A DNA stretch of 64,000 nucleotides from NCBI GenBank assembly GCA_031292175.1, contig JARLHQ010000003.1, positions 62,001 to 126,000 of the forward strand, in the 5' to 3' direction. The notes below the pieces were generated by a model, which was not told the origin of the DNA, searched no databases, and saw nothing but the letters and a program-made list of their open reading frames with translations. Every line of letters starts with the position of its first letter. Position 1 is the first letter of the stretch. The stretch comes from Humidesulfovibrio sp. (GTDB lineage Bacteria; Desulfobacterota; Desulfovibrionia; Desulfovibrionales; Desulfovibrionaceae). Positions 1 through 64,000 of this stretch are shown piece after piece. Position numbers and translations under genes: made by a program.

Positions 1-121
1 AGGCCACGCGGTCAAGCTTCCAGTTCAGGCCTTTGATGTAGGAGTAAACCCGCCAAGCGAGCCCGCCCACGAACACCAGGAAGGTCAGCCAGAGAAGAGG
101 TCCGGTAATGATCTGATACAT
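1..121 (-). CDS. hmcE: HmcE, membrane subunit of the Hmc complex (5' part only)
   Basis: Only the first 40 codons are in the window; the gene runs off the left edge. The visible N-terminus (MYQIITGPLLWLTFLVFVGG) is one hydrophobic helix followed by a basic stretch, as expected for the nitrate-reductase-gamma-like HmcE subunit of the Desulfovibrio Hmc complex. The start lies 3 nt after the hmcD stop and the order hmcA-B-C-D-E is the known one, so the name rests mainly on synteny. It would be an inner-membrane subunit passing electrons between periplasmic cytochrome and cytoplasmic partners. In known operons hmcF and the rrf genes follow; they lie outside the window. Confidence 0.82.
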   Translation of the reverse strand, partial: MYQIITGPLLWLTFLVFVGGLAWRVYSYIKGLNWKLDRVA

Positions 122-124
122 GGC

Positions 125-280
125 TTACTCCTTGTCGTGCTCGGGAAACTTGTGAATTTCCTCGTCGCGCGAGGTCATGAAGGCCCAGAGGCCCCAAAAG
201 CCAAGCACAAACAGTCCCATCAGGATGTAGGTGATGCTTTTGGTGTGCAACATGAAATCGTGATAAACGTAGTATTCCAT
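125..280 (-). CDS. hmcD: HmcD, 51-aa single-helix membrane protein
   Basis: This gene is absent from the ORF track because it is short. It is read directly on the minus strand as MEYYVYHDFMLHTKS..., 51 residues with one membrane helix (about residues 17-35) and a charged C-terminus. A strong GGAGG ribosome binding site lies just before the ATG, and it sits 12 nt after hmcC and 3 nt before hmcE. Size, single helix and position fit HmcD, a tiny subunit of the Hmc complex whose own role is not established. Confidence 0.85.
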   Translation of the reverse strand: MEYYVYHDFMLHTKSITYILMGLFVLGFWGLWAFMTSRDEEIHKFPEHDKE

Positions 281-292
281 GATGGACCTCCT

Positions 293-1453
293 TTAGTGGG
301 CGTCCTTGTAATCGGGGTGCTCGAAGAAGATGGGCATGCGGCTGACGATGAAACGGTACACCGTCACGCCCACTGTCACCACGAAAATGGAGAGCATGAT
401 CTCCATGAAGCTCGGGAAGTAGCGCTGGCTCGCCGGAAGCTGCCAGTTGAACGCCACGACGGACACGTTAAGACGGTTCAGGATGATGCCGACCACGGTC
501 ATGGCCGCGGCCCACTTGATGAGCGGGATGTTCTTCTCGCGGGAGCCGATGGCGTACAGAAGGCTCGGCAGGGCCACGAAGCCCAGGACCTCGAGCAGCC
601 ACCAAGCGCCCCAGCCCGTGGCCAGGTAGTGCCAGTTGTTGTCGTAGGCCACGGCCACCAGCTTCACACAGAAGTAGGCGGCGAGCGAGATGGAGGCCCC
701 GCGCGCGAAACCCAGGATCACGCCGTCATGCTCGTCCTTGTGCGTCTGGTCCATCATGTGGTGCCAAGGCTTGTGGGCCAAGGTTCCCTCGAAGATGACC
801 ATGGACAGGCCGGCCGGGATGCTCGACACGAAGAAGAGGATCGCCAGATACGGACTGTACCAGAGCGGGTGAATCTTGGACGGCACGGCGATGTACAGCG
901 CGCCGAGCGAACTCTGGTGCAGGGTGGACAGGACGACGCCCATTACGGTGAGGGCGATCGTCAGCTTCGTGATCTTGTCGCGCAGGTTCTTCATGCCCAG
1001 CCACTCGAACATGGCGGGCGAGAACTCGATGGCCAGCACGGTGACGTACAGGAACACGCACAGGCCCACTTCATACAGGAACGACGTGGTGCCGGGCTGC
1101 ACGAAGATGGGGTACACCAGGCGGTAGGGACGGCCCACGTCGTAGTGCAGGGCGAAGACGACCAGGGCATAGCCCAGAAAGGCCGTCAGGATCGCCGGAC
1201 GCACCGCGGAGTGGTACTTCTTGAGCCCGAAGATGTAGCAGGCGGTGCTGGTGGTGTAGCCGCCGGCCGCCAGTGCAACGCCGCACAGGAGGTCGAAGCC
1301 GATCCAGATGCCCCAGGGGTTGTTCTGGTCCAGGTTGGTGACCGTGCCCAGGCCCTTGGTGAAGCGCAGGAACGTGATCACCAGGCCCATGGCCAGGATG
1401 ATCACGGTGATGATGTTCGCCGGGGTTATAAGAGACTTGTTTTCCGTGGACAT
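293..1453 (-). CDS. hmcC: HmcC, NrfD-type integral membrane subunit
   Basis: A 386-residue protein with roughly ten hydrophobic segments, typical of the NrfD/PsrC family that anchors multihaem cytochrome and ferredoxin subunits and exchanges electrons with the quinone pool or across the membrane. The length matches the HmcC subunit of Desulfovibrio (about 43 kDa). The ATG immediately follows the hmcB stop (TAAATG), with a G-rich Shine-Dalgarno inside the end of hmcB, so translation is probably coupled. Central member of hmcABCDE. Membrane topology comes from reading hydrophobicity by eye. Confidence 0.93.
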   Translation of the reverse strand: MSTENKSLITPANIITVIILAMGLVITFLRFTKGLGTVTNLDQNNPWGIWIGFDLLCGVALAAGGYTTSTACYIFGLKKYHSAVRPAILTAFLGYALVVFALHYDVGRPYRLVYPIFVQPGTTSFLYEVGLCVFLYVTVLAIEFSPAMFEWLGMKNLRDKITKLTIALTVMGVVLSTLHQSSLGALYIAVPSKIHPLWYSPYLAILFFVSSIPAGLSMVIFEGTLAHKPWHHMMDQTHKDEHDGVILGFARGASISLAAYFCVKLVAVAYDNNWHYLATGWGAWWLLEVLGFVALPSLLYAIGSREKNIPLIKWAAAMTVVGIILNRLNVSVVAFNWQLPASQRYFPSFMEIMLSIFVVTVGVTVYRFIVSRMPIFFEHPDYKDAH

Positions 1454-2515
1454 TTACGCCCCCTCCCCGTCGTTGTCGTCGGTGTCTTTTTTGGCGGCGG
1501 CCGCCTCTTCAAGGGCGCGCTTCACTTCGCGCTCGATGGCCTGGTTCTTGTCGCGTTCGGCATTCTCCATGGCCTTGGCGAGCTTGGCGTCGGCGTCGGC
1601 CTTGGTGGCGATCTTGGCGGCCTTCACAGCGGCCTTCTGTTCTTCCTCGGCCACCTTCTCCTTGCGCTTGTTGATGGCCCACACGCCGCCCAAGAGGGCC
1701 GGCCACAGGGCCGCAACCATGGGCACCACGGAAAGCGGCCCGGAGGTGATCTCCGGCACGCTCTTCTCGCCCAGGTCCTCGCGCAGGCCGATGTCCTTGA
1801 AGGGCGCGCCAGAGAGGTACAGCCAGTTCGTGCCGCCCATCTCCTTCTCGCCGTAGATGTGGTCCACGTAGCGGCCGGGGTTCTTCAGGATGCGCGCGCG
1901 GGCGATCTCGATCAGATCCGTACGCTTGCCGTAGACCAGAGCCTCCTTGGGGCAGGCGCCCACACAGCCAGGCATTGTCAGTTCGCCTTTCTGGATCTGG
2001 TCGTGGCACATGGTGCATTTCCGCACCCGGGGGGTGAGCGGATCATTATACTCATACGCCGGGATGCTGAACGGGCAGGCCACCATGCAGTAGCGGCAAC
2101 CCACGCAGACGGTCGGATCGTAGGTCACCGAGCCGTCAGGGTTCTTGGTGAAGGCCCGGACGAAGCAGACCGAGGCGCAGGCTGGCTCCATGCAGTGGTT
2201 GCACTGCGCCTTGCGGAACACCGTGCCCTTCTCGCCCTGATACTTGTTCACCACCGTGTAGGTCTTCTCGTCGGTGCGGCGCTCCTTGTTAAGGACGGTC
2301 AGGTCCTCAAAGGGCTTGTCCGGAGCCGGGAGCTTGTTGACCTTGTTGCAACCGGCCTCGCATTTCCGGCAGCCGATGCAGCGGCTGGCGTCGAAAAGGA
2401 CGCCCTTGGCCTCGGGATAACCATTGAAGGTATGCGTTGAGGCTTGCGCGTTCGTGCCCAGGGTGGCCGTGATCCCCGCGGCGCCCAGCAAGCCGAGAAA
2501 CTGTCTTCTCTTCAT
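1454..2515 (-). CDS. hmcB: HmcB, ferredoxin-like iron-sulfur subunit
   Basis: A 353-residue iron-sulfur protein. The start was moved 21 codons inward to [14 protein letters not shown], which has an AAGGAG site upstream and gives a twin-arginine-like leader. Four cysteine groups are visible ([35 protein letters not shown] and a CTMC...CVGAC pair), as in DmsB/HmcB-type proteins with several [4Fe-4S] clusters. After a membrane-type segment ([13 protein letters not shown]) the protein ends in a long Ala/Lys/Glu-rich helix, probably coiled coil, of more than 60 residues. It should relay electrons between the HmcA cytochrome and the membrane subunits. Confidence 0.93.
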
Positions 2516-2546
2516 GGACGTGCTCCTTATTGTGCCGGGGTCCGGC

Positions 2547-4232
2547 CTACTTCTTCTTTTCCTTGTGACAGCCCACACAATCCGTGTTCAGGGGCTTCTT
2601 CAGGCCCATGGACTTGTGGCAGCTCATGCACTGGCCATGGTAGGCGGCCTTAAGCCCCGGACGGCCCGACGTGCTCGCGTCGAAGGGCTTGCCGTGGCAA
2701 TTCTCACAACGGGGCGGCTTCTTGGCGCCGGGCTGGCCATGGTGGTGGCAAGCCTGGCAGAGGGTGCCCGGGTCAGCATGGAACACGCCGGACATCTTGG
2801 AGTCCTTGAGGTTCTCCACGAGCTTCAAGATGATCTTGCGGTGGGGCATCTCGGCGCCCTCGTACTCGTTGGCCATGCCCTTGATGCTGACCTTCTCCGG
2901 AATGTCGTCGACATTGAAGATGTCGGCCTTCTCGGCGCGGTCCTTCAAAAGCGCGCTCGCGGCGGCGGTCTTTTCCTCAGGCTTCATGTTCCAGTAGGCG
3001 GGCATCTGGCCCTGTTCGGCCGGGACATTCAGCTTGCCCTGGATGTGGCACTTTTTGCACTCGTCCGCGGGCGGGGTCTTGCGGGCCTTGATCATGTCAT
3101 GGCAACCCGCGCATTTGGGCTCAGCCTTCTTCTGATTGTGGCAGCCGATGCAGCTCTGCTGCGCGGTGGCCTGGTGCATGGCCTGCTCAAGCCGCACGTA
3201 CCCGCCTTCCTTGGAGCCGGCGACGGTGTGGCACTTGTTGCAAGCCTGAAGGCCCTTGTGGTGACAGGTGCGGCAGGACTCCACGCTCTTTTCATGAAGC
3301 TTGTGGTTGAACACCGCCGGGCTCATGGCCTGGGGCTTCGCGTCCGCAACGGGCTTCTCGACGCTCATGAGCGTCAGGTCGGGCTGGTTGCGACGGATCA
3401 GGCGAGTGTCGTCCGGCACCTTGGCCATGGCCGCCTTGTTGTCCAGCGCAATCTTCTCCTGGCCCGCCTTGCTGTGGCAGCCGGCGCACTCCACGGGCCC
3501 GGTCTCCTTGACGCCCTTGAGGACCAGGGAACGGTGGCAATTCACACAGGCGGCGTGGGAGGCCTCGGACATGCTGCGCGTGTCCTTGGTGGGCTTCTCC
3601 AGGTGGCACACGCGGCAGGACTCTTCCTTGCCCTTGGCGTAGAAGGTCTTCTTCGTATCCTTATTGAACTCGTGGTGGCAGCGGTCGCAGTTGTCCTTGG
3701 CCACCTCGCCGTTTTCACCCTTCAGGCCGGAGGGAATCGCCTTGGCCTCAGAGTGACGGAAGTGCAGTGCGTTGGTAAAGCCAGCAGGCTGTCTGGCGGA
3801 CACGATCTGGCTCTTGGCGTCATGGCAGGAGCGGCAGTCGCCGTCGAGGGGGCCAGTCTTCTCCCCCTTCTTGGTCATGTCGGTGTGACACCCGATGCAA
3901 TTCTGGTGATAGACAGCCTTGGCCTCGGCCTTCGTGGTGTCCTTCTCGCGCTTGAACTTGATCACAAGCTGGCCGTCCTTCTCCAGGTGGCAGGCCTTGC
4001 AGTCCTTGCCAGCCTTCGCCAGGGCAGCCGTGTGCTTGTCGTGCAAGAACGTGACGGGCGGCAGCTCCAGCGCGCCCAGGGACTTCATGGTGTCGATCTG
4101 CACCACGTCCGCCCTGGCGGCTGCGTTTGCCTGCGCCTCCCCGACCCCCTGCGCCTCAAGGCTCAGGATCGAGACCACGGCCAGGACGAACAGGGTCCCG
4201 GCGCTCAGCAGCAGCACTCTTCCTTTTTCCAT
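2547..4232 (-). CDS. hmcA: HmcA, 16-haem high-molecular-weight cytochrome c
   Basis: 561 residues starting at [10 protein letters not shown], chosen because an AAGGA site precedes it and an N-terminal signal/anchor helix follows; the track start is 19 codons longer. I count sixteen CXXCH haem-binding motifs (CKACH, CIGCH, CRSCH, CDRCH, CRVCH, CVNCH and so on to CVGCH near the C-terminus), exactly the number known for HmcA of Desulfovibrio. The protein is periplasmic, receives electrons from hydrogenases/type I cytochrome c3 and passes them to the membrane-bound Hmc subunits. First gene of the operon; hmcB begins about 30 nt downstream. Confidence 0.95.
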
Positions 4233-4360
4233 GTTGTTGTTCCTTGCCTCGTACGTTTGAGAGGGTTGCCGTAACCTAATAAAACCCAAGACGCGCGCGA
4301 CCCGGAAAACCGGGCCGACGCGGCATTTCCGCCAGAAAAGTGGGAATATTGTCAGCCCCG

Positions 4361-4389
4361 TGACTAACCAATTCCATACTACCCGTCAA
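4361..4389 (-). promoter_or_regulatory. Possible sigma70-type promoter of the hmc operon
   Basis: On the minus strand TTGACG (4384-4389) is followed after 17 nt by TAGTCA (4361-4366), about 130 nt upstream of the hmcA start. The -35 box is good and the -10 box is weak. The surrounding DNA is clearly AT-richer than the genome. Prediction by eye only. Confidence 0.3.
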
Positions 4390-4526
4390 GGGATACTGCC
4401 TACATTTTGTATGAAATAAATATCCTGCACATCTGGCATGTTATGCAATTCAGCAGGGTTTTCGGTATTTCCGCGTCCTATTTCCCCCACTCGGAAGGTG
4501 ATTAGCGGCCCCCTCAAACCACCGCG

Positions 4527-4556
4527 TTGGACAAGCGCTCAACGATTGCGTATACC
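4527..4556 (+). promoter_or_regulatory. Possible sigma70-type promoter of hisI-hisG
   Basis: TTGGAC (4527-4532) and TATACC (4551-4556) are 18 nt apart and lie about 60 nt before the hisI ATG. A short CCCAC/GTGGG inverted repeat follows directly. The match is moderate and unverified. Confidence 0.4.
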
Positions 4557-4613
4557 CCACTCGCTGTGCGGTGGGCTTGTTCTGGCGCGCAGACGATTCT
4601 TCGTGAGGTTTTC

Positions 4614-4991
4614 ATGCTCCGACCGGATTTTGCAAAATGTGGCGGCCTAGTGCCGGTCATCGCCCAAGAGGCCGAGACCGGCGAGGTGCTCATGCTCGCC
4701 TACATGAACGAGGCGGCGTGGGACAAAACGCTTGAAACCGGCGAGGTCCATTACTTTAGCCGCAGCCGCAATACGCTGTGGCACAAGGGCGGCACCTCGG
4801 GCCACGTGCAGAAGGTCCATACCATCCGCCTGGACTGCGACGCCGACACGGTGCTGGTCCAGGTGACCCAATTGGGCGGGGCGGCTTGCCATACAGGCCG
4901 CAAAAGCTGTTTCTACCGCGAACTTGCCGGCGACACCGAGCGCGAGTGCTCGCCGATGGTATTTGACCCCAAGGAGGTCTACGGAAAATGA
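4614..4991 (+). CDS. hisI: Phosphoribosyl-AMP cyclohydrolase
   Basis: 125 residues, starting at [11 protein letters not shown] rather than at the track start 29 codons upstream. It catalyses opening of the purine ring of phosphoribosyl-AMP, the third step of histidine synthesis. Family signatures are clear: [29 protein letters not shown], a DCDAD metal-binding stretch and the conserved [11 protein letters not shown] near the end. There is no fused HisE domain, so phosphoribosyl-ATP pyrophosphatase must be encoded elsewhere. The stop overlaps the hisG start (ATGA), so the two are translationally coupled. Confidence 0.95.
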
Positions 4992-5869
4992 GCGACTGCA
5001 AAAAACTGAAGCTGGGCATCCCCAAAGGCTCCCTCCAGGACGCCACCATCAAGCTTTTCGAAAAGAGCGGCTGGAAGATCCGTCTGCACTCCCGCAACTA
5101 TTTCCCGGAGATCGACGACGACGACATCTCCTGCAGCATGTGCCGCGCCCAGGAAATGAGCATCTACGTGGAGCAGGGCACCCTTGACGTGGGCCTGACC
5201 GGCAAGGACTGGATCCTGGAGAACAACTCCGATGTGGTCGTGGTCTCCGACCTGGTCTACTCCAAGGTGAGCAACCGGCCTGCGCGCTGGGTGCTGGCCG
5301 TGGCCGGCGACGCCCCCTACTCCAAGCCCGAAGACCTGGCGGGCAAAAAGATTGCCACCGAGTTGGTGAACTTCACCAAGAACTACTTCGCCGAGCGCGA
5401 CATCCCGGTGGAAGTGGCTTTCTCCTGGGGAGCAACCGAGGCCAAGGTGGTCGAGGGCCTGTGCGACGCCATCGTGGAGGTCACGGAGACCGGCACCACC
5501 ATCCGCGCGCACGGCCTGAAGATCATCAAGGACCTGCTGTTGACCAACACCCGGCTCATCGCCAACAAAAAATCTTGGGAAGACCCTTTCAAGCGCGCCA
5601 AGATCGAGAAGATGAACATGCTGCTGCAGGGCGCCCTCAAGGCCGAGCGCATGGTGGGCCTCAAGATGAACATGCCCAAAGCCAAGATGGACGAGGCGGG
5701 CAAGGTGCTGCCGAGCCTCACCTCGCCAACGGTGAGCGCCCTTTCCGACCCCGCCTGGCTGTCGGTGGAAATCGTCGTTGAGGAATGCGTCGTGCGCGAC
5801 CTGATCCCCGAGCTCAAAGCCCTGGGCGCCGAGGGCATCATCGAATACCCGCTGAACAAGGTCATCTAG
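4988..5869 (+). CDS. hisG: ATP phosphoribosyltransferase (long form)
   Basis: 293 residues, the length of the long HisG form that carries its own C-terminal ACT-like regulatory domain and does not need HisZ. It catalyses the first, committed step of histidine synthesis (ATP plus PRPP). Visible features are the N-terminal [10 protein letters not shown], the [10 protein letters not shown] stretch, the PRPP-binding region around [16 protein letters not shown], and a C-terminal domain (about 215-293) ending [10 protein letters not shown]-like. Feedback inhibition by histidine through that domain is the family norm. It overlaps hisI by 4 nt and is followed by a strong terminator. Confidence 0.97.
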
Positions 5870-5874
5870 CAAAC

Positions 5875-5914
5875 AAGAAGGGGCGCCCGCGCAAGTGGGA
5901 CGCCCCTTCTTTTT
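5875..5914 (+). terminator. Rho-independent terminator after hisG
   Basis: AAGAAGGGGCG (5875-5885) pairs with CGCCCCTTCTT (5901-5911) in an 11-bp stem that can be extended inward by CCC/GGG around a bulged A. A T-rich run follows. It ends 45 nt after the hisG stop. Confidence 0.9.
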
Positions 5915-5946
5915 CTTTCCTCAAGTCTGCACCGGAGGATGACGCC

Positions 5947-6153
5947 ATGTTTTCCAGAGCCGCTCTTTTCGCCGTGGCGCTGGTGCTCCTGGGCTACCGC
6001 TGGGGTAAGGGCAAGGCCACTCCCAAGCCGCCGTCCCAGGTTGTGCTGCAGCCCGCGCCTCCGCCCAAAGCCTCCTGGCTCTCGGTCCGCGTCCTGCTCA
6101 TCATCGTCATCATCCTGCTGTGCATCGCCATCTTGACGAGCCTGCAGCGCTAG
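5947..6153 (+). CDS. Small two-helix membrane protein, unknown function
   Basis: 68 residues starting at MFSRAALFAVALV, chosen because GGAGGATG precedes it; the track ORF begins far upstream inside hisG. It has an N-terminal hydrophobic segment, a Pro/Lys-rich middle and a very hydrophobic C-terminal helix (VLLIIVIILLCIAIL). I do not recognise a family. It overlaps the convergent next gene by 4 nt at the stop codons. It lies behind the hisG terminator, so it probably has its own promoter. Confidence 0.65.
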   Translation: MFSRAALFAVALVLLGYRWGKGKATPKPPSQVVLQPAPPPKASWLSVRVLLIIVIILLCIAILTSLQR

Positions 6154-6500
6154 GACTCCACGCCCGCAAGCTCGCTCAATTTTTTCGCCACCACGTTCAG
6201 CCGGATGCCGTTGGCCTCGATGATGGTGCCCGTGGCCCGAAAGCCATCCTCCGTCACCACGGTGACCTCAAGCTCCAGTTTTACGGCCGAACGCGGTCCG
6301 AAGGACGGGTACTTCTCCCCGTGCAGGTGACAGGCCTCCACCAGCAGCAACAGGCGCAAGTCCTCGCCCTCCTCCTGCCGCCCCCGGAGCACGTGGTTCT
6401 CATTGGCCCCATGCACGCCGCAGGCGTCGAACACGACGATGGCCTCGCCCATGGTGGCCAGGCTGGATTGAAAGACCACAAGATACACTCCGTTCAACAT
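6150..6500 (-). CDS. Conserved-looking hypothetical protein, 116 aa
   Basis: The start was set at MLNGVYLVVFQSS, which is preceded by AAGGAG; the track start is 17 codons earlier and lacks a site. No signal peptide or membrane helix is visible. The chain alternates short hydrophobic strands (VYLVVFQ, EAIVVFDACG, VKLELEVTVV) and looks like a small cytoplasmic beta-rich domain. I do not recognise the family. It is convergent with the small membrane protein. Confidence 0.65.
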   Translation of the reverse strand: MLNGVYLVVFQSSLATMGEAIVVFDACGVHGANENHVLRGRQEEGEDLRLLLLVEACHLHGEKYPSFGPRSAVKLELEVTVVTEDGFRATGTIIEANGIRLNVVAKKLSELAGVES

Positions 6501-6615
6501 GGATGGCTCCTTGCACAAAGGACTACCCTGAAATGTACACAGAAATTCCACAGAAGAAAAGGCTCGGAAGCGTCTATTTCCAGCCCCGTTGAAATCGCCT
6601 TCCAGCTACGGAAAA

Positions 6616-6643
6616 GGGCCGGAGTGTTTCTCCGGCCCTCTTT
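6616..6643 (-). terminator. Hairpin terminator for the DUF2087 gene
   Basis: GGGCCGGAG (6616-6624) and CTCCGGCCC (6630-6638) form a 9-bp stem with a TGTTT loop. On the minus strand the stem is followed by TTTTCC, which fits a terminator for the gene ending at 6659. The plus side also carries a short TCTTTGTT run. Confidence 0.75.
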
Positions 6644-6658
6644 GTTCTGACAAAAGGC

Positions 6659-7210
6659 TCAGACGGTGCGCTGGCGCAGCAGTTCCAGCAGCGCCAGGGC
6701 TTCCGCCGAGGGCTGGGCCTCCACCCGTCGGTACTCACTGCCGTCCGGGGTGCGCGTCATGAGCCCACAATCGCACAGGCCGCGCCGCAGCAGCGGGTGG
6801 TCGCCAAAGGTATGCGTGGCGTTCAGCACGACCGTGAGCTCTTGCTCGGTGAATACGCGCCGCGCGGGCACGCGGGACCACACCACCCACAGACAGACGG
6901 ATTCCAGACCCCGGCGCGATGGCCAGCGCGCCAACCGCCCCTCGCCGTCAAAGAGCCGCAGCAGGCGGCGCAAACGGTTCGCGTCCACGGGCGGCGGCGC
7001 GGGCTTGGACTCGGCCAGGCGTGCCAGGGCTTCGCGCTGGGCGCGCAGGTGCTGGAAGTTGCGAAAACCGGAGGACCGCGCCAGCATGTTCAACAGTTGC
7101 AAGTGGCCTGGGGTGCGCACGTGGTCGGGCAACTGGCCGGACAATTCTCTGGAGAGTGCGCGGGCGAAGACGGAGATATCCTCCGCATGCAGGGGCAGGG
7201 GCGTTTTCAT
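6659..7210 (-). CDS. DUF2087-domain protein, possible regulator
   Basis: 183 residues. The C-terminal part (about residues 75-165) reads as a DUF2087 domain: a hydrophobic LRRLLRLFDGEGRLARWP start, a region rich in R and V, NATHTFGDHPLLRRGLCDCG, then a GSEYRR end. DUF2087 is often attached to ArsR or MarR-like helix-turn-helix domains, but the first 75 residues (HLQLLNMLARSSGFRNFQHL) look like a short helical adaptor rather than a clear HTH, so DNA binding is only possible. It is monocistronic, with the structured region upstream acting as its leader if transcribed that far. Confidence 0.75.
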   Translation of the reverse strand: MKTPLPLHAEDISVFARALSRELSGQLPDHVRTPGHLQLLNMLARSSGFRNFQHLRAQREALARLAESKPAPPPVDANRLRRLLRLFDGEGRLARWPSRRGLESVCLWVVWSRVPARRVFTEQELTVVLNATHTFGDHPLLRRGLCDCGLMTRTPDGSEYRRVEAQPSAEALALLELLRQRTV

Positions 7211-7239
7211 GGCAAAAACCTCACAGGCGGGCCTCTCCC

Positions 7240-7415
7240 TATGGAGGGAGCGCCGGTGGTCGCCGACTTCCGGCTCGGCACGCGGATGAGGTGTCGAGGG
7301 GATGGATGCTGTGCGGCAGGTTTAGCTCCCCGGAAGCGGGGCGGCGACGCCTTGGTGAACTGCCGACCAAGGGTGTTTCTAACGCAAGCCGCAACGGGGC
7401 GCAAGGCCCCGGAGG
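7240..7415. ncRNA. Candidate structured RNA (6S-like or leader); strand unknown
   Basis: The 230-nt gap between pgeF and the DUF2087 gene has dense complementary pairing. GTCGCCG-A-CTTCCGG (7259-7273) pairs with CCGGAAG-CGGGG-CGGCGAC (7330-7348) and encloses CTCGGCAC/GTGTCGAG (7274-7281/7291-7298). Downstream are CCTTGGT/ACCAAGG (7350-7356/7366-7372) and CGGGGC/GCCCCG (7395-7400/7406-7411). One long interrupted hairpin plus a 3' side hairpin resembles 6S RNA, and the 6S gene lies next to the 5-FTHF cyclo-ligase gene in many Proteobacteria; here that gene is two positions away. I found no conserved riboswitch core. It could equally be the minus-strand leader of the DUF2087 gene. Confidence 0.35.
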
Positions 7416-7440
7416 CACGCGCCCAGCGGCAGCCCCCTGG

Positions 7441-8199
7441 TTAGTCCCGCCAGATGAGCGCCATCATGCGGCCCGTGGCTCCCCCGGTCGTCCGGGCGGC
7501 GCGGTAGGAAAAGTAATCCTCCGGGTGCGACTGCGTACACTGGTCGAGGCCAAAGACACGCGCAGGCTCAAGCCCGGCGGCCTCCAGCTGGTGGCGGGTC
7601 AGCCGCCAAAGGTCCACGGTTTCGGCCTTGCGGTCGAAGAAGGGCATGAATTGCTCGCCAAACTCGGACGCGAAATTCATGAACTGCGCGCGGGCCGGGC
7701 CAAGGCTGGGGCCGCGCACGGCATAAAGTTCGTGCGGACGGCAGCCATAGAACCCGCACAGCCGCTCGACTGCGCCGCCTGGCAGGTTCAACACATTGCC
7801 GCGCCAGCCCACGTGCAGCGCGGCCACAAAACGTCCGGTCTCGTGCGCCAGCAGCACGGGCTGACAGTCCGCCGTCTTGATGACGAGCGCCAATCCGGGC
7901 CTGGAGGTGGCCTGGGCATCGCCCTCCAGGGTCGCGGGCATATCAAGCGGCGTGGGCGCGGGCTCCATGTGCAACAGGTCGCCATGCACCTGCTTGAGCT
8001 CGCACCAATCCCCGAGACCAAGCTGCCCGGCCAGGGCGCGGCGGTTCTCGACCACGCGCGCGCAATCATCGCCCACGTCGAAGGACAGGTTGGCCCCGTC
8101 AAAGGGCGGCAAGCTCACGCCGCCTTGTCGGGTGGTGAAGACGCAGGACACCCCGGCCAGGCCGGGGAAACGGAAGGACGTGAGCCCTAGCGGAACCAT
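7441..8199 (-). CDS. pgeF: Peptidoglycan editing factor / YfiH-LACC1 family protein
   Basis: 252 residues from the first ATG (MVPLGLTSF); the track start is a GTG 7 codons earlier. It belongs to the YfiH/PgeF (COG1496, multicopper-polyphenol-oxidase-like) family, shown by FTTRQGGVS, KTADCQPVLL with the metal-ligand Cys, HVGWRGNVL and the closing HPEDYFSYR. Members remove mis-incorporated L-serine from peptidoglycan precursors in E. coli and act on purine nucleosides in other species, so the precise substrate here is open. Its start overlaps the end of the 5-FTHF cyclo-ligase gene by 13 nt, so the two are co-translated. Confidence 0.9.
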   Translation of the reverse strand: MVPLGLTSFRFPGLAGVSCVFTTRQGGVSLPPFDGANLSFDVGDDCARVVENRRALAGQLGLGDWCELKQVHGDLLHMEPAPTPLDMPATLEGDAQATSRPGLALVIKTADCQPVLLAHETGRFVAALHVGWRGNVLNLPGGAVERLCGFYGCRPHELYAVRGPSLGPARAQFMNFASEFGEQFMPFFDRKAETVDLWRLTRHQLEAAGLEPARVFGLDQCTQSHPEDYFSYRAARTTGGATGRMMALIWRD

Positions 8200-8786
8200 T
8201 TCAGCTCGCGCTCGGTGCACACACCCTGCACGGGCTCGTCCCAGGCATTGGTGGGCAGCACGGGCAAGCGCTGGAAATCATAGCACAGGCCGATGGTCAT
8301 GGCCCCGTCCATCTCCGGCTTGGCCAGCAGACGGTCATAATAGCCGCCGCCAAAGCCCAGGCGATAGCCGTGGGCGTCGAAGGCCACGGCGGGAACAAGC
8401 ACCAGGTCGGGCACAAAAGGCTCACCGGAGTCCTCGCGCGTGGCGCAGCAGGGCGCGGGCTCCATGATGTTGAAGGAGCCCTCGGTGAGTTCCTCCTCGC
8501 AGGCGCAGGAGCAAAGGTCCATGAAGCCCGGCTGCTCCGGCCGACAGCGCGGCAGAAGGGCGATGGCCCCGCGCTCCCACAGTTCCGTCAGCAACGGGCG
8601 GGTGTCGATTTCATTCTTGATGGGCCAGTACAAAAGCACGGACCAGGCGTTCTTCCACTCGGCCAGGGAACGGATGCGTTCAGCCACGGCCAGACTGGCT
8701 TTTTGCACCTCTGCCGGAGAAAGCGCCATGCGCCGTTCCACCAGCGCTTTGCGCAACTTGTCCTTTTCCAGACTCGCTTCGTTCAT
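8187..8786 (-). CDS. 5-formyltetrahydrofolate cyclo-ligase
   Basis: 199 residues, normal length for this family (YgfA/MTHFS). It converts 5-formyl-THF to 5,10-methenyl-THF using ATP. The signature LGFGGGYYDR is present near residue 155, preceded by PDLVLVPAVAFD, and the N-terminal KDKLRKALVERR supplies the basic ATP-phosphate region. In many bacteria the gene is next to 6S RNA, which is why the structured region two positions downstream is of interest. Start ATG with a G-rich site just upstream; divergent from the metallophosphatase. Confidence 0.93.
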   Translation of the reverse strand: MNEASLEKDKLRKALVERRMALSPAEVQKASLAVAERIRSLAEWKNAWSVLLYWPIKNEIDTRPLLTELWERGAIALLPRCRPEQPGFMDLCSCACEEELTEGSFNIMEPAPCCATREDSGEPFVPDLVLVPAVAFDAHGYRLGFGGGYYDRLLAKPEMDGAMTIGLCYDFQRLPVLPTNAWDEPVQGVCTERELKWFR

Positions 8787-8968
8787 GAGACCCCCCCCTT
8801 AAAAATGGCGGCTTTCGGGTGCCCCCGCGCCCTTTGCGCCGCGATTTTGTGTATGCTATGACTGGCCCGATTGGAAGGAGAAAAAACCGCCCTTCCGTGT
8901 CGGAAAAGCAGCCAACGCCCGCACGGGGCGCGCGTGTCTGCAGCAGCATATCCGAGGGGGTCGCGCCG

Positions 8969-9637
8969 ATGTACTGGATCGTGGTGGGCGACGTGCATGA
9001 ATGCACGGCAATGTTTGAACACATTCCCGACGTGATCGGGGCCGAGGCCCTCATCCTCTCCGGCGATCTGACCAACCGGGGTGGCCCGGAAAACGCCGAC
9101 CGCGTGCTTGAAGCCGCATTGTGCGCCAACGCCCACGTGCTCGCCCAGGTCGGCAACATGGACAAGCCCGAGGTCACCACGCACCTTGCGCTGAAGGGCT
9201 GCAACATCCACCGTGAGACGCGGCGGCTCGCCCCCGGCCTGGCCCTCATGGGCGTGGGCTACTCCACCCGCACCCCCTTCGACACCCCCAGCGAGGCGGA
9301 CGAGGAAGAACTGGCCCTCTGGCTTGCGGATACCCATGCCAAGGCCAAGGCTTTGTCTGGACCCGGCGGCCGCATCCTGGCCGTCATCCACAACGCGCCG
9401 TACGGTACGAACCTGGACCATTTGACGAACGGCATGAACGTTGGCAGCAAGGCCGTGCGAGCCTTTCTGGACAAGGCCCAGCCAGAGATCTGCGTCTGCG
9501 GGCACATCCACGAGGGCCTGGGCGAGACCAGGCTGGGCCGCTGCCACGTGCTGAACCCCGGTCTGCTGAACGACGGCGGCTTTGTACGCGTGGACATGGA
9601 AAATGGCGCGCTTACCGCTGTCCTGGGCCACATCTAA
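8969..9637 (+). CDS. Calcineurin-like metallophosphatase
   Basis: 222 residues from MYWIVVGDVHE, where a GAGGGG site is found; the 50 residues upstream in the track are basic, unlike the family, and probably untranslated. Metal-binding motifs follow the family order: GDVH, GDLTNRGG, GNMD (in place of GNHD), a later H in IHNAP, and CGHIHEG. The substrate cannot be told from sequence; the N-to-M variant around GNMD occurs in YfcE-like and other small phosphodiesterases. The stop overlaps the rlmH start (TAATG). Confidence 0.85.
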   Translation: MYWIVVGDVHECTAMFEHIPDVIGAEALILSGDLTNRGGPENADRVLEAALCANAHVLAQVGNMDKPEVTTHLALKGCNIHRETRRLAPGLALMGVGYSTRTPFDTPSEADEEELALWLADTHAKAKALSGPGGRILAVIHNAPYGTNLDHLTNGMNVGSKAVRAFLDKAQPEICVCGHIHEGLGETRLGRCHVLNPGLLNDGGFVRVDMENGALTAVLGHI

Positions 9638-10116
9638 TGACCGCGGGCCTGGGTTGCCTGTTCGTAGGCAAGTGTCGTGAGGCCGCTCTGCGCGAGGCTG
9701 CGGCACTGTATGCGAAGAAGCTTTCGCATCTTGCGCGCTGCGAGGTGCTCACAATCAAGGACGCCCCGGCCGCCCTGCCCCCGGCGGAAAAAACCCTGCG
9801 CGAGGGACGCGACCTGCTCGCCAAGCTGCCGCCCGGCGCGGTGCCAGTGGTTCTGGACGAACGCGGCGAGATCTGGTCCAGCCGTGAGCTGGCCGCGAAA
9901 CTCAAGGCCTGGGAGGACGCGGCGCGCACACCCTGGTTCCTTGTGGGCGGGGCCTTCGGCCTGTCCGATGAGGTGCGCGAGCGCGCGAAGTCGGGCGGGG
10001 CGCTGTTTTCGCTCGGGCGCATCACCCTGCCGCACGAACTGTGCCGCGTGGTGCTCCTGGAGCAGCTTTACCGCGCCGCCAGCATCAACAAGGGTCTGCC
10101 CTATCATCACGACTAG
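9637..10116 (+). CDS. rlmH: 23S rRNA pseudouridine-1915 N3-methyltransferase
   Basis: 159 residues, the usual size of RlmH (formerly YbeA/SPOUT family). It methylates pseudouridine 1915 in helix 69 of 23S rRNA. Visible family landmarks are LDERGEIWSS, the knotted SAM site WFLVGGAFGLSDEV, and the C-terminal LGRITLPHELCRVVLLEQLYRA with a final GLPYHH. Translationally coupled to the metallophosphatase gene. Confidence 0.95.
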   Translation: MTAGLGCLFVGKCREAALREAAALYAKKLSHLARCEVLTIKDAPAALPPAEKTLREGRDLLAKLPPGAVPVVLDERGEIWSSRELAAKLKAWEDAARTPWFLVGGAFGLSDEVRERAKSGGALFSLGRITLPHELCRVVLLEQLYRAASINKGLPYHHD

Positions 10117-10185
10117 CCCGGCACGACAAAACCGGCACAACTGCACCGCATACGAAACAGCGCAGGCAATGCGCGAGGACACGCC

Positions 10186-10398
10186 ATGCTCGACACCGCC
10201 GACCTGGACAAGATCGCGGAATACTTCGCCTCCGGCGATCTGGCCTTCGACTTTGAGAACGGGGACGAAGCACGCCGTCAGATGATTCTGGAGTATCTGG
10301 AGAAACTTATGGACCTGGCCGATCAGGCCGACGAGCTGGCCACGAAGCTCATCTTCAAGGGCGGCGTGCTCGGCGCGCTGGCGAGGGCCCAGAAGTAG
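10186..10398 (+). CDS. Small acidic helical protein, unknown function
   Basis: 70 residues, acidic, probably all helix (LDKIAEYFASGDL, MILEYLEKLMDLADQADEL). A GCGAGGA stretch precedes the ATG. It follows rlmH by about 70 nt. Its last 76 nt overlap the 3' end of the convergent rsmG, which is unusual and lowers confidence, yet the residue composition looks like a real protein. No family recognised. Confidence 0.5.
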   Translation: MLDTADLDKIAEYFASGDLAFDFENGDEARRQMILEYLEKLMDLADQADELATKLIFKGGVLGALARAQK

Positions 10399-11060
10399 CG
10401 CGTCCGCGACTCGGCCGGGTACTCCTGGCTGTCCACCAGCCGGAACCCCGCATCCCCTGAAAAATCGGCAGGAGGCGGCTCGTTGGCCAGGATGACGAGC
10501 ATCCCCGGCTCCGCCAGCAGCTCGGAGGCCAGAGGCAAGAGCTGCGGCCAGGGCATGAAGGCCCGGCTGAGCACCAGATCCGCGCGCCGCGCGCCCAGCC
10601 CCAGTCCCGGCAAAGCCTCCAGGGCCGTTTCGGCCCGGCCGTGCAGCACCTTGGTGCGTTCCAGCTTGAGCGCCCCCACGGCTTGGGCGAGGAAGATCGC
10701 CCGCTTCTCGCGCAGTTCGACCAGCACATAGTCGCCGTCCGGCCAGACCACGCGCAAGGGAATACCCGGCAGGCCCGCACCCGCGCCCAAGTCTAGGGTG
10801 AGCGAGGACTCAGGCAGGCGCAGGCGCGCCAAAAAGGACGCCAGGTGCAGGCTGTCCGCTGTCAGGTCGCGGAACACGCCCGGCCAGTCGGCACGGCCCA
10901 CCAGGTTCATGGTCCGGTTCCACTTGAGCAGCAGTGTGAGATATTGCGAAAGCGCCTGGGCCTGTTCCGACGTCAGCTTGAAGCCCGCGCGGCGGGCCTC
11001 GCCGGCCACCTCGCCGGGAGCCGGGGCATAGGGATTCGGTTCTGCGCGTTTTTTGGCCAT
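10323..11060 (-). CDS. rsmG: 16S rRNA (guanine-527-N7)-methyltransferase
   Basis: 245 residues, slightly longer than typical RsmG/GidB. It methylates G527 of 16S rRNA; loss gives low-level streptomycin resistance in other bacteria. Landmarks are KWNRTMNLVG, LDLGAGAGLPGIPL (SAM motif I), LVELREKRAIFL, and DLVLSRAF. The C-terminal 15 residues after RYFWALAS lie in the overlap with the small convergent ORF. It is not next to gidA or the parAB genes here. Confidence 0.93.
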   Translation of the reverse strand: MAKKRAEPNPYAPAPGEVAGEARRAGFKLTSEQAQALSQYLTLLLKWNRTMNLVGRADWPGVFRDLTADSLHLASFLARLRLPESSLTLDLGAGAGLPGIPLRVVWPDGDYVLVELREKRAIFLAQAVGALKLERTKVLHGRAETALEALPGLGLGARRADLVLSRAFMPWPQLLPLASELLAEPGMLVILANEPPPADFSGDAGFRLVDSQEYPAESRTRYFWALASAPSTPPLKMSFVASSSA

Positions 11061-11145
11061 GCGCGGGTTGTAGCTGGCCTGAAGCGCCGGGGCAAGAGGA
11101 ACGGGACCGGCGACGGCGCGAACGGTTGGGCGCGACGCGCTGGGA

Positions 11146-11691
11146 CTAACTCGTGGCCAGCACGGAGTTCAGCTTGGACTGGACAATGCTGTTCACTTCC
11201 GTGAACACGCTGGAGCTCAGATTGCCCGAAAGGTAGCTTGAAGCAAGGCTGGCCGAAGAGCTGCCATAACCACGCAGGCTGCTCGATGTGCCGCTTGAGG
11301 TCACCGAAGCCAAGCTGCCGGTGGTCGAGGCGTTGGAGAATTGTCCGGCCAGGCTGTTCAGTTGGTACTTTTCCATGGTGTCCGTACTGTCCGCCGCGGC
11401 TTCGTGCAGGCTGGTGGCGATCTCGCTGGTGGCCTCCTTGAAGCTCTCGGTATCCTGCTTCTGCAAGGTGGACAGGGAACTCAGCAAGGTCGCGGCCGTG
11501 GAGATGCTGGTCCCCGACGTGCTGTCCGAACTGTCGGTGCTGTCCGTGCCGGTGTTTTCCACCGGGGTGAAGCCAGCGGACGAGGACGAGCTGGTGGCAA
11601 GCATCGTGGTCAGAACGTCCGTGGAGCTGTTCTGGTCGATGTAGTCAAGGGCGGAGCCCAGATACCGGTTTCCGACACTGGCGATGGTCAT
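11146..11691 (-). CDS. Ser/Thr-rich protein of unknown function
   Basis: 181 residues starting at MTIASVGNRYLGSALDYIDQ, with an excellent AGGAGG site; the track ORF extends upstream without support. No signal peptide or membrane helix is visible. The chain has several Ser/Thr runs (SSSSS, TDSTDSSDSTSGTS, TSSGTSSS) separated by helical pieces (STLQKQDTESFKEATSEI). The N-terminus and low aromatic content recall flagellar or secreted structural proteins, but I recognise no family. It stands alone, in the opposite direction to the sulfite reductase gene. Confidence 0.75.
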   Translation of the reverse strand: MTIASVGNRYLGSALDYIDQNSSTDVLTTMLATSSSSSAGFTPVENTGTDSTDSSDSTSGTSISTAATLLSSLSTLQKQDTESFKEATSEIATSLHEAAADSTDTMEKYQLNSLAGQFSNASTTGSLASVTSSGTSSSLRGYGSSSASLASSYLSGNLSSSVFTEVNSIVQSKLNSVLATS

Positions 11692-11995
11692 GGCTTTCCT
11701 CCTGCTGGACCCTGCCGCGCCCGCGGCCGTTGCTGTGGAAAAGCAACTTCCGCGCCAGCGCTCCGGGCCTCCGCGCCTCCCGCGCCCTCCAGGAACCGGA
11801 ACCCGGCGCGGGGACAGGATATCCTCCTGAACACAAAAAGGACGCTCCGTCTTTTCGACCCGCCCGCGCCTTTTTTTCCGGCAACATTTTCCGCCCCAGC
11901 CCGCGCCAACCTGACCCAAGTCAAGGCGCGCCAACCCTCGGACAGGGTAAGGAATGCTGCGACCAAGCCCCAACCCCAGCAAGGAGACCAACCCC
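11692..11995. other. Divergent intergenic region upstream of the sulfite reductase gene
   Basis: A 304-nt gap between divergent genes. It holds a small GTTGCT/AGCAAC inverted repeat near 11730-11747, a T-rich stretch near 11870 and the palindromic site at 11911-11924 described separately. No credible reading frame is seen. Confidence 0.55.
11911..11924. promoter_or_regulatory. Possible CRP/FNR-family (HcpR-like) operator
   Basis: CTGAC-CCAA-GTCAA is an inverted repeat with one mismatch from TTGAC-N4-GTCAA. As I recall, HcpR, a CRP/FNR-type regulator of nitrite and nitrosative stress genes in Desulfovibrio, uses sites of this type. It lies 72 nt before the small sulfite/nitrite reductase start, which would be a sensible target. 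A single short match could be chance. Confidence 0.25.
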
Positions 11996-12685
11996 ATGAT
12001 CAAAAAACATCCCGCCCCGCCCGTGCCCGCCGGCGCCATCCCGCAACGCGCGGGCGACTCCTTCGCCATCGTGCCCCGGCTGCCCTCGGGCATCATCACC
12101 GCCGACCAGCTCGAAGCCCTCGCACGCGCCATCCGCCAGTACGACATCCCCATCGCCAAGCTCACCTCCGGCCAGCGCATCGCCCTGGTGGGCATCAAGG
12201 CTGAGGACGTGCCCGGTGTCTGGGCGGGGCTGGACATGGGTGAAGGACGCGCCGTGAAGCATGGCGTGCACTACGTGCAGGCCTGCCCGGGCACGGCCGC
12301 TTGCGCTTACGGGCTTCAGGATTCCCTGACCCTGGGCACGCGCCTGGAGGATATGTTCAACGCCCTGGACCTGCCCGCCAAGGTCAAGGTGGGCGTGTCC
12401 GGCTGCCCCATGTGCTGCGGCGAGTCCTACGTGCGCGACATCGGCCTGGTCGGCCGCAAGAAAGGCTGGACCGTGGTCTTTGGCGGCAACGCCGGGGGCC
12501 GGCCCCGTGTGGGCGACGAGTTGGCCTCCGGCCTCAGCGCGGACGAGGCGCTTGACTTGGTGGGCCGGGCGCTCGCCCACTACGCGGCGAACGCCAAGAA
12601 ATGCCAGCGCACGGCGCGCTTCGTGGAGGCGCGGGGCATTGAAAGCGTGCGCGAGGCCCTGGGGCTCGCCAAAATTCAAGAATAA
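11996..12685 (+). CDS. Small siroheme sulfite/nitrite reductase (assimilatory type)
   Basis: 229 residues starting at MIKKHPAPP behind an AAGGAG site. It is a single-subunit half-size member of the siroheme-[4Fe-4S] family, like the low-spin assimilatory-type sulfite reductase of Desulfovibrio vulgaris (about 218 residues). The cluster ligands show as CPGTAAC (C-x5-C) and GCPMCC (C-x3-C). The N-terminal part contains the ferredoxin-like half domain (GIITADQLEALARAI). It would reduce sulfite to sulfide or nitrite to ammonia in the cytoplasm; the native role of this class is not settled. Monocistronic by context. Confidence 0.88.
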   Translation: MIKKHPAPPVPAGAIPQRAGDSFAIVPRLPSGIITADQLEALARAIRQYDIPIAKLTSGQRIALVGIKAEDVPGVWAGLDMGEGRAVKHGVHYVQACPGTAACAYGLQDSLTLGTRLEDMFNALDLPAKVKVGVSGCPMCCGESYVRDIGLVGRKKGWTVVFGGNAGGRPRVGDELASGLSADEALDLVGRALAHYAANAKKCQRTARFVEARGIESVREALGLAKIQE

Positions 12686-12756
12686 CGCTCCCGCTTGAAC
12701 GGGCGGACGTTTGCAGCTACCATGACGGTCTCTACCCCCCAACACGAGGAGGAGTC

Positions 12757-13299
12757 ATGCGTAGACGATCGCCCCTGCTGCTTTGCCTTGCCGCCGCCGC
12801 CTTGTCCGGCTGCGTGGCCACGCAGAAGGTGCCTGTGAGTACGGATCCCCTGGGCGCCCTGGTGTACCTGGACGGGAAACAGGTGTGCCCGGCCACCCCG
12901 TGCAGCGTGGAGATCCCCAAGGATCAGGACCACCTGCTGACCATCGTCAAGGATGGCTACCGGCAAAAGGACATCCCGGTGCGCCGCGTGTTCGATTCGG
13001 CCGCGGTCCTGCGCGAGTCGGTGCGCCAGGGAGTGCGGGCGGCCAAAGGCGGCAGCGACCTTGGGGGCGCCTTCTCCAGTGCCGCAAGCAGCGCGGACAA
13101 GCAGGAGAAGGACGGCCGGGCCTATGTGCTCGCGCCGGATATGGTGAGCCCGCGGCTGGTCCCCGTGGGCGAACCGTTGCCCGAGGAACACCACGTGGAC
13201 AAGCGCCAGGAGGGAACGGACGATCCCGCCGTGAATTTGGGCCTGGAGATCTTCCGTATGCTTGACGGAGGCACGCAGGACAACGGCTCGGACAACTAG
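12757..13299 (+). CDS. PEGA-domain lipoprotein
   Basis: 180 residues. An N-terminal lipoprotein signal ends in LSGC, so the mature protein is lipid-anchored. Residues about 25-75 (VSTDPLGALVYLDGKQVCPATPC...HLLTIVKDGYR) form a PEGA repeat, a small beta domain common in surface lipoproteins. The rest is polar and Ala/Asp-rich with no known fold. A GAGGAGG site precedes the ATG. Function unknown. Confidence 0.82.
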   Translation: MRRRSPLLLCLAAAALSGCVATQKVPVSTDPLGALVYLDGKQVCPATPCSVEIPKDQDHLLTIVKDGYRQKDIPVRRVFDSAAVLRESVRQGVRAAKGGSDLGGAFSSAASSADKQEKDGRAYVLAPDMVSPRLVPVGEPLPEEHHVDKRQEGTDDPAVNLGLEIFRMLDGGTQDNGSDN

Positions 13300-13318
13300 C
13301 CCCCGGCTCAGCAAAGGA

Positions 13319-13358
13319 AAACGACCCGGTCCCCTTGCGAGAGGGCCGGGCCGTTTGG
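13319..13358. terminator. Bidirectional terminator between convergent genes
   Basis: AAACGACCCGGTCC pairs with GGGCCGGGCCGTTT across a short loop, with one or two mismatches. T-rich ends occur on both sides (CGTTTGG on plus, CGTTTTCC on minus). It serves the PEGA lipoprotein gene and the GH17-GT2 gene, which end on either side. Confidence 0.75.
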
Positions 13359-13379
13359 CGTTTGCATGGAGCCGCAGGC

Positions 13380-16064
13380 TTAGAGCTTGGTCTTGCGCTG
13401 CTGCATGGGGAGGGCCACTGTGGCCGCGCTGGAGGAGATGGCGCTGTTGCCCACGGCAGCGGCCCGGCCGACACCCTGGCCGGCCAGGGTGCGGGTCACG
13501 CCGGGCAGGAGGTTCGGCATCACGGACAAGAGCGACAGGCACAGGGCCGCCAGATAGGGCGCGCTCTGCACCAGCAGGATCACCGCCCAGGTGACGATGT
13601 CCGGGTTGTCAGTGCCATAGCGGGCGAGAACCGCGCCGGCAGCCAGCCACAGCAGGCCGAGAATCAGGAGCTCCTCGCGCGCCATCATCAGGCCGCGCAC
13701 CACGGCGGAGCGCTCCTCGCACTTGGGCGTGCGCAGGAAGGGCTTCTTGGAGGTGAAAAGCCCCTGCACCATGGCCTTGGCGATGGTATGCGTGAGCGCC
13801 AGCCCGGCTATGGCCGCGCCGATGCGCTCCCACACGCCGCAACGCACACGGGTCTTGTACAGCCACATGAAGTGGAACAGCTTGAACAGGAACGCGCCCA
13901 GCGGCGGCAAGAGGAAGATGCTGAGCGGCGTGCCGAAGTAGCGCGGCAGGACCAGCATCCCCAGGCTCCAGAACAGGCTCACCACCAGCACGGCGATCTG
14001 CGTGGCGTCGGCGAACCAGGGCAGCCAGCCCGCGATGAAGTGGTACTTCTGCCCGTTGTCCAGGCTGGTGGTCTTGTTCCAGGGCATCATCTGACGCCAG
14101 TGGCGCTTCAGGATCTGCACGGCGCCGTAGGCCCAGCGGAAGCGCTGGCTCTTGAAGCCGGAGTAGGTGTCGGGCGTCAGGCCCTGGCCGAAGCTCTCCG
14201 GCACGTACACGGCCTGGTAGCCACGCTCAAATACGCGCAGGCCAAGCTCCGCGTCCTCGCAGATGCACCATTCGCCCCAGCCGCCGACCTCATCCATGAC
14301 GCTCTTGCGGATCATGGTCATGGTGCCGTGCTGGATGATGGCGTTGCGCTCGTTTCTATGCACCATGCCGATGCGGAAGAAGCCATCGTATTCCCAGGCG
14401 CACACGGTCTTGTACGCGTCGCCCTCCCATTCGCGATGGTCCTGCGGCGACTGCACGATGGCCACGTCCGGCTTCTCGAAATACGGGGTCAGGGAGCGCA
14501 GCCAGCTCGGGCGCACCTGGTAGTCGGAGTCCACCACCGCGACGACGCGGGCGTCCGGGGCGGTTTCCTTCAGGGCGAAGTTCAACGCGCCGGCCTTGTA
14601 CCCCGGCCACTCCTCAAGGTGGAAGAAGCGGAAGCGCTCGCCAAGTTTGGCACAGTGCTCCTGCAGTGGCTTCCACAGGGCCGGGTCGTGGGTGTTGTTG
14701 TCGATGAGCAACACCTCGAAGCTCGGGTAGTCCAGCGCCGCCAGCGAGTTCATGGTGGCGATGACCATGTCGGGCGGCTCTTTGCAGCACGCCACGTGGA
14801 TAGACACCTTGGGCAAACCCTCGTCCGAGTCGTGGCGCAGGGGGTAGAAGCGGCGCTTCAAGCCCTCCGGCCAAAGCATCTCGCTCATCTCAAAGCCATT
14901 GATGAGCACCACGGCCAAGAGGCCGATCTGCATGGGCAAGAGGAAGCCCCAGGCCGCGGTCTCCGCGGGCAGGAACTCCACGGTGATGGGCGTGAAGGCG
15001 ATCCAGACGAGCGAACTGGTCACGGTTTGCAGCAGCAAGGCAAAGAACAACTTGCCCTGGAAAGGCTGATCCTTGCGGCGGTACAAGAAGTACAGCATGG
15101 GGATCAGGCAAAGCAGCGAGACCCCCCACTGCACGGGCCACAGGCTGTCCTCGCGGATGGTGCCGGTCAACGGGATCTTGTTGTCGCGGTCCACGGTCCA
15201 GATGCCCCAGTGCGCGCCCACGACGCCTTCCAGCGGACGCTTCCAGGGCTGGTCAAAGGCTTCCATGACGCAGTAGTCAATGTTCTGCTGCCGGGCCAGA
15301 TTCATGAACTGCCGGAGAAACTTGGCCTCGTTGGCGATGGAGGCCTTGGCCTTGCCCCAGCGTTCGCCGTTGCTGGGCCAGCCGATTTCCGAGATGAGCA
15401 CATGCTTGTTCGGGAAGCGCTCCACCACCTGATGGTAGCGCTTCATGCTCCACTCGATGGCCTTGTCCTCGGGCACGAACTCCCAGTAAGGCAGGATGTG
15501 CACGGCAATGAAATCAACGCTATCTGCCAGTTCGGGATGGTTGATCCACACGTGCCAGGGTTCAGCGGTGCTCACTTGGACGCCCGGGGCGGCTTCCTTC
15601 ACGCGGCGGATGTATTCCGCCAGCTGCGCGGGCTTGAAGTCGCCACGGAGCACGGCTTCGTTGCCCACGATGGCGCGGGTGATGTTCTTGTGCTCCTGGA
15701 GGTTCTTGATGAGCCCGGCGACTTCCGTCTCGTTGCGCTTGAGGCGCTTGTCGAGCCACGCACCGGCGATGACGGGCACGCCGTACTTCTCGGCGATGCC
15801 GGGAATGGCTTCCATGCCGTCCGTGGAGGAGTAGGTGCGGATGGCGCCGACCTTGTCCTTGAGGAAGGCCACGTCCTGCTCGATCTCCGCAGGCGTGGGG
15901 AATTTGTTCACCAGTGGGTCTTCATTGGCCCGGTAGGGGCTGAAGGAGACGGCCTTCACCTGGCCGGTGAAGTCGAGTTGCGGATCAGCCGGGCGGTTGA
16001 ACCAGGCCCACAGGCCCAAATTGACCGCCATGACGATAAGCACGATGAGTGCATTCTTGCGCAT
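13380..16064 (-). CDS. GH17-GT2 fusion, beta-(1,3)-glucan synthase/remodelling (NdvB-like)
   Basis: 894 residues, started at MRKNALIVLIVMAV where the membrane anchor begins. Residues about 40-300 are a GH17 domain: VGNEAVL carries the acid/base Glu (about E136) and ISEIGWPS the nucleophile Glu (about E226). After several membrane helices comes a processive GT2 domain with LLIDNN, DSDYQ, CEDAELGLR and QRFRWAYGAVQ (the QxxRW motif), then more helices. The same GH17+GT2 layout is known in NdvB of Pseudomonas and Bradyrhizobium, which make cyclic or branched beta-glucans. I infer an inner-membrane glucan synthase whose periplasmic GH17 part transglycosylates or branches the product. Monocistronic. 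Confidence 0.88.
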   Translation of the reverse strand: MRKNALIVLIVMAVNLGLWAWFNRPADPQLDFTGQVKAVSFSPYRANEDPLVNKFPTPAEIEQDVAFLKDKVGAIRTYSSTDGMEAIPGIAEKYGVPVIAGAWLDKRLKRNETEVAGLIKNLQEHKNITRAIVGNEAVLRGDFKPAQLAEYIRRVKEAAPGVQVSTAEPWHVWINHPELADSVDFIAVHILPYWEFVPEDKAIEWSMKRYHQVVERFPNKHVLISEIGWPSNGERWGKAKASIANEAKFLRQFMNLARQQNIDYCVMEAFDQPWKRPLEGVVGAHWGIWTVDRDNKIPLTGTIREDSLWPVQWGVSLLCLIPMLYFLYRRKDQPFQGKLFFALLLQTVTSSLVWIAFTPITVEFLPAETAAWGFLLPMQIGLLAVVLINGFEMSEMLWPEGLKRRFYPLRHDSDEGLPKVSIHVACCKEPPDMVIATMNSLAALDYPSFEVLLIDNNTHDPALWKPLQEHCAKLGERFRFFHLEEWPGYKAGALNFALKETAPDARVVAVVDSDYQVRPSWLRSLTPYFEKPDVAIVQSPQDHREWEGDAYKTVCAWEYDGFFRIGMVHRNERNAIIQHGTMTMIRKSVMDEVGGWGEWCICEDAELGLRVFERGYQAVYVPESFGQGLTPDTYSGFKSQRFRWAYGAVQILKRHWRQMMPWNKTTSLDNGQKYHFIAGWLPWFADATQIAVLVVSLFWSLGMLVLPRYFGTPLSIFLLPPLGAFLFKLFHFMWLYKTRVRCGVWERIGAAIAGLALTHTIAKAMVQGLFTSKKPFLRTPKCEERSAVVRGLMMAREELLILGLLWLAAGAVLARYGTDNPDIVTWAVILLVQSAPYLAALCLSLLSVMPNLLPGVTRTLAGQGVGRAAAVGNSAISSSAATVALPMQQRKTKL

Positions 16065-16522
16065 AGTGCCGCCCACTCCAGGATGGCGCATGGTCGTTTA
16101 TAGTGTCTGCCGCTCGCGCGGCGCTGGTCGTACGAAAAACCCACCCATAAAAACAGCGGCCTGACGCCGCTTGCAACACGTCTGGCCGATGCGGGGATGC
16201 CCATACTCCTGCCGGGCTCTTGAGGCAACCGCCTCTCGCTCTCGGGCTGGTGCGCCGCAGGCAATAGTGTACCTTTTGTGCGCACAAGGACCGCTCCCGG
16301 CACCCGCTTCAACGCGTCTGCCCCTGGTAGAGCAAGGGTTATGCCATGTTTTAAACGGACGGTTTTTCAGACAATTTAAATAAGGTTACAGATTGCTCAC
16401 TTTTTTTGTGTGTAAATTTTGCGCACACGCCAAACAGCCCCCCCCCGCAAGGTCCATACGGCGCGCGGAGTGGTGCTTCCCTCTTCCTGAAAAATCAGGC
16501 AGAAGAGCCATGTGGAGGCAGT
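16065..16522. other. Divergent intergenic region with two palindromic sites
   Basis: This 458-nt gap lies between the divergent GH17-GT2 gene and the next plus-strand gene. It contains a perfect 12-bp palindrome TTGTGCGCACAA (16276-16287) and a looser GTGTG-N11-CACAC (16408-16412/16424-16428). The interval 16340-16420 is AT-rich (ACAATTTAAATAAGG, TTTTTTTGTGTGTAAATTTT) and probably carries promoters. No reading frame looks real. Confidence 0.55.
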
Positions 16523-17416
16523 ATGACGCTGGAGTATCTGCTCTGGTCGGCGCTTCTGGCGCTGGCGGCCCTGGCCGGCCTTGGCACGGCCTGGTGGGGG
16601 AGGTCGCGTTTCGTGCGCGGCCGCCGCGCGATGCTGGCCGTCGGGGCATTTCTTGTCGTTGGGGCGGCCGGAGGCTACCTGGCCCATGGGCCCGTGGCCG
16701 CGCTCCTGGCCGAGCACCGCCTGGCCTCAGCCACCGCGCGCGCCGATGAAATCTTCCACACCGACGGTCTGCTGCGCGCCCTCGCGCAGGCCGAGCCGGA
16801 GCGCGCCGGAGCGCTGCACGCGCGTTTGGCCATAGCCCTGGCTCACGCCGACAAGGGAGAGGCCCCCGGCGTGGAGCGGCGCATACGCAACGAGGCCCTG
16901 CGCGAGGCCCTGGCCACCGCCTTCGCCCGGCTGCCCAACGCCTCGGATGAGGCCGCGGCACGCTTGGCCCAGGCGCTCCTGAATGCCCTGCAGGCCCTGC
17001 AGGCCACAGATTCCCTGCTCTGCCTGGGCCTCCTGCATCCGGCCTCGGAAACCGACGCTCCCCTCACCGAAAACGCCTTGGCGCGCCTGAAGGACGGCGT
17101 GCGCAAAGACTTGGAGTCCGCCCTGGCGCTGACCTTGGCCTCCAGCGTCATCCGCCCGCATGCCGCGCCCCTGCCAGGCAAGACGGACGCCGCCCTGGCC
17201 GATATGTTCACCGAGAATCTGTCGGAATTTCAGAAGGCCTATGGCAATCCCAAGCAGGTGGACGCGCTCTTCGAGGCCCTGGCCGAGCCGGAACATGCGC
17301 GGGCCATCGCGCCGGAGATGCTGTGCGGCTTCGCCCAGGACCTGTTGCGCGCACTTTTGCGCATGCCCCCGGACGAACGCGGGCCTGGCCTTCGACGGCT
17401 CTTGGGGTCGGGATAG
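16523..17416 (+). CDS. Membrane-anchored helical protein, unknown function
   Basis: 297 residues starting at MTLEYLLWSALLALAAL behind GGAGGCAGT; the upstream 39 codons of the track ORF are not used. Two hydrophobic segments occur in the first 60 residues, separated by WWGRSRFVRGRR, then a long Ala/Leu-rich helical region that looks like repeated helix pairs (RNEALREALATAFARLPN, ARLAQALLNALQALQ). No catalytic motif is visible and I recognise no family. Its position between the glucan synthase and a GT2 gene hints at an envelope role, but that is only context. Confidence 0.7.
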   Translation: MTLEYLLWSALLALAALAGLGTAWWGRSRFVRGRRAMLAVGAFLVVGAAGGYLAHGPVAALLAEHRLASATARADEIFHTDGLLRALAQAEPERAGALHARLAIALAHADKGEAPGVERRIRNEALREALATAFARLPNASDEAAARLAQALLNALQALQATDSLLCLGLLHPASETDAPLTENALARLKDGVRKDLESALALTLASSVIRPHAAPLPGKTDAALADMFTENLSEFQKAYGNPKQVDALFEALAEPEHARAIAPEMLCGFAQDLLRALLRMPPDERGPGLRRLLGSG

Positions 17417-17466
17417 GGTGGAGGCGGCCCCCCCGGCGGCCGGGAGAAATGCCCCCCCCCACCCCA

Positions 17467-18648
17467 CTAGCTCAACAAGACCTGCACCAGCACCACGGCA
17501 GGACCGCTGCTCTTGTGAATCCACAATTTCCCCAGACGCCTGCGCGCCAGGGACTCCAAGGCCCCATGCCGAAACTTGGCCTTGAGGGAAAGAGGCGCGA
17601 GCATGGCCTTGATCCGGCGCCGGAATGTGTGCCAGCCGTTCAGCTTGTCCACAGAACGTGCCGCCACTTGACCATGCCGGGCCAGTTCCGCGCCGAGCGC
17701 TGCGGCATCGCCCGCTAGGATTGCCCGTCCCAGAGACTCCAGCTCCGGGCTGTGGCGGTTCTCCGGCGCATTGAACGTGGCGGTCAGCCACTCCGGGGAA
17801 ATGCCCTGAAAGAGCTCCTGGCTCAACCGCGTGACGCGCTCTTCCCAGTGCGGCTCCCGCCCGAGGATGCGCGGCATGATGTTCTTGATGTCGCGCAGAT
17901 AATTTTCGGAAAGGTACTTCACCAGCGGCTTTATTCTTCCCGCGCGGAGCAGGGTATCCCGAACCAGCGCATAGTGCGCGAGCTGATGGTCAATCTCCGT
18001 CTCCAGGCTCGCGTCCATGCCTTTGTGCTCCTGGCGGAAGTAGTACACAAAGGACGGGCACTGCGAGAAATTCCCCACGCGGGTGAGCAATTCGTACATC
18101 ACCACGATGTCCTGCCCCAGCTTGAAGGGCGGATGCGTGATCTCCGCGGCGTTGATGAAGTCGGTATTGATGATCCAACGCCACGTCACCTTGGACTTCC
18201 AGTAGCGCGGGTTGTCGAACGTGGTCCGCGCCACGGCGGGATGGAAGAAATAGCGCCGCGAGTTGAAGGTCTTGTCGGAAAACACCACCGCGTTGCCGCA
18301 CACCATGTCCACCTTGTCACGCCGCGCCACGGCCAGCATGTCCCGGGCCGCGTCGCGATCCAGGAAGTCGTCGGCGTCCAGCCACATCAAGAATCGCCCA
18401 CGACTTAAGGACTGCCCCACCTGCCGCGTGGGGCCCAGCCCCATGTTCTCCTGGTGGTGCACCCGCACACGGCTGTCGGCCTGGGCGTACGCGGCGGCGA
18501 TCTTCGCCGTCGCGTCCTGAGAGCCATCATCCACAATGATGACCTCAATGTCCGGCTCCGTCTGCCACAGGCAGGATTCCACGGCGTAAGGCAACCAGCG
18601 GGCCATATTGTAGGCAGGAATAATGATTGAGAGTTCCGGTCTGCGCAT
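17467..18648 (-). CDS. Family 2 glycosyltransferase
   Basis: 393 residues from MRRPELSIIIPAYN, preceded by GGAG; the track start is 26 codons too long. A GT-A fold is clear: LSIIIPAYNMARWLPYAVES, EVIIVDDGSQD, and WLDADDF carrying the DXD metal site. No membrane helices are present, so it acts in the cytoplasm or at the membrane surface, adding a sugar from a nucleotide donor. The C-terminal half (about 200-393) is a variable helical part with no known motif. Acceptor and donor cannot be named. Confidence 0.88.
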   Translation of the reverse strand: MRRPELSIIIPAYNMARWLPYAVESCLWQTEPDIEVIIVDDGSQDATAKIAAAYAQADSRVRVHHQENMGLGPTRQVGQSLSRGRFLMWLDADDFLDRDAARDMLAVARRDKVDMVCGNAVVFSDKTFNSRRYFFHPAVARTTFDNPRYWKSKVTWRWIINTDFINAAEITHPPFKLGQDIVVMYELLTRVGNFSQCPSFVYYFRQEHKGMDASLETEIDHQLAHYALVRDTLLRAGRIKPLVKYLSENYLRDIKNIMPRILGREPHWEERVTRLSQELFQGISPEWLTATFNAPENRHSPELESLGRAILAGDAAALGAELARHGQVAARSVDKLNGWHTFRRRIKAMLAPLSLKAKFRHGALESLARRRLGKLWIHKSSGPAVVLVQVLLS

Positions 18649-18910
18649 GAATTCTCCGACTATGGTGTGGGGGGTGCGTCTCTTTTGCGTCGCCGCGAAG
18701 TTACACGCGTTTAAAATTACCGCCATCCCGCAATGCTTGCAACATCTTTTCGATATCCATCAAACACACAGGATTTGGCGCACAACCCGCACCAGACGAG
18801 GTGGCCCACGGCCAGAACGAAGCGGGTGAACTGGATGATGCCCCCAGATGCCCCGCCCCCTCCCCGCCCTCTTCCAAACCGTGCAGCTTTGGCGTAGGGA
18901 ATCCGGACAT

Positions 18911-19618
18911 ATGGTGCATCTTGATCACGTGACATGCATATTGGGCGGTACGCAGGCCTTGAACGACGTCTCGCTCCACGTGGATCGGGGCGAGTTCGTG
19001 TTTTTGACCGGGCCCTCTGGCGCGGGCAAGACCACACTCCTGCGCGTGCTCTACGGCGACCTCAAGCCCAAGGGCGGTTCGGCGGTTGTCGCAGGCGTGG
19101 ACCTTATGCGCCTGCGTTCCTCGGGCCTGCCTGAACTGCGGCGCAAGGTCGCCGTGGTGTTTCAGGACTTCAAAGTGCTGCCCGAACGCACAGTGTTCGA
19201 AAACATCTCCATCGCGCTCGAAGTGCGCGGGGTGCCGAGCGCCAGCATCGACCGCCGTGTGCGCGCCGTCATCCGCGCGCTGGACCTGGAGGAGCGCTCC
19301 TACGCGCTCTGCCGCGAGCTTTCCGGCGGCGAACAGCAGCGCGTGGCCATCGCCCGCAGCATGGTGGTGAACCCGGAACTGATCCTGGCCGACGAGCCCA
19401 CAGGCAACCTGGACGCGGACCTCTCGCGCCACCTCATCGATCTCTTCAAACAGTTCAATACCTATGGCACCACCATCATCATGGCCACACACAACCGCGA
19501 GGTGCTCTCCTGGGCCCCGGAGGCCCGGCAGGTGCACCTTGTGCGCGGGCAGATCAGCCTGCCCACGGCGGAAATTTTGAGCGGCGCGGAATGCGTGGCG
19601 GCGCGGAGGGGCGCATGA
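18911..19618 (+). CDS. ftsE: Cell-division ATP-binding protein FtsE
   Basis: 235 residues from [13 protein letters not shown]; the track start is 21 codons earlier. It is an ABC ATPase with Walker [11 protein letters not shown]-loop [10 protein letters not shown], signature LSGGEQQR, Walker B LILADEP and a following TGNLD, all close to FtsE/LolD. With FtsX it forms the inner-membrane complex that activates peptidoglycan hydrolases at the septum. The stop overlaps the ftsX start (ATGA). Confidence 0.92.
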
Positions 19619-20589
19619 GCACAGGCAAACTGATGGCGCGCGGCGTGGCCGACATGCGCCGTTTTCCGCTGCCGCAGCTGTGCACGCTCGTCACCGTGTG
19701 CATGGTGGCGCTTCTGGCGGGCACGGGCCTTTTGATCCTGCACAATGTGCAGCAAGAGGTGCTCAAGACCCAGGCCCAGGCGCGCTTCCAGGTTTACTGG
19801 AGCGCCAGTTCCAACATGACCGACGTGGAAACCCAGTGGGCGGACCTGAAGCGTGTGCCCGGCGTGGCCGAGGTATCGACCTTCACCCCGCGCGCGGCCA
19901 TGGCTGAACTGGTGCGCGGACTCGCCAACGCAATCCCCGCCGCCCCGGCCCCGGCCGAAAACGCCACCGCCGCCAATGCGACGGCTGATAACGCGACAAT
20001 CGCCGACGGCACAACGGTGCCCGCGCCGTCCCCCAATGATCTTTCTTGGCTGGAGGGCGAGAACTTCCTGCCGCCCACAGCCCTGGTGAGCTTCGACATC
20101 CCACCGGGTGAAGCCCCGGAGCCTTGGATGGGCCGCATGTACGCGCGCCTGCACAACCTGCCCGGGGTGGAGAAAGTGACCTACAACGCCGCGCAGCTCT
20201 CCCTCGCCACGGGCTGGATCGCCCTCATCCAGCAGGCGGCTTGGCCCGCCCTGATTTTCTTTGCCCTGGTGGTGGCGCTGGTGGTGGGCAACACGCTCAA
20301 GCTCATGATGCTGGCCCGCCGGGACGAGATGGAGATCCTTTCACTCGTGGGGGCCAAGCCCTGGTTTATCCGCGCCCCGCTCTTCGCCAATGGCGTGGTC
20401 CAAGGCTTCGTGGGCAGCGTCCTGTCCCTGGTCTGCCTCAAGTTTTTGCAAACGTGGCTGCGCAGCCTCCTTGATGTGCCGCCGCTGTTCCTGAAAGTCG
20501 AGTTTCTGCCTGCGTGGCAGAGCTTTTCCCTTGTTTTCGCCACCACCTGCGTGGCTGGCCTGGCTGCGTTCATTGCCGCCAGGAAATAG
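19615..20589 (+). CDS. ftsX: Cell-division membrane protein FtsX
   Basis: 324 residues from [10 protein letters not shown]. It has one N-terminal membrane helix, a large periplasmic loop, and three C-terminal helices with the conserved [23 protein letters not shown] between the second and third, as in FtsX. The periplasmic loop carries an odd low-complexity insert ([19 protein letters not shown]) near residues 115-135. It should bind an EnvC-like or other amidase activator; none is seen in the window. Confidence 0.92.
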
Positions 20590-20618
20590 CACGCCGATCT
20601 CAAAACAGGAGGCCCTCC

Positions 20619-22307
20619 ATGCCCGTCAGCAAAAAAATGACCGCCCGCAGCTCCAAGATGACCGGTGGCCTGGAGAAGGCCCCGCACCGCTCGCTTCTAG
20701 CCGCCCTAGGTCTGACGCGCGAGGAGATGCGCCGCCCGCTTATCGGCATCGCCAATTCCGCCAACGAGATCATCCCCGGCCACATCCACCTGGACAAGAT
20801 CGTCCAGGCGGTGAAGGACGGCGTCCGCATGGCGGGTGGAACCCCCATGGAGTTCCCGACCATCGGCGTATGCGACGGCCTGGCCATGAACCACGAGGGC
20901 ATGCATTTCTCCCTGCCCAGCCGCGAGCTCATTGCCGACTCCATCGAGATCATGGCCTCCGGCCACCCTTTCGACGCCCTGGTGCTCGTGCCCAACTGCG
21001 ACAAGGTCGTGCCGGGCATGCTCATGGCCGCGCTCCGGCTCAACATCCCCACCATCGTTGTGTCCGGCGGCCCCATGCTGGCCGGGGAATTGCGCGGCAA
21101 GCGCGTGGACCTCATCGACGTGTTCGAGGCCGTGGGCAAGGTCAAGCTGGGCAAAATGGACGCGGCCGAGTTGGACGAGCTGGAAGAATGCGCCTGCCCC
21201 GGCTGCGGCTCCTGCGCGGGCATGTTCACGGCCAATTCCATGAACTGCCTGTCCGAAACCATCGGTCTGGCCCTGCCCGGCAACGGCACCATCCCGGCCG
21301 TGCAGGCCGCGCGCATCCGCCTGGCCAAGCACGCGGGCATGCAGATCATGGAGCTTCTGAAGCACGGCATCCGCCCGCGCGACATCGTGACCGAGAAAAG
21401 CGTGAAGAACGCCGTGCGCCTCGACATGGCGCTGGGCTGCTCCACCAACACCGTGCTGCACCTGCCCGCCATCTTCCGGGAGGCCGGGCTTGATCTCACC
21501 CTTGCCATCTTCGACGAGGTCAGCCGCACCACGCCCAACCTCTGCCGTCTTTCCCCCGCCGGCCCCCACTACATCCAGGATTTGCACGCCGCGGGCGGCA
21601 TCCCCGGCGTTATGTCCGAGCTGAACAAGGCGGGGCTCATCGAGACGGGCGCGCTTACCTGCACGGGCAAAACCGTCGGCGAAAACCTGGCCGAACTCAA
21701 GGCCGCCGTGCGCGACCACGAGGTGGTGCGGCCCATCGACGCGCCCTACGCCAACCAGGGCGGCATCGCCGTGCTGTATGGCAACCTGGCTCCCCTGGGC
21801 GCCGTGGTGAAGCAAAGCGCCGTGGCCCCGGAAATGATGCAGCGCATGGCCAAGGCACGGCCCTTCGACTCCGAGGCCGCGGCCTGCGAAGCCATCCTCG
21901 GCGGGGCAATCAAGCCCGGCGACGCCGTGGTCATCCGCTACGAGGGCCCCAAGGGCGGCCCCGGCATGCGCGAGATGCTCACCCCCACCAGCACCATCAT
22001 GGGCATGGGCCTCGGCGAATCCGTGGCCCTCATCACCGACGGCCGGTTCTCCGGCGGCTCCCGCGGGGCGGCCATCGGCCACGTCTCGCCCGAGGCCGCC
22101 AGCGGCGGTCTCATCGGCCTTGTGCAGGAAGGCGACATCATCGAGATCGATATCCCCGGGCGCAAGCTGAACCTGCTCGTGGACGAGGCCGTCCTCGCCG
22201 AGCGCAAGGCCAAGTTCCGGCCCAAGCGCAAAACCATCAAGTCGCCCTTCCTGAAGCGCTACGTAAAGCACGTGACCAGCGCCGCCCAGGGCGCCGTGCT
22301 GGAATAA
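20619..22307 (+). CDS. ilvD: Dihydroxy-acid dehydratase
   Basis: 562 residues from [14 protein letters not shown] behind AGGAGG; normal length for IlvD. It dehydrates 2,3-dihydroxy-isovalerate and -methylvalerate in valine, isoleucine and leucine synthesis. Cluster cysteines appear in [12 protein letters not shown] and [17 protein letters not shown], and the C-terminal [11 protein letters not shown] is present. The enzyme uses a [4Fe-4S] or [2Fe-2S] cluster as Lewis acid and is oxygen sensitive in many bacteria. About 30 nt after ftsX; ends before a long inverted repeat. Confidence 0.96.
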
Positions 22308-22374
22308 CGGGAGAATCAGGGGCTCCAGCCGCGCCCCCCACCCCGGGAAACATGACGCCTCTGGTCTCTTCAGG

Positions 22375-22426
22375 CTAACGAAAGAACCGGTTCCGCGCAG
22401 ACGCGCGGAACCGGTTCTTTCGTTAG
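22375..22426. terminator. Perfect 24-bp inverted repeat, probable bidirectional terminator
   Basis: CTAACGAAAGAACCGGTTCC... (22375-22398) is perfectly repeated in inverse orientation at 22403-22426 with a 4-nt AGAC loop. Each arm also holds the self-complementary GAACCGGTTC, so alternative pairings are possible. The outer arms are AAAGAA on the left and TTCTTT on the right, giving a T-run after the GC-rich core in both directions. It lies between convergent ilvD and the EamA gene, so a shared terminator is the simplest reading. Confidence 0.8.
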
Positions 22427-22539
22427 GACAGGAGGGTACGGCAAAACGGTCTGGTGCTCCAGAATACCCCGGCGAAAAAAACACTCTTGCCTGTCCATCC
22501 CCCAACGGGATCAAGGAACTGCGCGCCCTTGCTCCCAGC

Positions 22540-23409
22540 CTATTTCCGCCGCAGACCCAAGGCGATGCCGGCCAGGGTGGCGGCCACGCCAAGGAGTTCA
22601 AGGACGCCTGCAGGCTTGGCGAAGAAGCTCAAATCCCAGACGTAAGCCAGCACGGGCGCCAACAACAGAATAAGCCCGGCGAGGGACATGCGCGTCTCCC
22701 GCAGGCCCCGGCTGATGAGCACCCAGCCCACGAATTGTGAGCTGAGGCCGTAGCCCGCCATGAGCAAAAGCGGCATGCCCGGGGACAGCAGCGGGCTTTC
22801 TCCGCGCAGCAAAAGCACGACCAGGAGCAGGGCGGCGGTCATGAGCGAGTTCACGGTCATGACGGCAAGCTGGCTGCCTTCGCCGCAGACAGCCATGCTG
22901 CGGCCCAGGGCCAGAATGAACCCGCCGTAGAACACGCCCGTCAGCAGACCAAAAACGACGCCGATCTGATAGTGTGGCCCCGCCGTGGTCCATTCCGGGG
23001 CCACGATGGCGAGCAGCCCGGCCAGGGCCAGCACCAGCCCCAGAAAGAAACCCAGGCCGGGCTTCTCATTCAGGAACAGAATGCCCCAAAAGGCCAGGAT
23101 GAAGACCTGGAAATTGCCGAAGAGCGTGCCCAGCCCCGGCCCAATGTAGTGGATGGACATGTGCCAGGCCAGGAGGTCCGCGGCGAAAAACACGGCGCAG
23201 ACCATGGACCAGCCGTAGCCGCTTTTGGGCATGGCCGCGATGCTGGAACGCGGCTCGCGGCTGAGGAGGGAGGCCAGGAGCAGTGCGATCCCGCCGATGA
23301 ACACGCGGTGGAAGGCCGCGAGATCGCCGCTGACGCCATAGGGGCCGACCAGCTTCACGAAAACGGAGGAGAAGCTGATGATGAACGCGCCAAGGAGCAG
23401 AGGCAGCAT
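22540..23409 (-). CDS. EamA/DMT-family transporter
   Basis: 289 residues with about ten hydrophobic segments arranged as two similar halves, typical of the drug/metabolite transporter superfamily. LFGNFQVFILAFWGILFLNEKP is the usual EamA helix 4 pattern, and the second half repeats it near LILLLAPVLAYVWDL. The substrate cannot be predicted. The start overlaps the sfsA stop by one nucleotide (TGATG), so it is the last gene of a VOC-sfsA-EamA operon. Confidence 0.88.
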   Translation of the reverse strand: MLPLLLGAFIISFSSVFVKLVGPYGVSGDLAAFHRVFIGGIALLLASLLSREPRSSIAAMPKSGYGWSMVCAVFFAADLLAWHMSIHYIGPGLGTLFGNFQVFILAFWGILFLNEKPGLGFFLGLVLALAGLLAIVAPEWTTAGPHYQIGVVFGLLTGVFYGGFILALGRSMAVCGEGSQLAVMTVNSLMTAALLLVVLLLRGESPLLSPGMPLLLMAGYGLSSQFVGWVLISRGLRETRMSLAGLILLLAPVLAYVWDLSFFAKPAGVLELLGVAATLAGIALGLRRK

Positions 23410-24194
23410 CAGGCGCTCCGGGGACGTTCGCAGGCGGCCCAGGCCGGGGCGAGCGGCAGGCGAGCGGCCAGGGCGATGCCCGCCGGGGTGACGCGCGCGC
23501 GCCAGACCCAGGCCTCCACGCCTGCGTGCAAGGCCGTAGCCAGGCCGGCGGCGTAGTCCGGATCAACGGTTTCCGCCGGGGCGAAACACTGCCCGTCCGG
23601 CCTTTGGACAAGAAAAAACAGCGCGGCGCGGCAGCCCTGGCGCACCAGGCGCGTCAGCTCGTCCAGGTGCTTGCGGCCGCGCTCGCTGGCGGCGTCCGGG
23701 AACTGGGCCTGATCGTCCTCAACGAGCGTCACATTCTTACACTCCACGAAAAGAGTCGGCAGGCCGCCCCCCTGCGCGTCATCGAAACGCGCGTCCAGGC
23801 GGCTTGCGCCGGTTTTCGCTTCCGGGGTCATCTGGGCATAGGCGCGGGTCTCCGGCAGCAATCCGGCGCGCCAGGCCGCGGCCAGAAGCCGGTTGGGCGT
23901 CAGGGTGTTCACGCCTACCCAGGCCGGATGGCGTCCCCTATGCCCGCCAGGAAGGGCGAGCGCCTCCAGGGTCCACTTGAGAACACGGTCCGGATTGGCG
24001 GCGGGCGAAAGCAGCGCAGCCGCCCCGGGCCGCAGCAGCCCGAGCATGGACCCAGTGTTGTTGGTGTGCGCGCGCACCTCCGCCCCGGTGTCCGGGTCCA
24101 CGGTCACGGCGGTGAAGCGCTTTTCGCGGCCCACCAAACGGGTCACGCGGCAACCAGGGGGAAACGGCAGCAGTGCCTGGACGGCGTCACACAT
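23409..24194 (-). CDS. sfsA: SfsA family DNA/sugar-fermentation protein
   Basis: 261 residues from MCDAVQALLPFPPG; the track start is 14 codons longer. Family features are CRVTRLVGREKRFTAVT, AHTNNTGSMLGLL, KTGASRLDARFDD, FVECKNVTLVE and RGRKHLDEL. SfsA was named for sugar fermentation stimulation in E. coli, but the fold is nuclease-like (PD-(D/E)XK), with D and ECK as the likely catalytic set. The true role is unclear. It overlaps the VOC gene by 8 nt and the EamA gene by 1 nt. Confidence 0.92.
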   Translation of the reverse strand: MCDAVQALLPFPPGCRVTRLVGREKRFTAVTVDPDTGAEVRAHTNNTGSMLGLLRPGAAALLSPAANPDRVLKWTLEALALPGGHRGRHPAWVGVNTLTPNRLLAAAWRAGLLPETRAYAQMTPEAKTGASRLDARFDDAQGGGLPTLFVECKNVTLVEDDQAQFPDAASERGRKHLDELTRLVRQGCRAALFFLVQRPDGQCFAPAETVDPDYAAGLATALHAGVEAWVWRARVTPAGIALAARLPLAPAWAACERPRSA

Positions 24195-24795
24195 GCCGGG
24201 GACCGTGGCCGTCGTCCTCGGGCTCCTTGCCCACAAGACGCTGGCCCTCGCCGGGATAGACGCGGCGCTCGGCGACAGGCGTGGGGCGCGGCACGGCGGG
24301 CCAAACGCCGGGCATGGGCTCGGAACCCTCGGCCGCGCAAGCGGTGGGCGCGGTGTCGGCCATTACCGGATGCGCGCGCAGGTCCACGCCCGGCACGGGC
24401 ACGCTGAACTCCACCGGAATGTTGTTGGGGTCAAAGGAATAGAGTGAATGGATGAAGCCGTGGTCCACCACCTCGGACACCCAAAACCCGGCGGCCTCCA
24501 AGCGGTCGCGCAGGGTCCACAGCTCGTCCTCGCAGTCGAGGCCGAAGGAGATGTGGTCGAAGGTAAAGGGGCCACGCACCGGCGCGCCGTGATCCTTGTC
24601 CGGCCCAGGCTCCACGTCCGGCCACTCGAAAAAGGCGATCATATCCTTTGCGGTGAGCTCGAAGAAATAGTGCCGGTAGCCGGGGTGCCCCAGGCCAGCC
24701 ACCAGGCGCATCCCCAGAAGGTCACGCCAGTAGCGGATGGTGGCGTCCATATCGCCCGTGGCCATGGCCAGATGGTTGATGCCGGTGAAACGCAT
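24187..24795 (-). CDS. VOC-superfamily (glyoxalase-like) protein
   Basis: 202 residues. Residues 1-130 form a vicinal-oxygen-chelate domain: GINHLAMATGDMDATIRYWRD, YRHYFFELTAKDMIAFFEW, FDHISFGLDCEDEL and SFDPNNIPVEFSVPV, with potential metal ligands H, H and E. The last 60 residues are Pro/Glu-rich and look disordered. The reaction is unknown: glyoxalase, dioxygenase and resistance functions all use this fold. First gene of the operon with sfsA; G-rich ribosome binding site. Confidence 0.85.
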   Translation of the reverse strand: MRFTGINHLAMATGDMDATIRYWRDLLGMRLVAGLGHPGYRHYFFELTAKDMIAFFEWPDVEPGPDKDHGAPVRGPFTFDHISFGLDCEDELWTLRDRLEAAGFWVSEVVDHGFIHSLYSFDPNNIPVEFSVPVPGVDLRAHPVMADTAPTACAAEGSEPMPGVWPAVPRPTPVAERRVYPGEGQRLVGKEPEDDGHGPRHV

Positions 24796-24925
24796 GGAGC
24801 CCCCCCTCGTGCATTTTTCTAGACGGGCGGCGGGGGAAAAGCAAGACAGCCGGTCCCCGGCTCATCCTGGCCGACGAGCCCCCAAGCCCTCCCAGGGCGG
24901 CGAGCCTCGACCGAAGGCCGTTGCG

Positions 24926-25345
24926 TTATTTTGGAAACTCGAAGGAGATGTTGTCGCCCAGCAGTTCGATTCGCAAGGCGAGCTGGCGGTGCGCTTTGCC
25001 GTTTTCATCATGCAGCGTGGCGTAGATGTTCAGGTGGGTACCGTCCACGATCTGGGCCTCAATGTCACGCGAACCCGCCGTGGGCTTGAAAACCAAGCGA
25101 TTGCCCACAGAGGCGATGGTCGCGCCGGTGAAGGATTTGCCTTTGAAATACACATCCGCGCGGTATGTCGCGCCCTTGGGGCAGGGAATTTCCTGCCGGT
25201 AGCCAGGGTAGAGTCCCCAGCGCGGCGGCGGATCCGCTTCCCATGTGACGTCCACGCGGTCGATGCTTGGCGTCCCGCAACCAGCCAGAGCCAACGCCAT
25301 CAACAGAATCGTCGCGACGAACATAATCCGCAGCCCAATACGCAT
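24926..25345 (-). CDS. Small lipoprotein, unknown function
   Basis: 139 residues from MRIGLRIMFVATILL, chosen because GGAGG lies upstream and a lipoprotein signal ending ALAGC begins there. The mature part is about 115 residues, beta-rich (IDRVDVTWEADPPP, GNRLVFKPTAG, YATLHDENGKAH), with no motif I recognise. Monocistronic. Confidence 0.72.
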   Translation of the reverse strand: MRIGLRIMFVATILLMALALAGCGTPSIDRVDVTWEADPPPRWGLYPGYRQEIPCPKGATYRADVYFKGKSFTGATIASVGNRLVFKPTAGSRDIEAQIVDGTHLNIYATLHDENGKAHRQLALRIELLGDNISFEFPK

Positions 25346-25540
25346 GGAGAGCCTCCGCAAAAAAGGATGCCAATCTTTCCACATCGTAGCAGAGTTTATG
25401 CCAGAGGGACAGCCACCGCCCGCGCCGAGCACGAATTACGTAATCCGGACCCACGCATAGAAACCCCGCAGCGCCCGGTCGCACGCATTCTTGGCGGTTC
25501 TGGCCCGCCGAAGGCGCGCCTGCGCGTCGTCCGCAATGGC

Positions 25541-25734
25541 TTTCGGGATGACAACGCCTTGGAAACCAGCCCCGACGTGGCGAACCAGAACCCCGTCGCG
25601 GCCCTTTCGGTGGGTCTCTCCCTGATTATGGACGCAACAATGCTGACCTATACCCACGGGTATAAGACAGAGGAATTTGACGGACAAAAGGCCCGCAGAT
25701 GTTCGGTTCCATCAGCCTGTCGCTGACGTTCTAG
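25541..25734 (+). pseudogene. Remnant of an outer-membrane beta-barrel protein, frameshifted
   Basis: In one frame the plus strand reads FRDDNALETSPDVANQN, then strand-like NPVAALSVGLSLIMDATMLT and YTHGYKTEEFDGQ. A shift of one base near 25682-25698 continues it as MFGSISLSLTF and a stop. Alternating hydrophobic strands and a C-terminal phenylalanine are the hallmark of outer-membrane barrels (signal for the Bam complex). The N-terminal bulk is absent and upstream DNA encodes the lipoprotein on the other strand. I read it as a decayed gene end; the parent family is not identified. Confidence 0.55.
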
Positions 25735-25749
25735 GCAGGTGGACGCGCC

Positions 25750-25932
25750 TTAGTCCTGCGGAGGCGTTTCGCCTTCGGCCGCCGGGGCCATGCCCTCAAC
25801 GCCCTCCGGGCTGTCCGTGTCGCTCACGCCGCGCTGTGCGTTTTCCTGCTTGCGGCGCAACTTCTCTTCCTTCTTCTTCTTTTTTGCCAGTTCCTTGGCG
25901 CGCTTCTCGTACTGATAATTCGGCTTTGCCAC
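25750..25932 (-). CDS. Small Lys-rich conserved protein
   Basis: 60 residues: MAKPNYQYEKRAKELAKKKKKEEKLRRK followed by an acidic tail. This N-terminus is a widely found short-protein pattern in Proteobacteria, usually annotated as hypothetical. It is highly basic at the N-terminus and should be cytoplasmic; nucleic-acid binding is possible. The short spacing and conservation of the motif support it as a real gene. Confidence 0.75.
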   Translation of the reverse strand: MAKPNYQYEKRAKELAKKKKKEEKLRRKQENAQRGVSDTDSPEGVEGMAPAAEGETPPQD

Positions 25933-26259
25933 GGGCCTTCCTTTGCGTGAGGGTTAAACAGGGAGGATTTAAGCGTCTTGGTCTGCGATCCTACGCTTTC
26001 AAAGGACCCCTGGCAACGACTTTAACCGAAGGGCGGGCCTTTCCGGCGGCCCTGGGCAGCAGGGCTTGCCAACCGGGGAAAGACGCTTTTTCCCCAGCCG
26101 AATACCGCGCTCCTCCGTCCGCACCGCCTGACGCGGCCCTCTACCCATAAAAACGGGCTCCAGAAAATCTCCTGGAGCCCGCTGCAAGGCCTTGCGGCAA
26201 AACAAGGAGCCCACGCCAAGTCAAACCGACGCGGCGCGGGCATCCCAAGGAACGTGGAC
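25933..26259. other. Intergenic region
   Basis: The 327 nt between two minus-strand small genes contain the terminator at 26150-26181 and otherwise no gene that I can support. Track ORFs here are short and lack ribosome binding sites. Confidence 0.5.
26150..26181 (-). terminator. Terminator of the small secreted Ala/Lys-rich protein gene
   Basis: On the minus strand CGGGCTCCAG-GAGATTTT-CTGGAGCCCG forms a perfect 10-bp stem (26154-26163/26172-26181) followed by TTTTTATG. It lies about 80 nt after the stop of the gene ending at 26260. Confidence 0.85.
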
Positions 26260-26460
26260 TTACTCGGCCTTCTTCTCTTCAGCAGCGGCCTTCTTGGGGG
26301 CCTTCTTGACGGCCTTCTTCATGGCCTTCTTGGGGGCCTTCTTGGCGGGGGCGGCGGTAGCCTCAGCAGCGGGCTTCTCAGCCGGAGCAGCGGCGTCAGC
26401 GGCAAAAGAAACGCCAGCGAAAGCGAGAACCAGAGACATGGCGATAAGAGCTTTCTTCAT
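26260..26460 (-). CDS. Secreted Ala/Lys-rich small protein
   Basis: 66 residues with a clear signal peptide (MKKALIAMSLVLAFAGVSFA, cut after AFA/AD). The mature 45 residues are made almost only of Ala, Lys, Pro and Glu, with a repeated KKAPKKAMKKAVKKAPKK core, resembling the tails of histone H1-like proteins but exported. A strong AAGGAG site precedes the start and a good terminator follows, so it is expressed on its own. Function unknown; binding to anionic envelope polymers or DNA is conceivable. Confidence 0.8.
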   Translation of the reverse strand: MKKALIAMSLVLAFAGVSFAADAAAPAEKPAAEATAAPAKKAPKKAMKKAVKKAPKKAAAEEKKAE

Positions 26461-26936
26461 AACTTCATCTCCTTAAGGTGCGGACAATGTATGGAAAGGC
26501 CCATCCTTTCCACGTCCTCAAGCTTGTACCACTGCGGTGAAAGAGTGCAAGACAAATATATTCAGCAATGCCAGATAGCTAGATATTTTCTCTAGAATTA
26601 TTCTTAACCGTTTCAAACCAATGCCCAAAAAATCAGGCGGGAGGGCGCGGTGAAGCCGCGTCAAGCCCAGACTTTTCGAGTCGTCCTTGGGATGCCGGGG
26701 TGCCCGTTACGACGAAAAAAACGGCCCATAATGCAGGGAAATCCTCCTCCCCAACGCGGAAGGAGGCGAAGGACATCTGGGTTGAGCTTGGACAACTCGG
26801 CCTGCGCCGAGGTGTCCGCGCTCCGTGCCGCAGCCCCGCGTTGGCAGTCCGGGACCAACAGGACGCAGGGGTGCAGCCGGGCGTTGCCATCCCCGAGCGG
26901 GCCGCGTACACAGGCCCAAACACGGGAGCCGCCGTC
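26461..26936. other. Intergenic region upstream of the haem-motif sensor kinase
   Basis: A 476-nt gap between divergent genes. The half nearest 26460 is AT-rich (ATATATTCAGCAATGCC, TAGATATTTTCTCTAGAATTATTC) and probably holds the promoter of the secreted protein gene. The other half is GC-rich with several short inverted repeats. The track extends the kinase ORF to 26700, but residue composition there is poor and no site supports it. Confidence 0.5.
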
Positions 26937-29381
26937 ATGCGCAGCATCATGCCGCACAGCCTGCAAGCAAAATTCCTCGCCGGACTGGGCCTTGTCATGG
27001 CCCTCATGGTCGGCTTCTTCGCCCTGGCGCTGAACCTGCACCTGGAGCGGCTCATGGAGGGCGAGGCGCGGGAGAAGGCCGCGCTCATCCTCTTACAGGT
27101 GCAGGCCATCCAGGGCTATGTGCGGACCAACCTGCGCCCCGCCATGTACCGCGCGCTGCCGGATGACAATTTCGTGCTGGAAGCCATGAGCACCTCCTAC
27201 ATCACCCGCGCGGTCATGAGCGACCAAAAGCTCGCGCGTCAGGCCTTCACCTACCGGCGCGTAGGGGTGGGCGCGCGCAACCCCGATTATGAGGCCAACG
27301 AACGCGAACGGGGCTACATTGAACACTTCGAGGCCGACCCGGGTCTGAAGCGCATGGAGGAGTTCGCCGAACTAGATGGCGAGCGCTACTACATCACTAC
27401 CCGGCCCCAACGCTTCGAGGCCTCCTGCCTGCACTGCCACGGCGATCCAGCCCAGGCTCCGCGCGCGCTCATTGAGCGCTATGGCGCAACGCTCGGCTTT
27501 GGCCGCAAGGTCGGCGACCTGGCGGGCATCGATCTGGTGCGCGTCAAGGTGCAGCGTGATCTGGGCGGCATCCGCGAGGCCACGCTCTCCTTCGCCATGC
27601 TGTTCGCCACGGGCATCCTGGTGCTCTTCCTCACCATCCAGGGATTTTTTCACCGTCTGGTGGTGCAGAGCCTGCGCCGCGTCACAGGCATGATGCACCG
27701 CCTGTTCCCGGACGAGGCCCAGCACGCGCAGGAGCCGCTGAACCGCGACGACGAAATCGAAGGCATCCTGCACGGGTTCGAGACCTTTGCCGAGCATCTG
27801 CGTCAGGCCCGACTCGACCTCACCGAATACGCGGCCACCCTTGAGGACAAGGTGGCCGCACGCACCGCCGCCGTCACCCGTCTGGCCGACGAGCGCCGTG
27901 CGGATGTGGCGCTTTTCGTGGCCCTCTTGAACAGCCTGAACGAGAGCCAGACCAAGCAGCAGATGCTGCCCGCAGCCCTGTCCCTCACGGCCCAACGCTT
28001 CGGAGCCAGCCGGGCGGGCTATGTCTGCGTGCTGGCGGCCACGGATTTTGCCGCCTGGCCGGATCCGGACGCCCCCCTCGACCTGCCCGAGGATTGGCAT
28101 GACCTCGTCTCCGCCGGAGAGCCGCGCCTGACCCCCCAGGCCTGGTACATCCCGGTGCAGACCTCCGGCACCAGCCGGGGCCTGCTCATCCTCTATTGGG
28201 ACGAGCGCCAGGAGAGCAGTGGCCGCCTGGCCGACCTGGCTCGGGCCATCGGCCAGCAGCTCGGCATCGCCATGGAAAATTTGGAGGCCCTGGACAGTCT
28301 TTTGCGGCAGAACGCCATGCTCTCCTCCATCTTCGAGGGCATCGCCGATCCGCTTTTGCTGCTGGATGCCGGAGGCTCGGTGCTCCTGGCCAACTCCACG
28401 GCCCGCGATCTCGCCACCGGCCTGGGTGCGGGCGGAGGCGGCGCACGGTTCGACGGCTTGCTTGCCCGACTCAAGACGGCCACGGTCGGCAGCACACGCG
28501 GCGGCTTTGAGCTGCCCGACGGCCGCATGTTCGAGGCCAGCCTGTATCCCGTCTCCGAGTTCGGGGGGGGCAGGCGGCACGTGGCCTCCCTGCGCGAGGT
28601 GACGGCTGAGCGGCGGATGGAGGGCCAGATGCGGCGCAATGAACGCATCGTTGCCGTGGGCCAGCTGGCCGCAGGACTGGCTCACGAAATCAACAACCCA
28701 CTGGGCGTCATCCGCTGCTATGCCGAGCTGCTGCAAGCCTCACAGGAAGGGCCGCAGGCCCAGGCCGACCTGGAGACCATCATCCGTCATACGGACCAGG
28801 CCCGCCGCGTGGTGCGCGACCTGCTCGACTTCGCCCGGCCCCGGCCCGCCCAGACCGGTCCCAGCGACCTCGCCGCCGTGGCGACGGCCACGGCGGCGGT
28901 GCTGCGCCCACGCGGCAAGAGCAGCCCCATCCGCCTGGACCTTGAGGCCGATCCCGGCCAGCCCTTGGTACGCGCCGGTTCCGACGCCTTGGAACACATT
29001 CTGACCAACCTTGTCATGAACGCACTGGACGCCGTGGCGGGCAAGGCCGATGGGCATGTGCTGGTCCGCATCACCACGCAAGCGGACCACGCGGCGCTCA
29101 CCGTCGGCGACAATGGGCCGGGCATCGCGCCCGAGCACCTGGACCGCGTGTTCGATCCCTTCTTCACCACCAAGGAAGTAGGCAAGGGCACCGGCCTGGG
29201 CTTGGCCGTGGTCTATAGCCTCGTGCGCGACCTGGACGGCAGCATCGAGGTGGAGAACGCGGCGAGCGGAGGCGCAAACTTCCGGGTGCTGCTGCCCCTG
29301 GCCGACCCGACAGATCTGCCTGGCCCGACAGTCCAGACGGATTCCCCGACCCAAAACGTGCAAGGAGTTCCGCAATCATGA
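26937..29381 (+). CDS. Sensor histidine kinase with c-type-haem DUF3365 sensor domain
   Basis: 814 residues from MRSIMPHSLQAKF (GGGAG upstream). Order: membrane helix about 13-34; periplasmic Tll0287-like/DUF3365 domain to about 210 with one CLHCH haem motif (164-168); second helix 215-238; HAMP; helical linker; GAF-like segment about 330-450; PAS-like segment about 460-560; HisKA with LAHEINNPLGVI; HATPase with NLVMNALDAV, GDNGPGIAP and GTGLGLAVV. DUF3365 sensors are thought to bind haem in the periplasm and report redox state or a ligand such as NO or O2. The stop overlaps the NtrC-type regulator start (ATGA), so they form a pair. Confidence 0.92.
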   Translation: MRSIMPHSLQAKFLAGLGLVMALMVGFFALALNLHLERLMEGEAREKAALILLQVQAIQGYVRTNLRPAMYRALPDDNFVLEAMSTSYITRAVMSDQKLARQAFTYRRVGVGARNPDYEANERERGYIEHFEADPGLKRMEEFAELDGERYYITTRPQRFEASCLHCHGDPAQAPRALIERYGATLGFGRKVGDLAGIDLVRVKVQRDLGGIREATLSFAMLFATGILVLFLTIQGFFHRLVVQSLRRVTGMMHRLFPDEAQHAQEPLNRDDEIEGILHGFETFAEHLRQARLDLTEYAATLEDKVAARTAAVTRLADERRADVALFVALLNSLNESQTKQQMLPAALSLTAQRFGASRAGYVCVLAATDFAAWPDPDAPLDLPEDWHDLVSAGEPRLTPQAWYIPVQTSGTSRGLLILYWDERQESSGRLADLARAIGQQLGIAMENLEALDSLLRQNAMLSSIFEGIADPLLLLDAGGSVLLANSTARDLATGLGAGGGGARFDGLLARLKTATVGSTRGGFELPDGRMFEASLYPVSEFGGGRRHVASLREVTAERRMEGQMRRNERIVAVGQLAAGLAHEINNPLGVIRCYAELLQASQEGPQAQADLETIIRHTDQARRVVRDLLDFARPRPAQTGPSDLAAVATATAAVLRPRGKSSPIRLDLEADPGQPLVRAGSDALEHILTNLVMNALDAVAGKADGHVLVRITTQADHAALTVGDNGPGIAPEHLDRVFDPFFTTKEVGKGTGLGLAVVYSLVRDLDGSIEVENAASGGANFRVLLPLADPTDLPGPTVQTDSPTQNVQGVPQS

Positions 29382-30763
29382 CGCAACGCATTTTGCTGGT
29401 GGACGACGAGCCGGACTTCGCCCAGGGTTTGGCGCGTCTGGTGGCCACCGGCTTTCCGGACGTGGAAATTGTGGTCGTCCAAAGCGGGGCCGAGGCCCTG
29501 GAGCGGCTCGCCGCAGAGCCTGTCAACCTCATGCTCACCGACCTGCGCATGCCCGGCCTGGACGGCCAGGAGCTGCTGCGCCAGACCCTGGAGCTTGATC
29601 CCAATCTCACAGTCATCATGCTCACCGGCCACGGCAGCGTGGAATCCGCCGTGGCCGCCCTCAAGGCCGGGGCCTACGACTTTCTCACCAAGCCCATCGA
29701 GCGCGGCGAACTCTTCCGCGCCGTGGCCAAGGGCCTGGAGCGCGACCGGCTGCTGGGCGAGAACCGCTCCCTGCGTGAGCTGGCCAGCCGTTCGGAACTC
29801 GCGCGCACCCTCGTGGGCGAGGGCCCGGCCATGCGCCGGCTCAAGGAATCCATGACCGCCGTGGCCGCTTCGGACTACACGGTGCTCATCCGGGGCGAAT
29901 CCGGCACCGGCAAGGAGCTGGTGGCCGGGAGCATCCACCGCCTGAGCCCGCGCGCTGGCCAGCCCTTCATCACCGTCAACTGTCCGGCCATCCCCGAGCA
30001 CCTGCTGGAGAGCGAACTCTTCGGACACGTCAAAGGCGCCTTCACCGGTGCGGAAAAATCGCGGCGCGGCCTCTTTGTCTGCGCCTCCGGCGGCAGCATC
30101 CTACTCGACGAGATCGGCGACATTCCCATGGCCGTGCAGACCAAGCTTCTGCGCGTGCTTCAGGAACGCGAGGTCCGCCCCGTGGGCTCCAGCGACACCG
30201 TGAAGATTGACGTCCGCATCCTCGCCAGCACGAACCAGGACCTTGAGGCGCGCATCAACAGCGGCCAGTTCCGCCAGGATCTTTTCTACCGCCTGAACGT
30301 GCTCACTATCACCCCGCCCTCCCTGCGCGAGCGCAAGGAGGACGTCCCGCTCCTGGCCGCGCACTTCCTGGCCCAGGCCTGCAATGAAATGCGCCTGCCG
30401 CCCAAGGTTCTGGCCCCGGAATCCATCGCCTGCCTGACGGAAAAGCCCTGGCGGGGCAACGTGCGCGAATTGCAGAACTTCGTGCGCCGGCTCGCCGTGT
30501 TCTGTCCCGGCGAACAGGTCGACCTGAACCACCTGCGCCAGGCCGAGGGGGGCCTGGGCAACGGCTGCGCTCAGCCGGAGCCCCTCGCCCCCTACAAGGA
30601 GGCCAAGGCCCACGTGCTGGAAAGCTTCACCCGACGCTACGTGGAGCAGGTGCTCGAAACCACGCATGGCAACATCTCCGAAGCTGCCCGCATCAGCGGC
30701 ATCGAGCGCGTGAGTCTGCAAAAGATCTTGAAGCGCATGGGCCCAGGCGGCCGGGAGGGCTGA
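29378..30763 (+). CDS. NtrC-family sigma54-dependent response regulator
   Basis: 461 residues: receiver (about 1-120) with DDEPD, phosphoacceptor in LTDLRMPG and KPI; AAA+ domain (about 140-375) with GESGTGKE Walker A, intact GAFTGA loop contacting sigma54, and LLDEIGDI Walker B; a linker and Fis-type helix-turn-helix (ISEAARISGIERVSLQKIL). It should activate sigma54 promoters when phosphorylated by the kinase encoded just upstream. Target genes are not evident; no good sigma54 site was seen upstream of the pair. Confidence 0.95.
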   Translation: MTQRILLVDDEPDFAQGLARLVATGFPDVEIVVVQSGAEALERLAAEPVNLMLTDLRMPGLDGQELLRQTLELDPNLTVIMLTGHGSVESAVAALKAGAYDFLTKPIERGELFRAVAKGLERDRLLGENRSLRELASRSELARTLVGEGPAMRRLKESMTAVAASDYTVLIRGESGTGKELVAGSIHRLSPRAGQPFITVNCPAIPEHLLESELFGHVKGAFTGAEKSRRGLFVCASGGSILLDEIGDIPMAVQTKLLRVLQEREVRPVGSSDTVKIDVRILASTNQDLEARINSGQFRQDLFYRLNVLTITPPSLRERKEDVPLLAAHFLAQACNEMRLPPKVLAPESIACLTEKPWRGNVRELQNFVRRLAVFCPGEQVDLNHLRQAEGGLGNGCAQPEPLAPYKEAKAHVLESFTRRYVEQVLETTHGNISEAARISGIERVSLQKILKRMGPGGREG

Positions 30764-30885
30764 AACTGGGGAAGGGCCCGGGGAAAGAGAAGGACTCGCG
30801 GTGGGGGAATGATCCCCAAAAGCCCCCTCCGAACGTGGGGGGAAAGAATGTGGAGGACGCAAACGGGAAGGGAGAGAGTTTCGCG

Positions 30886-30914
30886 TTGACAGCCGTCGCG
30901 AGCGGGAATAAATC
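30886..30914 (+). promoter_or_regulatory. Probable sigma70 promoter of the metY operon
   Basis: A perfect TTGACA (30886-30891) is followed after 17 nt by TAAATC (30909-30914), 47 nt before the metY ATG. The leader is too short for a known SAM riboswitch and I see none. Confidence 0.55.
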
Positions 30915-30960
30915 TATCACGTTGGTAGTGTTTCGCAATGGAGAGACAAAGGAGACAACG

Positions 30961-32301
30961 ATGGCAAACCAGCCGGAAAATTATGGGCTTGGGACATTGG
31001 CCCTGCACGCCGGACAGAGTGACGATTCCGCTACCCACGCCTGCGCCGTGCCCATTTACGCCACGGCCTCCTATAATTTCACCAGTACGGAGCACGCTGC
31101 CGAGCTTTTTGCTTTGAAGGAGCCCGGCAATATCTACTCCCGCCTGACGAATCCCACCAATGACGTGCTGGAAAAGCGCCTCGCGGCTCTGGACGGCAGC
31201 GTGGGCGCGCTCTGCTTCGCCAGCGGCCAGGCGGCCATCACCGCCGCAGTGCTCACCCTGGCCCATGCCGGAGAGAACTTCCTGGCCTCGAAAAGCCTCT
31301 ACGGTGGCACCACCACCCTGTTCAGCCAGACCTTCAAGAAGTTTGGCGTGGAGGCGCGATTCTTCGACGCCTCGAAGCCGGAGCAGATCGCCGCGCTTGC
31401 GGACGGGAACACCCGTTGCGTGTACCTGGAGAGCGTAGGCAACCCCAAGAACGACGTGCCCGATTTCCGCGCCATTGCCGAGGCCGCGCACTCGCTCGGC
31501 GTACCGGTCATCGTGGACAACACCGTGACCACGCCCATGCTGTTCCGGCCCATGGAACACGGCGCGGACATCGTGGTCTACTCCACCACAAAATTCATCG
31601 GCGGCCACGGCGTGCATGTGGGTGGGGCCGTGGTGGACTGCGGCACCTTCCAGTGGGCGGAGGCACCGCAACGCTGGCCGGACTTTGCCGCGCCCGACCC
31701 GGCCTACCACGGCCTGGTGTTCACGGAGGCGCTTAAGCCCTTGGGCAACCTGGCGTACATCGTCCACATGCGTACGCACTGGCTGCGCGACACCGGGGCC
31801 TGCATGAGCCCCTTCGCCGCCTTCCTGTTCCTGCTGGGACTGGAGACCCTACACCTGCGCATGCCGAGGCACTGCGACAACGCGCTCGCCGTGGCCAAGT
31901 GGCTGGCAGCCCATCCGGCCGTGGCCTGGGTGAACTACCCTGGCCTGCCCGGCCACCCGGACCAGGCCAATGTGGAGAAATACCTGCCGCGCGGGGCCGG
32001 GGCCATCATGGGTTTTGGCATCAAGGGTGGCAAGGAGTCGGGGCGGGTCTTCATCGACAACGTGCGCCTGGCCAAACACCTGGCGAACATCGGCGACGCC
32101 AAGACCCTCGTGATCCAGCCCGCCACCACCACGCACCAGCAGTTGACGGACGAGGAGCAGCTGGCCGCGGGCGTGACCCCGGAGTTCATTCGCCTGAGCG
32201 TCGGCCTGGAGGATCTGGCCGACATCCTGGCCGACCTCGACCAGGCCCTGCGCAAGGCCGTGGACTGCGCCGCGTGCGGCTGCGCGGGGGGCCAGGCGTG
32301 A
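30961..32301 (+). CDS. metY: O-acetylhomoserine sulfhydrylase
   Basis: 446 residues from MANQPENYGLGTLALHAGQ behind AAGGAG; the track start is 42 codons longer. A PLP enzyme of the Cys/Met metabolism family: NIYSRLTNPT near residue 60, FASGQAAITAAVL, and the PLP lysine in VYSTTKFIGGHG. It forms homocysteine from O-acetylhomoserine and sulfide, a natural route in a sulfide-producing cell. The C-terminus ends in a Cys-rich tail (VDCAACGCAGGQA) that is not usual for the family. The stop overlaps the start of the metXW gene by 4 nt (GTGA). Confidence 0.93.
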   Translation: MANQPENYGLGTLALHAGQSDDSATHACAVPIYATASYNFTSTEHAAELFALKEPGNIYSRLTNPTNDVLEKRLAALDGSVGALCFASGQAAITAAVLTLAHAGENFLASKSLYGGTTTLFSQTFKKFGVEARFFDASKPEQIAALADGNTRCVYLESVGNPKNDVPDFRAIAEAAHSLGVPVIVDNTVTTPMLFRPMEHGADIVVYSTTKFIGGHGVHVGGAVVDCGTFQWAEAPQRWPDFAAPDPAYHGLVFTEALKPLGNLAYIVHMRTHWLRDTGACMSPFAAFLFLLGLETLHLRMPRHCDNALAVAKWLAAHPAVAWVNYPGLPGHPDQANVEKYLPRGAGAIMGFGIKGGKESGRVFIDNVRLAKHLANIGDAKTLVIQPATTTHQQLTDEEQLAAGVTPEFIRLSVGLEDLADILADLDQALRKAVDCAACGCAGGQA

Positions 32302-34118
32302 ACGATCCTGTTTTCGACGGCAGCGACGCCGCCAGAAGCGCGGGCGAACTGCCGCATGCCCGTCGCGTGACCCTTGCCGGCCCCCTGGCCTTGAGCCTGG
32401 GCGGGGAGCTGCCGAAGGTCACGGTCTGCTACGAGACTTACGGCCAGCTTTCTCCGGCGCGCGACAACGCGGTGTACATCTGCCACGCCCTTTCCGGCGA
32501 CTCCCACGTGGCGCGGCACGACGCGAACGATGCTCCGGGCTGGTGGGACATCCTCGTAGGTCCGGGCAAGGCCGTGGACACGGACCGCTGTTTCGTCATC
32601 TGCGCCAACGTGCTGGGCGGCTGCAGGGGCACCACCGGACCCGCAAGCACCAACCCGCGCACGGGCAAACCCTATGGCAGCGACTTCCCGCGCATCACCA
32701 TCGCGGACATGGTGGAGACGCAGAGGCGGCTGCTCGACCACCTGGGCGTGGAGCGGCTCAGCGCGGTCATCGGCGGGTCCATGGGCGGCATGATGGCCCT
32801 CACCTGGGCCGTGCGTCACCCGGAACGCGTGGACGCGGCCGTGCTGCTCGCCACCACGCACTGTCTGTCCAGCCAGGCCCTGTCCTTCGACATCGTGGGC
32901 CGCAACGCCATTTTCAAGGACCCCAACTACAACAACGGGCAATACTACGACCAGGACCGCAAGCCCGGCGACGGCCTGGCCATCGCCCGCATGATCGGGC
33001 ACGTGACGTACCTGTCCGACCGCACCATGTCGCGCAAGTTTGACACGGACCGCGAACACCCACGCGACGTGGCCTACGCCTACGAGAAGGAGTTCAGCGT
33101 GGGCTCCTACCTCGCCTACCAGGGCGGACGGTTTGTGGAGCGCTTCGACGCCAACAGCTATGTGACCCTTTCGCTCGCCATGGACCAGTTCAACCTGGGG
33201 CGCGACTATGGCGGCCTGGAGGCGGCCCTGGCGCGGGTCAAAAGCCGGATGCTGGTGGCCAGCTTTCGCACGGACTGGCTGTTCCCCCCGACCCACAGCC
33301 TGCGCATGGTCGACGCCCTCATGGCCGCAGGCAAGGACGTGAGCGCGCTGGAGGTGGACAGCGACTGCGGGCACGACGCGTTTTTGCTGGAGAACGACCT
33401 GCCGGTCTACGGACCGCTCATCCGGGGCTTTCTGGACAGCGGCCGGGAAGGCTGCGCGCAAGGCGCCTCCTGCCCGCAAGTCGACAACGTGCGCAGCATC
33501 TTCTTCCACAACCGGCTCGACCTGACGCGCATCTCCGAACTCATCGCGCCGGGCGCAAGCGTGCTGGACCTGGGCTGCGGCTCGGGCCAGCTCCTTTCAT
33601 GCCTCAGGCAGCGCGGCGGCGGCGCGCTGCTCGGCCTGGAACTCAACCCGCAAGCCATCGTGGATTGCGTGGGCCAGGGCCTGCGGGTGGTGCAGCGCGA
33701 CCTGGACAAAGGCCTGGGCGTGTTCGCCGACGGCCAGTTCGACGTGGTGGTCCTGAGCCAGACCCTGCAGGCCATGCGCCGGCCGGACGTGGTGCTGCGC
33801 GAGATGCTGCGCGTAGGCAGGACGGGCATCGTGAGCTTCCCCAACTTCGCCCACCATGAGGCTGTGCGCCAGCTCGCGGACTTGGGCACCTCGCCGGTCA
33901 CTGAGGGCATGCCCTTCCCCTGGTGGTCCTCGCCGTCCATCCGCTTCTTCAGCATCAAAGACTTCGAGCACCTGTGCCGGAACCTCGGCATCACCGTGCT
34001 GCAACGCATCGCCATCGACACGGCCACAGGCGAGGCTGTCGGCGCGGACTACAACACCCGCGCGGACATGGCCATCTGCGTGTTGGAACGAACGGCCCCC
34101 GCGCCCGCGCGCGGCTAG
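32298..34118 (+). CDS. metXW: MetX-MetW fusion: homoserine O-acetyltransferase with methyltransferase-like domain
   Basis: 606 residues starting with GTG at 32298 (VNDPVFDGSD...), overlapping the metY stop; the ORF track wrongly extends it into metY. Residues about 15-375 are MetX: GPASTNPRTGKPYGSDFP, nucleophile GGSMGGM (about S161), RTDWLFPP and DCGHDAFL for the Asp-His pair. Residues about 390-606 are MetW: VLDLGCGSGQLLSCLRQR, VVVLSQTLQAMRRPD, VSFPNFAHH. MetX and MetW are normally adjacent separate proteins that work together; here they are one chain without stop or frameshift. It supplies O-acetylhomoserine to MetY. Confidence 0.92.
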   Translation: MNDPVFDGSDAARSAGELPHARRVTLAGPLALSLGGELPKVTVCYETYGQLSPARDNAVYICHALSGDSHVARHDANDAPGWWDILVGPGKAVDTDRCFVICANVLGGCRGTTGPASTNPRTGKPYGSDFPRITIADMVETQRRLLDHLGVERLSAVIGGSMGGMMALTWAVRHPERVDAAVLLATTHCLSSQALSFDIVGRNAIFKDPNYNNGQYYDQDRKPGDGLAIARMIGHVTYLSDRTMSRKFDTDREHPRDVAYAYEKEFSVGSYLAYQGGRFVERFDANSYVTLSLAMDQFNLGRDYGGLEAALARVKSRMLVASFRTDWLFPPTHSLRMVDALMAAGKDVSALEVDSDCGHDAFLLENDLPVYGPLIRGFLDSGREGCAQGASCPQVDNVRSIFFHNRLDLTRISELIAPGASVLDLGCGSGQLLSCLRQRGGGALLGLELNPQAIVDCVGQGLRVVQRDLDKGLGVFADGQFDVVVLSQTLQAMRRPDVVLREMLRVGRTGIVSFPNFAHHEAVRQLADLGTSPVTEGMPFPWWSSPSIRFFSIKDFEHLCRNLGITVLQRIAIDTATGEAVGADYNTRADMAICVLERTAPAPARG

Positions 34119-34125
34119 GAGACAT

Positions 34126-34581
34126 ATGCAACTGACGCAACGCTGCCAGTACGCCCTGCGCGCCCTCTTTGAACTGGCCCGCCACGCCGGGGCCAATCCC
34201 GGCGATCCGGTGCTGCCCTCCGGGGAGATCGCCCAGTCCCAGGCCATTCCTAAACGTTTTCTGGACGGCATCCTGCTGGAGCTGCGTCAGGCGGGCTTTG
34301 TGGACTCCCGGCGCGGCAAGGCCGGAGGCTTCTTCCTGGCCCGGTCGGCAAGTGAGATCAGCGTGGGCCAGGTGGTGAGCTTCTACAACGGCCCCATGAC
34401 TCCGGTGGACTGTCGCGAAGGCAGCAAGCAGCCCTGCCCGCTCAAGGGTTGCTGCGTGTTCGAGAGCGTGTGGGACGAGGCCCGCGTCGCCCTGGAGAAC
34501 GTGTACAATGCCATCAGCCTGGCCGAACTCGTGGCCCGCGAACGCCACATCTTCCCGAACGGGGCGCCGGGCAAGGCCTGA
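34126..34581 (+). CDS. Rrf2-family transcription regulator with cysteine cluster
   Basis: 151 residues from MQLTQRCQYALRALFELARH, a typical Rrf2 winged-helix start, with GGAG upstream and 7 nt after metXW. The region CREGSKQPCPLKGCC carries the cysteines that in Rrf2 members such as IscR bind a [2Fe-2S] cluster, though the spacing differs from IscR. By context it probably senses iron-sulfur or sulfide/cysteine status and controls the metY-metXW operon itself. A CymR-like role is an alternative. Confidence 0.88.
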   Translation: MQLTQRCQYALRALFELARHAGANPGDPVLPSGEIAQSQAIPKRFLDGILLELRQAGFVDSRRGKAGGFFLARSASEISVGQVVSFYNGPMTPVDCREGSKQPCPLKGCCVFESVWDEARVALENVYNAISLAELVARERHIFPNGAPGKA

Positions 34582-34611
34582 AACGCGCGCGAACGCGCCC
34601 TCTTCAACGCG

Positions 34612-34650
34612 AAACGCCCCTGTCCACAATCGCGGACAGGGGCGTTTTCT
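34612..34650 (+). terminator. Terminator of the met operon
   Basis: AAACGCCCCTGTCC (34612-34625) and GGACAGGGGCGTTT (34634-34647) form a perfect 14-bp stem with an 8-nt loop and a T-run. It also faces the end of lutC and may act in both directions, since the left side is A-rich. Confidence 0.92.
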
Positions 34651-34685
34651 CTGCCTGGGGTGGCCAGGCGGAGGCTCCTGCGCGG

Positions 34686-35360
34686 CTAGTCGTCCCAATC
34701 CAGCCCAACGAGGTCAAGGACGCCCGGCCCATGCACCCCGCGCACGAGCACCAGCTCAATGTCCGCCGTGCTGGAGGGCCCGGTGATGAGGTTCAGGCAG
34801 GCGGGCAGCTTGCCGTTCACGCTGTGCCGGACCAGAAGCGCCGGCAGGTACGATACGTCGGGCAGCAGTGCGCGCCTGGGCACCAGGATAACACTGGCGG
34901 GCGGCAGGAGTGAGGCCGCGCGGTGCTGTCCCGGCGCGGCCACCAGGACCATGCTGCCGGACTCAATGAGTGCGCCGTGGGCCAGCGCCAGCCCCAGGTC
35001 GGCCTGGGCCAGCTCCTGGCAGCAACCCGGGGCCAGCCGCGTCAGGCTGGACAAGGCCTCGTCCAGGCCGAGCCCATCCAGGGCCGTGTCCCAGCGGGTA
35101 TATGTGGAGGCGTGGCGCTCGCGGGCGATGTCCGCCACATGCTTGGCGGCCTCGGCGCGGGTGCCAGCCATGCGCAGACGCACCTCCAGGGGGGCCAGCA
35201 CGGCGGCCAAGCGCTCCCAGGCGTCTCCGGACACGGAATCCGTCACGGAAACAGACGCGGGTCGGGCTGGCGGCGCGGGTACGGCAAAGGGCGCTGCGGC
35301 CACGCCCTTGCGCAGGGTCGCCAGAATGGCGGCGCGGGATTCTGTTGCGGCGCCGGACAT
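34686..35360 (-). CDS. lutC: LutC, LUD-domain subunit of lactate oxidation
   Basis: 224 residues with the LUD fold (YkgG/LutC): a helical N-terminus, HASTYTRWDTALDGLG, DLGLALAHGALIESGSMVLVA and a C-terminal ITGPSSTADIELVLVRGVHGP. LutABC oxidises L-lactate to pyruvate in many bacteria, including sulfate reducers. Its start overlaps the end of lutB by one nucleotide (TGATG). Last gene of the operon. Confidence 0.93.
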   Translation of the reverse strand: MSGAATESRAAILATLRKGVAAAPFAVPAPPARPASVSVTDSVSGDAWERLAAVLAPLEVRLRMAGTRAEAAKHVADIARERHASTYTRWDTALDGLGLDEALSSLTRLAPGCCQELAQADLGLALAHGALIESGSMVLVAAPGQHRAASLLPPASVILVPRRALLPDVSYLPALLVRHSVNGKLPACLNLITGPSSTADIELVLVRGVHGPGVLDLVGLDWDD

Positions 35361-36754
35361 CAGGAACGCTCCTTTTGGGTCTTCTTGCGGCGCCGGGCGG
35401 TGAATGGTGTTTTGAGTTCCGGTGGGCGGCGCGAGTCCACAAACCTGGACAGTCCGGGCAACCCGGGCAGCCGCGCCAGGAGATCCAGCCGGGGATCAAC
35501 CGCGCGGGCCGCGCCCACGGCCATGCGGTAGGCCAGGGGGTGCCGGGCGAGGAGGGCGTGCGCCGCGCCGATGGGGTTGCCACCTCCCCCGGCCGTGCGC
35601 TCGCGCAGGGCCAACATGAGCTTCGGGTGGTCGATGGACAAGGGACAGGTGCGCTTGCACGCCCCGCACAAGGTGCAGCCGAAGGGCAGGTCGCGCGTCT
35701 CGCTCCGGGGCAGAAGAAGCGAGGACAGCAGCGTGCCGATGGGACCGGAGTATATCCAGCCGTAGGCGTGGCCGCCAATGGTCTGGTACACCGGGCAGAC
35801 GTTCAGGCAGGCGCCGCAGCGGAAGCAGGCCAGGGCCTCGCGCAGGACGGGATCGGCCAGGACCTCGGAGCGGCCGTTGTCCAGGATCACAAGATGCATC
35901 TCTCGCGCGCCGTCGGTTTCCCCCTCCCCGCGCGGGCCGGTGAGCACGGACACATAGGAGGACATCCTCTGGCCAGTGGCGCTGCGGGGCAGCACGCGCA
36001 GCAGGTCCGCGGCGTCCTCCATGGTGGCCACGACCTTCTCCAGACTCATAAGGGCCACATGCACACGCGGGCAGGTGGTGGACATGCGGATGTTGCCCTC
36101 GTTCTCCACCAGGATGACGCTGCCGGTCTCAGCCACGGCCATGTTCGCGCCGGTGACCCCCATGTCCGCGCTCAGAAACTTCTCGCGCAGGGCGCGCCGG
36201 GCCAGAAGCGTCAGCTCCGGAATGCTCTCGCCGTGCAGGTTCAACTTCTCGGCGAAGAGTTCCACCACGTCCTGGCGGGACTTATGCACCGCGGGCGCAA
36301 TGATGTGCGAGGGCGGCTCCCCGGCCAACTGCACAATGAACTCGCCGAGGTCCGTTTCCCACACCTCGGCCCCGGTTTCCTCCAGGGCGGGGTTCAGGGC
36401 GACCTCCTCGGTGACCATGCTCTTGCCCTTCACGATGACGCGCGCGCTCGCGGCCTTGGCGATGCCCACGATGATGGCGCGGGCCTCAGCGGCGTCGGCC
36501 GCCCAGTGGACTATCGTTCCAGCGGCAATGGCGTTCGCCTCCAACTGCTCCAGCAACTCCGGCAGGCGCGAGAGGGCGTTCAGACGAGCGGCGCGGGCGC
36601 GGGCGAAATGCGCGTCGCGGCCTTCGAAGGTCTCAAGGGAGGCCTGCCGCTTGCTCTGAAAATACCGGGTGGTGTGGTCCAGCACGGCGCGCAGGTTCAC
36701 GTCGCGGCAGGCACGCGCACTCGACTGGCGGAAGTGGCGGGTGGTTACTTCCAC
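35360..36754 (-). CDS. lutB: LutB, iron-sulfur/LUD subunit of lactate oxidation
   Basis: 464 residues. The N-terminal two thirds are a LUD domain (KGKSMVTEEVALN, ADMGVTGANMAVAETGSVIL). Two [4Fe-4S] ferredoxin-type motifs follow: CFRCGACLNVCPVY and CTLCGACKRTCPLS. The C-terminus is the usual LutB helical tail. It should pass electrons from lactate towards the quinone or another carrier. Overlaps lutA by 10 nt and lutC by 1 nt. Confidence 0.95.
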   Translation of the reverse strand: MEVTTRHFRQSSARACRDVNLRAVLDHTTRYFQSKRQASLETFEGRDAHFARARAARLNALSRLPELLEQLEANAIAAGTIVHWAADAAEARAIIVGIAKAASARVIVKGKSMVTEEVALNPALEETGAEVWETDLGEFIVQLAGEPPSHIIAPAVHKSRQDVVELFAEKLNLHGESIPELTLLARRALREKFLSADMGVTGANMAVAETGSVILVENEGNIRMSTTCPRVHVALMSLEKVVATMEDAADLLRVLPRSATGQRMSSYVSVLTGPRGEGETDGAREMHLVILDNGRSEVLADPVLREALACFRCGACLNVCPVYQTIGGHAYGWIYSGPIGTLLSSLLLPRSETRDLPFGCTLCGACKRTCPLSIDHPKLMLALRERTAGGGGNPIGAAHALLARHPLAYRMAVGAARAVDPRLDLLARLPGLPGLSRFVDSRRPPELKTPFTARRRKKTQKERS

Positions 36755-37491
36755 GGCGGCGTCTCCTTCTTGAGCCCGGCCGCCAGCACCTGGGCCACAT
36801 GCAGGGCGGGCAGGGGGCGGCCCAGGCGCGCCAGATGCCCGCTGATGTTCATGAGGCAGCTGGGCTCGGCGCTGACCAGGATGTCCGGCTCAAGGGCCAG
36901 GATCTCGCGGCACTTGTCCTCCACGAGGGCCTCGGACACGGCGGTGAACTGCAGGCTGAAGATGCCGCCAAAACCGCAGCAGCGGTCCGGGCGCTCGGCC
37001 TCCACCAGGGTCAGGCCGCGCACGCCGCGCAAGAGCTTGCGCGGGGCCTCGGCGCCATCGTCCGTCTGGTCTTGCAACTGGCACGAGCCGTGGTAACAGG
37101 CGCGCGTGGCGAGCTCCGCGCCCAGGCTGTCCGCGCCGGGCAGACCGGCCACAAATTCACAGAACTCGAAGGTCCGCATGGCCAGATCCAGGGCGCGGGA
37201 GTGTTCGCTGGTCCCAGGGGCGAAGAGCGCCGGGTAGGTGCGGACCATCTTCGCGCAGGACCCGGACGGGCAGACCACGGGTCCGGGCGCGGCGAAGACG
37301 TCCAGGTACCGGGCGGCGAGCCTGCGGGCGTTCTTGAGGTCGCCGGTCTTATAAGCCAACTGGCCGCAGCAGGTCTGGCCTGCGGGATGGCGGACCTCGA
37401 CGTTCAGGTGTTCCAGGACCGCCACCACGGCCTCGGCGGCCTCGGGTTGGCAATCCTCCACCAGACAGGGGACGAACAGATGTGCATGCAT
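36745..37491 (-). CDS. lutA: LutA, CCG-domain subunit of lactate oxidation
   Basis: 248 residues with two CCG cysteine-rich domains: HPAGQTCCGQLAY plus VVCPSGSC in the first half and RPDRCCGFGGIFS plus SAEPSC in the second. Related domains occur in heterodisulfide reductase and glycolate oxidase GlcF and bind an iron-sulfur centre. First gene of lutABC; the start (MHAHLFVPCLVED) is standard. The divergent 113-nt gap to murJ should carry the promoters. Confidence 0.94.
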   Translation of the reverse strand: MHAHLFVPCLVEDCQPEAAEAVVAVLEHLNVEVRHPAGQTCCGQLAYKTGDLKNARRLAARYLDVFAAPGPVVCPSGSCAKMVRTYPALFAPGTSEHSRALDLAMRTFEFCEFVAGLPGADSLGAELATRACYHGSCQLQDQTDDGAEAPRKLLRGVRGLTLVEAERPDRCCGFGGIFSLQFTAVSEALVEDKCREILALEPDILVSAEPSCLMNISGHLARLGRPLPALHVAQVLAAGLKKETPPWK

Positions 37492-37604
37492 GGGCTGGGC
37501 TTACGCCCCGTCGTGGCGGCTGGCAAGGGGCTTCGCCAGGGCGTTTCCGGCAGACCGGCCGTCGTTGAAGTCCGGCCGGAATTCCCGTACCACGGAGCAT
37601 GGGC

Positions 37605-39041
37605 ATGCGAGCAATCTTTCTTTCGGCGCGCGACCGGCTGCGCGCGGAGTTCGCTTCGCGTCTGGCGCGCGACACCCTGGTCGTATTCTTTTTCAGCGGA
37701 TTCGGCCGGGCCGTGGCCCTGGGCAAAGAGATGCTCGTGGCCGCGTTCTTCGGCGTGGGCGGGCTGCTCGACGCCTACGTGCTGGCCTTCCTCATCCCCT
37801 CGCTGCTCGTAAACATGTTCGGAGCCTCCTTCGCGTCGGCGCTCATCCCGGCCCTGGGCGGGGCTTCGGAAAAAAATGGCGCGGGCCAAGCGGGCGGCCG
37901 CCTGCTCGGCCGCGCACTCCTGGCCCAAGCCGCGCTCGTGGCGCTGACGGCCCTGGTCCTGGCGCTGCTCCCGGTCCAGGCCCTGCGTCTTTTGGCCCCG
38001 CTCCTCACGCCGGAGCGCCTGGCCCTGGTCAAGGCCATGCAGACCACACTCCTGCCCCTGTTTCTTCTGGGCAGCCTGTCCCAGACCCTGGCCGCCAGCG
38101 TCAATTACCGCGGCAATTTCAGGGGGCCGGCCCTCGCCTCCACCCTGAACGCGCTGGCAACCATCCTGGTCATCGCACTCTTGCACAGCACCCTGGGCAT
38201 ACAGGCCCTGGTGGCGGGCGTGGACGCCGGCGCGGCGCTGGAATTTTGCATCTTGGCCTGGCTCCTGCGCCGTGCTTGGGGCGGACTCTTCCACCGCCCT
38301 ACGGAGCCGCCCAATCAAACCCGCCAGACACACCAGACCAGACCAGACCGCCCGGGCGGCCCGGTCGCCCGGGGCCAGCGAGGCTTCCTGCGCGCCCTGC
38401 TGCGCGACTGGTTTATGCTGGCCCTGGGCGCAAGCACCCTGGCCGTGGCCGCCTTCGTGGACAACCTCATCGCCTCCACCCTGGGCGAAGGCTCGGTCTC
38501 GGCCCTGAGTTACGCCTGGAAGCTGCCCTCCGGCTTCGCCACCCTGCTGGGGCTGACGCTTTCCACAGTGCTCCTGCCCTACTTCACGGGCATCGTGCAC
38601 CACGCCCCAGCCGGTCAGCTGGCCCTCGCCAGCCGCCGCATCGTCAAGCGGCTCCTGCTCGTGTGTACACCCCTGGCCGTGGCCGGAGCTCTGGCCTCGC
38701 CGCTGCTCGTGGCCCTGCTGTTCCAGCGCGGCCGCTTTGACGCCCAGGCGGCCAGCCTCGTCTCCGTGGTGCAGGCCTGCTATTTCACGCAGCTGCCCTT
38801 CTACCTTCTGTGCATCGTGACGCAGCGGATGCTCCAGGCCCTGTCACAATTCCGTTTTCTTCTGTTGCTCCAGACCGGGCTGGTGCTGCTGAACGCCCTT
38901 ACCAGCTACATCTTCAGCCGCGCCGTCGGTATCGCAGGCATCGCCCTGTCCTCGACCCTCATGTTCGCGCTCACGGCCGGGATCTCGCTCTGGGCCATCC
39001 GACGACAGCTCCACGTCCGGGCGCAAAGGACGGCGGCATGA
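37605..39041 (+). CDS. MurJ/MVIN-family lipid-linked glycan flippase
   Basis: 478 residues from MRAIFLSARDRLRAEF; the ATG two codons upstream sits only one base after GGAG, so the second one is preferred. Around twelve to fourteen hydrophobic segments in MVIN order, with GKEMLVAAFFGVGGLLDAYVLAFLIP near the start. A hydrophilic insert (PTEPPNQTRQTHQTRPDRPG) separates the two halves. MVIN proteins flip lipid II (MurJ) or O-unit precursors; the neighbouring glycosyltransferase and AsnB suggest a glycan-cluster flippase rather than, or in addition to, essential MurJ. The stop overlaps the next gene by 4 nt. Confidence 0.88.
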   Translation: MRAIFLSARDRLRAEFASRLARDTLVVFFFSGFGRAVALGKEMLVAAFFGVGGLLDAYVLAFLIPSLLVNMFGASFASALIPALGGASEKNGAGQAGGRLLGRALLAQAALVALTALVLALLPVQALRLLAPLLTPERLALVKAMQTTLLPLFLLGSLSQTLAASVNYRGNFRGPALASTLNALATILVIALLHSTLGIQALVAGVDAGAALEFCILAWLLRRAWGGLFHRPTEPPNQTRQTHQTRPDRPGGPVARGQRGFLRALLRDWFMLALGASTLAVAAFVDNLIASTLGEGSVSALSYAWKLPSGFATLLGLTLSTVLLPYFTGIVHHAPAGQLALASRRIVKRLLLVCTPLAVAGALASPLLVALLFQRGRFDAQAASLVSVVQACYFTQLPFYLLCIVTQRMLQALSQFRFLLLLQTGLVLLNALTSYIFSRAVGIAGIALSSTLMFALTAGISLWAIRRQLHVRAQRTAA

Positions 39042-39892
39042 CCCGCAACACCGCACCCGGCCCAGAGCCCTGCCCTCGACCTGGGCTGACCCAGGACAAG
39101 GCGGGCGCGGGCTACTGGCGCGACGTCTGGCTGCGTGAGGCTCCGGAGCCCGTCGACCTGGACGACGCAACCCTGCGCAATCACATCAATCTGCGGCTGG
39201 GCCGATTCTTCACCCGGCATCTGCCCCCGGCGCGGCCGGGCCAAATACTGCTGGAGGCGGGCTGCGGAGCCTCCGCGTGGCTGCCGGTGTTCGCCCGGCG
39301 CTTCGGCTACCAAGTCATGGGTGTGGATTATTCCGAGCAGGGCTGCGGCCTGGCCCAAGCGGTGCTGCGCAAGGCCAGGGTACCGGGCGAGATCCTGCGG
39401 GCCGACCTTTTCGCCTCGCCGGCAAAGCTGCGGGGCCGAGCGGATGTGGTTTTCAGCCAAGGCCTGGTGGAACACTTCACGCCCACCAGCGGTGTGCTGG
39501 AACGGCTGGCCTGGCTGACTCGGCCAGGCGGGCTGGTGCTCACACTGGTTCCGAACATGCGCGGGCTCACGGGCCTGTTGCAGCGGCTGATGGACAAGCG
39601 CATTTACGACCTGCACGTCCCGCTTACGCCCGCCGCCCTGGCCAGGGCGCACCGGGCCTGTGGCCTAATGCCAGAGGCCTGGGGACACCTGGGCACCTTG
39701 AACCTGGGCGTGATCAATTGCTCCCGCTGGGCACGCACCCCCCTGGCCCATCGCGCCCTGACCCTGGCCCTGGGTGCGCCCTCCCTGGCCGTGTGGCAGC
39801 TGGAGCGGCTCTTCAAGGCCGAGTGGCCAAGCAACCTCGCGTCGCCACTGGTGTACTGCGTGGCGCGCAAGCCCTGCGAAGACGGCTTATGA
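39038..39892 (+). CDS. SAM-dependent class I methyltransferase
   Basis: 284 residues from MTRNTAPGPEP at the ATGA overlap with the flippase gene; the track start is wrong. Motif I is LLEAGCGASAWLPVFA, followed by VMGVDYSEQG (acidic end of strand 2), RADVVFSQGLVEHF (motif IV) and RPGGLVLTLVPN. The C-terminus is helical. Such enzymes in glycan clusters methylate sugars or lipid carriers; the substrate is not known here. Confidence 0.85.
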   Translation: MTRNTAPGPEPCPRPGLTQDKAGAGYWRDVWLREAPEPVDLDDATLRNHINLRLGRFFTRHLPPARPGQILLEAGCGASAWLPVFARRFGYQVMGVDYSEQGCGLAQAVLRKARVPGEILRADLFASPAKLRGRADVVFSQGLVEHFTPTSGVLERLAWLTRPGGLVLTLVPNMRGLTGLLQRLMDKRIYDLHVPLTPAALARAHRACGLMPEAWGHLGTLNLGVINCSRWARTPLAHRALTLALGAPSLAVWQLERLFKAEWPSNLASPLVYCVARKPCEDGL

Positions 39893-39984
39893 ACGGCGGG
39901 GCGCCGCCGCTGGCGCGCTTCGGTCTTGAGATCGCGCCGCGCCTGTGGGAAGGTTCGCCTCGGCCTACGCTGCAGGACGAGTAA
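39889..39984 (+). CDS. Possible 31-aa peptide between methyltransferase and AsnB
   Basis: ATGAACGGCGGG overlaps the methyltransferase stop (ATGA) and opens a 31-codon frame ending 30 nt before asnB (MNGGAPPLARFGLEIAPRLW...). It could be a leader peptide that keeps ribosomes moving to asnB, a remnant, or chance in GC-rich DNA. Confidence 0.25.
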   Translation: MNGGAPPLARFGLEIAPRLWEGSPRPTLQDE

Positions 39985-40014
39985 ACGAAAATCCACCGGG
40001 AGAACAACGCGGGC

Positions 40015-41925
40015 ATGTGCGGCATTTGTGGAATTTACGCGCCAGGCGACGCTGGAGCGCTGGCCCCTCTGGCCGCCATGAACGCGTCTTTGGCCCATCG
40101 CGGTCCGGACGGCCATGGCCTGTGGACCGACCCGGATGCGTGCGTTGGCCTGGGGCACCGCCGGCTGGCCATCCTGGAGCTCTCGCCCTTGGGGCACCAG
40201 CCCATGCAGTCGGCCTCGGGCCGTTACGTGCTTTCCTACAACGGCGAAATCTTCAACCACGCCCGCCTGCGCGAGGAGCTCTCGCCCCTGGGGCACCCGT
40301 TCCGGGGTGGCTCGGACACGGAGGTTCTGCTCGCGGCCATCGAGCAGTGGGGACTCGCGGGCGCGCTCGGGCGCGCCATCGGCATGTTCGCCCTGGCCCT
40401 GTGGGACCGCCAGGAACGCCGTCTGTCGCTTGCGCGCGACCGGCTCGGCGTCAAACCCCTGTACCTGGGCCGCCTTGGCCTGGACGGACGGGGCGGCGTG
40501 CTCTTCGGCTCGGAGCTCAAGGCCCTGCGGCGGCATCCCGGCTTCAACGCGGGTCTGGACCGCGACGCCCTGGCGCTCTATTTCCGGCACAACTACATTC
40601 CGGCCCCGCACAGCATCTACGCCCAGGTGCAGAAGATCCTGCCCGGCGAGATCGTGACGTTCGCGCCCAGCGGCGAAACGCGCACGCGGTACTGGGACGC
40701 CGAAACGGTCTGGCGGCAAGGCTTCGCCGAGCCCTTCACCGCTGACGCGCAGGAGGTCACGGACGCCCTGGAGCGCCTGCTGCGGGACGCCGTGGCCCTG
40801 CGCATGCTGGCCGACGTGCCCGTGGGCGCGTTCCTGTCCGGCGGTGTGGACTCGAGCCTGGTCGCCGCGCTGATGCAGAAGCAAAGCGCCCGGCCGGTGC
40901 GCACCTTCTCCATCGGCTTCGCCGAGGCGGCCTACGACGAGGCCCCCCACGCGCGCGCCGTGGCCCGGCACCTGGGCTGCGCCCACACGGAGCTCACCGT
41001 CAGCGCGCACGATTTGCTGGACATCGTGCCGGACATGCCGCGCTTGTGGGACGAGCCCTTTGCCGATTCTTCGCAGATCCCCACGGCCATCCTCTGCCGT
41101 CTCACGCGGGGGCATGTCACCGTGGCCCTTTCCGGCGACGGGGGCGACGAGCTGTTCTCCGGCTATGAGCGCTACCCCTGGACCCTGCGCGCACACCGGC
41201 TCCTTTCCGTCGTGCCCGGCCCCCTGCGCCGCACGGCGCATGCGGCCCTGCGCCTCTTGCCCACCGCCTTCTGGGGCCTGCTTCCGCACGGACATAAGCT
41301 GCGCTGGCGGCTCGACGTCATGCGCGTCAGCGGTTTCGAGGCCCTGTACCGGCACTTCGTCTCGCATCTGAAGGACCCGCGCATCCTGGTGCCGGGCGCG
41401 CGGGAGCCGGAGTCCGCCGCCGCCCTGCTCCGCCCCCTGGGCGACACCACGGATGCGCGCCGGGCCTGGATGAGCCTGGCGGACATCCTGGGCTATCTGC
41501 CGGATGACATCCTGACCAAAGTGGACCGCGCCAGCATGGCCGTGGCCCTGGAAGCGCGCACGCCGCTTCTGGACCACCGGGTGGTGGAATTCGCCGCACA
41601 CGTGCCCCTGCACCTCAAGGTGGGCCCCGGCGGCCAAAGCAAATGGCTGTTGCGCCAGGTGCTGGGCCGCCATGTGCCCCAGGCCCTCGTGGACCGGCCC
41701 AAGATGGGCTTCGGCGTCCCCATCGCCGCCTGGCTCAGAGCCGAACTCAAAGCCTGGGCCGAGGATCTGCTCTCCCCAGCGACCATTCGCCGCCAGGGGA
41801 TTCTTGACGCCGCCTTTGTGGAACACATGTGGCGCGAATACCTGGCGGGCGAGGACAACTGGTGCCATTGCCTGTGGGACGTGCTCATGTTTCAGGCCTG
41901 GCTGGGCCAGGAGACCGCGCCATGA
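40015..41925 (+). CDS. asnB: AsnB-type asparagine synthetase / amidotransferase
   Basis: 636 residues, close to glutamine-hydrolysing AsnB proteins of surface-glycan clusters. Residue Cys2 of MCGICGIYAP is the glutaminase nucleophile; LAHRGPDG and the GATase II domain fill the first 210 residues. The synthetase half has the ATP pyrophosphatase loop FLSGGVDSSLVAAL and SGDGGDELFSGYERYP. In such loci these enzymes amidate uronic acids or make asparagine-like amides, so a sugar-amidating role is possible. The stop overlaps the next methyltransferase by 4 nt. Confidence 0.93.
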   Translation: MCGICGIYAPGDAGALAPLAAMNASLAHRGPDGHGLWTDPDACVGLGHRRLAILELSPLGHQPMQSASGRYVLSYNGEIFNHARLREELSPLGHPFRGGSDTEVLLAAIEQWGLAGALGRAIGMFALALWDRQERRLSLARDRLGVKPLYLGRLGLDGRGGVLFGSELKALRRHPGFNAGLDRDALALYFRHNYIPAPHSIYAQVQKILPGEIVTFAPSGETRTRYWDAETVWRQGFAEPFTADAQEVTDALERLLRDAVALRMLADVPVGAFLSGGVDSSLVAALMQKQSARPVRTFSIGFAEAAYDEAPHARAVARHLGCAHTELTVSAHDLLDIVPDMPRLWDEPFADSSQIPTAILCRLTRGHVTVALSGDGGDELFSGYERYPWTLRAHRLLSVVPGPLRRTAHAALRLLPTAFWGLLPHGHKLRWRLDVMRVSGFEALYRHFVSHLKDPRILVPGAREPESAAALLRPLGDTTDARRAWMSLADILGYLPDDILTKVDRASMAVALEARTPLLDHRVVEFAAHVPLHLKVGPGGQSKWLLRQVLGRHVPQALVDRPKMGFGVPIAAWLRAELKAWAEDLLSPATIRRQGILDAAFVEHMWREYLAGEDNWCHCLWDVLMFQAWLGQETAP

Positions 41926-42797
41926 CAACATCCTGGGATGAGGAGCTGCGCCGCGGGGAGCGCTTCGCCTTCGGGGCCAACTGGCGCGCCTTCCTGGCCC
42001 GGTTGAACCCGGAGCGTCTGCGCCAGGCCGAGGAGTCCCTGCGTGGACTGCTGGGCCAAGACAACCTCAGCGGCCTGCGCCTGCTGGACATGGGCTCCGG
42101 CTCCGGGCTGTTCTCCCTGGCCGCGCTGCTGTTGGGGGCTGTTGTGGTCTCCTGTGACTTTGACCCGGACTCCGTGGCCTGCACAGCTGGCCTGCGCCAA
42201 ACCTTCCTCCCGGACGACCCGGACTGGACGGTGCTGCACGGTTCCGTGCTGGACCACACATCCCTGGCCAAGTTGGGCAGCTTCGACGTGGTCTATTCCT
42301 GGGGCGTGCTGCACCACACCGGCGACCAGTGGACGGCTCTGGACAACGTGGCCCGGCTGGTGGCCCCAGGCGGACGGCTGGCCATCGCGTTGTACAACCA
42401 CCAGCCGTTCTTCACGCCGCTGCACCGGACCATGAAGCGCGCGGCCTGCCGCTGGCCGCACGCCGGGCGGCTCCTCATCGCCCCGGCATATGCCTTGGGC
42501 GTGGGCGCGGCCCTGGCCCTGGCCGACCTCGTGCGCGGCCGCAACCCGCTGGCCCGGCACAAGACCTCCGGCCTGCCGCGCGGCATGGATTTCTGGCACG
42601 ACGTCTGGGACTGGGTGGGCGGCTGGCCCTTTGAGACGAGCACGCCAGAACAAGTATTCAATTTCTGCCGCGCGCGGGGCTTCGAGCTGCGCACCCTGCG
42701 CACTGTGGGCGGCAAGTCCGGCTGCAACGAATTTGTGTTCGAGCGGACGATTCAATCCGCAGCCGACCGGAGTCCCGGCCCATGCGCCTTCTGCTGA
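41922..42797 (+). CDS. SAM-dependent class I methyltransferase
   Basis: 291 residues from MTTSWDEELRRGERFAFG (ATGA with asnB). Motif I LLDMGSGSGLFSLAALLLG, CDFDPDSV for the ribose-binding acidic residue, FDVVYSWGVLHHTGD as motif IV and PGGRLAIALYN. The C-terminal half contains a hydrophobic piece (LALADLVRG) and a conserved-looking FWHDVWDWVGGWPFE. This pattern is frequent in small-molecule or glycan methyltransferases. It overlaps the glycosyltransferase gene by 16 nt. Confidence 0.88.
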   Translation: MTTSWDEELRRGERFAFGANWRAFLARLNPERLRQAEESLRGLLGQDNLSGLRLLDMGSGSGLFSLAALLLGAVVVSCDFDPDSVACTAGLRQTFLPDDPDWTVLHGSVLDHTSLAKLGSFDVVYSWGVLHHTGDQWTALDNVARLVAPGGRLAIALYNHQPFFTPLHRTMKRAACRWPHAGRLLIAPAYALGVGAALALADLVRGRNPLARHKTSGLPRGMDFWHDVWDWVGGWPFETSTPEQVFNFCRARGFELRTLRTVGGKSGCNEFVFERTIQSAADRSPGPCAFC

Positions 42798-43891
42798 GCA
42801 TCCCCAGCTTGGCCCTGGGCGGAGCCGAGCGCCAGTTCGCGGCCCTGGCCTCCGGGCTGGCCGCGCGCGGGCACGATGTCCTGGCCGTGACCTTGGGCCG
42901 GGGCGGGCCGCTGGCCGAGTCCCTGGGCCGAGCACGGCTCGTGGAGTTGGGCAAGGCCTCGCGCCTGGACAATCCCCTTGTGGCCCTAGGATTGGCCAGG
43001 CTGCTGCGGCGCGAAGCCCCGGCCGTCCACTACGCCTTTCTGCCCAGTTGCTGTGTGCTGGGGGCGCTTCTTGCACCGTTTTTCCCGGCCACGCGGCTGG
43101 TCCTGGGCGTGCGCGCCTCCAACGTCGCGGGCCTGGGCCTAGCCGGACGGCTGCTGCACTGGCTGGAGGCCCGGCTGTCCCGCCGCGCCGCCCTCGTCAT
43201 CGCCAATTCCCAGGTCGGGTTGCGCCATTGCCTGGAGCGCGGCTTTCCCGCTGCGCGCGCGCAGGTGGTGCCAAATGGCATCGACGCGGAGCGCTTCCGC
43301 CCGGAGCGGGCCCTCGGCGCGGAGCTGCGCAGGGCGTGGGGCGCGGGCGATGAAGACAGGCTCATCGGGCTGGTGGCCCGACTGGACCCCATGAAGGGGC
43401 ACGCAATATTTCTGGCGGCGGCGGCCCGCCTTGCGAGGCAACGGCCCGAGGCGCGTTTCGTGTGCGTGGGCGGCGGTCCGGCGGACTACGCCGCATTCTT
43501 GCGGGACCAGGCCAGGGCCCTGGGCCTTGACACGCGGCTGGTGTGGGCGGGGGAGCGCCCGAACATGCCCGCCGTGTACAACGCGCTCGATTTCGTCTGC
43601 CTGAGTTCGACCTACGGCGAGGGCTTTCCCAATGTCCTTGGCGAGGCCATGGCCTGCGGCGTGCCTTGCGTGGCCACGGACGTGGGCGACGCGACGCTGG
43701 TGCTGGGCGGCACGGGCGTAGTGGTGCGTCCCGGCGACGCCATGGCTTTGGCGGAGGGATTGGCGGAGATGCTGGAGCGGCTGGGATGTGGAGACGTTGG
43801 CCTGGGGATGGCCTGCCGTGCGCACGTGTTGGCGGAGTTTTCCACTCCACGCATGGTGCTGGCCACAGAGGTTTTGCTCCGTGGTTTGTGA
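42782..43891 (+). CDS. Family 4 glycosyltransferase
   Basis: 369 residues, GT-B fold. N-terminal IPSLALGGAERQFAALASGLAARGH and C-terminal FVCLSSTYGEGFPNVLGEAMACG with the conserved E-x7-E of GT4, plus VPNGIDAERFRP between domains and LVARLDPMKGH at the start of the second. It is cytoplasmic or membrane-associated and retains stereochemistry. It is the last gene of the flippase-methyltransferase-asnB-methyltransferase-GT4 operon; sugar unknown. Confidence 0.92.
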   Translation: MRLLLSIPSLALGGAERQFAALASGLAARGHDVLAVTLGRGGPLAESLGRARLVELGKASRLDNPLVALGLARLLRREAPAVHYAFLPSCCVLGALLAPFFPATRLVLGVRASNVAGLGLAGRLLHWLEARLSRRAALVIANSQVGLRHCLERGFPAARAQVVPNGIDAERFRPERALGAELRRAWGAGDEDRLIGLVARLDPMKGHAIFLAAAARLARQRPEARFVCVGGGPADYAAFLRDQARALGLDTRLVWAGERPNMPAVYNALDFVCLSSTYGEGFPNVLGEAMACGVPCVATDVGDATLVLGGTGVVVRPGDAMALAEGLAEMLERLGCGDVGLGMACRAHVLAEFSTPRMVLATEVLLRGL

Positions 43892-43917
43892 AAAATTCCA
43901 AGACGGGCGGAAGACAA

Positions 43918-43950
43918 AAAAGAGCCGGGCAGGCCCCCCACCTGCCCGGC
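43918..43950 (-). terminator. Terminator-like hairpin downstream of the glycan operon, oriented minus
   Basis: GCCGGGCAGG (43924-43933) and CCTGCCCGGC (43941-43950) form a perfect 10-bp stem. The T-run is on the minus side (CTCTTTTTTG), so in classical form it would stop transcripts coming from the right. There is no minus-strand gene here, so it may block antisense transcription or act as a Rho-type/processing hairpin for the plus operon. Confidence 0.6.
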
Positions 43951-44174
43951 AGACACGTCGGTCCAACCGACGCGGCCGCCGGGAACGTTGCCGCCCGGCG
44001 CACGACACGATTTAAACAATATCCGTACCAAACAAGTCAAGCCATAATATTTCAACATATTGGGAAAAAGTGTGGAGAATTCTTCACTGAAGGCTGGTCA
44101 ATATTCTGTCTCTGCTGTATGCTTAAACCGGAATCATTCTGTTTTTGCCAGAATAGCCCCTGCGGAGGTTGCCC

Positions 44175-45611
44175 ATGCCGACCGTTCTTGTGGTGGATGA
44201 CGACGATCTCTTCCGCGAACTCCTTTGCACTTCTATCGAGCGCAACGGCCATACGGCCATCGGAGCAGGAACTCTCGCCCAAGCCCGGCGTGCCCTGGTG
44301 GAGCGGGAAGTGGACGTGGTCTACCTCGACGTGCGGCTGCCCGACGGCTCAGGCATTGAGGCGCTGGAGGGCTTGCGCTCGGCCCAGGACCCGCCGGAGG
44401 TGATCATCGTCACCGGCCAGGGCGACCCGGATGGAGCGGAACTGGCCTTGCGCTGCGGCGCCTGGGACTACATCGAAAAGCCCGCCTCCGTGGACCGCAT
44501 GACCTTGCCCATGTTGCGCGCCCTCTCCTTCCGCTCGGAAAAACGTCGGCGCCATACCCCATCGTTGGTAGAACGATCCGGAATTATTGGGAAAAGCCAA
44601 CGGCTTGCAGCCTGCCTAGCCCAGGCGGGCATGGCCGCAGCCAGCGGCGTGGACGTGTTCATCACCGGCGAAACAGGGACCGGCAAGGAAATTTTCGCTC
44701 GGGCCATCCACGCCAGCGGTGGTCACGCCCAGGGGCCGTTCGTGGTCGTCGATTGCACGACGCTCCCTGGAAATCTTGCGGAAAGCGTTCTCTTCGGCCA
44801 CGAACGCGGTTCCTTCACCGGTGCCGACCGCCGGCAGACCGGCCTCATCGAGCAGGCCGACGGCGGCACGTTGTTTTTGGACGAGGTGGGCGAGCTCCCC
44901 CTCGGCATTCAGGCGAAATTCCTGCGCGTGCTGCAGGAACGCTGCTACCGGCCCGTTGGCGGCGGGCAGATGCACAAAAGTGACTTCCGGCTGGTGGCCG
45001 CCACCAACCGCGATCTCACGACCATGGCCAAGCGCGGCGAATTCCGCCACGACCTGCTGTACCGGTTGGGAGCCTTCTGCCTGGAGCTGCCACCCTTGCG
45101 TGAACGCGATGGCGACATCCAGGCCTTGCTGGAATGGCGGCTCGCGCGGCATGCCTCGCACACCCGCGACGCAAGCCCCTCGGCCAGCCCAGAGTACCTG
45201 GACCTCCTGCTCTCGCACAATTGGCCCGGCAATGTGCGCGAACTTCTGCAAACCGTGGACATGAGCCTTGTGGCCGCGCATGGTGAGAAAGTGCTGTTGC
45301 CCCAGCACCTGCCTCTGGAATTGCGTGTGCGGCTCATGCGCGGCCAGGTGGCTTCCCGGGCCTTTGCCGCGCACCCCCTCCTGGCTTCCACGGTGATCGA
45401 CCTGCGGCCTTGGCGGGAACACCGCGTGGATGTTCTGGAAAAAACGGAAAAAGACTACTTTTCCGCCTTGATGGCCTTTACCGCGGGCGATGCCGCCCAG
45501 GCCTCGGAATTATCCGGACTCAAGTCAGCCCGGCTTTATGAACTGCTCAACAAGCATGGCTTGGTGCGGGGACGGCGTGTGCAGGAGAATACTCCGGAAA
45601 GTCCGGAATAA
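44175..45611 (+). CDS. NtrC-like response regulator with GSFTGA variant loop
   Basis: 478 residues from the ATG behind GGAGG; the track begins at a TTG two codons earlier. Receiver domain 1-120 with VVDDDD, D in YLDVRLPDG and EKPAS. AAA+ domain with GETGTGKE, loop GSFTGA instead of GAFTGA, LFLDEVGELP and a terminal helix-turn-helix (AAQASELSGLKSARLYELLNKHG). GSFTGA variants exist in some NtrC-type proteins but are uncommon, so sigma54 activation should be tested. First gene of the signalling cluster. The AT-rich 230 nt upstream probably contain its promoter. Confidence 0.9.
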   Translation: MPTVLVVDDDDLFRELLCTSIERNGHTAIGAGTLAQARRALVEREVDVVYLDVRLPDGSGIEALEGLRSAQDPPEVIIVTGQGDPDGAELALRCGAWDYIEKPASVDRMTLPMLRALSFRSEKRRRHTPSLVERSGIIGKSQRLAACLAQAGMAAASGVDVFITGETGTGKEIFARAIHASGGHAQGPFVVVDCTTLPGNLAESVLFGHERGSFTGADRRQTGLIEQADGGTLFLDEVGELPLGIQAKFLRVLQERCYRPVGGGQMHKSDFRLVAATNRDLTTMAKRGEFRHDLLYRLGAFCLELPPLRERDGDIQALLEWRLARHASHTRDASPSASPEYLDLLLSHNWPGNVRELLQTVDMSLVAAHGEKVLLPQHLPLELRVRLMRGQVASRAFAAHPLLASTVIDLRPWREHRVDVLEKTEKDYFSALMAFTAGDAAQASELSGLKSARLYELLNKHGLVRGRRVQENTPESPE

Positions 45612-45766
45612 GTCCCCCACGCGGCAACTTACGGAAGGGATCATGCCACTGTTTTTGTGGCGCTGGGCCGCGCTGCGGCGTTTGGAACGAAATTTGATAC
45701 TCACTGAACGTTGCGCGGGTCCAAGAGGCCTTGGGCCATGCCGACCCGCCAATGGGAGGAAAGCCA

Positions 45767-46132
45767 ATGAGCAAAGTCCTCATCGCTGAAGACGACCCCA
45801 TCTCCCAGCGTTTCGTCTCCGCCATCGTGGAGCGGATGGGACACTGCGCCCTGGTGAGCCCAAACGGGCGCCATGCGTGGGAGGCCCTGACCGCCGAGAA
45901 CCATTTCAAACTGCTCATCACCGACATCATGATGCCCGGCATGGACGGAACGACGCTGATCCGCACACTGCGGGCGGATGAGCGCTTCAAGGACCTGCCC
46001 GTGGTGATCATGTCCGCGTTCATTGGCGTATCGGAAATTTCCAATCTTCTGGGCATCGGGGCCACATGGTTCATGCCCAAGCCAGTGGATCGCGCTGTGC
46101 TGGAGGATTATGTGAAGCGGGCCCTGGGATAG
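45767..46132 (+). CDS. Stand-alone CheY-like receiver
   Basis: 121 residues from MSKVLIAEDDPISQRFV behind GGGAGGAAAG; the track extends 12 codons upstream. The acidic pair is AEDDP, the phosphoacceptor sits in LITDIMMPGMDG, and the lysine in FMPKPV. There is no output domain. It could be a phosphorelay intermediate or single-domain output for the hybrid kinase that follows about 25 nt downstream. Confidence 0.9.
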   Translation: MSKVLIAEDDPISQRFVSAIVERMGHCALVSPNGRHAWEALTAENHFKLLITDIMMPGMDGTTLIRTLRADERFKDLPVVIMSAFIGVSEISNLLGIGATWFMPKPVDRAVLEDYVKRALG

Positions 46133-46156
46133 GCTTACAAGACAAGGCGGCCGTCC

Positions 46157-49100
46157 ATGCGTCATCCCCTGGTCCAGCGCCGAGACCACAGTCTCAGCCG
46201 ACCGCAGAACCGGCTCTGCCTCCGCGTCCAAGGCCCACGCCGCCGCCGGACGGGCCCGCGCCCAACAGGGCTTCTCGCCGCGGTCCTGTTCGCCGCAATC
46301 CTCTTTTTCCCGCAAGCCCCCTGGGGTCCACGGCAGGCCATGGCCGCCGCTCCCGAAGGCCAGGAGCTCGTGGCCGTGGTCCCGGCCAGCCTGCCCCCCT
46401 TCTACACCACCACCCCGGACGGCACGCCTTCCGGCTTCGCCGTGGAGGTCCTGCGCCAAGTGGCCGCCCGCGCGGGCTACCATCTGCGCATCATCACCAC
46501 GACCACGCCTGATGACGCCGGCCGCCTGCTGGAACAGGGCACCGCGCAGGTGCTGCCCGGCATGGGCGTCAGCCCGGAGCGCAGCCAGCGTTTTGCCTTC
46601 ACCCGGCCCATCGAAACCCACCCCGTGCACATCTTCACCCGCACCTCAGGCCCCCACCTTGAAAGCTTGGCCGCTCTGAGGGGGCTGCGGGTTTCGTTGC
46701 TCGCCGCCAGCATTCCCCTGGACCGACTGAGCAAAGATCAGGCGATCATCATCAACCAGTCCCAATCCCTGTCCCAGGCCCTGTTCGATCTCATTTCCGG
46801 CGGTACCGACGCCCTTGTTTTCCAAAGCCCTTTGGTGGAGCAGGCCGCCAGCGCCGCCGGGATCTCAGACCAACTCAGCCGCAGCCACCAACCCCTGTTC
46901 GAAGTGAGCGAGGCCATCGCCGTCAACCGCGGCCGCATGGACGTGCTGGCACGACTGGACGCGGCCTTGGGCAGCTACCGGGACACCCCGGCGTTCCGCT
47001 CCCTGTACCAGGCCTGGCACAAGGAGCCGGACCCGCCGTTTTTGCCTCCGACCACCCTCTGGATTGTGGCCGGCCTGTTCCTCGCCCTAACCGCATCGCT
47101 GCTCTTGTGGCGCTATGTGTCGCTCTTGCACATGAACCGCAAGCTCCTCACCGCGTTGGGCTCACGGGACAGCGCCCTGGCTGAGCTGCGCTTAACCCAG
47201 GACCGCATGGAGACCCTGCTCACCCTCACCCACATGGGTGGCGATGACACGGACAGCCTGATCAACTTCGCCCTGGAAGAGGGCGTGCGCCTCACCGGCA
47301 GCGGCATGGGCTTTCTTTTCTTTGTGGAGGGCGAGGACATCGACCTCTCCCGGGTGCACTGGTCACGCGGCGGCTTTCAGCATAACGTCGTGCCTGTGGC
47401 CCGCGTCTATCCCATTGCGCAGGCTGGACTTTGGGCCGAATGTCTGCGCACAAAAACCCCCTTGGTGATCAACGACTACGCCGCTGCCCCCGGTTTCAAG
47501 GAACTTCCCCCGGGCCACGCCAAACTTGAGCGCTTCATGGCCGTGCCCCTGGTGGAGAACGACCAGGCCGTGGCGGTCTTCGGCATGGCCAACAAAAGCA
47601 CGCCCTACGATGCCAACGACACCCGGCAGCTCCAGCTCTTTCTGGTCGGCCTGTGGCGGGTGCTGGCCTCCCGCCGTGATGCCGAGGCCATCCGCCAGGC
47701 CAAGGACTACGCCGAAAGCCTCATCGAGGGTGCCAACGCCATGCTCGTCGGGCTGGACACAGAGGGCCGCATCACCGTGTTCAATGCCGCTGCGGAGACC
47801 ATCAGCGGGTTCACCCGCGCCGAGGCGCTGGGGCGCGACTGGTTCCTCCTCGTACTGCCTGGACACCTGGCCACGGCCAGCGCAGCGCGCTACCGCGACT
47901 TCATGGCCGGGCGCGCGTCGTTGCCCCGGCAGCACGAAAGCGTGCTGCGCACCAAGTCTGGCCAGCTGCGGCACATCTCCTGGCAGAACAGCCTGCTCAG
48001 GCAGGCCGAGGCCGTCACCGGGACCATCTCCTATGGCATCGACATCACTGAGCAAAAACAAGCCGAGGCGAAGCTGCGCCGCCTGCACCGGGCCATTGAG
48101 CAAGTTGCCGAGGGGGTGCTCATTGCCGACGAGTCCGGACTGATCCTGTATGCCAACCCGGCCTTCGAACGCATGACGGGACTGAGGCGTGGCAGCGTGC
48201 CCCCCAGGGACCTGTCCGTGTTCGATCTCGACATTTCCGTGCTCGACCACCACAGCTTCGCCGTTTTGGGCGAGGGCCAGGAAAGGGCCTGGCGCGGCAC
48301 CTGCGTGTTCACTAAGTCCGGCTGCGCGCCCGTGGAGGTGGAGTTCACCGTGTCCGCCATCCGCAGCCGGGCAGACAGGCTGGTGAGCCATGTGGCCGTG
48401 TGCCGCGACGTCACCGAGAAGCGGCTCTTGGAGCACCAGCTCTGGCAAGCCCAAAAAATGGAGGCCCTGGGCACGCTGGCAGGTGGGATCGCGCATGACT
48501 TCAACAATCTGCTGGCGTCCATCATGGGCTTCACCGAGCTCGCCCTGGATGACACCACCAAGGAGTCGCGAGGACGCGCTTGCCTGGAGCGCGTGCTGGG
48601 GGCCAGCTTGCGTGCCCGCGAGCTGGTGCGCCAAATTCTTTCCTTCAGCCGCCGCAGCGAGCACAAGCTCAGGCACCTGCGCGCCGACAGCGTGGTGGCC
48701 GAGGCCCTCAAACTGCTGGAGGCTTCCCTGGCCAAGAACATCGACATCCAAAGCGAGCTGAACGCCGAGGCCACCATTCTGGCCGACCCCTCGCAGATCC
48801 ACCAGATCGTTATGAATCTGTGCACCAATGCCGCCCAGGCCATGCAGGGCACCGGCGGCCGGCTTCTTGTGCGCACCAGCGTCGGCCCGCTTCCGCCAGA
48901 ACTGGCCGCGCGTCACCGCCTACCGCCGGGCGAGTACCTCTCACTGCTGGTGGAGGACCAGGGGCCGGGCATTGGACCGGAGCTGCTCGTCCGCATCTTT
49001 GATCCCTTCTTCACCACCAAGGCGCCGGGCGAAGGCACCGGCCTCGGCCTGGCCGTCGTGCATGGCATCGTAACCAGCCTGGGTGGGACCGTGTGGGCGG

Positions 49101-49585
49101 AGAGCGAGCCGGGCCAGAGCACGCGTTTCCAGATCCTTCTGCCCACCCAGGCCAACGTCGAGGAAGCCCCGTGCAACGCCCCGTCCGGCGACCTGCGCGG
49201 GCAGGAGCGCATCCTCCTTGTGGACGACGAACCCGATCTGTTGGAGCTGGGTCAGCTGGCCCTGACTCCGCTAGGCTACCGCGTGGACACCCAAAGCTCG
49301 TCGGAAGCGGCGCTGCGACTGCTGCTGGACGAGCCCCACGCCTTTGACCTCGTCATCACCGACATGAACATGCCCCAGTTGAGCGGCGTGCAGCTTATCG
49401 AAGGCCTGCGCCCTGTGCGCCCCGATCTGCCCATCATCATCATCACCGGCTTCAGCAGGACCATCCCCCTGGATCGCCTGAAACCCCTTGGCGTTGTCCG
49501 GCTCCTGCCCAAGCCCTTTTCCACGAGCGAGCTGGCCCTGGCCGTACGCCAGGCGCTTGCTTCGCAAACAGGAGGGGAGTCATGA
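46157..49585 (+). CDS. Hybrid histidine kinase with periplasmic solute-binding domain
   Basis: 1142 residues. Arg-rich leader then membrane segment (GLLAAVLFAAILFFP); periplasmic SBP_bac_3-like domain about 70-290 (LVAVVPASLPPFYTTTPDGTPSGFAVEVLRQ is its start); membrane helix about 297-320; GAF domain about 345-510; two PAS domains about 525-770; HisKA with GGIAHDFNNLLASIMGF; HATPase with NLCTNAAQAM, EDQGPGIGPE and GTGLGLAVVHG; C-terminal receiver with LVDDEPD, VITDMNMPQ and LLPKPF. The solute-binding domain suggests direct sensing of a small periplasmic molecule, as in BvgS/EvgS. The stop overlaps the next receiver by 4 nt. Confidence 0.93.
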   Translation: MRHPLVQRRDHSLSRPQNRLCLRVQGPRRRRTGPRPTGLLAAVLFAAILFFPQAPWGPRQAMAAAPEGQELVAVVPASLPPFYTTTPDGTPSGFAVEVLRQVAARAGYHLRIITTTTPDDAGRLLEQGTAQVLPGMGVSPERSQRFAFTRPIETHPVHIFTRTSGPHLESLAALRGLRVSLLAASIPLDRLSKDQAIIINQSQSLSQALFDLISGGTDALVFQSPLVEQAASAAGISDQLSRSHQPLFEVSEAIAVNRGRMDVLARLDAALGSYRDTPAFRSLYQAWHKEPDPPFLPPTTLWIVAGLFLALTASLLLWRYVSLLHMNRKLLTALGSRDSALAELRLTQDRMETLLTLTHMGGDDTDSLINFALEEGVRLTGSGMGFLFFVEGEDIDLSRVHWSRGGFQHNVVPVARVYPIAQAGLWAECLRTKTPLVINDYAAAPGFKELPPGHAKLERFMAVPLVENDQAVAVFGMANKSTPYDANDTRQLQLFLVGLWRVLASRRDAEAIRQAKDYAESLIEGANAMLVGLDTEGRITVFNAAAETISGFTRAEALGRDWFLLVLPGHLATASAARYRDFMAGRASLPRQHESVLRTKSGQLRHISWQNSLLRQAEAVTGTISYGIDITEQKQAEAKLRRLHRAIEQVAEGVLIADESGLILYANPAFERMTGLRRGSVPPRDLSVFDLDISVLDHHSFAVLGEGQERAWRGTCVFTKSGCAPVEVEFTVSAIRSRADRLVSHVAVCRDVTEKRLLEHQLWQAQKMEALGTLAGGIAHDFNNLLASIMGFTELALDDTTKESRGRACLERVLGASLRARELVRQILSFSRRSEHKLRHLRADSVVAEALKLLEASLAKNIDIQSELNAEATILADPSQIHQIVMNLCTNAAQAMQGTGGRLLVRTSVGPLPPELAARHRLPPGEYLSLLVEDQGPGIGPELLVRIFDPFFTTKAPGEGTGLGLAVVHGIVTSLGGTVWAESEPGQSTRFQILLPTQANVEEAPCNAPSGDLRGQERILLVDDEPDLLELGQLALTPLGYRVDTQSSSEAALRLLLDEPHAFDLVITDMNMPQLSGVQLIEGLRPVRPDLPIIIITGFSRTIPLDRLKPLGVVRLLPKPFSTSELALAVRQALASQTGGES

Positions 49586-49986
49586 GCCAATGCATTCTTG
49601 TGGTTGACGACGACGGCGACGTGCGCGAATTGGTATGCCGGATGCTTGAGCAGGACGGCTACCGCGCCGTGCCGGCCGATGGCGGCAAACAGGCCCTGGA
49701 TCAACTCGGTCTGCTGAACCCGGACCTGGTCATCACCGACGTGGTTATGCCTGAGGTGGACGGATTCGAGGTGCTGCTCAAGCTGCGAAATCTGGCCCCA
49801 AAGGCCAAGGCCCTGGTGATATCGGGCGGCGGTCGCGTCGGCCCGGACATCTATCTGGAGACGGCAAGACGGCTCGGCGCCGGTGTCGTTTTGCGCAAGC
49901 CCTTCACCCGCGCCGAAATGCTCGAAGCCGTGCGGCAAGCCCTTGGCCAGAACACCGTCCTTCAACTCCACAGGCAGGAACCATGA
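49582..49986 (+). CDS. Stand-alone response-regulator receiver
   Basis: 134 residues: LVVDDDGD, phosphoacceptor in VITDVVMPEVDG, and LRKPF. No output domain follows. ATGA overlap with the hybrid kinase and a second ATGA overlap with the rubredoxin-domain gene make this the middle of a tightly coupled set. It is likely phosphorylated by the preceding hybrid kinase. Confidence 0.9.
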   Translation: MSQCILVVDDDGDVRELVCRMLEQDGYRAVPADGGKQALDQLGLLNPDLVITDVVMPEVDGFEVLLKLRNLAPKAKALVISGGGRVGPDIYLETARRLGAGVVLRKPFTRAEMLEAVRQALGQNTVLQLHRQEP

Positions 49987-50468
49987 CAATGCATTCTGAA
50001 ACCGAACCCTTGGCCGACGCCTTCGTCCGCCAATCCGTCGCCGCCGCCAAAAACCGCGTCCGCGCCCAGAAGGCCGCCCAAGAGGACAATCCCGTTCAGA
50101 CCCTGTTTCTGGCCTTGGCCCAGGGACAAGAAGTGCAGGCGAAGAAGGCCTTGCTGCTCCTGCGCGGGCGCATCGGCGTCACGACGGAGAACCTGGCCGA
50201 GGCGCTCCAGGAATCGCGCGAGATGGCCGTGGAGACCCTGCCATGGACCGTGCTGGCCCAGGCCGAGGGCGACCGCGCCGCAGGGGCCCTGCTGGTGCAG
50301 ATGGCCCGGGCCCAGGCAAGCCATCTGGCCGTGCACGAGGCCCCGCCCACCGAGGCGGCCGAGTATCACGTCTGCGCCATCTGCGGGCACATCCATCCAG
50401 GCGCGGATCCCGGCCGTTGTCCCGTGTGCCAAGCCCTGCCGGAAAAATTTATCGCCGTGCGAATCTGA
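49983..50468 (+). CDS. Helical protein with C-terminal rubredoxin-like domain
   Basis: 161 residues. Residues 1-120 are a helical region (ALAQGQEVQAKKALLLLRGR, NLAEALQESREMAVET, LLVQMARAQASHLAV). Residues about 125-161 (YHVCAICGHIHPGADPGRCPVCQ...FIAV) match the C-terminal rubredoxin-like domain of rubrerythrin, which binds one iron or zinc through four cysteines. The helical part lacks the EXXH pairs of a rubrerythrin di-iron site, so peroxidase activity is not expected. Coupled to the receiver gene by ATGA. A redox or metal-sensing adaptor in the signalling operon is my inference. Confidence 0.8.
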   Translation: MTMHSETEPLADAFVRQSVAAAKNRVRAQKAAQEDNPVQTLFLALAQGQEVQAKKALLLLRGRIGVTTENLAEALQESREMAVETLPWTVLAQAEGDRAAGALLVQMARAQASHLAVHEAPPTEAAEYHVCAICGHIHPGADPGRCPVCQALPEKFIAVRI

Positions 50469-50491
50469 GAAGCCGAGGGAGCTGCCGGGAC

Positions 50492-51328
50492 ATGTTGGTT
50501 GAAGCTCTGCACTACACCCGCGCTCGCCTTGGCGGCGAGTCGAACGCTTACGGACACCTGACCGAGCTGGTGGGAATATGGGCCAGGCAACGGCGACAAC
50601 GGCCGGCCTGGGCCGGACATCTGGCGCGCGCCCGGGCGCTGTGCTTGGCCGCGGCCGAATCCACGTTCCGTGAAACCCGACGCACAGCGCTGGTCTATGG
50701 GGCCGGCATTTTGAACGACATTCCGCTGGAACGGCTTTCGAGCCTATTCCGGCGAGTGGTGCTGGCGGACATGGCCTTTCTGCCCCGTACCGTCCACTTG
50801 GCCAAGGCTCTGGGCAATGTGGAGTTGATGCGCACCGACCTCACAGGCGTGCTGCACGCCCCGCCGCCATCGGAGTTCCTGGCCGCGCGCGCCCCGGCTC
50901 CCATGCCCGATCTCCGCCTCGGGCTAAAGGACGTGGACTTCGCCTATTCCGCGAACGTACTCTCGCAGCTGCCCCTCGCGGCCCTGGCGACGCTGGGCGA
51001 ACGCACTCCCGCCCCGGACCCGCAGCACCTCAAGGCCTACGCGGCCTCCCTGGTGCGCGCACATTTGGCTGCCCTGAAGATCCTGCCTTGTCCGGCCTGC
51101 CTGGTGACGGACTTTCAGGAGCAAGGCCTAGCGGGCGGACAAACACACTACGATGACAACCTGCTCTTCGGCGTGGACCCAGCCCTGCCAGGCGAGACCT
51201 GGACCTGGCGGTTGGCTCCGCGCGGCGAGGCGCACCCAGAGCTCGACATTGAACGCCACGTACTCGGCGCGCCCGACGTCCACGCGGGCCCTGACCACGA
51301 AATTCCTCATGGAGACCGCAATGCCTGA
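50492..51328 (+). CDS. Methyltransferase-like Rossmann protein, unknown function
   Basis: 278 residues from MLVEALHYTRARLGGE; the track start lies inside the previous gene. A nucleotide-binding-like stretch TALVYGAGILNDIPLERL, then FRRVVLADMAFLP and VDFAYSANVLSQLPL, follow the order of motif I, motif II and motif IV of class I methyltransferases, although the glycine motif is GAG rather than GxGxG. LPCPACLVTDFQEQGL is notable for its cysteines. I do not recognise the family. It sits between the rubredoxin-domain gene and the divergent kinase and overlaps the latter by 8 nt. Confidence 0.7.
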   Translation: MLVEALHYTRARLGGESNAYGHLTELVGIWARQRRQRPAWAGHLARARALCLAAAESTFRETRRTALVYGAGILNDIPLERLSSLFRRVVLADMAFLPRTVHLAKALGNVELMRTDLTGVLHAPPPSEFLAARAPAPMPDLRLGLKDVDFAYSANVLSQLPLAALATLGERTPAPDPQHLKAYAASLVRAHLAALKILPCPACLVTDFQEQGLAGGQTHYDDNLLFGVDPALPGETWTWRLAPRGEAHPELDIERHVLGAPDVHAGPDHEIPHGDRNA

Positions 51329-52793
51329 CCCCCATCCCGACCCGCTCGCTCAAGGACCCGCCCTGGACCGCGACGGCCAGACCACTGAACAGACACTCGG
51401 GCAGGCCATTGAGCAGGCCGCCGGACAAACCTCCGAACAACACGCGCCCATACCGCCAGATCCGGCCCACTGCCTGGAGAACGACATCCAGCGTATGCGC
51501 AGTCTGGAGCGGCAGGTGCACCTGAAGAATGAGGAAGCCGAAGGCTACGGGTTTGGTCTGGACGAGCAGCGCCTGCTCAACATCTTTTTCGACCTCGCTG
51601 CGGAATATGACTCGCGCCGCGATCTGCTCAACATCTGCGTGCTGCTGCCCATGATATTCTTCCAGCAAGAGGTGCGGGTGTATCTGCGCACCGCGCCCGA
51701 ATCCTGGCGGCTGGCGCGCAGCCTGACCCTTCCCAAGCACCTCCCGGACAGCGAGCCTCCGGCCGAGCCGACCGTGCGCGGCCGCCACTTCTACGCACCC
51801 ATCCGGGCCCGCCAGGACACCGCGGAACTGCTGGGCTTTCCGCTGGAGAAGGGCATCCTCGGCTGGATCGAGGTCGTCGGTGGCGCGGATCTGTCCGACA
51901 CCCGGAAACATTTCTTCGAGAAATACGCCGGGCGCATCGGCTACCAGATGCACAACCGCATGGCCCGCACGAAAAACCGCGAGCACCTGAGCTTCATCCA
52001 GAATCTCGTTGCGGACATCGGCCACAACGTCATCGTGCCCAATATGACCTTCAAACTCTTTTTCAACCGGCTGCGCGGCGCCATCTCCGCGCTGGAGGGC
52101 CTTATCCTGGAGGCCCCGGCCGACACCCCGCGCCCGTTCCTGCAAGAGCTGGATGCGCTGCAGGCCCGCATGCGCACGCAATACGAGGAGATTAACCGCC
52201 ACTACGAGCAAACCAGCCTGTTTCTGGAAACCCTGTTGCGCCGCAGGCACTTCGAGGAAGGCCGCTACGTTCTTGAAAAACGCCTAGTGAACCTGCGCCA
52301 CCAAGTGGTCGAGCCGCAGGTGGAGCGTTTCCGTCCGCGCCTTTCCGACCGGGGCGTGGCGATCGACCTGTCCATGGGCGGCATCCCGAACAAACCTGTG
52401 TTGCTCATGGCCGACTTGGGGCTCATCGCCCAGGTCTACGCCAATCTCTTCTCCAACGCCGTCAAATACACGCGCGCCGTCACCGGGTCCGACGGCCTGG
52501 CGAAGAAATTCATGGCCTACGGCTGGAGCGTGCTGCCCGATGTCTTCGGTCCCGGCCAGAATGGCGTGAAGCTTAACGTCTTCACAACCGGGCCCGTTAT
52601 TCCCGAGAAGGAACGCGAGGAACTTTTCCGTCCCGGCTTCCGCGCCAGCACCACCGGGCGGGAGCACGGGACCGGCCAGGGCTTGGCCTTCGTGCGCCAA
52701 GTGGTGGCCTTGCACGGTGGTCAGGTAGGTTACGAGGCCGCGCCCCTCGGCAACAACTTCTTCATCATCCTGCCCCTGGATCCGGGCCGTTAA
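51321..52793 (+). CDS. Divergent histidine-kinase-like protein
   Basis: 490 residues from MPDPHPDPLAQGP, where GGAG lies upstream and the stop of the previous gene overlaps by 8 nt. No membrane helix is visible, so it should be cytoplasmic. Residues about 70-210 are a GAF-like or unknown domain; a helical segment with IGHNVIVPNMTFKLFFNRL resembles a dimerisation/phosphoacceptor helix with His. The ATPase domain keeps the N box (LFSNAVKYT) and a G2 box (GTGQGLAFVRQVV), but the G1 box is VFTTGPVIP with no DXGXG aspartate. Catalysis is doubtful; a pseudokinase or phosphotransfer partner is possible. Confidence 0.82.
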   Translation: MPDPHPDPLAQGPALDRDGQTTEQTLGQAIEQAAGQTSEQHAPIPPDPAHCLENDIQRMRSLERQVHLKNEEAEGYGFGLDEQRLLNIFFDLAAEYDSRRDLLNICVLLPMIFFQQEVRVYLRTAPESWRLARSLTLPKHLPDSEPPAEPTVRGRHFYAPIRARQDTAELLGFPLEKGILGWIEVVGGADLSDTRKHFFEKYAGRIGYQMHNRMARTKNREHLSFIQNLVADIGHNVIVPNMTFKLFFNRLRGAISALEGLILEAPADTPRPFLQELDALQARMRTQYEEINRHYEQTSLFLETLLRRRHFEEGRYVLEKRLVNLRHQVVEPQVERFRPRLSDRGVAIDLSMGGIPNKPVLLMADLGLIAQVYANLFSNAVKYTRAVTGSDGLAKKFMAYGWSVLPDVFGPGQNGVKLNVFTTGPVIPEKEREELFRPGFRASTTGREHGTGQGLAFVRQVVALHGGQVGYEAAPLGNNFFIILPLDPGR

Positions 52794-52961
52794 ACCCCTG
52801 GAGCGCCTCTGGCGGGCGGGCGGCAGCAATGTTCATCCGCGCGTTAGGCGCGCGGGGGACCGCTCATCTAACGGCTGGCGCCCCCCGTTGCGGTGCGGGC
52901 GGCGCGAGAGAATCCACCGGCGCATGAATCCCCTTTTTCCATTTCCCCCAAAAAAGTCTTC

Positions 52962-53552
52962 TCACATCCCTATCTTGCTCCGGTAACGGTCGAACTCGCT
53001 CAGCACGCAGCCGCAATACTGCTGCCGGTAAACGCCCCACTCCTTCGACAGGCGGATGCCCTCCTGCCAGCCAGAGCGGAAGTCCTCGCCCACAAACTCC
53101 AGCCCCGGCCCCGCATGCCGCGCTCCGGCGTCGAGGATCGCCTGGTGGTTCTGATACTTGCTGTAGAGCAGCGTGCTGCTGTAGCGCGTGAAGCCAAGGG
53201 TCTGCGCCAGTCTGGCGGCCCGCTCCAGGCGGATGTCGTAGCACAGGGGACAGCGCGAGGCCATGTCGGCCATGGCCTCGCCCAGGGCGGCGATACGCTC
53301 CAGCCAGGGACCGGGAAAGGCGGCAGCCTTGTCGTCCTGGTCGGCCAGGATGACGGGTATTGCCAGCTTTTCAGCCACGGCGAGCAGCCCCTCGCGGCGG
53401 CGCAGATACTCGGACAGGGGATGGATGTTCGGGTTGTAAAAGTAGAGCGTGGGCGCAAAACCCAGGTCGCACAGGCGCTGGATGGGCATAATGCTGCAGG
53501 GGCCGCAGCAGGCGTGCAGCAGAATGGCGTTCTCGGCCGGGGGCGTGCTCAT
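52962..53552 (-). CDS. queH: Epoxyqueuosine reductase QueH
   Basis: 196 residues from MSTPPAENAILLHACCGPC; the track start is 25 codons earlier. LHACCGPCSI, SRCPLCYDIRLE and the C-terminal YRQQYCGCVLSEFDR supply the cysteines of the QueH family, which performs the last step of queuosine synthesis in tRNA in place of QueG. The start overlaps the stop of the upstream small membrane protein gene (ATGA). Normal length. Confidence 0.92.
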   Translation of the reverse strand: MSTPPAENAILLHACCGPCSIMPIQRLCDLGFAPTLYFYNPNIHPLSEYLRRREGLLAVAEKLAIPVILADQDDKAAAFPGPWLERIAALGEAMADMASRCPLCYDIRLERAARLAQTLGFTRYSSTLLYSKYQNHQAILDAGARHAGPGLEFVGEDFRSGWQEGIRLSKEWGVYRQQYCGCVLSEFDRYRSKIGM

Positions 53553-53737
53553 GGCGTTGGCTTTGTTGTTGTGGATTGTTGGTCTTGCGGAGGCTCCCGC
53601 CCCTGTGCCGGACGTTCGCCACGGCACAGGGCCTCAGAGACGGCGCGAGCCTCCGGGGAACGACGCGCCAGGATCCTGAGCACCCTGGCGGCGCCCCAAA
53701 GGGCCAGGAAGAAAAGCAGGGTGACGACGGCGTCCAC
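53549..53737 (-). CDS. Small membrane protein upstream of queH
   Basis: 62 residues if started at the GTG at 53737 (VDAVVTLLFFLALWGAARVL), or 69 from the track TTG at 53758; GGGGAGA precedes the GTG. One membrane helix, then a basic helical part and a polar tail. It lies between rng and queH in the same direction and overlaps queH by 4 nt, which argues that it is translated. Function unknown. Confidence 0.6.
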   Translation of the reverse strand: MDAVVTLLFFLALWGAARVLRILARRSPEARAVSEALCRGERPAQGREPPQDQQSTTTKPTP

Positions 53738-53770
53738 ACTCTCCCCGGTTGCCCGCAAGCCGCCGCGCGC

Positions 53771-55765
53771 TTATGGCAGCTTGGGATCGACGACAATCTC
53801 CACGCGGCAGTCCACGCGCGCGCCCATTTCAGTGAGCAGCTCGCGCTTGTTGTTCAGCATGTAGATGGCCAGTTCCTGGCCCACGGGAACCTGCAGGACG
53901 CTTTGGCAATGGGGCCGGCGCAGCAGGCGGTGGATGGTCTTCATGGCCTGCAAAGCCTGCCACTCCAGGTTGCGGCGAATGCCGGTGCCGCCGCAGCAGG
54001 GGCAAGGCTCCGTGGACACGCTGATGGCCGAGGAGCCCAGGCGCTGGCGCACCAGCTCCATGAGGCCAAAGGGCGAGATGCCGGACACGTCGGTGCGCGC
54101 GCGGTCGCTCTTGAGGGCTTGGCGCATGGTCTTTTCGACCTCGCGCAGGTGCTTGCCATCCTTCATCTCAATGTAGTCGATGATGATCTGACCGCCAATG
54201 TCGCGCAGCCTGAGCTGGCGGGCGATCTCCTGAGCGGCTTCGGTGTTGGTCTTGAGCGCCATCTTGGCGAAGCTTTGCTCGCCGCCGATCTTGCCGGAAT
54301 TAATGTCCACGCTGGTGAGCGCCTCGGTGTGGTCGAACACCAGGCGTCCGCCGGAAGGCAGGGTGACCTCGCGGGAGTAGATCTGCTCCACCTGCTTGGT
54401 GAGGCCGAAGCGCTCCCACAGGGTGCGCTCGTGCTCGGTGTGCACCTTGACCATGTTCGGGCTCTTGGGGAAGGCCAGGGCCACGTATTCGCGGATCTGC
54501 TCGGCGGTGTCCGGGTCGTCCACCCAGACCTCGGAGACGTCGGGGGTCAGGTAGTCGCGCGCGGCGCGCACGGAAAGCTCCATCTCCTTGTACACAAGGG
54601 CTGGGGCCTTCTCTGTCTGGACCTTCTTCCTGATGTCGCCCCAGAGGCGGTGCAGGTACTTGTAGTCGCGCAGGAGCTCGGTCTTGGCGCGGCCGATGCC
54701 CGCGGTGCGCACGATGAGCCCCACGCCTTCGGGCGGAGAAATCTGGTCGATGACGCCCTTCAGGCGCTCGCGCTCCTTCTCGTCCTCGATCTTGCGGGAG
54801 ACGCCCTGCTGGTCGCGGCCCAGGGTGTACACGAAATAACGTCCGGGCAGAGACAGATAGCTGCTGACGAAAGCGCCCTTCTTGCCCGTGGGCTCCTTCA
54901 CCACCTGGACCAGGACCTCCTGGCCGGAGCGCAGCACCTTCTGCATGAGCGGGAAGCGCGCGCCCTTTTTGAGCGGGTAGGAGCCCTGATAGTATTCGGG
55001 GTGCACCTCATCGATCTGCAAAAACCCGTTGCGCTCCGCGCCGTAGTTGATGAACGCGGCCTGCAGCGCGGAATCGATGTTGTGGATGTAGCCCTTGTAG
55101 ATGTTGCCCTTGGTTTTAGCCTGGTGCATCATCTCCACGTAGTACTCCTGGACCGCGCCGTCCTCAGTGAGCACGACCTCCACCAGCTCGCCGGGCAGCA
55201 CGCCGATGAACATCTTCTTGCGCTTCTTCTTGCAGTCGGCCTTGCCTGGGGCCGCGGCCTCCTCGCCCTCGTCCTCGCAGTATTCGGAAACAACATCCGT
55301 TTCCGCGTCGGCCTGGACAGTCTGCCCAGCCTGACCCTTGGACTTGCCGGAGCGCTTGCCCCGGCTGCGGGAACGGCCCTTGGATTTTGGCTCCTGGGCT
55401 TCTGTGCCGGATGCCGGCTCCGCGTCGCCCTGGGACGCGGCGTGCTCGGGAGATTCGGCGTGCGCGGCGTCCGACCCGACGCCATAGGCCAAATCGATGG
55501 CCTGCGCCTCGGCTCCACCCGCCAGCCCAGCCGACTGTCCGGCCGACTGTCCGGCCGGCTGCCCGTCTACAGGGGCGTTCGACTGGGCGTCCGGCTTGTC
55601 CTTGCGCCTGCGGCCACGGCCGCCGCGCCGACCGCGCGAGCGCTTGGCCGGTTTGGCTTCCTGGCCCTGCTCGGAGCCGGTCTGAGTGTCTGTCTGGGAG
55701 TTGGCCTGCGTAGCCTGTGGGGAATCAGCCTGGCCCAAAGGCCGGTCGTCGTTTGCATCGGTCAT
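53771..55765 (-). CDS. rng: Ribonuclease E/G
   Basis: 664 residues. The first 170 are a disordered leader rich in Gln, Ala and RGG-type basic stretches (KRSRGRRGGRGRRRKD), unusual for RNase G and perhaps RNA-binding. The catalytic core starts about residue 185 (KKMFIGVLPGELVEVVL) with an S1-like domain, GNIYKGYIHNIDSALQAAF, DNase-I-like SVDINSG and IIIDYIEM with the catalytic Asp pair, and the zinc-link CPCCGGTG. The enzyme processes rRNA and decays mRNA. It lacks the long C-terminal scaffold of E. coli RNase E. Confidence 0.93.
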   Translation of the reverse strand: MTDANDDRPLGQADSPQATQANSQTDTQTGSEQGQEAKPAKRSRGRRGGRGRRRKDKPDAQSNAPVDGQPAGQSAGQSAGLAGGAEAQAIDLAYGVGSDAAHAESPEHAASQGDAEPASGTEAQEPKSKGRSRSRGKRSGKSKGQAGQTVQADAETDVVSEYCEDEGEEAAAPGKADCKKKRKKMFIGVLPGELVEVVLTEDGAVQEYYVEMMHQAKTKGNIYKGYIHNIDSALQAAFINYGAERNGFLQIDEVHPEYYQGSYPLKKGARFPLMQKVLRSGQEVLVQVVKEPTGKKGAFVSSYLSLPGRYFVYTLGRDQQGVSRKIEDEKERERLKGVIDQISPPEGVGLIVRTAGIGRAKTELLRDYKYLHRLWGDIRKKVQTEKAPALVYKEMELSVRAARDYLTPDVSEVWVDDPDTAEQIREYVALAFPKSPNMVKVHTEHERTLWERFGLTKQVEQIYSREVTLPSGGRLVFDHTEALTSVDINSGKIGGEQSFAKMALKTNTEAAQEIARQLRLRDIGGQIIIDYIEMKDGKHLREVEKTMRQALKSDRARTDVSGISPFGLMELVRQRLGSSAISVSTEPCPCCGGTGIRRNLEWQALQAMKTIHRLLRRPHCQSVLQVPVGQELAIYMLNNKRELLTEMGARVDCRVEIVVDPKLP

Positions 55766-55862
55766 GAAAGAACCTCGATCCTAGGAAAATTGAAGAAATT
55801 TGGCCTGCGCGCACAATGCGGCAGCAGGTCCGGCATGGGGAGCGGCCCGCGGCGCAGCGGGT

Positions 55863-56918
55863 TCACCCGCGTGCTTGGTAGAAGACGGCGCCATCCGTCC
55901 CGGCACGGACGGCCTGTCCGTCTGTCTGTCCACCGTCTTGGCGGACTTTTTCCGCCAGGCCCTGCGTCAGAAGTTCGGACAGGGCGAGCTCCACGTCGTC
56001 TGCGGATGCAAAAAGCGCGCTTGCAAGCTGCGCGGCCGTCTGCGGCCTGCGCGAAAGAGAAGCCAGGATGCTCGCGCGTACCTCGTCCCGGGTCATGCCC
56101 CCGGACTGTTCTTGCCTCTTTTCCCCACGTCCTGCAAGCCCGGCCGGGTTGTCCGCACCCGCTTCAGGCCCCGCGCCGGACGTTGACGCGGCCAACGGCC
56201 CCAGGCGCGCACGCCAGAGCGCCAGCACGTCCTTGTCCACAGGCCGGGCCCAAATCTCGGCGCCGGGCCGGGAAAGCGTCACCACATCCACCCGGTCCGG
56301 GCGCAACCGGGCACAATAATTAGCCAGAAGCTCCAGGTTCCGCGTCGAGTCGTTGACGCCCGCCACCAGCAGCACTTCCAGAAAGATTTTGGCGCGGCTC
56401 GCGCGACGAAAGGCCAGGATGCCCTCCGCCACGGACGTGGGGTCAAGGGATGGGTGCCCCCGGTTCACGCGGGCGAACTCCTCCGGCACCAGGGAATCCA
56501 TATTCGGCAGCACCATATCCGCCTGGGCCAACTCCGCGCGCACAGCCGGATCGGTCATGAGGCTCGCATTGGTGAGCACCGCCACGGGCACGCCCGGGAG
56601 GATTGTCCGCGCGCCACGGATGATCTCCGGCATATCGCTGTTCAGGGTCGGCTCGCCCCTGCCGCCCAGGGTCACCACATCCGGCAGGGGATCGCCGCGT
56701 CGGGCGCGGTCGGCTTCCCAGGCCCGCAGCTCGGCGAGCAGCACCTGGGTGGACACGTACGATGCGCGGTCCAAGGTCAGGTGCTCCAGCTGTCCGGATT
56801 CGCAGTACACGCAGTTCATGGAGCAGATGCGTTCGCCGAGAAGGTCCAGCCCCAGGGACCGGCCCAACCGCCCGGACAGCACCGGGCCAAACACGTAATG
56901 CAACGCGCCTTGCTCCAT
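55863..56918 (-). CDS. Radical SAM protein with C-terminal winged-helix-like domain
   Basis: 351 residues. The radical SAM motif is CSMNCVYCE (CX3CX2C) in an N-terminal half resembling COG0731-type iron-sulfur oxidoreductases; VVTLGGRGEPTLNSD supplies the GGE-like and ribose elements. Residues about 275-345 (MTRDEVRASILASLSRRPQTAAQLA...DVELALSELLTQGLAEKV) look like a winged helix fused to the end, separated by an Ala/Gly-rich linker. Function is not known; wybutosine-like tRNA modification enzymes share the first domain. Gene ends 97 nt before rng. Confidence 0.85.
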   Translation of the reverse strand: MEQGALHYVFGPVLSGRLGRSLGLDLLGERICSMNCVYCESGQLEHLTLDRASYVSTQVLLAELRAWEADRARRGDPLPDVVTLGGRGEPTLNSDMPEIIRGARTILPGVPVAVLTNASLMTDPAVRAELAQADMVLPNMDSLVPEEFARVNRGHPSLDPTSVAEGILAFRRASRAKIFLEVLLVAGVNDSTRNLELLANYCARLRPDRVDVVTLSRPGAEIWARPVDKDVLALWRARLGPLAASTSGAGPEAGADNPAGLAGRGEKRQEQSGGMTRDEVRASILASLSRRPQTAAQLASALFASADDVELALSELLTQGLAEKVRQDGGQTDGQAVRAGTDGAVFYQARG

Positions 56919-57038
56919 ACTTCCGCTCCCCTTTCACGCCTGGCTTGACGCCGGGCTGTGCGCCCTGTAGGCCCTGGTCAACGCATCGCCACCGGCATTG
57001 CCAGGCGTGTGCGACGACCGCATCCACTCGGAGGAATC

Positions 57039-57920
57039 ATGATCGAAGCCGGACAGCTTGTGCTGGTCATCAGCCCCAAAGGCAAGCGCTACATGCACGC
57101 CATGGATCCCGCCAAGGAGATCCACACCCACGACGGCCGCATCCTCATGTCCGAAATCGCCGAGGCCGGCTTCGGCGGCATCGTGCGCTCCCATCTGGGC
57201 CATCCCTACCGCATCCTCAAGCCCACGGTGTACGAACTCATCAAAGGCGTCAAGCGCCAGACCCAGATCATGTATCCCAAGGAGATCGGCTACCTGCTGC
57301 TCAAGCTGGGCGTCACCCCGGGCAGTCGCGTCATCGAGACCGGCACCGGCTCCGCCGGGCTCACCCTGGCCCTGGCCACCTACGTTGGCGACACGGGCAT
57401 GGTCTACACCTATGAGCGCCGCGAGGAGTTCTACAAGCTCGCGCAAAAGAATCTCGCCCGCGTGGGCCTGTCGCACCGCGTCACCCAGCACTTGGCCGAC
57501 ATTGAGGAGACCGGCTTCGAGCAGACCGACGCCGACGCCCTGTTCCTCGACGTGCGCGTACCCCAGGACTGCCTGCACCATATCCCCAAGGCCGTGCGCC
57601 CCGGCGCCATGTGCGGCTTCCTGCTGCCCACCTGCAACCAGGTAAGCGATCTGCTGCGCGGCCTGGAGCAAGGGCCCTTCACCGAGCTCGAAGCCCTCGA
57701 AATCCTGGTGCGCCGCTACAAGACCGTGCCCGACCGCCTGCGGCCCGAGGACCGCATGGTCGCCCACACGGGCTTCCTGGTCTTCGCGCGCTGCATGGAG
57801 AACCCCGCGCCCTTCACCCGTCCGGCCAAGGTCGACGTCAGCGAGGCCGACCCCGAACTCGGCCCGGAGACCGACGGCATGGTGGACGGCGGAGAAGAGG
57901 ACACCGAGGCCACGGAATAG
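57039..57920 (+). CDS. trmI: tRNA (adenine-58-N1)-methyltransferase TrmI family
   Basis: 293 residues from MIEAGQLVLVISPKGKRY behind GGAGG; the track start is 27 codons longer. Family motifs are GRILMSEI, QIMYPKEIGYLLLKLGV, RVIETGTGSAGLTLALA (SAM motif I), TYERREEFYKLAQKNL and DALFLDVRVPQD. It methylates A58 (and in archaea A57) of tRNA, stabilising the T-loop. The last 35 residues are acidic and disordered. Divergent from the radical SAM gene. Confidence 0.92.
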   Translation: MIEAGQLVLVISPKGKRYMHAMDPAKEIHTHDGRILMSEIAEAGFGGIVRSHLGHPYRILKPTVYELIKGVKRQTQIMYPKEIGYLLLKLGVTPGSRVIETGTGSAGLTLALATYVGDTGMVYTYERREEFYKLAQKNLARVGLSHRVTQHLADIEETGFEQTDADALFLDVRVPQDCLHHIPKAVRPGAMCGFLLPTCNQVSDLLRGLEQGPFTELEALEILVRRYKTVPDRLRPEDRMVAHTGFLVFARCMENPAPFTRPAKVDVSEADPELGPETDGMVDGGEEDTEATE

Positions 57921-58259
57921 GCGCTGATCGCCGGGCCCCCAGGAGCCGATCCCGACCCGCGTATCCAAAACTCTGGCAGGGCAACGGTGCTCATCAAAGC
58001 CCGTTCAAGCGCGTTCTCAAATCTGGAACTCGAGCAGTTTCTACGCGCGGAGCGAATCGGTGAGCTTTATGTCCTGGGGGTGTTCGCGGAGGGCTGTGTC
58101 CGCGCCACCGTCCTTGATGCGCGCCACCGCGGCCATGGCGTCCAGGTCATCGCCGATGCCGTTGCGACCAACGTCGCGTGGAAAAAGGCCTTCGCGCTTT
58201 GGGCCATGCGTAGCGCAGGCGCCAAGATGATACCGTCCCCCTCCGTGCCCCAGGCCTGA
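57921..58259 (+). pseudogene. C-terminal remnant of an isochorismatase-family hydrolase
   Basis: Directly after trmI an open frame reads DPRIQNSGRATVLIKARSSAF then LEQFLRAERIGELYVLGVFAEGCVRATVLDARHRGHGVQVIADAVAT and stops at 58259. This matches the second half of cysteine hydrolases: the catalytic Lys region (IKARSSAF) and catalytic Cys (AEGCVRAT). The N-terminal part with the catalytic Asp is missing and no good start is found; the track start is a GTG with no site. I read it as a truncated gene, though an unusual short protein of about 90 residues is not excluded. Confidence 0.6.
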
Positions 58260-58408
58260 CTCCGGGCACCATCCCCCCCGGCCACCGGAGGCGCTCTGCC
58301 TGGCGCGCCCGGTCCGACACTTGACCTTTGGCCCTACTTAAGGGAAGGTACGCCGATTTTCCGCGCGGCTGGTGCATTTCCGCCAGCCGTCCCCTTTTTG
58401 GAGCACCC

Positions 58409-60025
58409 GTGACTGATCCCCAATTTATCAAAGATTTGACCCGTGAAGCGGGCCGCCGCCGCACCTTCGGCATCATCAGCCACCCGGACGCGGGCAAGAC
58501 CACGCTCACGGAAAAACTGCTGCTTTACGGCGGCGCCATCCAGATGGCGGGCACCGTCAAGGCCAGAAAGGCCGCGCGCTACGCCACCAGCGACTGGATG
58601 GCCATGGAACGCGAGCGCGGCATCTCCGTCACCAGCTCGGTGATGCAGTTCGAATACCAGGGCTACGCCGTCAACCTGCTGGATACCCCCGGCCACCAGG
58701 ACTTTTCCGAAGACACCTACCGCGTGCTTACGGCGGTCGATTCCGCGGTCATGGTCATCGACTCGGCCAAGGGCGTCGAGACCCAGACCAGAAAGCTCAT
58801 GGACGTGTGCCGCCTGCGCGACACGCCCATCATCACCTTCATCAACAAGATGGACCGCGAGGGCCGCGAACCGCTGGAGCTGCTTTCCGACATCGAGGAG
58901 AGCCTGGGCATTGAGTGCGCGGCCATGACCTGGCCCGTGGGCATGGGCAAGGGCTTCAAGGGCACCTGGAACATTTTGAAGAATGAGCTGCACCTGTTCT
59001 CCGCCACGCACGGCGGCAAAATCCAGGAAGGCATCATTATCAAGGGCCTGGACGACCCCAGGCTCGACGAACTGCTGGGCAGCCAGGCGGCCGACCTGCG
59101 CCACGACATGGAGCTGGTGGAAGGCGCGGGCTATCCCTTCGACCGCGAGCGCTACCTGGCGGGCAAGCAGACCCCGGTGTTCTTCGGCAGCGCCGTGAAC
59201 AACTTCGGCGTGCAGGAACTTCTGAACGCCTTCGTGGAGCTGGCCCCGGCTCCGCGCCCGCGCGTGGCCATCACCAGTGCGCCGGAAACGCGCGAGGTCG
59301 CGCCCACGGAGCCGGAGTTCTCTGGCGTGGTGTTCAAGATCCAGGCGAACATGGACCCGGCCCACCGCGACCGCATCGCCTTTTTGCGCATCTGCTCCGG
59401 CCGCTTCACCCGCGGCATGAAGCTTAAGCACCACCGCATCGGCAAAGATGTAACCATCGCCAACGCGACAATCTTCATGGCCCAGGACCGCAGCAACGTG
59501 GATGAGGCCTGGCCCGGCGACATCATCGGCCTGCACAACCATGGCACCATCAAGATTGGCGACACCTTCACCGAGAAGGAGCCGCTCAAGTTCACCGGCA
59601 TCCCGAACTTTGCGCCCGAACACTTCCGCCGGGTGATCCTGAAAAGCCCGCTCAAGGCCAAGCAGCTGCAGAAGGGCCTGGCCCAGCTGGCCGAGGAAGG
59701 CGCGGTGCAGGTGTTCCGCCCGCTCATGGGCAACGACTATATCCTTGGCGCTGTGGGCGTGCTCCAGTTCGACGTCATCATGGCCCGGCTCAAGGACGAA
59801 TACAGCGTGGACGCGCTCTACGAGCCTGTGCAGTACACTTGCGCGCGCTTCATCGCCTGCGACGACAAGCGCAAGCTCGCCGACTTCGAACGGGCCATGC
59901 ACAACTCCCTGGCTAAAGACGCCGAGGACAATCTGGCCTATCTGGCCCCCAGCCAATGGCGGCTGGAGGACACCCAGGAAAAATGGTCCGACATAAGCTT
60001 CAACACCATCCGTGAAAATGAGTAA
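58409..60025 (+). CDS. prfC: Peptide chain release factor 3
   Basis: 538 residues from GTG ([19 protein letters not shown]), with GGAG upstream; E. coli RF3 is 529 residues, and the track start would add 27 unlikely codons. A translational GTPase: G1 [57 protein letters not shown]. It recycles RF1 and RF2 from the ribosome after termination. The stop overlaps the start of the exonuclease gene by 8 nt. Confidence 0.96.
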
Positions 60026-60668
60026 AACTGACCCCGCCCCCCTGAAGCCTCTGGCCCCGGTGCGCGAGGGCGCGGAAATGCCGGAAGAGCACCGCCGCCC
60101 CTTCACCTCCGAAGAAATCGGCCTGCTGCCCCTCACCGCCTTTGTGGGCAAGATCATCCTGGTGGAATGCGACCGCCAGCTGCACCAAGCCATGCACGTG
60201 CTGCACGCGGAAGAGCTGCTCGGCTTCGACACCGAGACCCGGCCCATCTTCAAGAAGGGCCAGATTCCTCCCCCGGCGCTGCTCCAGCTGGCTGGACACA
60301 AGGACGTGTACATCTTCCAGCTGGCGAAGCTGCAAGACAAGGCCATGCTCACCGAACTGCTCGCCTCGCGCCACATCGTCAAAAGCGGCGTCTCCGTGCG
60401 CGACGACCTGAAAGGCCTGAAGCAGCACTTCGAGTTCACCGAGCGTCGCTTCGTGGACCTGGGCGAAGTTGCCAAATGCCTCGGCATGATGACCCACGGC
60501 CTGCGCAACCTTTCCGCCAACCTCATGGGCGTGCGCATCAGCAAGGGTGCGCAGTGTTCCAACTGGGCGCGCGAAGCCCTGTCCACCAAGCAGATCGTCT
60601 ACGCCGCCACCGACGCCTGGATCAGCCGCGAGCTGTACCTGCGGTTCGTGGAGCTGGGCGCCCTGTAG
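60018..60668 (+). CDS. DEDDy 3'-5' exonuclease (RNase D-like)
   Basis: 216 residues from the ATG at 60018 inside the end of prfC. Catalytic acidic residues are in GFDTETRP (DXE), SVRDDLKGL and [13 protein letters not shown] (the YxxxD of the DEDDy class). It is the exonuclease domain alone, without the HRDC domains of RNase D. It should trim tRNA or small RNA 3' ends, or act on DNA. Translationally coupled to prfC. Confidence 0.88.
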
Positions 60669-61214
60669 GCGACACGGCAAGGGGCTTTTTCCCCCTAGCC
60701 TCTTTGCCAGAGGGCCAGAGGCCCTCTGGACTTCCTATGCCTCCGCGGGCCTGCGAGGGCCACACCCTCGCAGAACCTGCGCGCGGTGGTTTTAAGAAAA
60801 GCATCGCCCTCGGGTGACCTGCTTCCCAAAAACTGGTTCGAAATGGGGCAAGCGGGTCACTACAACATTTCCCCTCACCACTGCGCTGGCCTTGATGGCC
60901 CTGGTGCTGGCCGCCAGCACCAGTATCCGCTCCAAGCACTATGGACCTGCCCATCGTCCCCGCCGCAGGGCAGGTGGTGCTGGGCTGCGTCCTCGTCTTC
61001 CCCACGGCCGTGTTCATCGGTAACGCTTAGGCGCCGGCCACCCGCCTGAAAAATACCCGGCGCTTCAAACAAAACACCGTTTCTATTGCGTCGCTGTTGC
61101 GGTGATGGTATAGATAAAGTAAATTTATCCATCACGACGGAATCACTTGGCGACAGGCCCGGCGAATGGATGCGGCGGGTGCCGAATGTTTGGATGTGAC
61201 GAGGAGGGCCTTGT
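60669..61214. other. Intergenic region with hairpins and a possibly broken small membrane gene
   Basis: This 546-nt gap holds CCAGAGGGCC-AGA-GGCCCTCTGG (60707-60729, perfect 10-bp stem) and CTGCGAGGG-CCACA-CCCTCGCAG (60751-60773). These may terminate or process the prfC-exonuclease transcript, though no T-run follows. From about 60848 one frame encodes RVTTTFPLTTALALMALVLA and another, from ATG 60941, encodes MDLPIVPAAGQVVLGCVLVF...GNA to 61030. Together they look like a two-helix protein split by a frameshift, but this is weak. The last 130 nt are AT-richer and may hold the promoter of the next operon. Confidence 0.4.
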
Positions 61215-62948
61215 ATGCACGCGCGTTACAACATCTGCGATCCGTTTAGAACTCTGCTTCCGCTGTCGATGTTCCTTGCGCTTTGCGCTTGCGCCCCGGC
61301 GCAGCAACGCCTGACCCAGGCCTCTCTCACTGGCGACATCGCCACAATGAACGAGCTCCTGACGCCGGGGTACGAGGGCCTCGACGAGTCCGCGAACATG
61401 GAGCTCGAGGAACAGAAGGCCTGCCCAGGCCATCCGCAGCTGACGCCCCTGCAGGCCGCCGCCTGCGCCGGCAAGGACGAGGCGCTGGCTAGGCTGCTGA
61501 CCGCCAAGGCCGATCCCAACAAACCATTGCCGGGTGTCCCGCCGCTCATCCTGGCCCTGAATTACGGGCATGCGACCGCAGCGCGCACCCTGATCCAGGC
61601 TGGCGCGAAGCCCGACGCCGCCGATCAGCGTGGGCAAACGGCCCTCATGTACGCCGCCAGCATGGGCGACCGCGAGACCGCCGAACTGCTGCTCAAGAAC
61701 GGCGCATCGCCGAAGGCCACAGCCAAGAACAGCGAGACGGCCTTGCAGATCTGCGCCGACCCCGCCCTAGCCAAATTACTGGTGTCACTTGGCGCGGATC
61801 CTCTGGCGCACGACGCCGACGGCGAGACGGGCCTGCACATAGCCGCGCGGCACGACAAGCCGGAGATGGCTAAATTCTTTCTAGAGCGCGGCGTGGACCC
61901 AGGCGTGCGCAACCGCGCCGGGGCAACCGCCCTGGACATTGCCCGTGGCAACGACAAGAGCGGCGCACAGCTGACCGGAAAGGCCGCGCACGCACAAGCC
62001 CGGCACGTAGCCCAACAGTCCGCCCAGGCCGCGCAGAACAAGCCTGCGGGCAGTCCGGCCGTCGCCGCCGTCATCACGAAGCGCCTGCGCCAGGACCTCG
62101 CGCGCGACCGCGCCGCTGGCGACGACGCCGCGAAGCGGGGCCGGCCGGCCGAGGCGCTCCGGCTCTACGCCGCCGCCCTTGTGCGCGCGGAGGATCTTGG
62201 CGGGGCGGATGACCAGGATCTGCGCCTGCACGTGGTCCGATACGCGGGCTCGCTGCCGCAGCCGCCAGCCATGCCCGAGGCCGCGCGCGAACACCTGGTG
62301 CGGGGGCAGTACTTCCTCAGCAAGGGGCAGGACATGGTCGCCGTGGAACGCGAGCTGACTGAGGCCCAGCGCCTTGCCCCCTGGTGGGCGGAGGGCTACT
62401 ACAACCTCGGCATTATCCAGTACGGCCGTGGCGAATTCGACGAGGCCACGCGCAGCCTGCAGCTCTTCATGGCCGCTGCTCCGGGCGATCCCAGGGTCCG
62501 CGCCGCAAAGGACAAGATCTTCGAAATACGCATCGCCAGGGAGCAGAAGGAAAAATTGCACGCGATGCAGGGTGCTTGGCGCTCGCCCAACGGCGTCGCC
62601 CACGTCGTGGCCATCGACGGCGACGACATGACCATCAACGGCGGCGGCCTGATCTACACCCTGGCCATCAAGGAAACGGGACTCGAGGGTTCCACGGCTG
62701 GCGGCGGCGGCACCGGGCCCGAGGGCTGCGCCATCCCCTCGCAAACACACCCGGTCACTGGCCGCTATGACGCCGACGCGCGGATCATCACCCTTGAGTA
62801 CCAGTGGTCCAACTATGCGGAGCATTACCACTGCGTGGACATGCTGGGCACGCCGTCCAACTGCTGCATCTTCTGTGACAAGGTCTGCGACGCCGCCACC
62901 GTCGCCTCCACCAGCAAGGCCAGCATCGAGCTGACCCCGGCGCAATAG
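61215..62948 (+). CDS. Ankyrin-repeat and TPR-like lipoprotein
   Basis: 577 residues behind GAGGAGGG. Signal peptide ending LCAC, so probably lipid-anchored. Residues about 35-260 contain around six ankyrin repeats (TPLQAAACAGKDEALARLL, TALMYAASMGDRETAELLL, TGLHIAARHDKPEMAKFFL). Residues about 275-430 are TPR-like (AEALRLYAAALVRA, WAEGYYNLGIIQYGRGEF). The last 140 residues are a beta-rich domain with many cysteines (HYHCVDMLGTPSNCCIFCDK). Secreted ankyrin lipoproteins serve as binding scaffolds. It opens a run of exported proteins. Confidence 0.85.
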   Translation: MHARYNICDPFRTLLPLSMFLALCACAPAQQRLTQASLTGDIATMNELLTPGYEGLDESANMELEEQKACPGHPQLTPLQAAACAGKDEALARLLTAKADPNKPLPGVPPLILALNYGHATAARTLIQAGAKPDAADQRGQTALMYAASMGDRETAELLLKNGASPKATAKNSETALQICADPALAKLLVSLGADPLAHDADGETGLHIAARHDKPEMAKFFLERGVDPGVRNRAGATALDIARGNDKSGAQLTGKAAHAQARHVAQQSAQAAQNKPAGSPAVAAVITKRLRQDLARDRAAGDDAAKRGRPAEALRLYAAALVRAEDLGGADDQDLRLHVVRYAGSLPQPPAMPEAAREHLVRGQYFLSKGQDMVAVERELTEAQRLAPWWAEGYYNLGIIQYGRGEFDEATRSLQLFMAAAPGDPRVRAAKDKIFEIRIAREQKEKLHAMQGAWRSPNGVAHVVAIDGDDMTINGGGLIYTLAIKETGLEGSTAGGGGTGPEGCAIPSQTHPVTGRYDADARIITLEYQWSNYAEHYHCVDMLGTPSNCCIFCDKVCDAATVASTSKASIELTPAQ

Positions 62949-62955
62949 GTCCGCC

Positions 62956-63909
62956 ATGAACACCCGCGCCGTCCTCCGTCCCGTCCCGGCCCTGGTGCTC
63001 CTTTTGGGCCTGCTCGCCCCGCAGTTTTCCATGGCCGGAGCCCTCGACCAGCTGCAGACCATCGGCGGCTCGACCGGCAACGTGCCCGATCCCGGCACCC
63101 CCGTCTGCGTCGCCAACTGCGGCGGCGCATCGGGCGGCTCGTCCCGCCAATCGGACGACGGCTACCAGCGCGCGCCGGCCCAACGCCAGTCCGCTCCCCG
63201 CAAGGTCGATCCCGTCAAAGCCGGCGTCTACCAGGGCCTCAAGCAGGGACTGGACAACGCCTTTAAGATCGACCCGCAGGCCATACAGCGGGCGCACCAG
63301 AAACAGATGCAGGGCGCGCAGATGCTGCAGGACGCGCAGACGGCCGAGCAGCAGACCGAGGATGCCCGCCGGACCAAGGCCGCACGCGACGCCGCCTCGG
63401 AACGCGCCCAGCGTGTCCGGGCCATCACCGGCGATCTGCAGGCCATGCCTGCCACGGGAAACGACCTCAGCGGCCTGGTGCCTGGCCTGCCCGCCGGCCA
63501 GCAGCCGCTAGACACGGATCTGGAAACCCTGCGCGCCCGGGCCGGTTCCGGCTTCGACACGCCAGGCAGGCTCATGGGCGACACCCCCAGGCAGCCCCCA
63601 CCACCCGCCGCACCGCGCCCGGACCCCGCCGCGCAGTCCCTGGACCAGCGTCTGGCCCGCATGGCGGCGCAGGGCAAGCTTACACCGGAGATGCAGAAGA
63701 AGATCAAGGAGCGTGACGCCCTGCGCGAGCAAAAACGGGATTTGGAGCAGCAGCTCGCCCGCATGGAGTCCAAAGGCCAGCTCAGTCCCGCCGAAACCGT
63801 GGAGCTGTCCAAGCTCAAGCAAGAGATCAGCACCGCCCAGAACAAGGAGAATTACTCCGGCTTCACCATTAACCAGGAGCTGGAAAGTGTTTCGGACAAT
63901 GCTCCCTAA
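62956..63909 (+). CDS. Secreted coiled-coil protein, unknown function
   Basis: 317 residues with a signal peptide (ALVLLLGLLAPQFSMAGA). A short CVANCGG pair is followed by a Gln/Arg-rich region, then long charged helices (QMQGAQMLQDAQTAEQQTEDARR; KKIKERDALREQKRDLEQQL) that should form a coiled coil. No known family. It starts 7 nt after the ankyrin lipoprotein stop, so both are in one operon, and overlaps the next gene by 11 nt. Confidence 0.78.
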   Translation: MNTRAVLRPVPALVLLLGLLAPQFSMAGALDQLQTIGGSTGNVPDPGTPVCVANCGGASGGSSRQSDDGYQRAPAQRQSAPRKVDPVKAGVYQGLKQGLDNAFKIDPQAIQRAHQKQMQGAQMLQDAQTAEQQTEDARRTKAARDAASERAQRVRAITGDLQAMPATGNDLSGLVPGLPAGQQPLDTDLETLRARAGSGFDTPGRLMGDTPRQPPPPAAPRPDPAAQSLDQRLARMAAQGKLTPEMQKKIKERDALREQKRDLEQQLARMESKGQLSPAETVELSKLKQEISTAQNKENYSGFTINQELESVSDNAP

Positions 63910-64000
63910 GCCTGTCCACGGCGTGGCGTTCGCGCTGGCGGTCCTGTCCACGCTGCTGGCCGCTCCCAGCCTGACCACCGCCGCGACCGACGAGGCTGCG
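63899..64000 (+). CDS. Start of a further exported protein (cut by window end)
   Basis: ATG at 63899, overlapping the previous gene by 11 nt, opens MLPKPVHGVAFALAVLSTLL then AAPSLTTAATDEAA, a signal peptide. The rest is outside the window. Position suggests it belongs to the ankyrin lipoprotein operon. Confidence 0.6.
   Translation, partial: MLPKPVHGVAFALAVLSTLLAAPSLTTAATDEAA

Follow-up and report, generated by a model that had tools for sequence, protein, structure and literature searches.

A seven-gene signaling cluster in Humidesulfovibrio

The locus comprises seven genes, all open and all on the plus strand, at positions 44175–52793 of the 64,000-nucleotide stretch of DNA that was analyzed (the window). 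The DNA is from Humidesulfovibrio, a genus of sulfate-reducing bacteria. The gene order, overlaps and motifs described in an earlier sequence-only reading were borne out, and the intergenic distances along the cluster were exactly as claimed (155, 24, −4, −4, +23 and −8 nt). The first gene (44175..45611) encodes an NtrC-type sigma54-dependent response regulator composed of a receiver (Pfam Response_reg, 1.8e-21), an AAA+ domain bearing GSFTGA (Sigma54_activat, 1.9e-61) and a Fis-type HTH, and an ortholog was found in the same place in all Humidesulfovibrio contigs that reach that far, G013 excepted. The second encodes REC2 (45767..46132), a single-domain receiver of 121 aa (Response_reg, 2.4e-20) that has 68–88% identity in 11 Humidesulfovibrio relatives. 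The third encodes a hybrid histidine kinase (46157..49585) to which Pfam assigned the domains SBP_bac_3 - TM - GAF - PAS - PAS - HisKA - HATPase_c - REC, and whose H, N, G1 and G2 motifs, as read by eye, are intact. Its order of PAS-HisKA-HATPase-REC is that of CckA, and its scores of 290 and 255 bits fell far short of the NCBIfam CckA cut-offs of 1000. A second single-domain receiver, REC4 (134 aa, 49582..49986; Response_reg, 6.2e-22), has a start that overlaps the stop of the kinase gene by 4 nt. The remaining genes encode proteins of 161 aa (49983..50468), 278 aa (50492..51328) and 490 aa (51321..52793). There was no Hpt protein within the cluster and there were at least four elsewhere in the genome. 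Upstream of the first three genes, a search for sigma54 −24/−12 sites gave scattered weak matches only, none of them conserved.

The same order of seven genes was repeated in other Humidesulfovibrio genomes where the assembly spans the locus, and all seven genes had dN/dS values of ~0.12–0.47 between usable genome pairs, so the block is not a product of chance. The earlier description is upheld in that this is a conserved signaling operon, in which a hybrid kinase with a periplasmic sensing domain is encoded together with two single receivers and a rubredoxin-center protein. The sequence-only reading had named separate occurrence of the 161-, 278- and 490-aa proteins in other genomes as an outcome that would count against it. 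Within Humidesulfovibrio, 13 of 15 genomes have all three genes and the remaining two (73% and 83% complete) have none of them, but in genomes outside the genus each protein was also found apart, and an obligate partnership was rejected. In one relative, G013 (99% complete), the NtrC-like regulator, the hybrid kinase and REC4 have been lost, whereas REC2 and the genes for the 161-, 278- and 490-aa proteins have been kept.

The 161-aa protein

The 161-aa protein had been described as a rubredoxin domain on a helical stalk. The rubredoxin center stands, but the stalk does not: residues 10–158 of the protein align with rubrerythrin (PDB 3mps/1nnq) with an E-value of 1e-11 by phmmer, and its AlphaFold model (pLDDT 87.7) had 1nnq as its top Foldseek match (E 1.1e-7). 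Sequence and model alike give the fold of rubrerythrin, that is, a four-helix bundle followed by a C-terminal rubredoxin domain. The NCBIfam and Pfam matches of the protein lie mostly on the rubredoxin part. The bundle is conserved at 59–81% within the genus, and the gene has dN/dS values of ~0.13–0.40, which indicate that it is under purifying selection.

Sulerythrin has the same diiron ligands as rubrerythrin, and for it they are listed as E20, E53, H56, E92/94, E126/127 and H129/131 (PMC9589262). In the 161-aa protein, Q17, Q49, Q52 and Q111 stand at the positions of E20, E53, H56 and E127. All three of those glutamates were lost in 13/13 Humidesulfovibrio orthologs, and H56 was lost in about half of them. 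The Humidesulfovibrio copies keep the equivalents of H131 and, in an alignment that requires a gap of one residue, of E94 and E97, and with these residues the bundle may still hold a mononuclear metal site. The rubredoxin knuckle is complete, with C131, C134, C146 and C149 (CxxCG ... CPVC; codons within 50373..50429), and the four cysteines were invariant across all of the rubrerythrins and pseudo-rubrerythrins that were tabulated. Judged from its sequence, the 161-aa protein is a full-length rubrerythrin in which the diiron site has been dismantled and the four-cysteine iron (or zinc) knuckle has been kept, and we refer to it as a pseudo-rubrerythrin. We infer that its peroxidase function has been lost. 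The proposition that Humidesulfovibrio has no other rubrerythrin was rejected, as a search with an intact rubrerythrin found one. The gene for this intact protein has PerR/Fur-like, desulfoferrodoxin, rubredoxin and flavodiiron genes as neighbors, so detoxification is covered.

Pseudo-rubrerythrins across the Desulfobacterota

Proteins of this kind recur in the Desulfobacterota. Using sequence alone, with loss of both bridging residues (E53 and E127) as the criterion, 24 bridge-less copies were identified, 13 from Humidesulfovibrio and 11 others, while both residues were present in 38/38 of the intact or intermediate rubrerythrins examined. A signaling gene (HK, REC, MCP or SpoIIE) was located within 1.5 kb of 21 of the 24 pseudo-rubrerythrins, the other three having no such neighbor, versus 5 of the 38 bridge-keeping rubrerythrins. 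The enrichment was significant by Fisher's test at ~3e-9 per locus and ~0.001 per genus, these values having been calculated with 5/39 and 2/18, respectively, for counts that on recounting were 5/38 and 2/19. Outside Humidesulfovibrio the neighbors encode, among others, an MCP with a hemerythrin domain (in Pseudodesulfovibrio), a protoglobin HK, an NtrY-type HK, a receiver and, with a 4-nt overlap, a SpoIIE phosphatase; several of these contexts are divergent or convergent rather than co-transcribed. In the phylogeny, the 19 Desulfovibrionaceae pseudo-rubrerythrins fell on one side of a 100/100 branch, a placement whose reading as a single origin is weakened by long branches, about which the tool gave a warning.

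Recruitment of the pseudo-rubrerythrin from enzyme to signaling is well supported by these comparisons of sequences and genomes, with the proviso that adjacency is not the same as interaction. Since relatives throughout the phylum also have sensor genes as neighbors, it is likely that what was once an antioxidant enzyme has become a component of redox signaling. A broader proposal, to which we give slightly less than an even chance, is that bridge-less rubrerythrins with an intact knuckle descend from a peroxide-detoxifying enzyme and form a class of adaptors for redox or metal signals that has yet to be described. Throughout the Desulfobacterota these adaptors would plug into pathways of three kinds (two-component, chemotaxis and SpoIIE-phosphatase), and the Humidesulfovibrio operon would be their most elaborate setting. 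No earlier description of diiron-less rubrerythrins or of rubrerythrin-linked signaling was found in the open-licence PMC literature.

The 278-aa and 490-aa proteins

The 278-aa protein had neither a Pfam match nor a PDB sequence match and belongs to an unnamed family. Its AlphaFold model (pLDDT 89.7) points to a Rossmann fold like that of class I methyltransferases, with DhpI, NodS and NNMT as the best Foldseek matches at E-values of 1e-5 to 1e-4, but with TM-scores <0.5. Residues G70, G72, D93, D116 and D149 are invariant. The first three were compared with the glycine-rich motif I and the acidic residue after beta 2 of class I SAM methyltransferases, but motif I is atypical, reading GAGxLxD and not GxGxG. 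A scan of genome contigs with this protein gave no confirmed relatives, and a plasmid search that used a relative of it as the query found nothing.

The 490-aa protein is of the histidine-kinase type, with an N-terminal region for which there was no confident Pfam match, DHp-like helices that carry an H-box, and a HATPase_c domain (8.4e-13). It represents a kinase family of the Desulfobacterota that is single-copy in most of the Desulfovibrionaceae sampled. The HATPase_c domain was found in 24/24 diverse orthologs, in all of which the H-box histidine H235 (DIGHNVIVPN; codon 52023..52025), the N-box N379 and the G2 glycines G450, G452 and G454 were invariant. The Asp of the G1 box (DxGxG), which is usually the adenine-contacting residue of the GHKL fold, was replaced in every one, by T in 13 and by S in 11. 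The sequence-only reading of this protein as kinase-like, without a G1 box and non-catalytic was therefore correct as to the G1 Asp, but a plain designation as non-catalytic does not agree with the invariance of the other motifs. That invariance favors an alternative in which the protein is neither a phosphotransferase nor a dead partner but acts on REC2 or REC4 as any active kinase would, with Ser or Thr standing in for the G1 Asp and ATP still bound. We regard this as a serious possibility, albeit one at somewhat less than even odds, given the universal absence of the G1 Asp and the situation in two other sampled genera (g3 and g47), where the 490-aa gene abuts one whose product has the layout REC-PAS-HisKA and no recognized ATPase domain, an arrangement that fits a role in a relay.

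A putative phosphorelay with a redox or metal input

Our preferred reading, to which we assign a probability of roughly 55%, is that the seven genes specify a two-component system with several phosphotransfer steps, and that in Humidesulfovibrio a former peroxidase has been recruited to it as a redox or metal adaptor, the signal and the wiring being inferred. The hybrid kinase would sense a small periplasmic ligand through its SBP_bac_3 domain and phosphorylate its own receiver. A histidine, for which H235 in the 490-aa protein is a plausible candidate on a reading of its motifs, would then take over the phosphate and hand it on to REC2 and REC4 as well as to the NtrC-like regulator, which would act at sigma54 promoters. 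The 161-aa protein would contact REC4, the 490-aa kinase or both in a way governed by the redox state (or the metal occupancy) of its FeS4 knuckle, and a redox or metal signal from the cytoplasm would in this way enter the flow of phosphate. The methyltransferase-like protein would be a further member of the module. A periplasmic ligand and a cytoplasmic input would thus be combined in one system.

It is somewhat unlikely that the locus instead holds two side-by-side modules with no common wiring, one formed by the NtrC-like regulator and the hybrid kinase and the other by REC2, the pseudo-rubrerythrin and the 278- and 490-aa proteins. The second set does survive without the first in G013, and the 490-aa kinase occurs alone in 25 other sampled Desulfovibrionaceae genera, but the order and tight spacing are kept through Humidesulfovibrio, REC4 is translationally coupled to both of its neighbors, and REC4 and the hybrid kinase disappeared jointly from G013. 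Less probable again is a purely structural role, without redox activity, in which the 161-aa protein joins receiver and kinase as a zinc-ribbon adaptor or scaffold, the loss of the diiron site reflecting only the loss of the old job. CxxC...CPxC knuckles can bind Zn, and the diiron ligands all drift while the bundle fold stays; against this, the knuckle belongs to the rubrerythrin/rubredoxin type, with every cysteine position retained in every copy, and the oxygen or redox sensors among the neighbors of its relatives (the hemerythrin-MCP and the protoglobin-HK) favor a redox theme. That the protein is an electron carrier (a rubredoxin-like donor or acceptor) with no part in signaling, co-transcribed by happenstance with the two-component genes, is quite improbable: an FeS4 knuckle alone could transport electrons, and the family matches center on that part, but the recurrence of sensory genes as neighbors in several contexts unrelated to one another, the 4-nt overlap with the upstream REC4 gene and the retention of the bundle after loss of the enzyme site all argue otherwise.

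Cytoplasmic sensing of oxygen or redox state in strict anaerobes is so far only partly known. If the preferred reading of a recruited adaptor is true, the pseudo-rubrerythrins would provide a clear case of evolution from enzyme to sensor, in which the catalytic metals were given up, the iron knuckle was kept and a place was taken beside kinases, receivers and chemoreceptors. It also follows that annotations and counts of rubrerythrins in anaerobe genomes lump together peroxidases and proteins for which peroxidase activity is unlikely.

Comparison with known systems

The 161-aa protein shares with rubrerythrin of the D. vulgaris / P. furiosus type (PDB 1ryt, 1nnq, 3mps) its length, its bundle-then-rubredoxin layout and its four cysteines, at ~27% identity over the full length. 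It differs in the replacement of E20, E53, E127 and often H56, in a one-residue deletion in helix C, and in being encoded in a signaling operon and not among oxidative-stress genes. Sulerythrin/ferriperoxin has the bundle fold in common with it but represents the opposite loss, having kept the diiron site and lacking the FeS4 knuckle. The 278-aa model may have the overall Rossmann fold of the class I SAM methyltransferases (DhpI 3ou2, NodS 3ofk and NNMT), from which its low TM-scores, atypical motif I and want of a Pfam match set it apart.

In mycobacterial PknG a rubredoxin domain controls the kinase within a single Ser/Thr kinase polypeptide that has no rubrerythrin ancestry. The likeness is that of a rubredoxin center with a putative coupling to phosphorylation signaling; the difference is that the center of the 161-aa protein is on a separate protein beside two-component genes. 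The CckA-ChpT-CtrA/CpdR relay of Caulobacter and Spo0B employ relay histidine proteins with an altered ATPase domain. The Humidesulfovibrio cluster resembles them in its CckA-like hybrid kinase, single-domain receivers, DNA-binding regulator and altered-ATPase histidine protein that could pass phosphate. Unlike ChpT- and Spo0B-type proteins, in which the ATP-binding motifs are generally lost, the 490-aa protein has the DHp histidine but has lost the G1 Asp alone, its N-box and G2 motifs being kept, and, unlike in Caulobacter, the regulator at the end of the putative phosphotransfer is NtrC-like.

The 161-aa protein is a rubrerythrin without a diiron site

The 161-aa protein encoded by the seven-gene plus-strand cluster (44175-52793) is a pseudo-rubrerythrin, having lost diiron ligands, both bridging glutamates included, and kept the four-cysteine rubredoxin-type metal centre (the knuckle). 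Its residues 10-158 aligned with P. furiosus rubrerythrin (phmmer, E 1e-11), Pfam gave a rubredoxin-like match at its C-terminal end, and its AlphaFold model (pLDDT 87.7) had four helices and a rubredoxin-like end, with P. furiosus rubrerythrin as the top PDB match (E 1.1e-7, TM ~0.6). We take Glu92, Glu95, Glu126 and His129 to be E94, E97, E127 and H131 in D. vulgaris rubrerythrin numbering. Ligand positions for scoring rubrerythrins came from the literature on sulerythrin, in which Glu53 and Glu126 bridge the metals, the terminal ligands are Glu20, Glu92, His56 and His129, and Glu95 is nearby (PMC9589262). All 13 Humidesulfovibrio copies had Gln at the E20 and E53 positions and Gln, Leu, Val or Met at the E127 position, and about half had Gln at H56. 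These 13 copies retained E94, E97 (aligned across a one-residue gap), H131 and the four knuckle cysteines.

The genus also carries an intact 190-aa rubrerythrin within an oxidative-stress gene run. In the window's genome this run (L274, G000 C25, 1141-7101; genes named by eye from sequence) encodes a chemoreceptor (MCP), a short PilZ-like protein, a PerR/Fur-like regulator, the intact rubrerythrin, a desulfoferrodoxin-like protein, two fused rubredoxins and a flavodiiron protein.

Bridge-less rubrerythrins lie beside signalling genes

A profile of the altered proteins identified more proteins without both bridging glutamates in Pseudodesulfovibrio and one further genus of Desulfovibrionaceae, and then reached others in further families of Desulfobacterota. 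In the family tree, a branch with 100/100 support set all 19 altered proteins of Desulfovibrionaceae apart; a single origin appears likely from this tree, whose branches are long. For the neighbour counts, rubrerythrins were gathered by sequence, not by gene context. Genes no more than 1.5 kb away counted as signalling neighbours if they encoded a kinase, receiver, chemoreceptor or SpoIIE phosphatase. Such genes were enriched near the bridge-less proteins (21/24, versus 5/38 with both bridging glutamates; Fisher ~3e-9 per locus), and four of the five exceptions were the Humidesulfovibrio rubrerythrin near one MCP. By hand tally, the per-genus counts were 7/9 and 2/~19 (Fisher ~0.001); both tests were run with both-bridge totals of 39 loci and 18 genera, a negligible difference from 38 and ~19.

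Neighbours of the bridge-less proteins included a divergently oriented MCP gene with a hemerythrin domain (three genomes), a co-oriented NtrY-type kinase gene 31 bp upstream, a divergent PAS hybrid kinase gene, a PAS kinase gene 81 bp downstream, a SpoIIE phosphatase gene overlapping by 4 nt, a receiver gene 87 bp upstream and, as another O2-sensor pairing, a convergent protoglobin-domain histidine kinase gene (L295, 6777-7931). Intermediate rubrerythrins of other Desulfobacterota families (L285-L290, L292-L294) keep both bridging glutamates and have Ala at E97, where GETxEF is changed to NEIRANV. No kinase, receiver, chemoreceptor or SpoIIE gene was found within 1.5 kb of these proteins, which may be a third functional type.

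The cluster is conserved in Humidesulfovibrio

The seven genes, their order and their overlaps, as described in the sequence-only reading, were all borne out. Pfam assigned REC + sigma54 AAA+ to the NtrC-like protein, a receiver to each of REC2 and REC4, SBP3-GAF-PAS-PAS-HisKA-HATPase-REC to the hybrid kinase and HATPase_c to the 490-aa protein. The 278-aa protein had no Pfam or PDB sequence match; the structures nearest to its confident model (pLDDT 89.7) were class I methyltransferases, at low TM, and its relatives in other genera lie in unrelated gene contexts. Upstream of the cluster (40015-43891) are asparagine-synthetase-like, methyltransferase and glycosyltransferase genes, which likewise precede it in several Humidesulfovibrio relatives.

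The 161-aa, 278-aa and 490-aa genes co-occurred in 13/15 Humidesulfovibrio genomes, and all three were absent from the other two (73% and 83% complete). The full seven-gene order was syntenic wherever contigs reached far enough, and all seven genes are under selection (dN/dS ~0.12-0.47 in usable pairs; a single higher value, 0.54, came from an NtrC gene cut off at a contig end). A natural deletion was found in the relative G013 (99% complete), where the 161-278-490 genes directly follow REC2; in that whole genome no orthologue of the cluster's NtrC gene (best match 49%) or hybrid kinase (best match 42%, without the SBP part) was found.

The 490-aa orthologue occurred once per genome in 118/199 sampled Desulfovibrionaceae genomes (26/44 genera) and also in other orders of Desulfobacterota. 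Outside Humidesulfovibrio its gene is located elsewhere, and the protein is therefore a conserved kinase-like orphan captured by the Humidesulfovibrio operon. Among 24 orthologues the H-box histidine, N-box asparagine and G2 glycines were invariant. The G1 Asp is replaced by Thr or Ser in 24/24, and its absence is a family trait rather than local decay. In two other genera, g3 and g47 (L085 6515-7972, L103, L109, L116), the orthologue abuts or overlaps a gene for a REC-PAS-HisKA protein in which Pfam recognised no ATPase domain; these two proteins possibly form a separate relay pair.

Proposed phosphate flow

The earlier interpretation of the cluster, a phosphorelay with redox or metal input, is sharpened and partly revised. 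Phosphate would pass from the hybrid kinase to its own REC and then to a histidine, perhaps H235 of the 490-aa protein, and from there to the receivers and NtrC, with the pseudo-rubrerythrin modulating the flow through its redox or metal state. H235 is not the sole candidate, because at least four Hpt domains above the Pfam cut-off are encoded elsewhere in the genome. The pattern to follow is the conversion of rubrerythrins from enzymes to signalling-associated proteins; the cluster itself is a two-component system of a familiar type with a novel sort of member.
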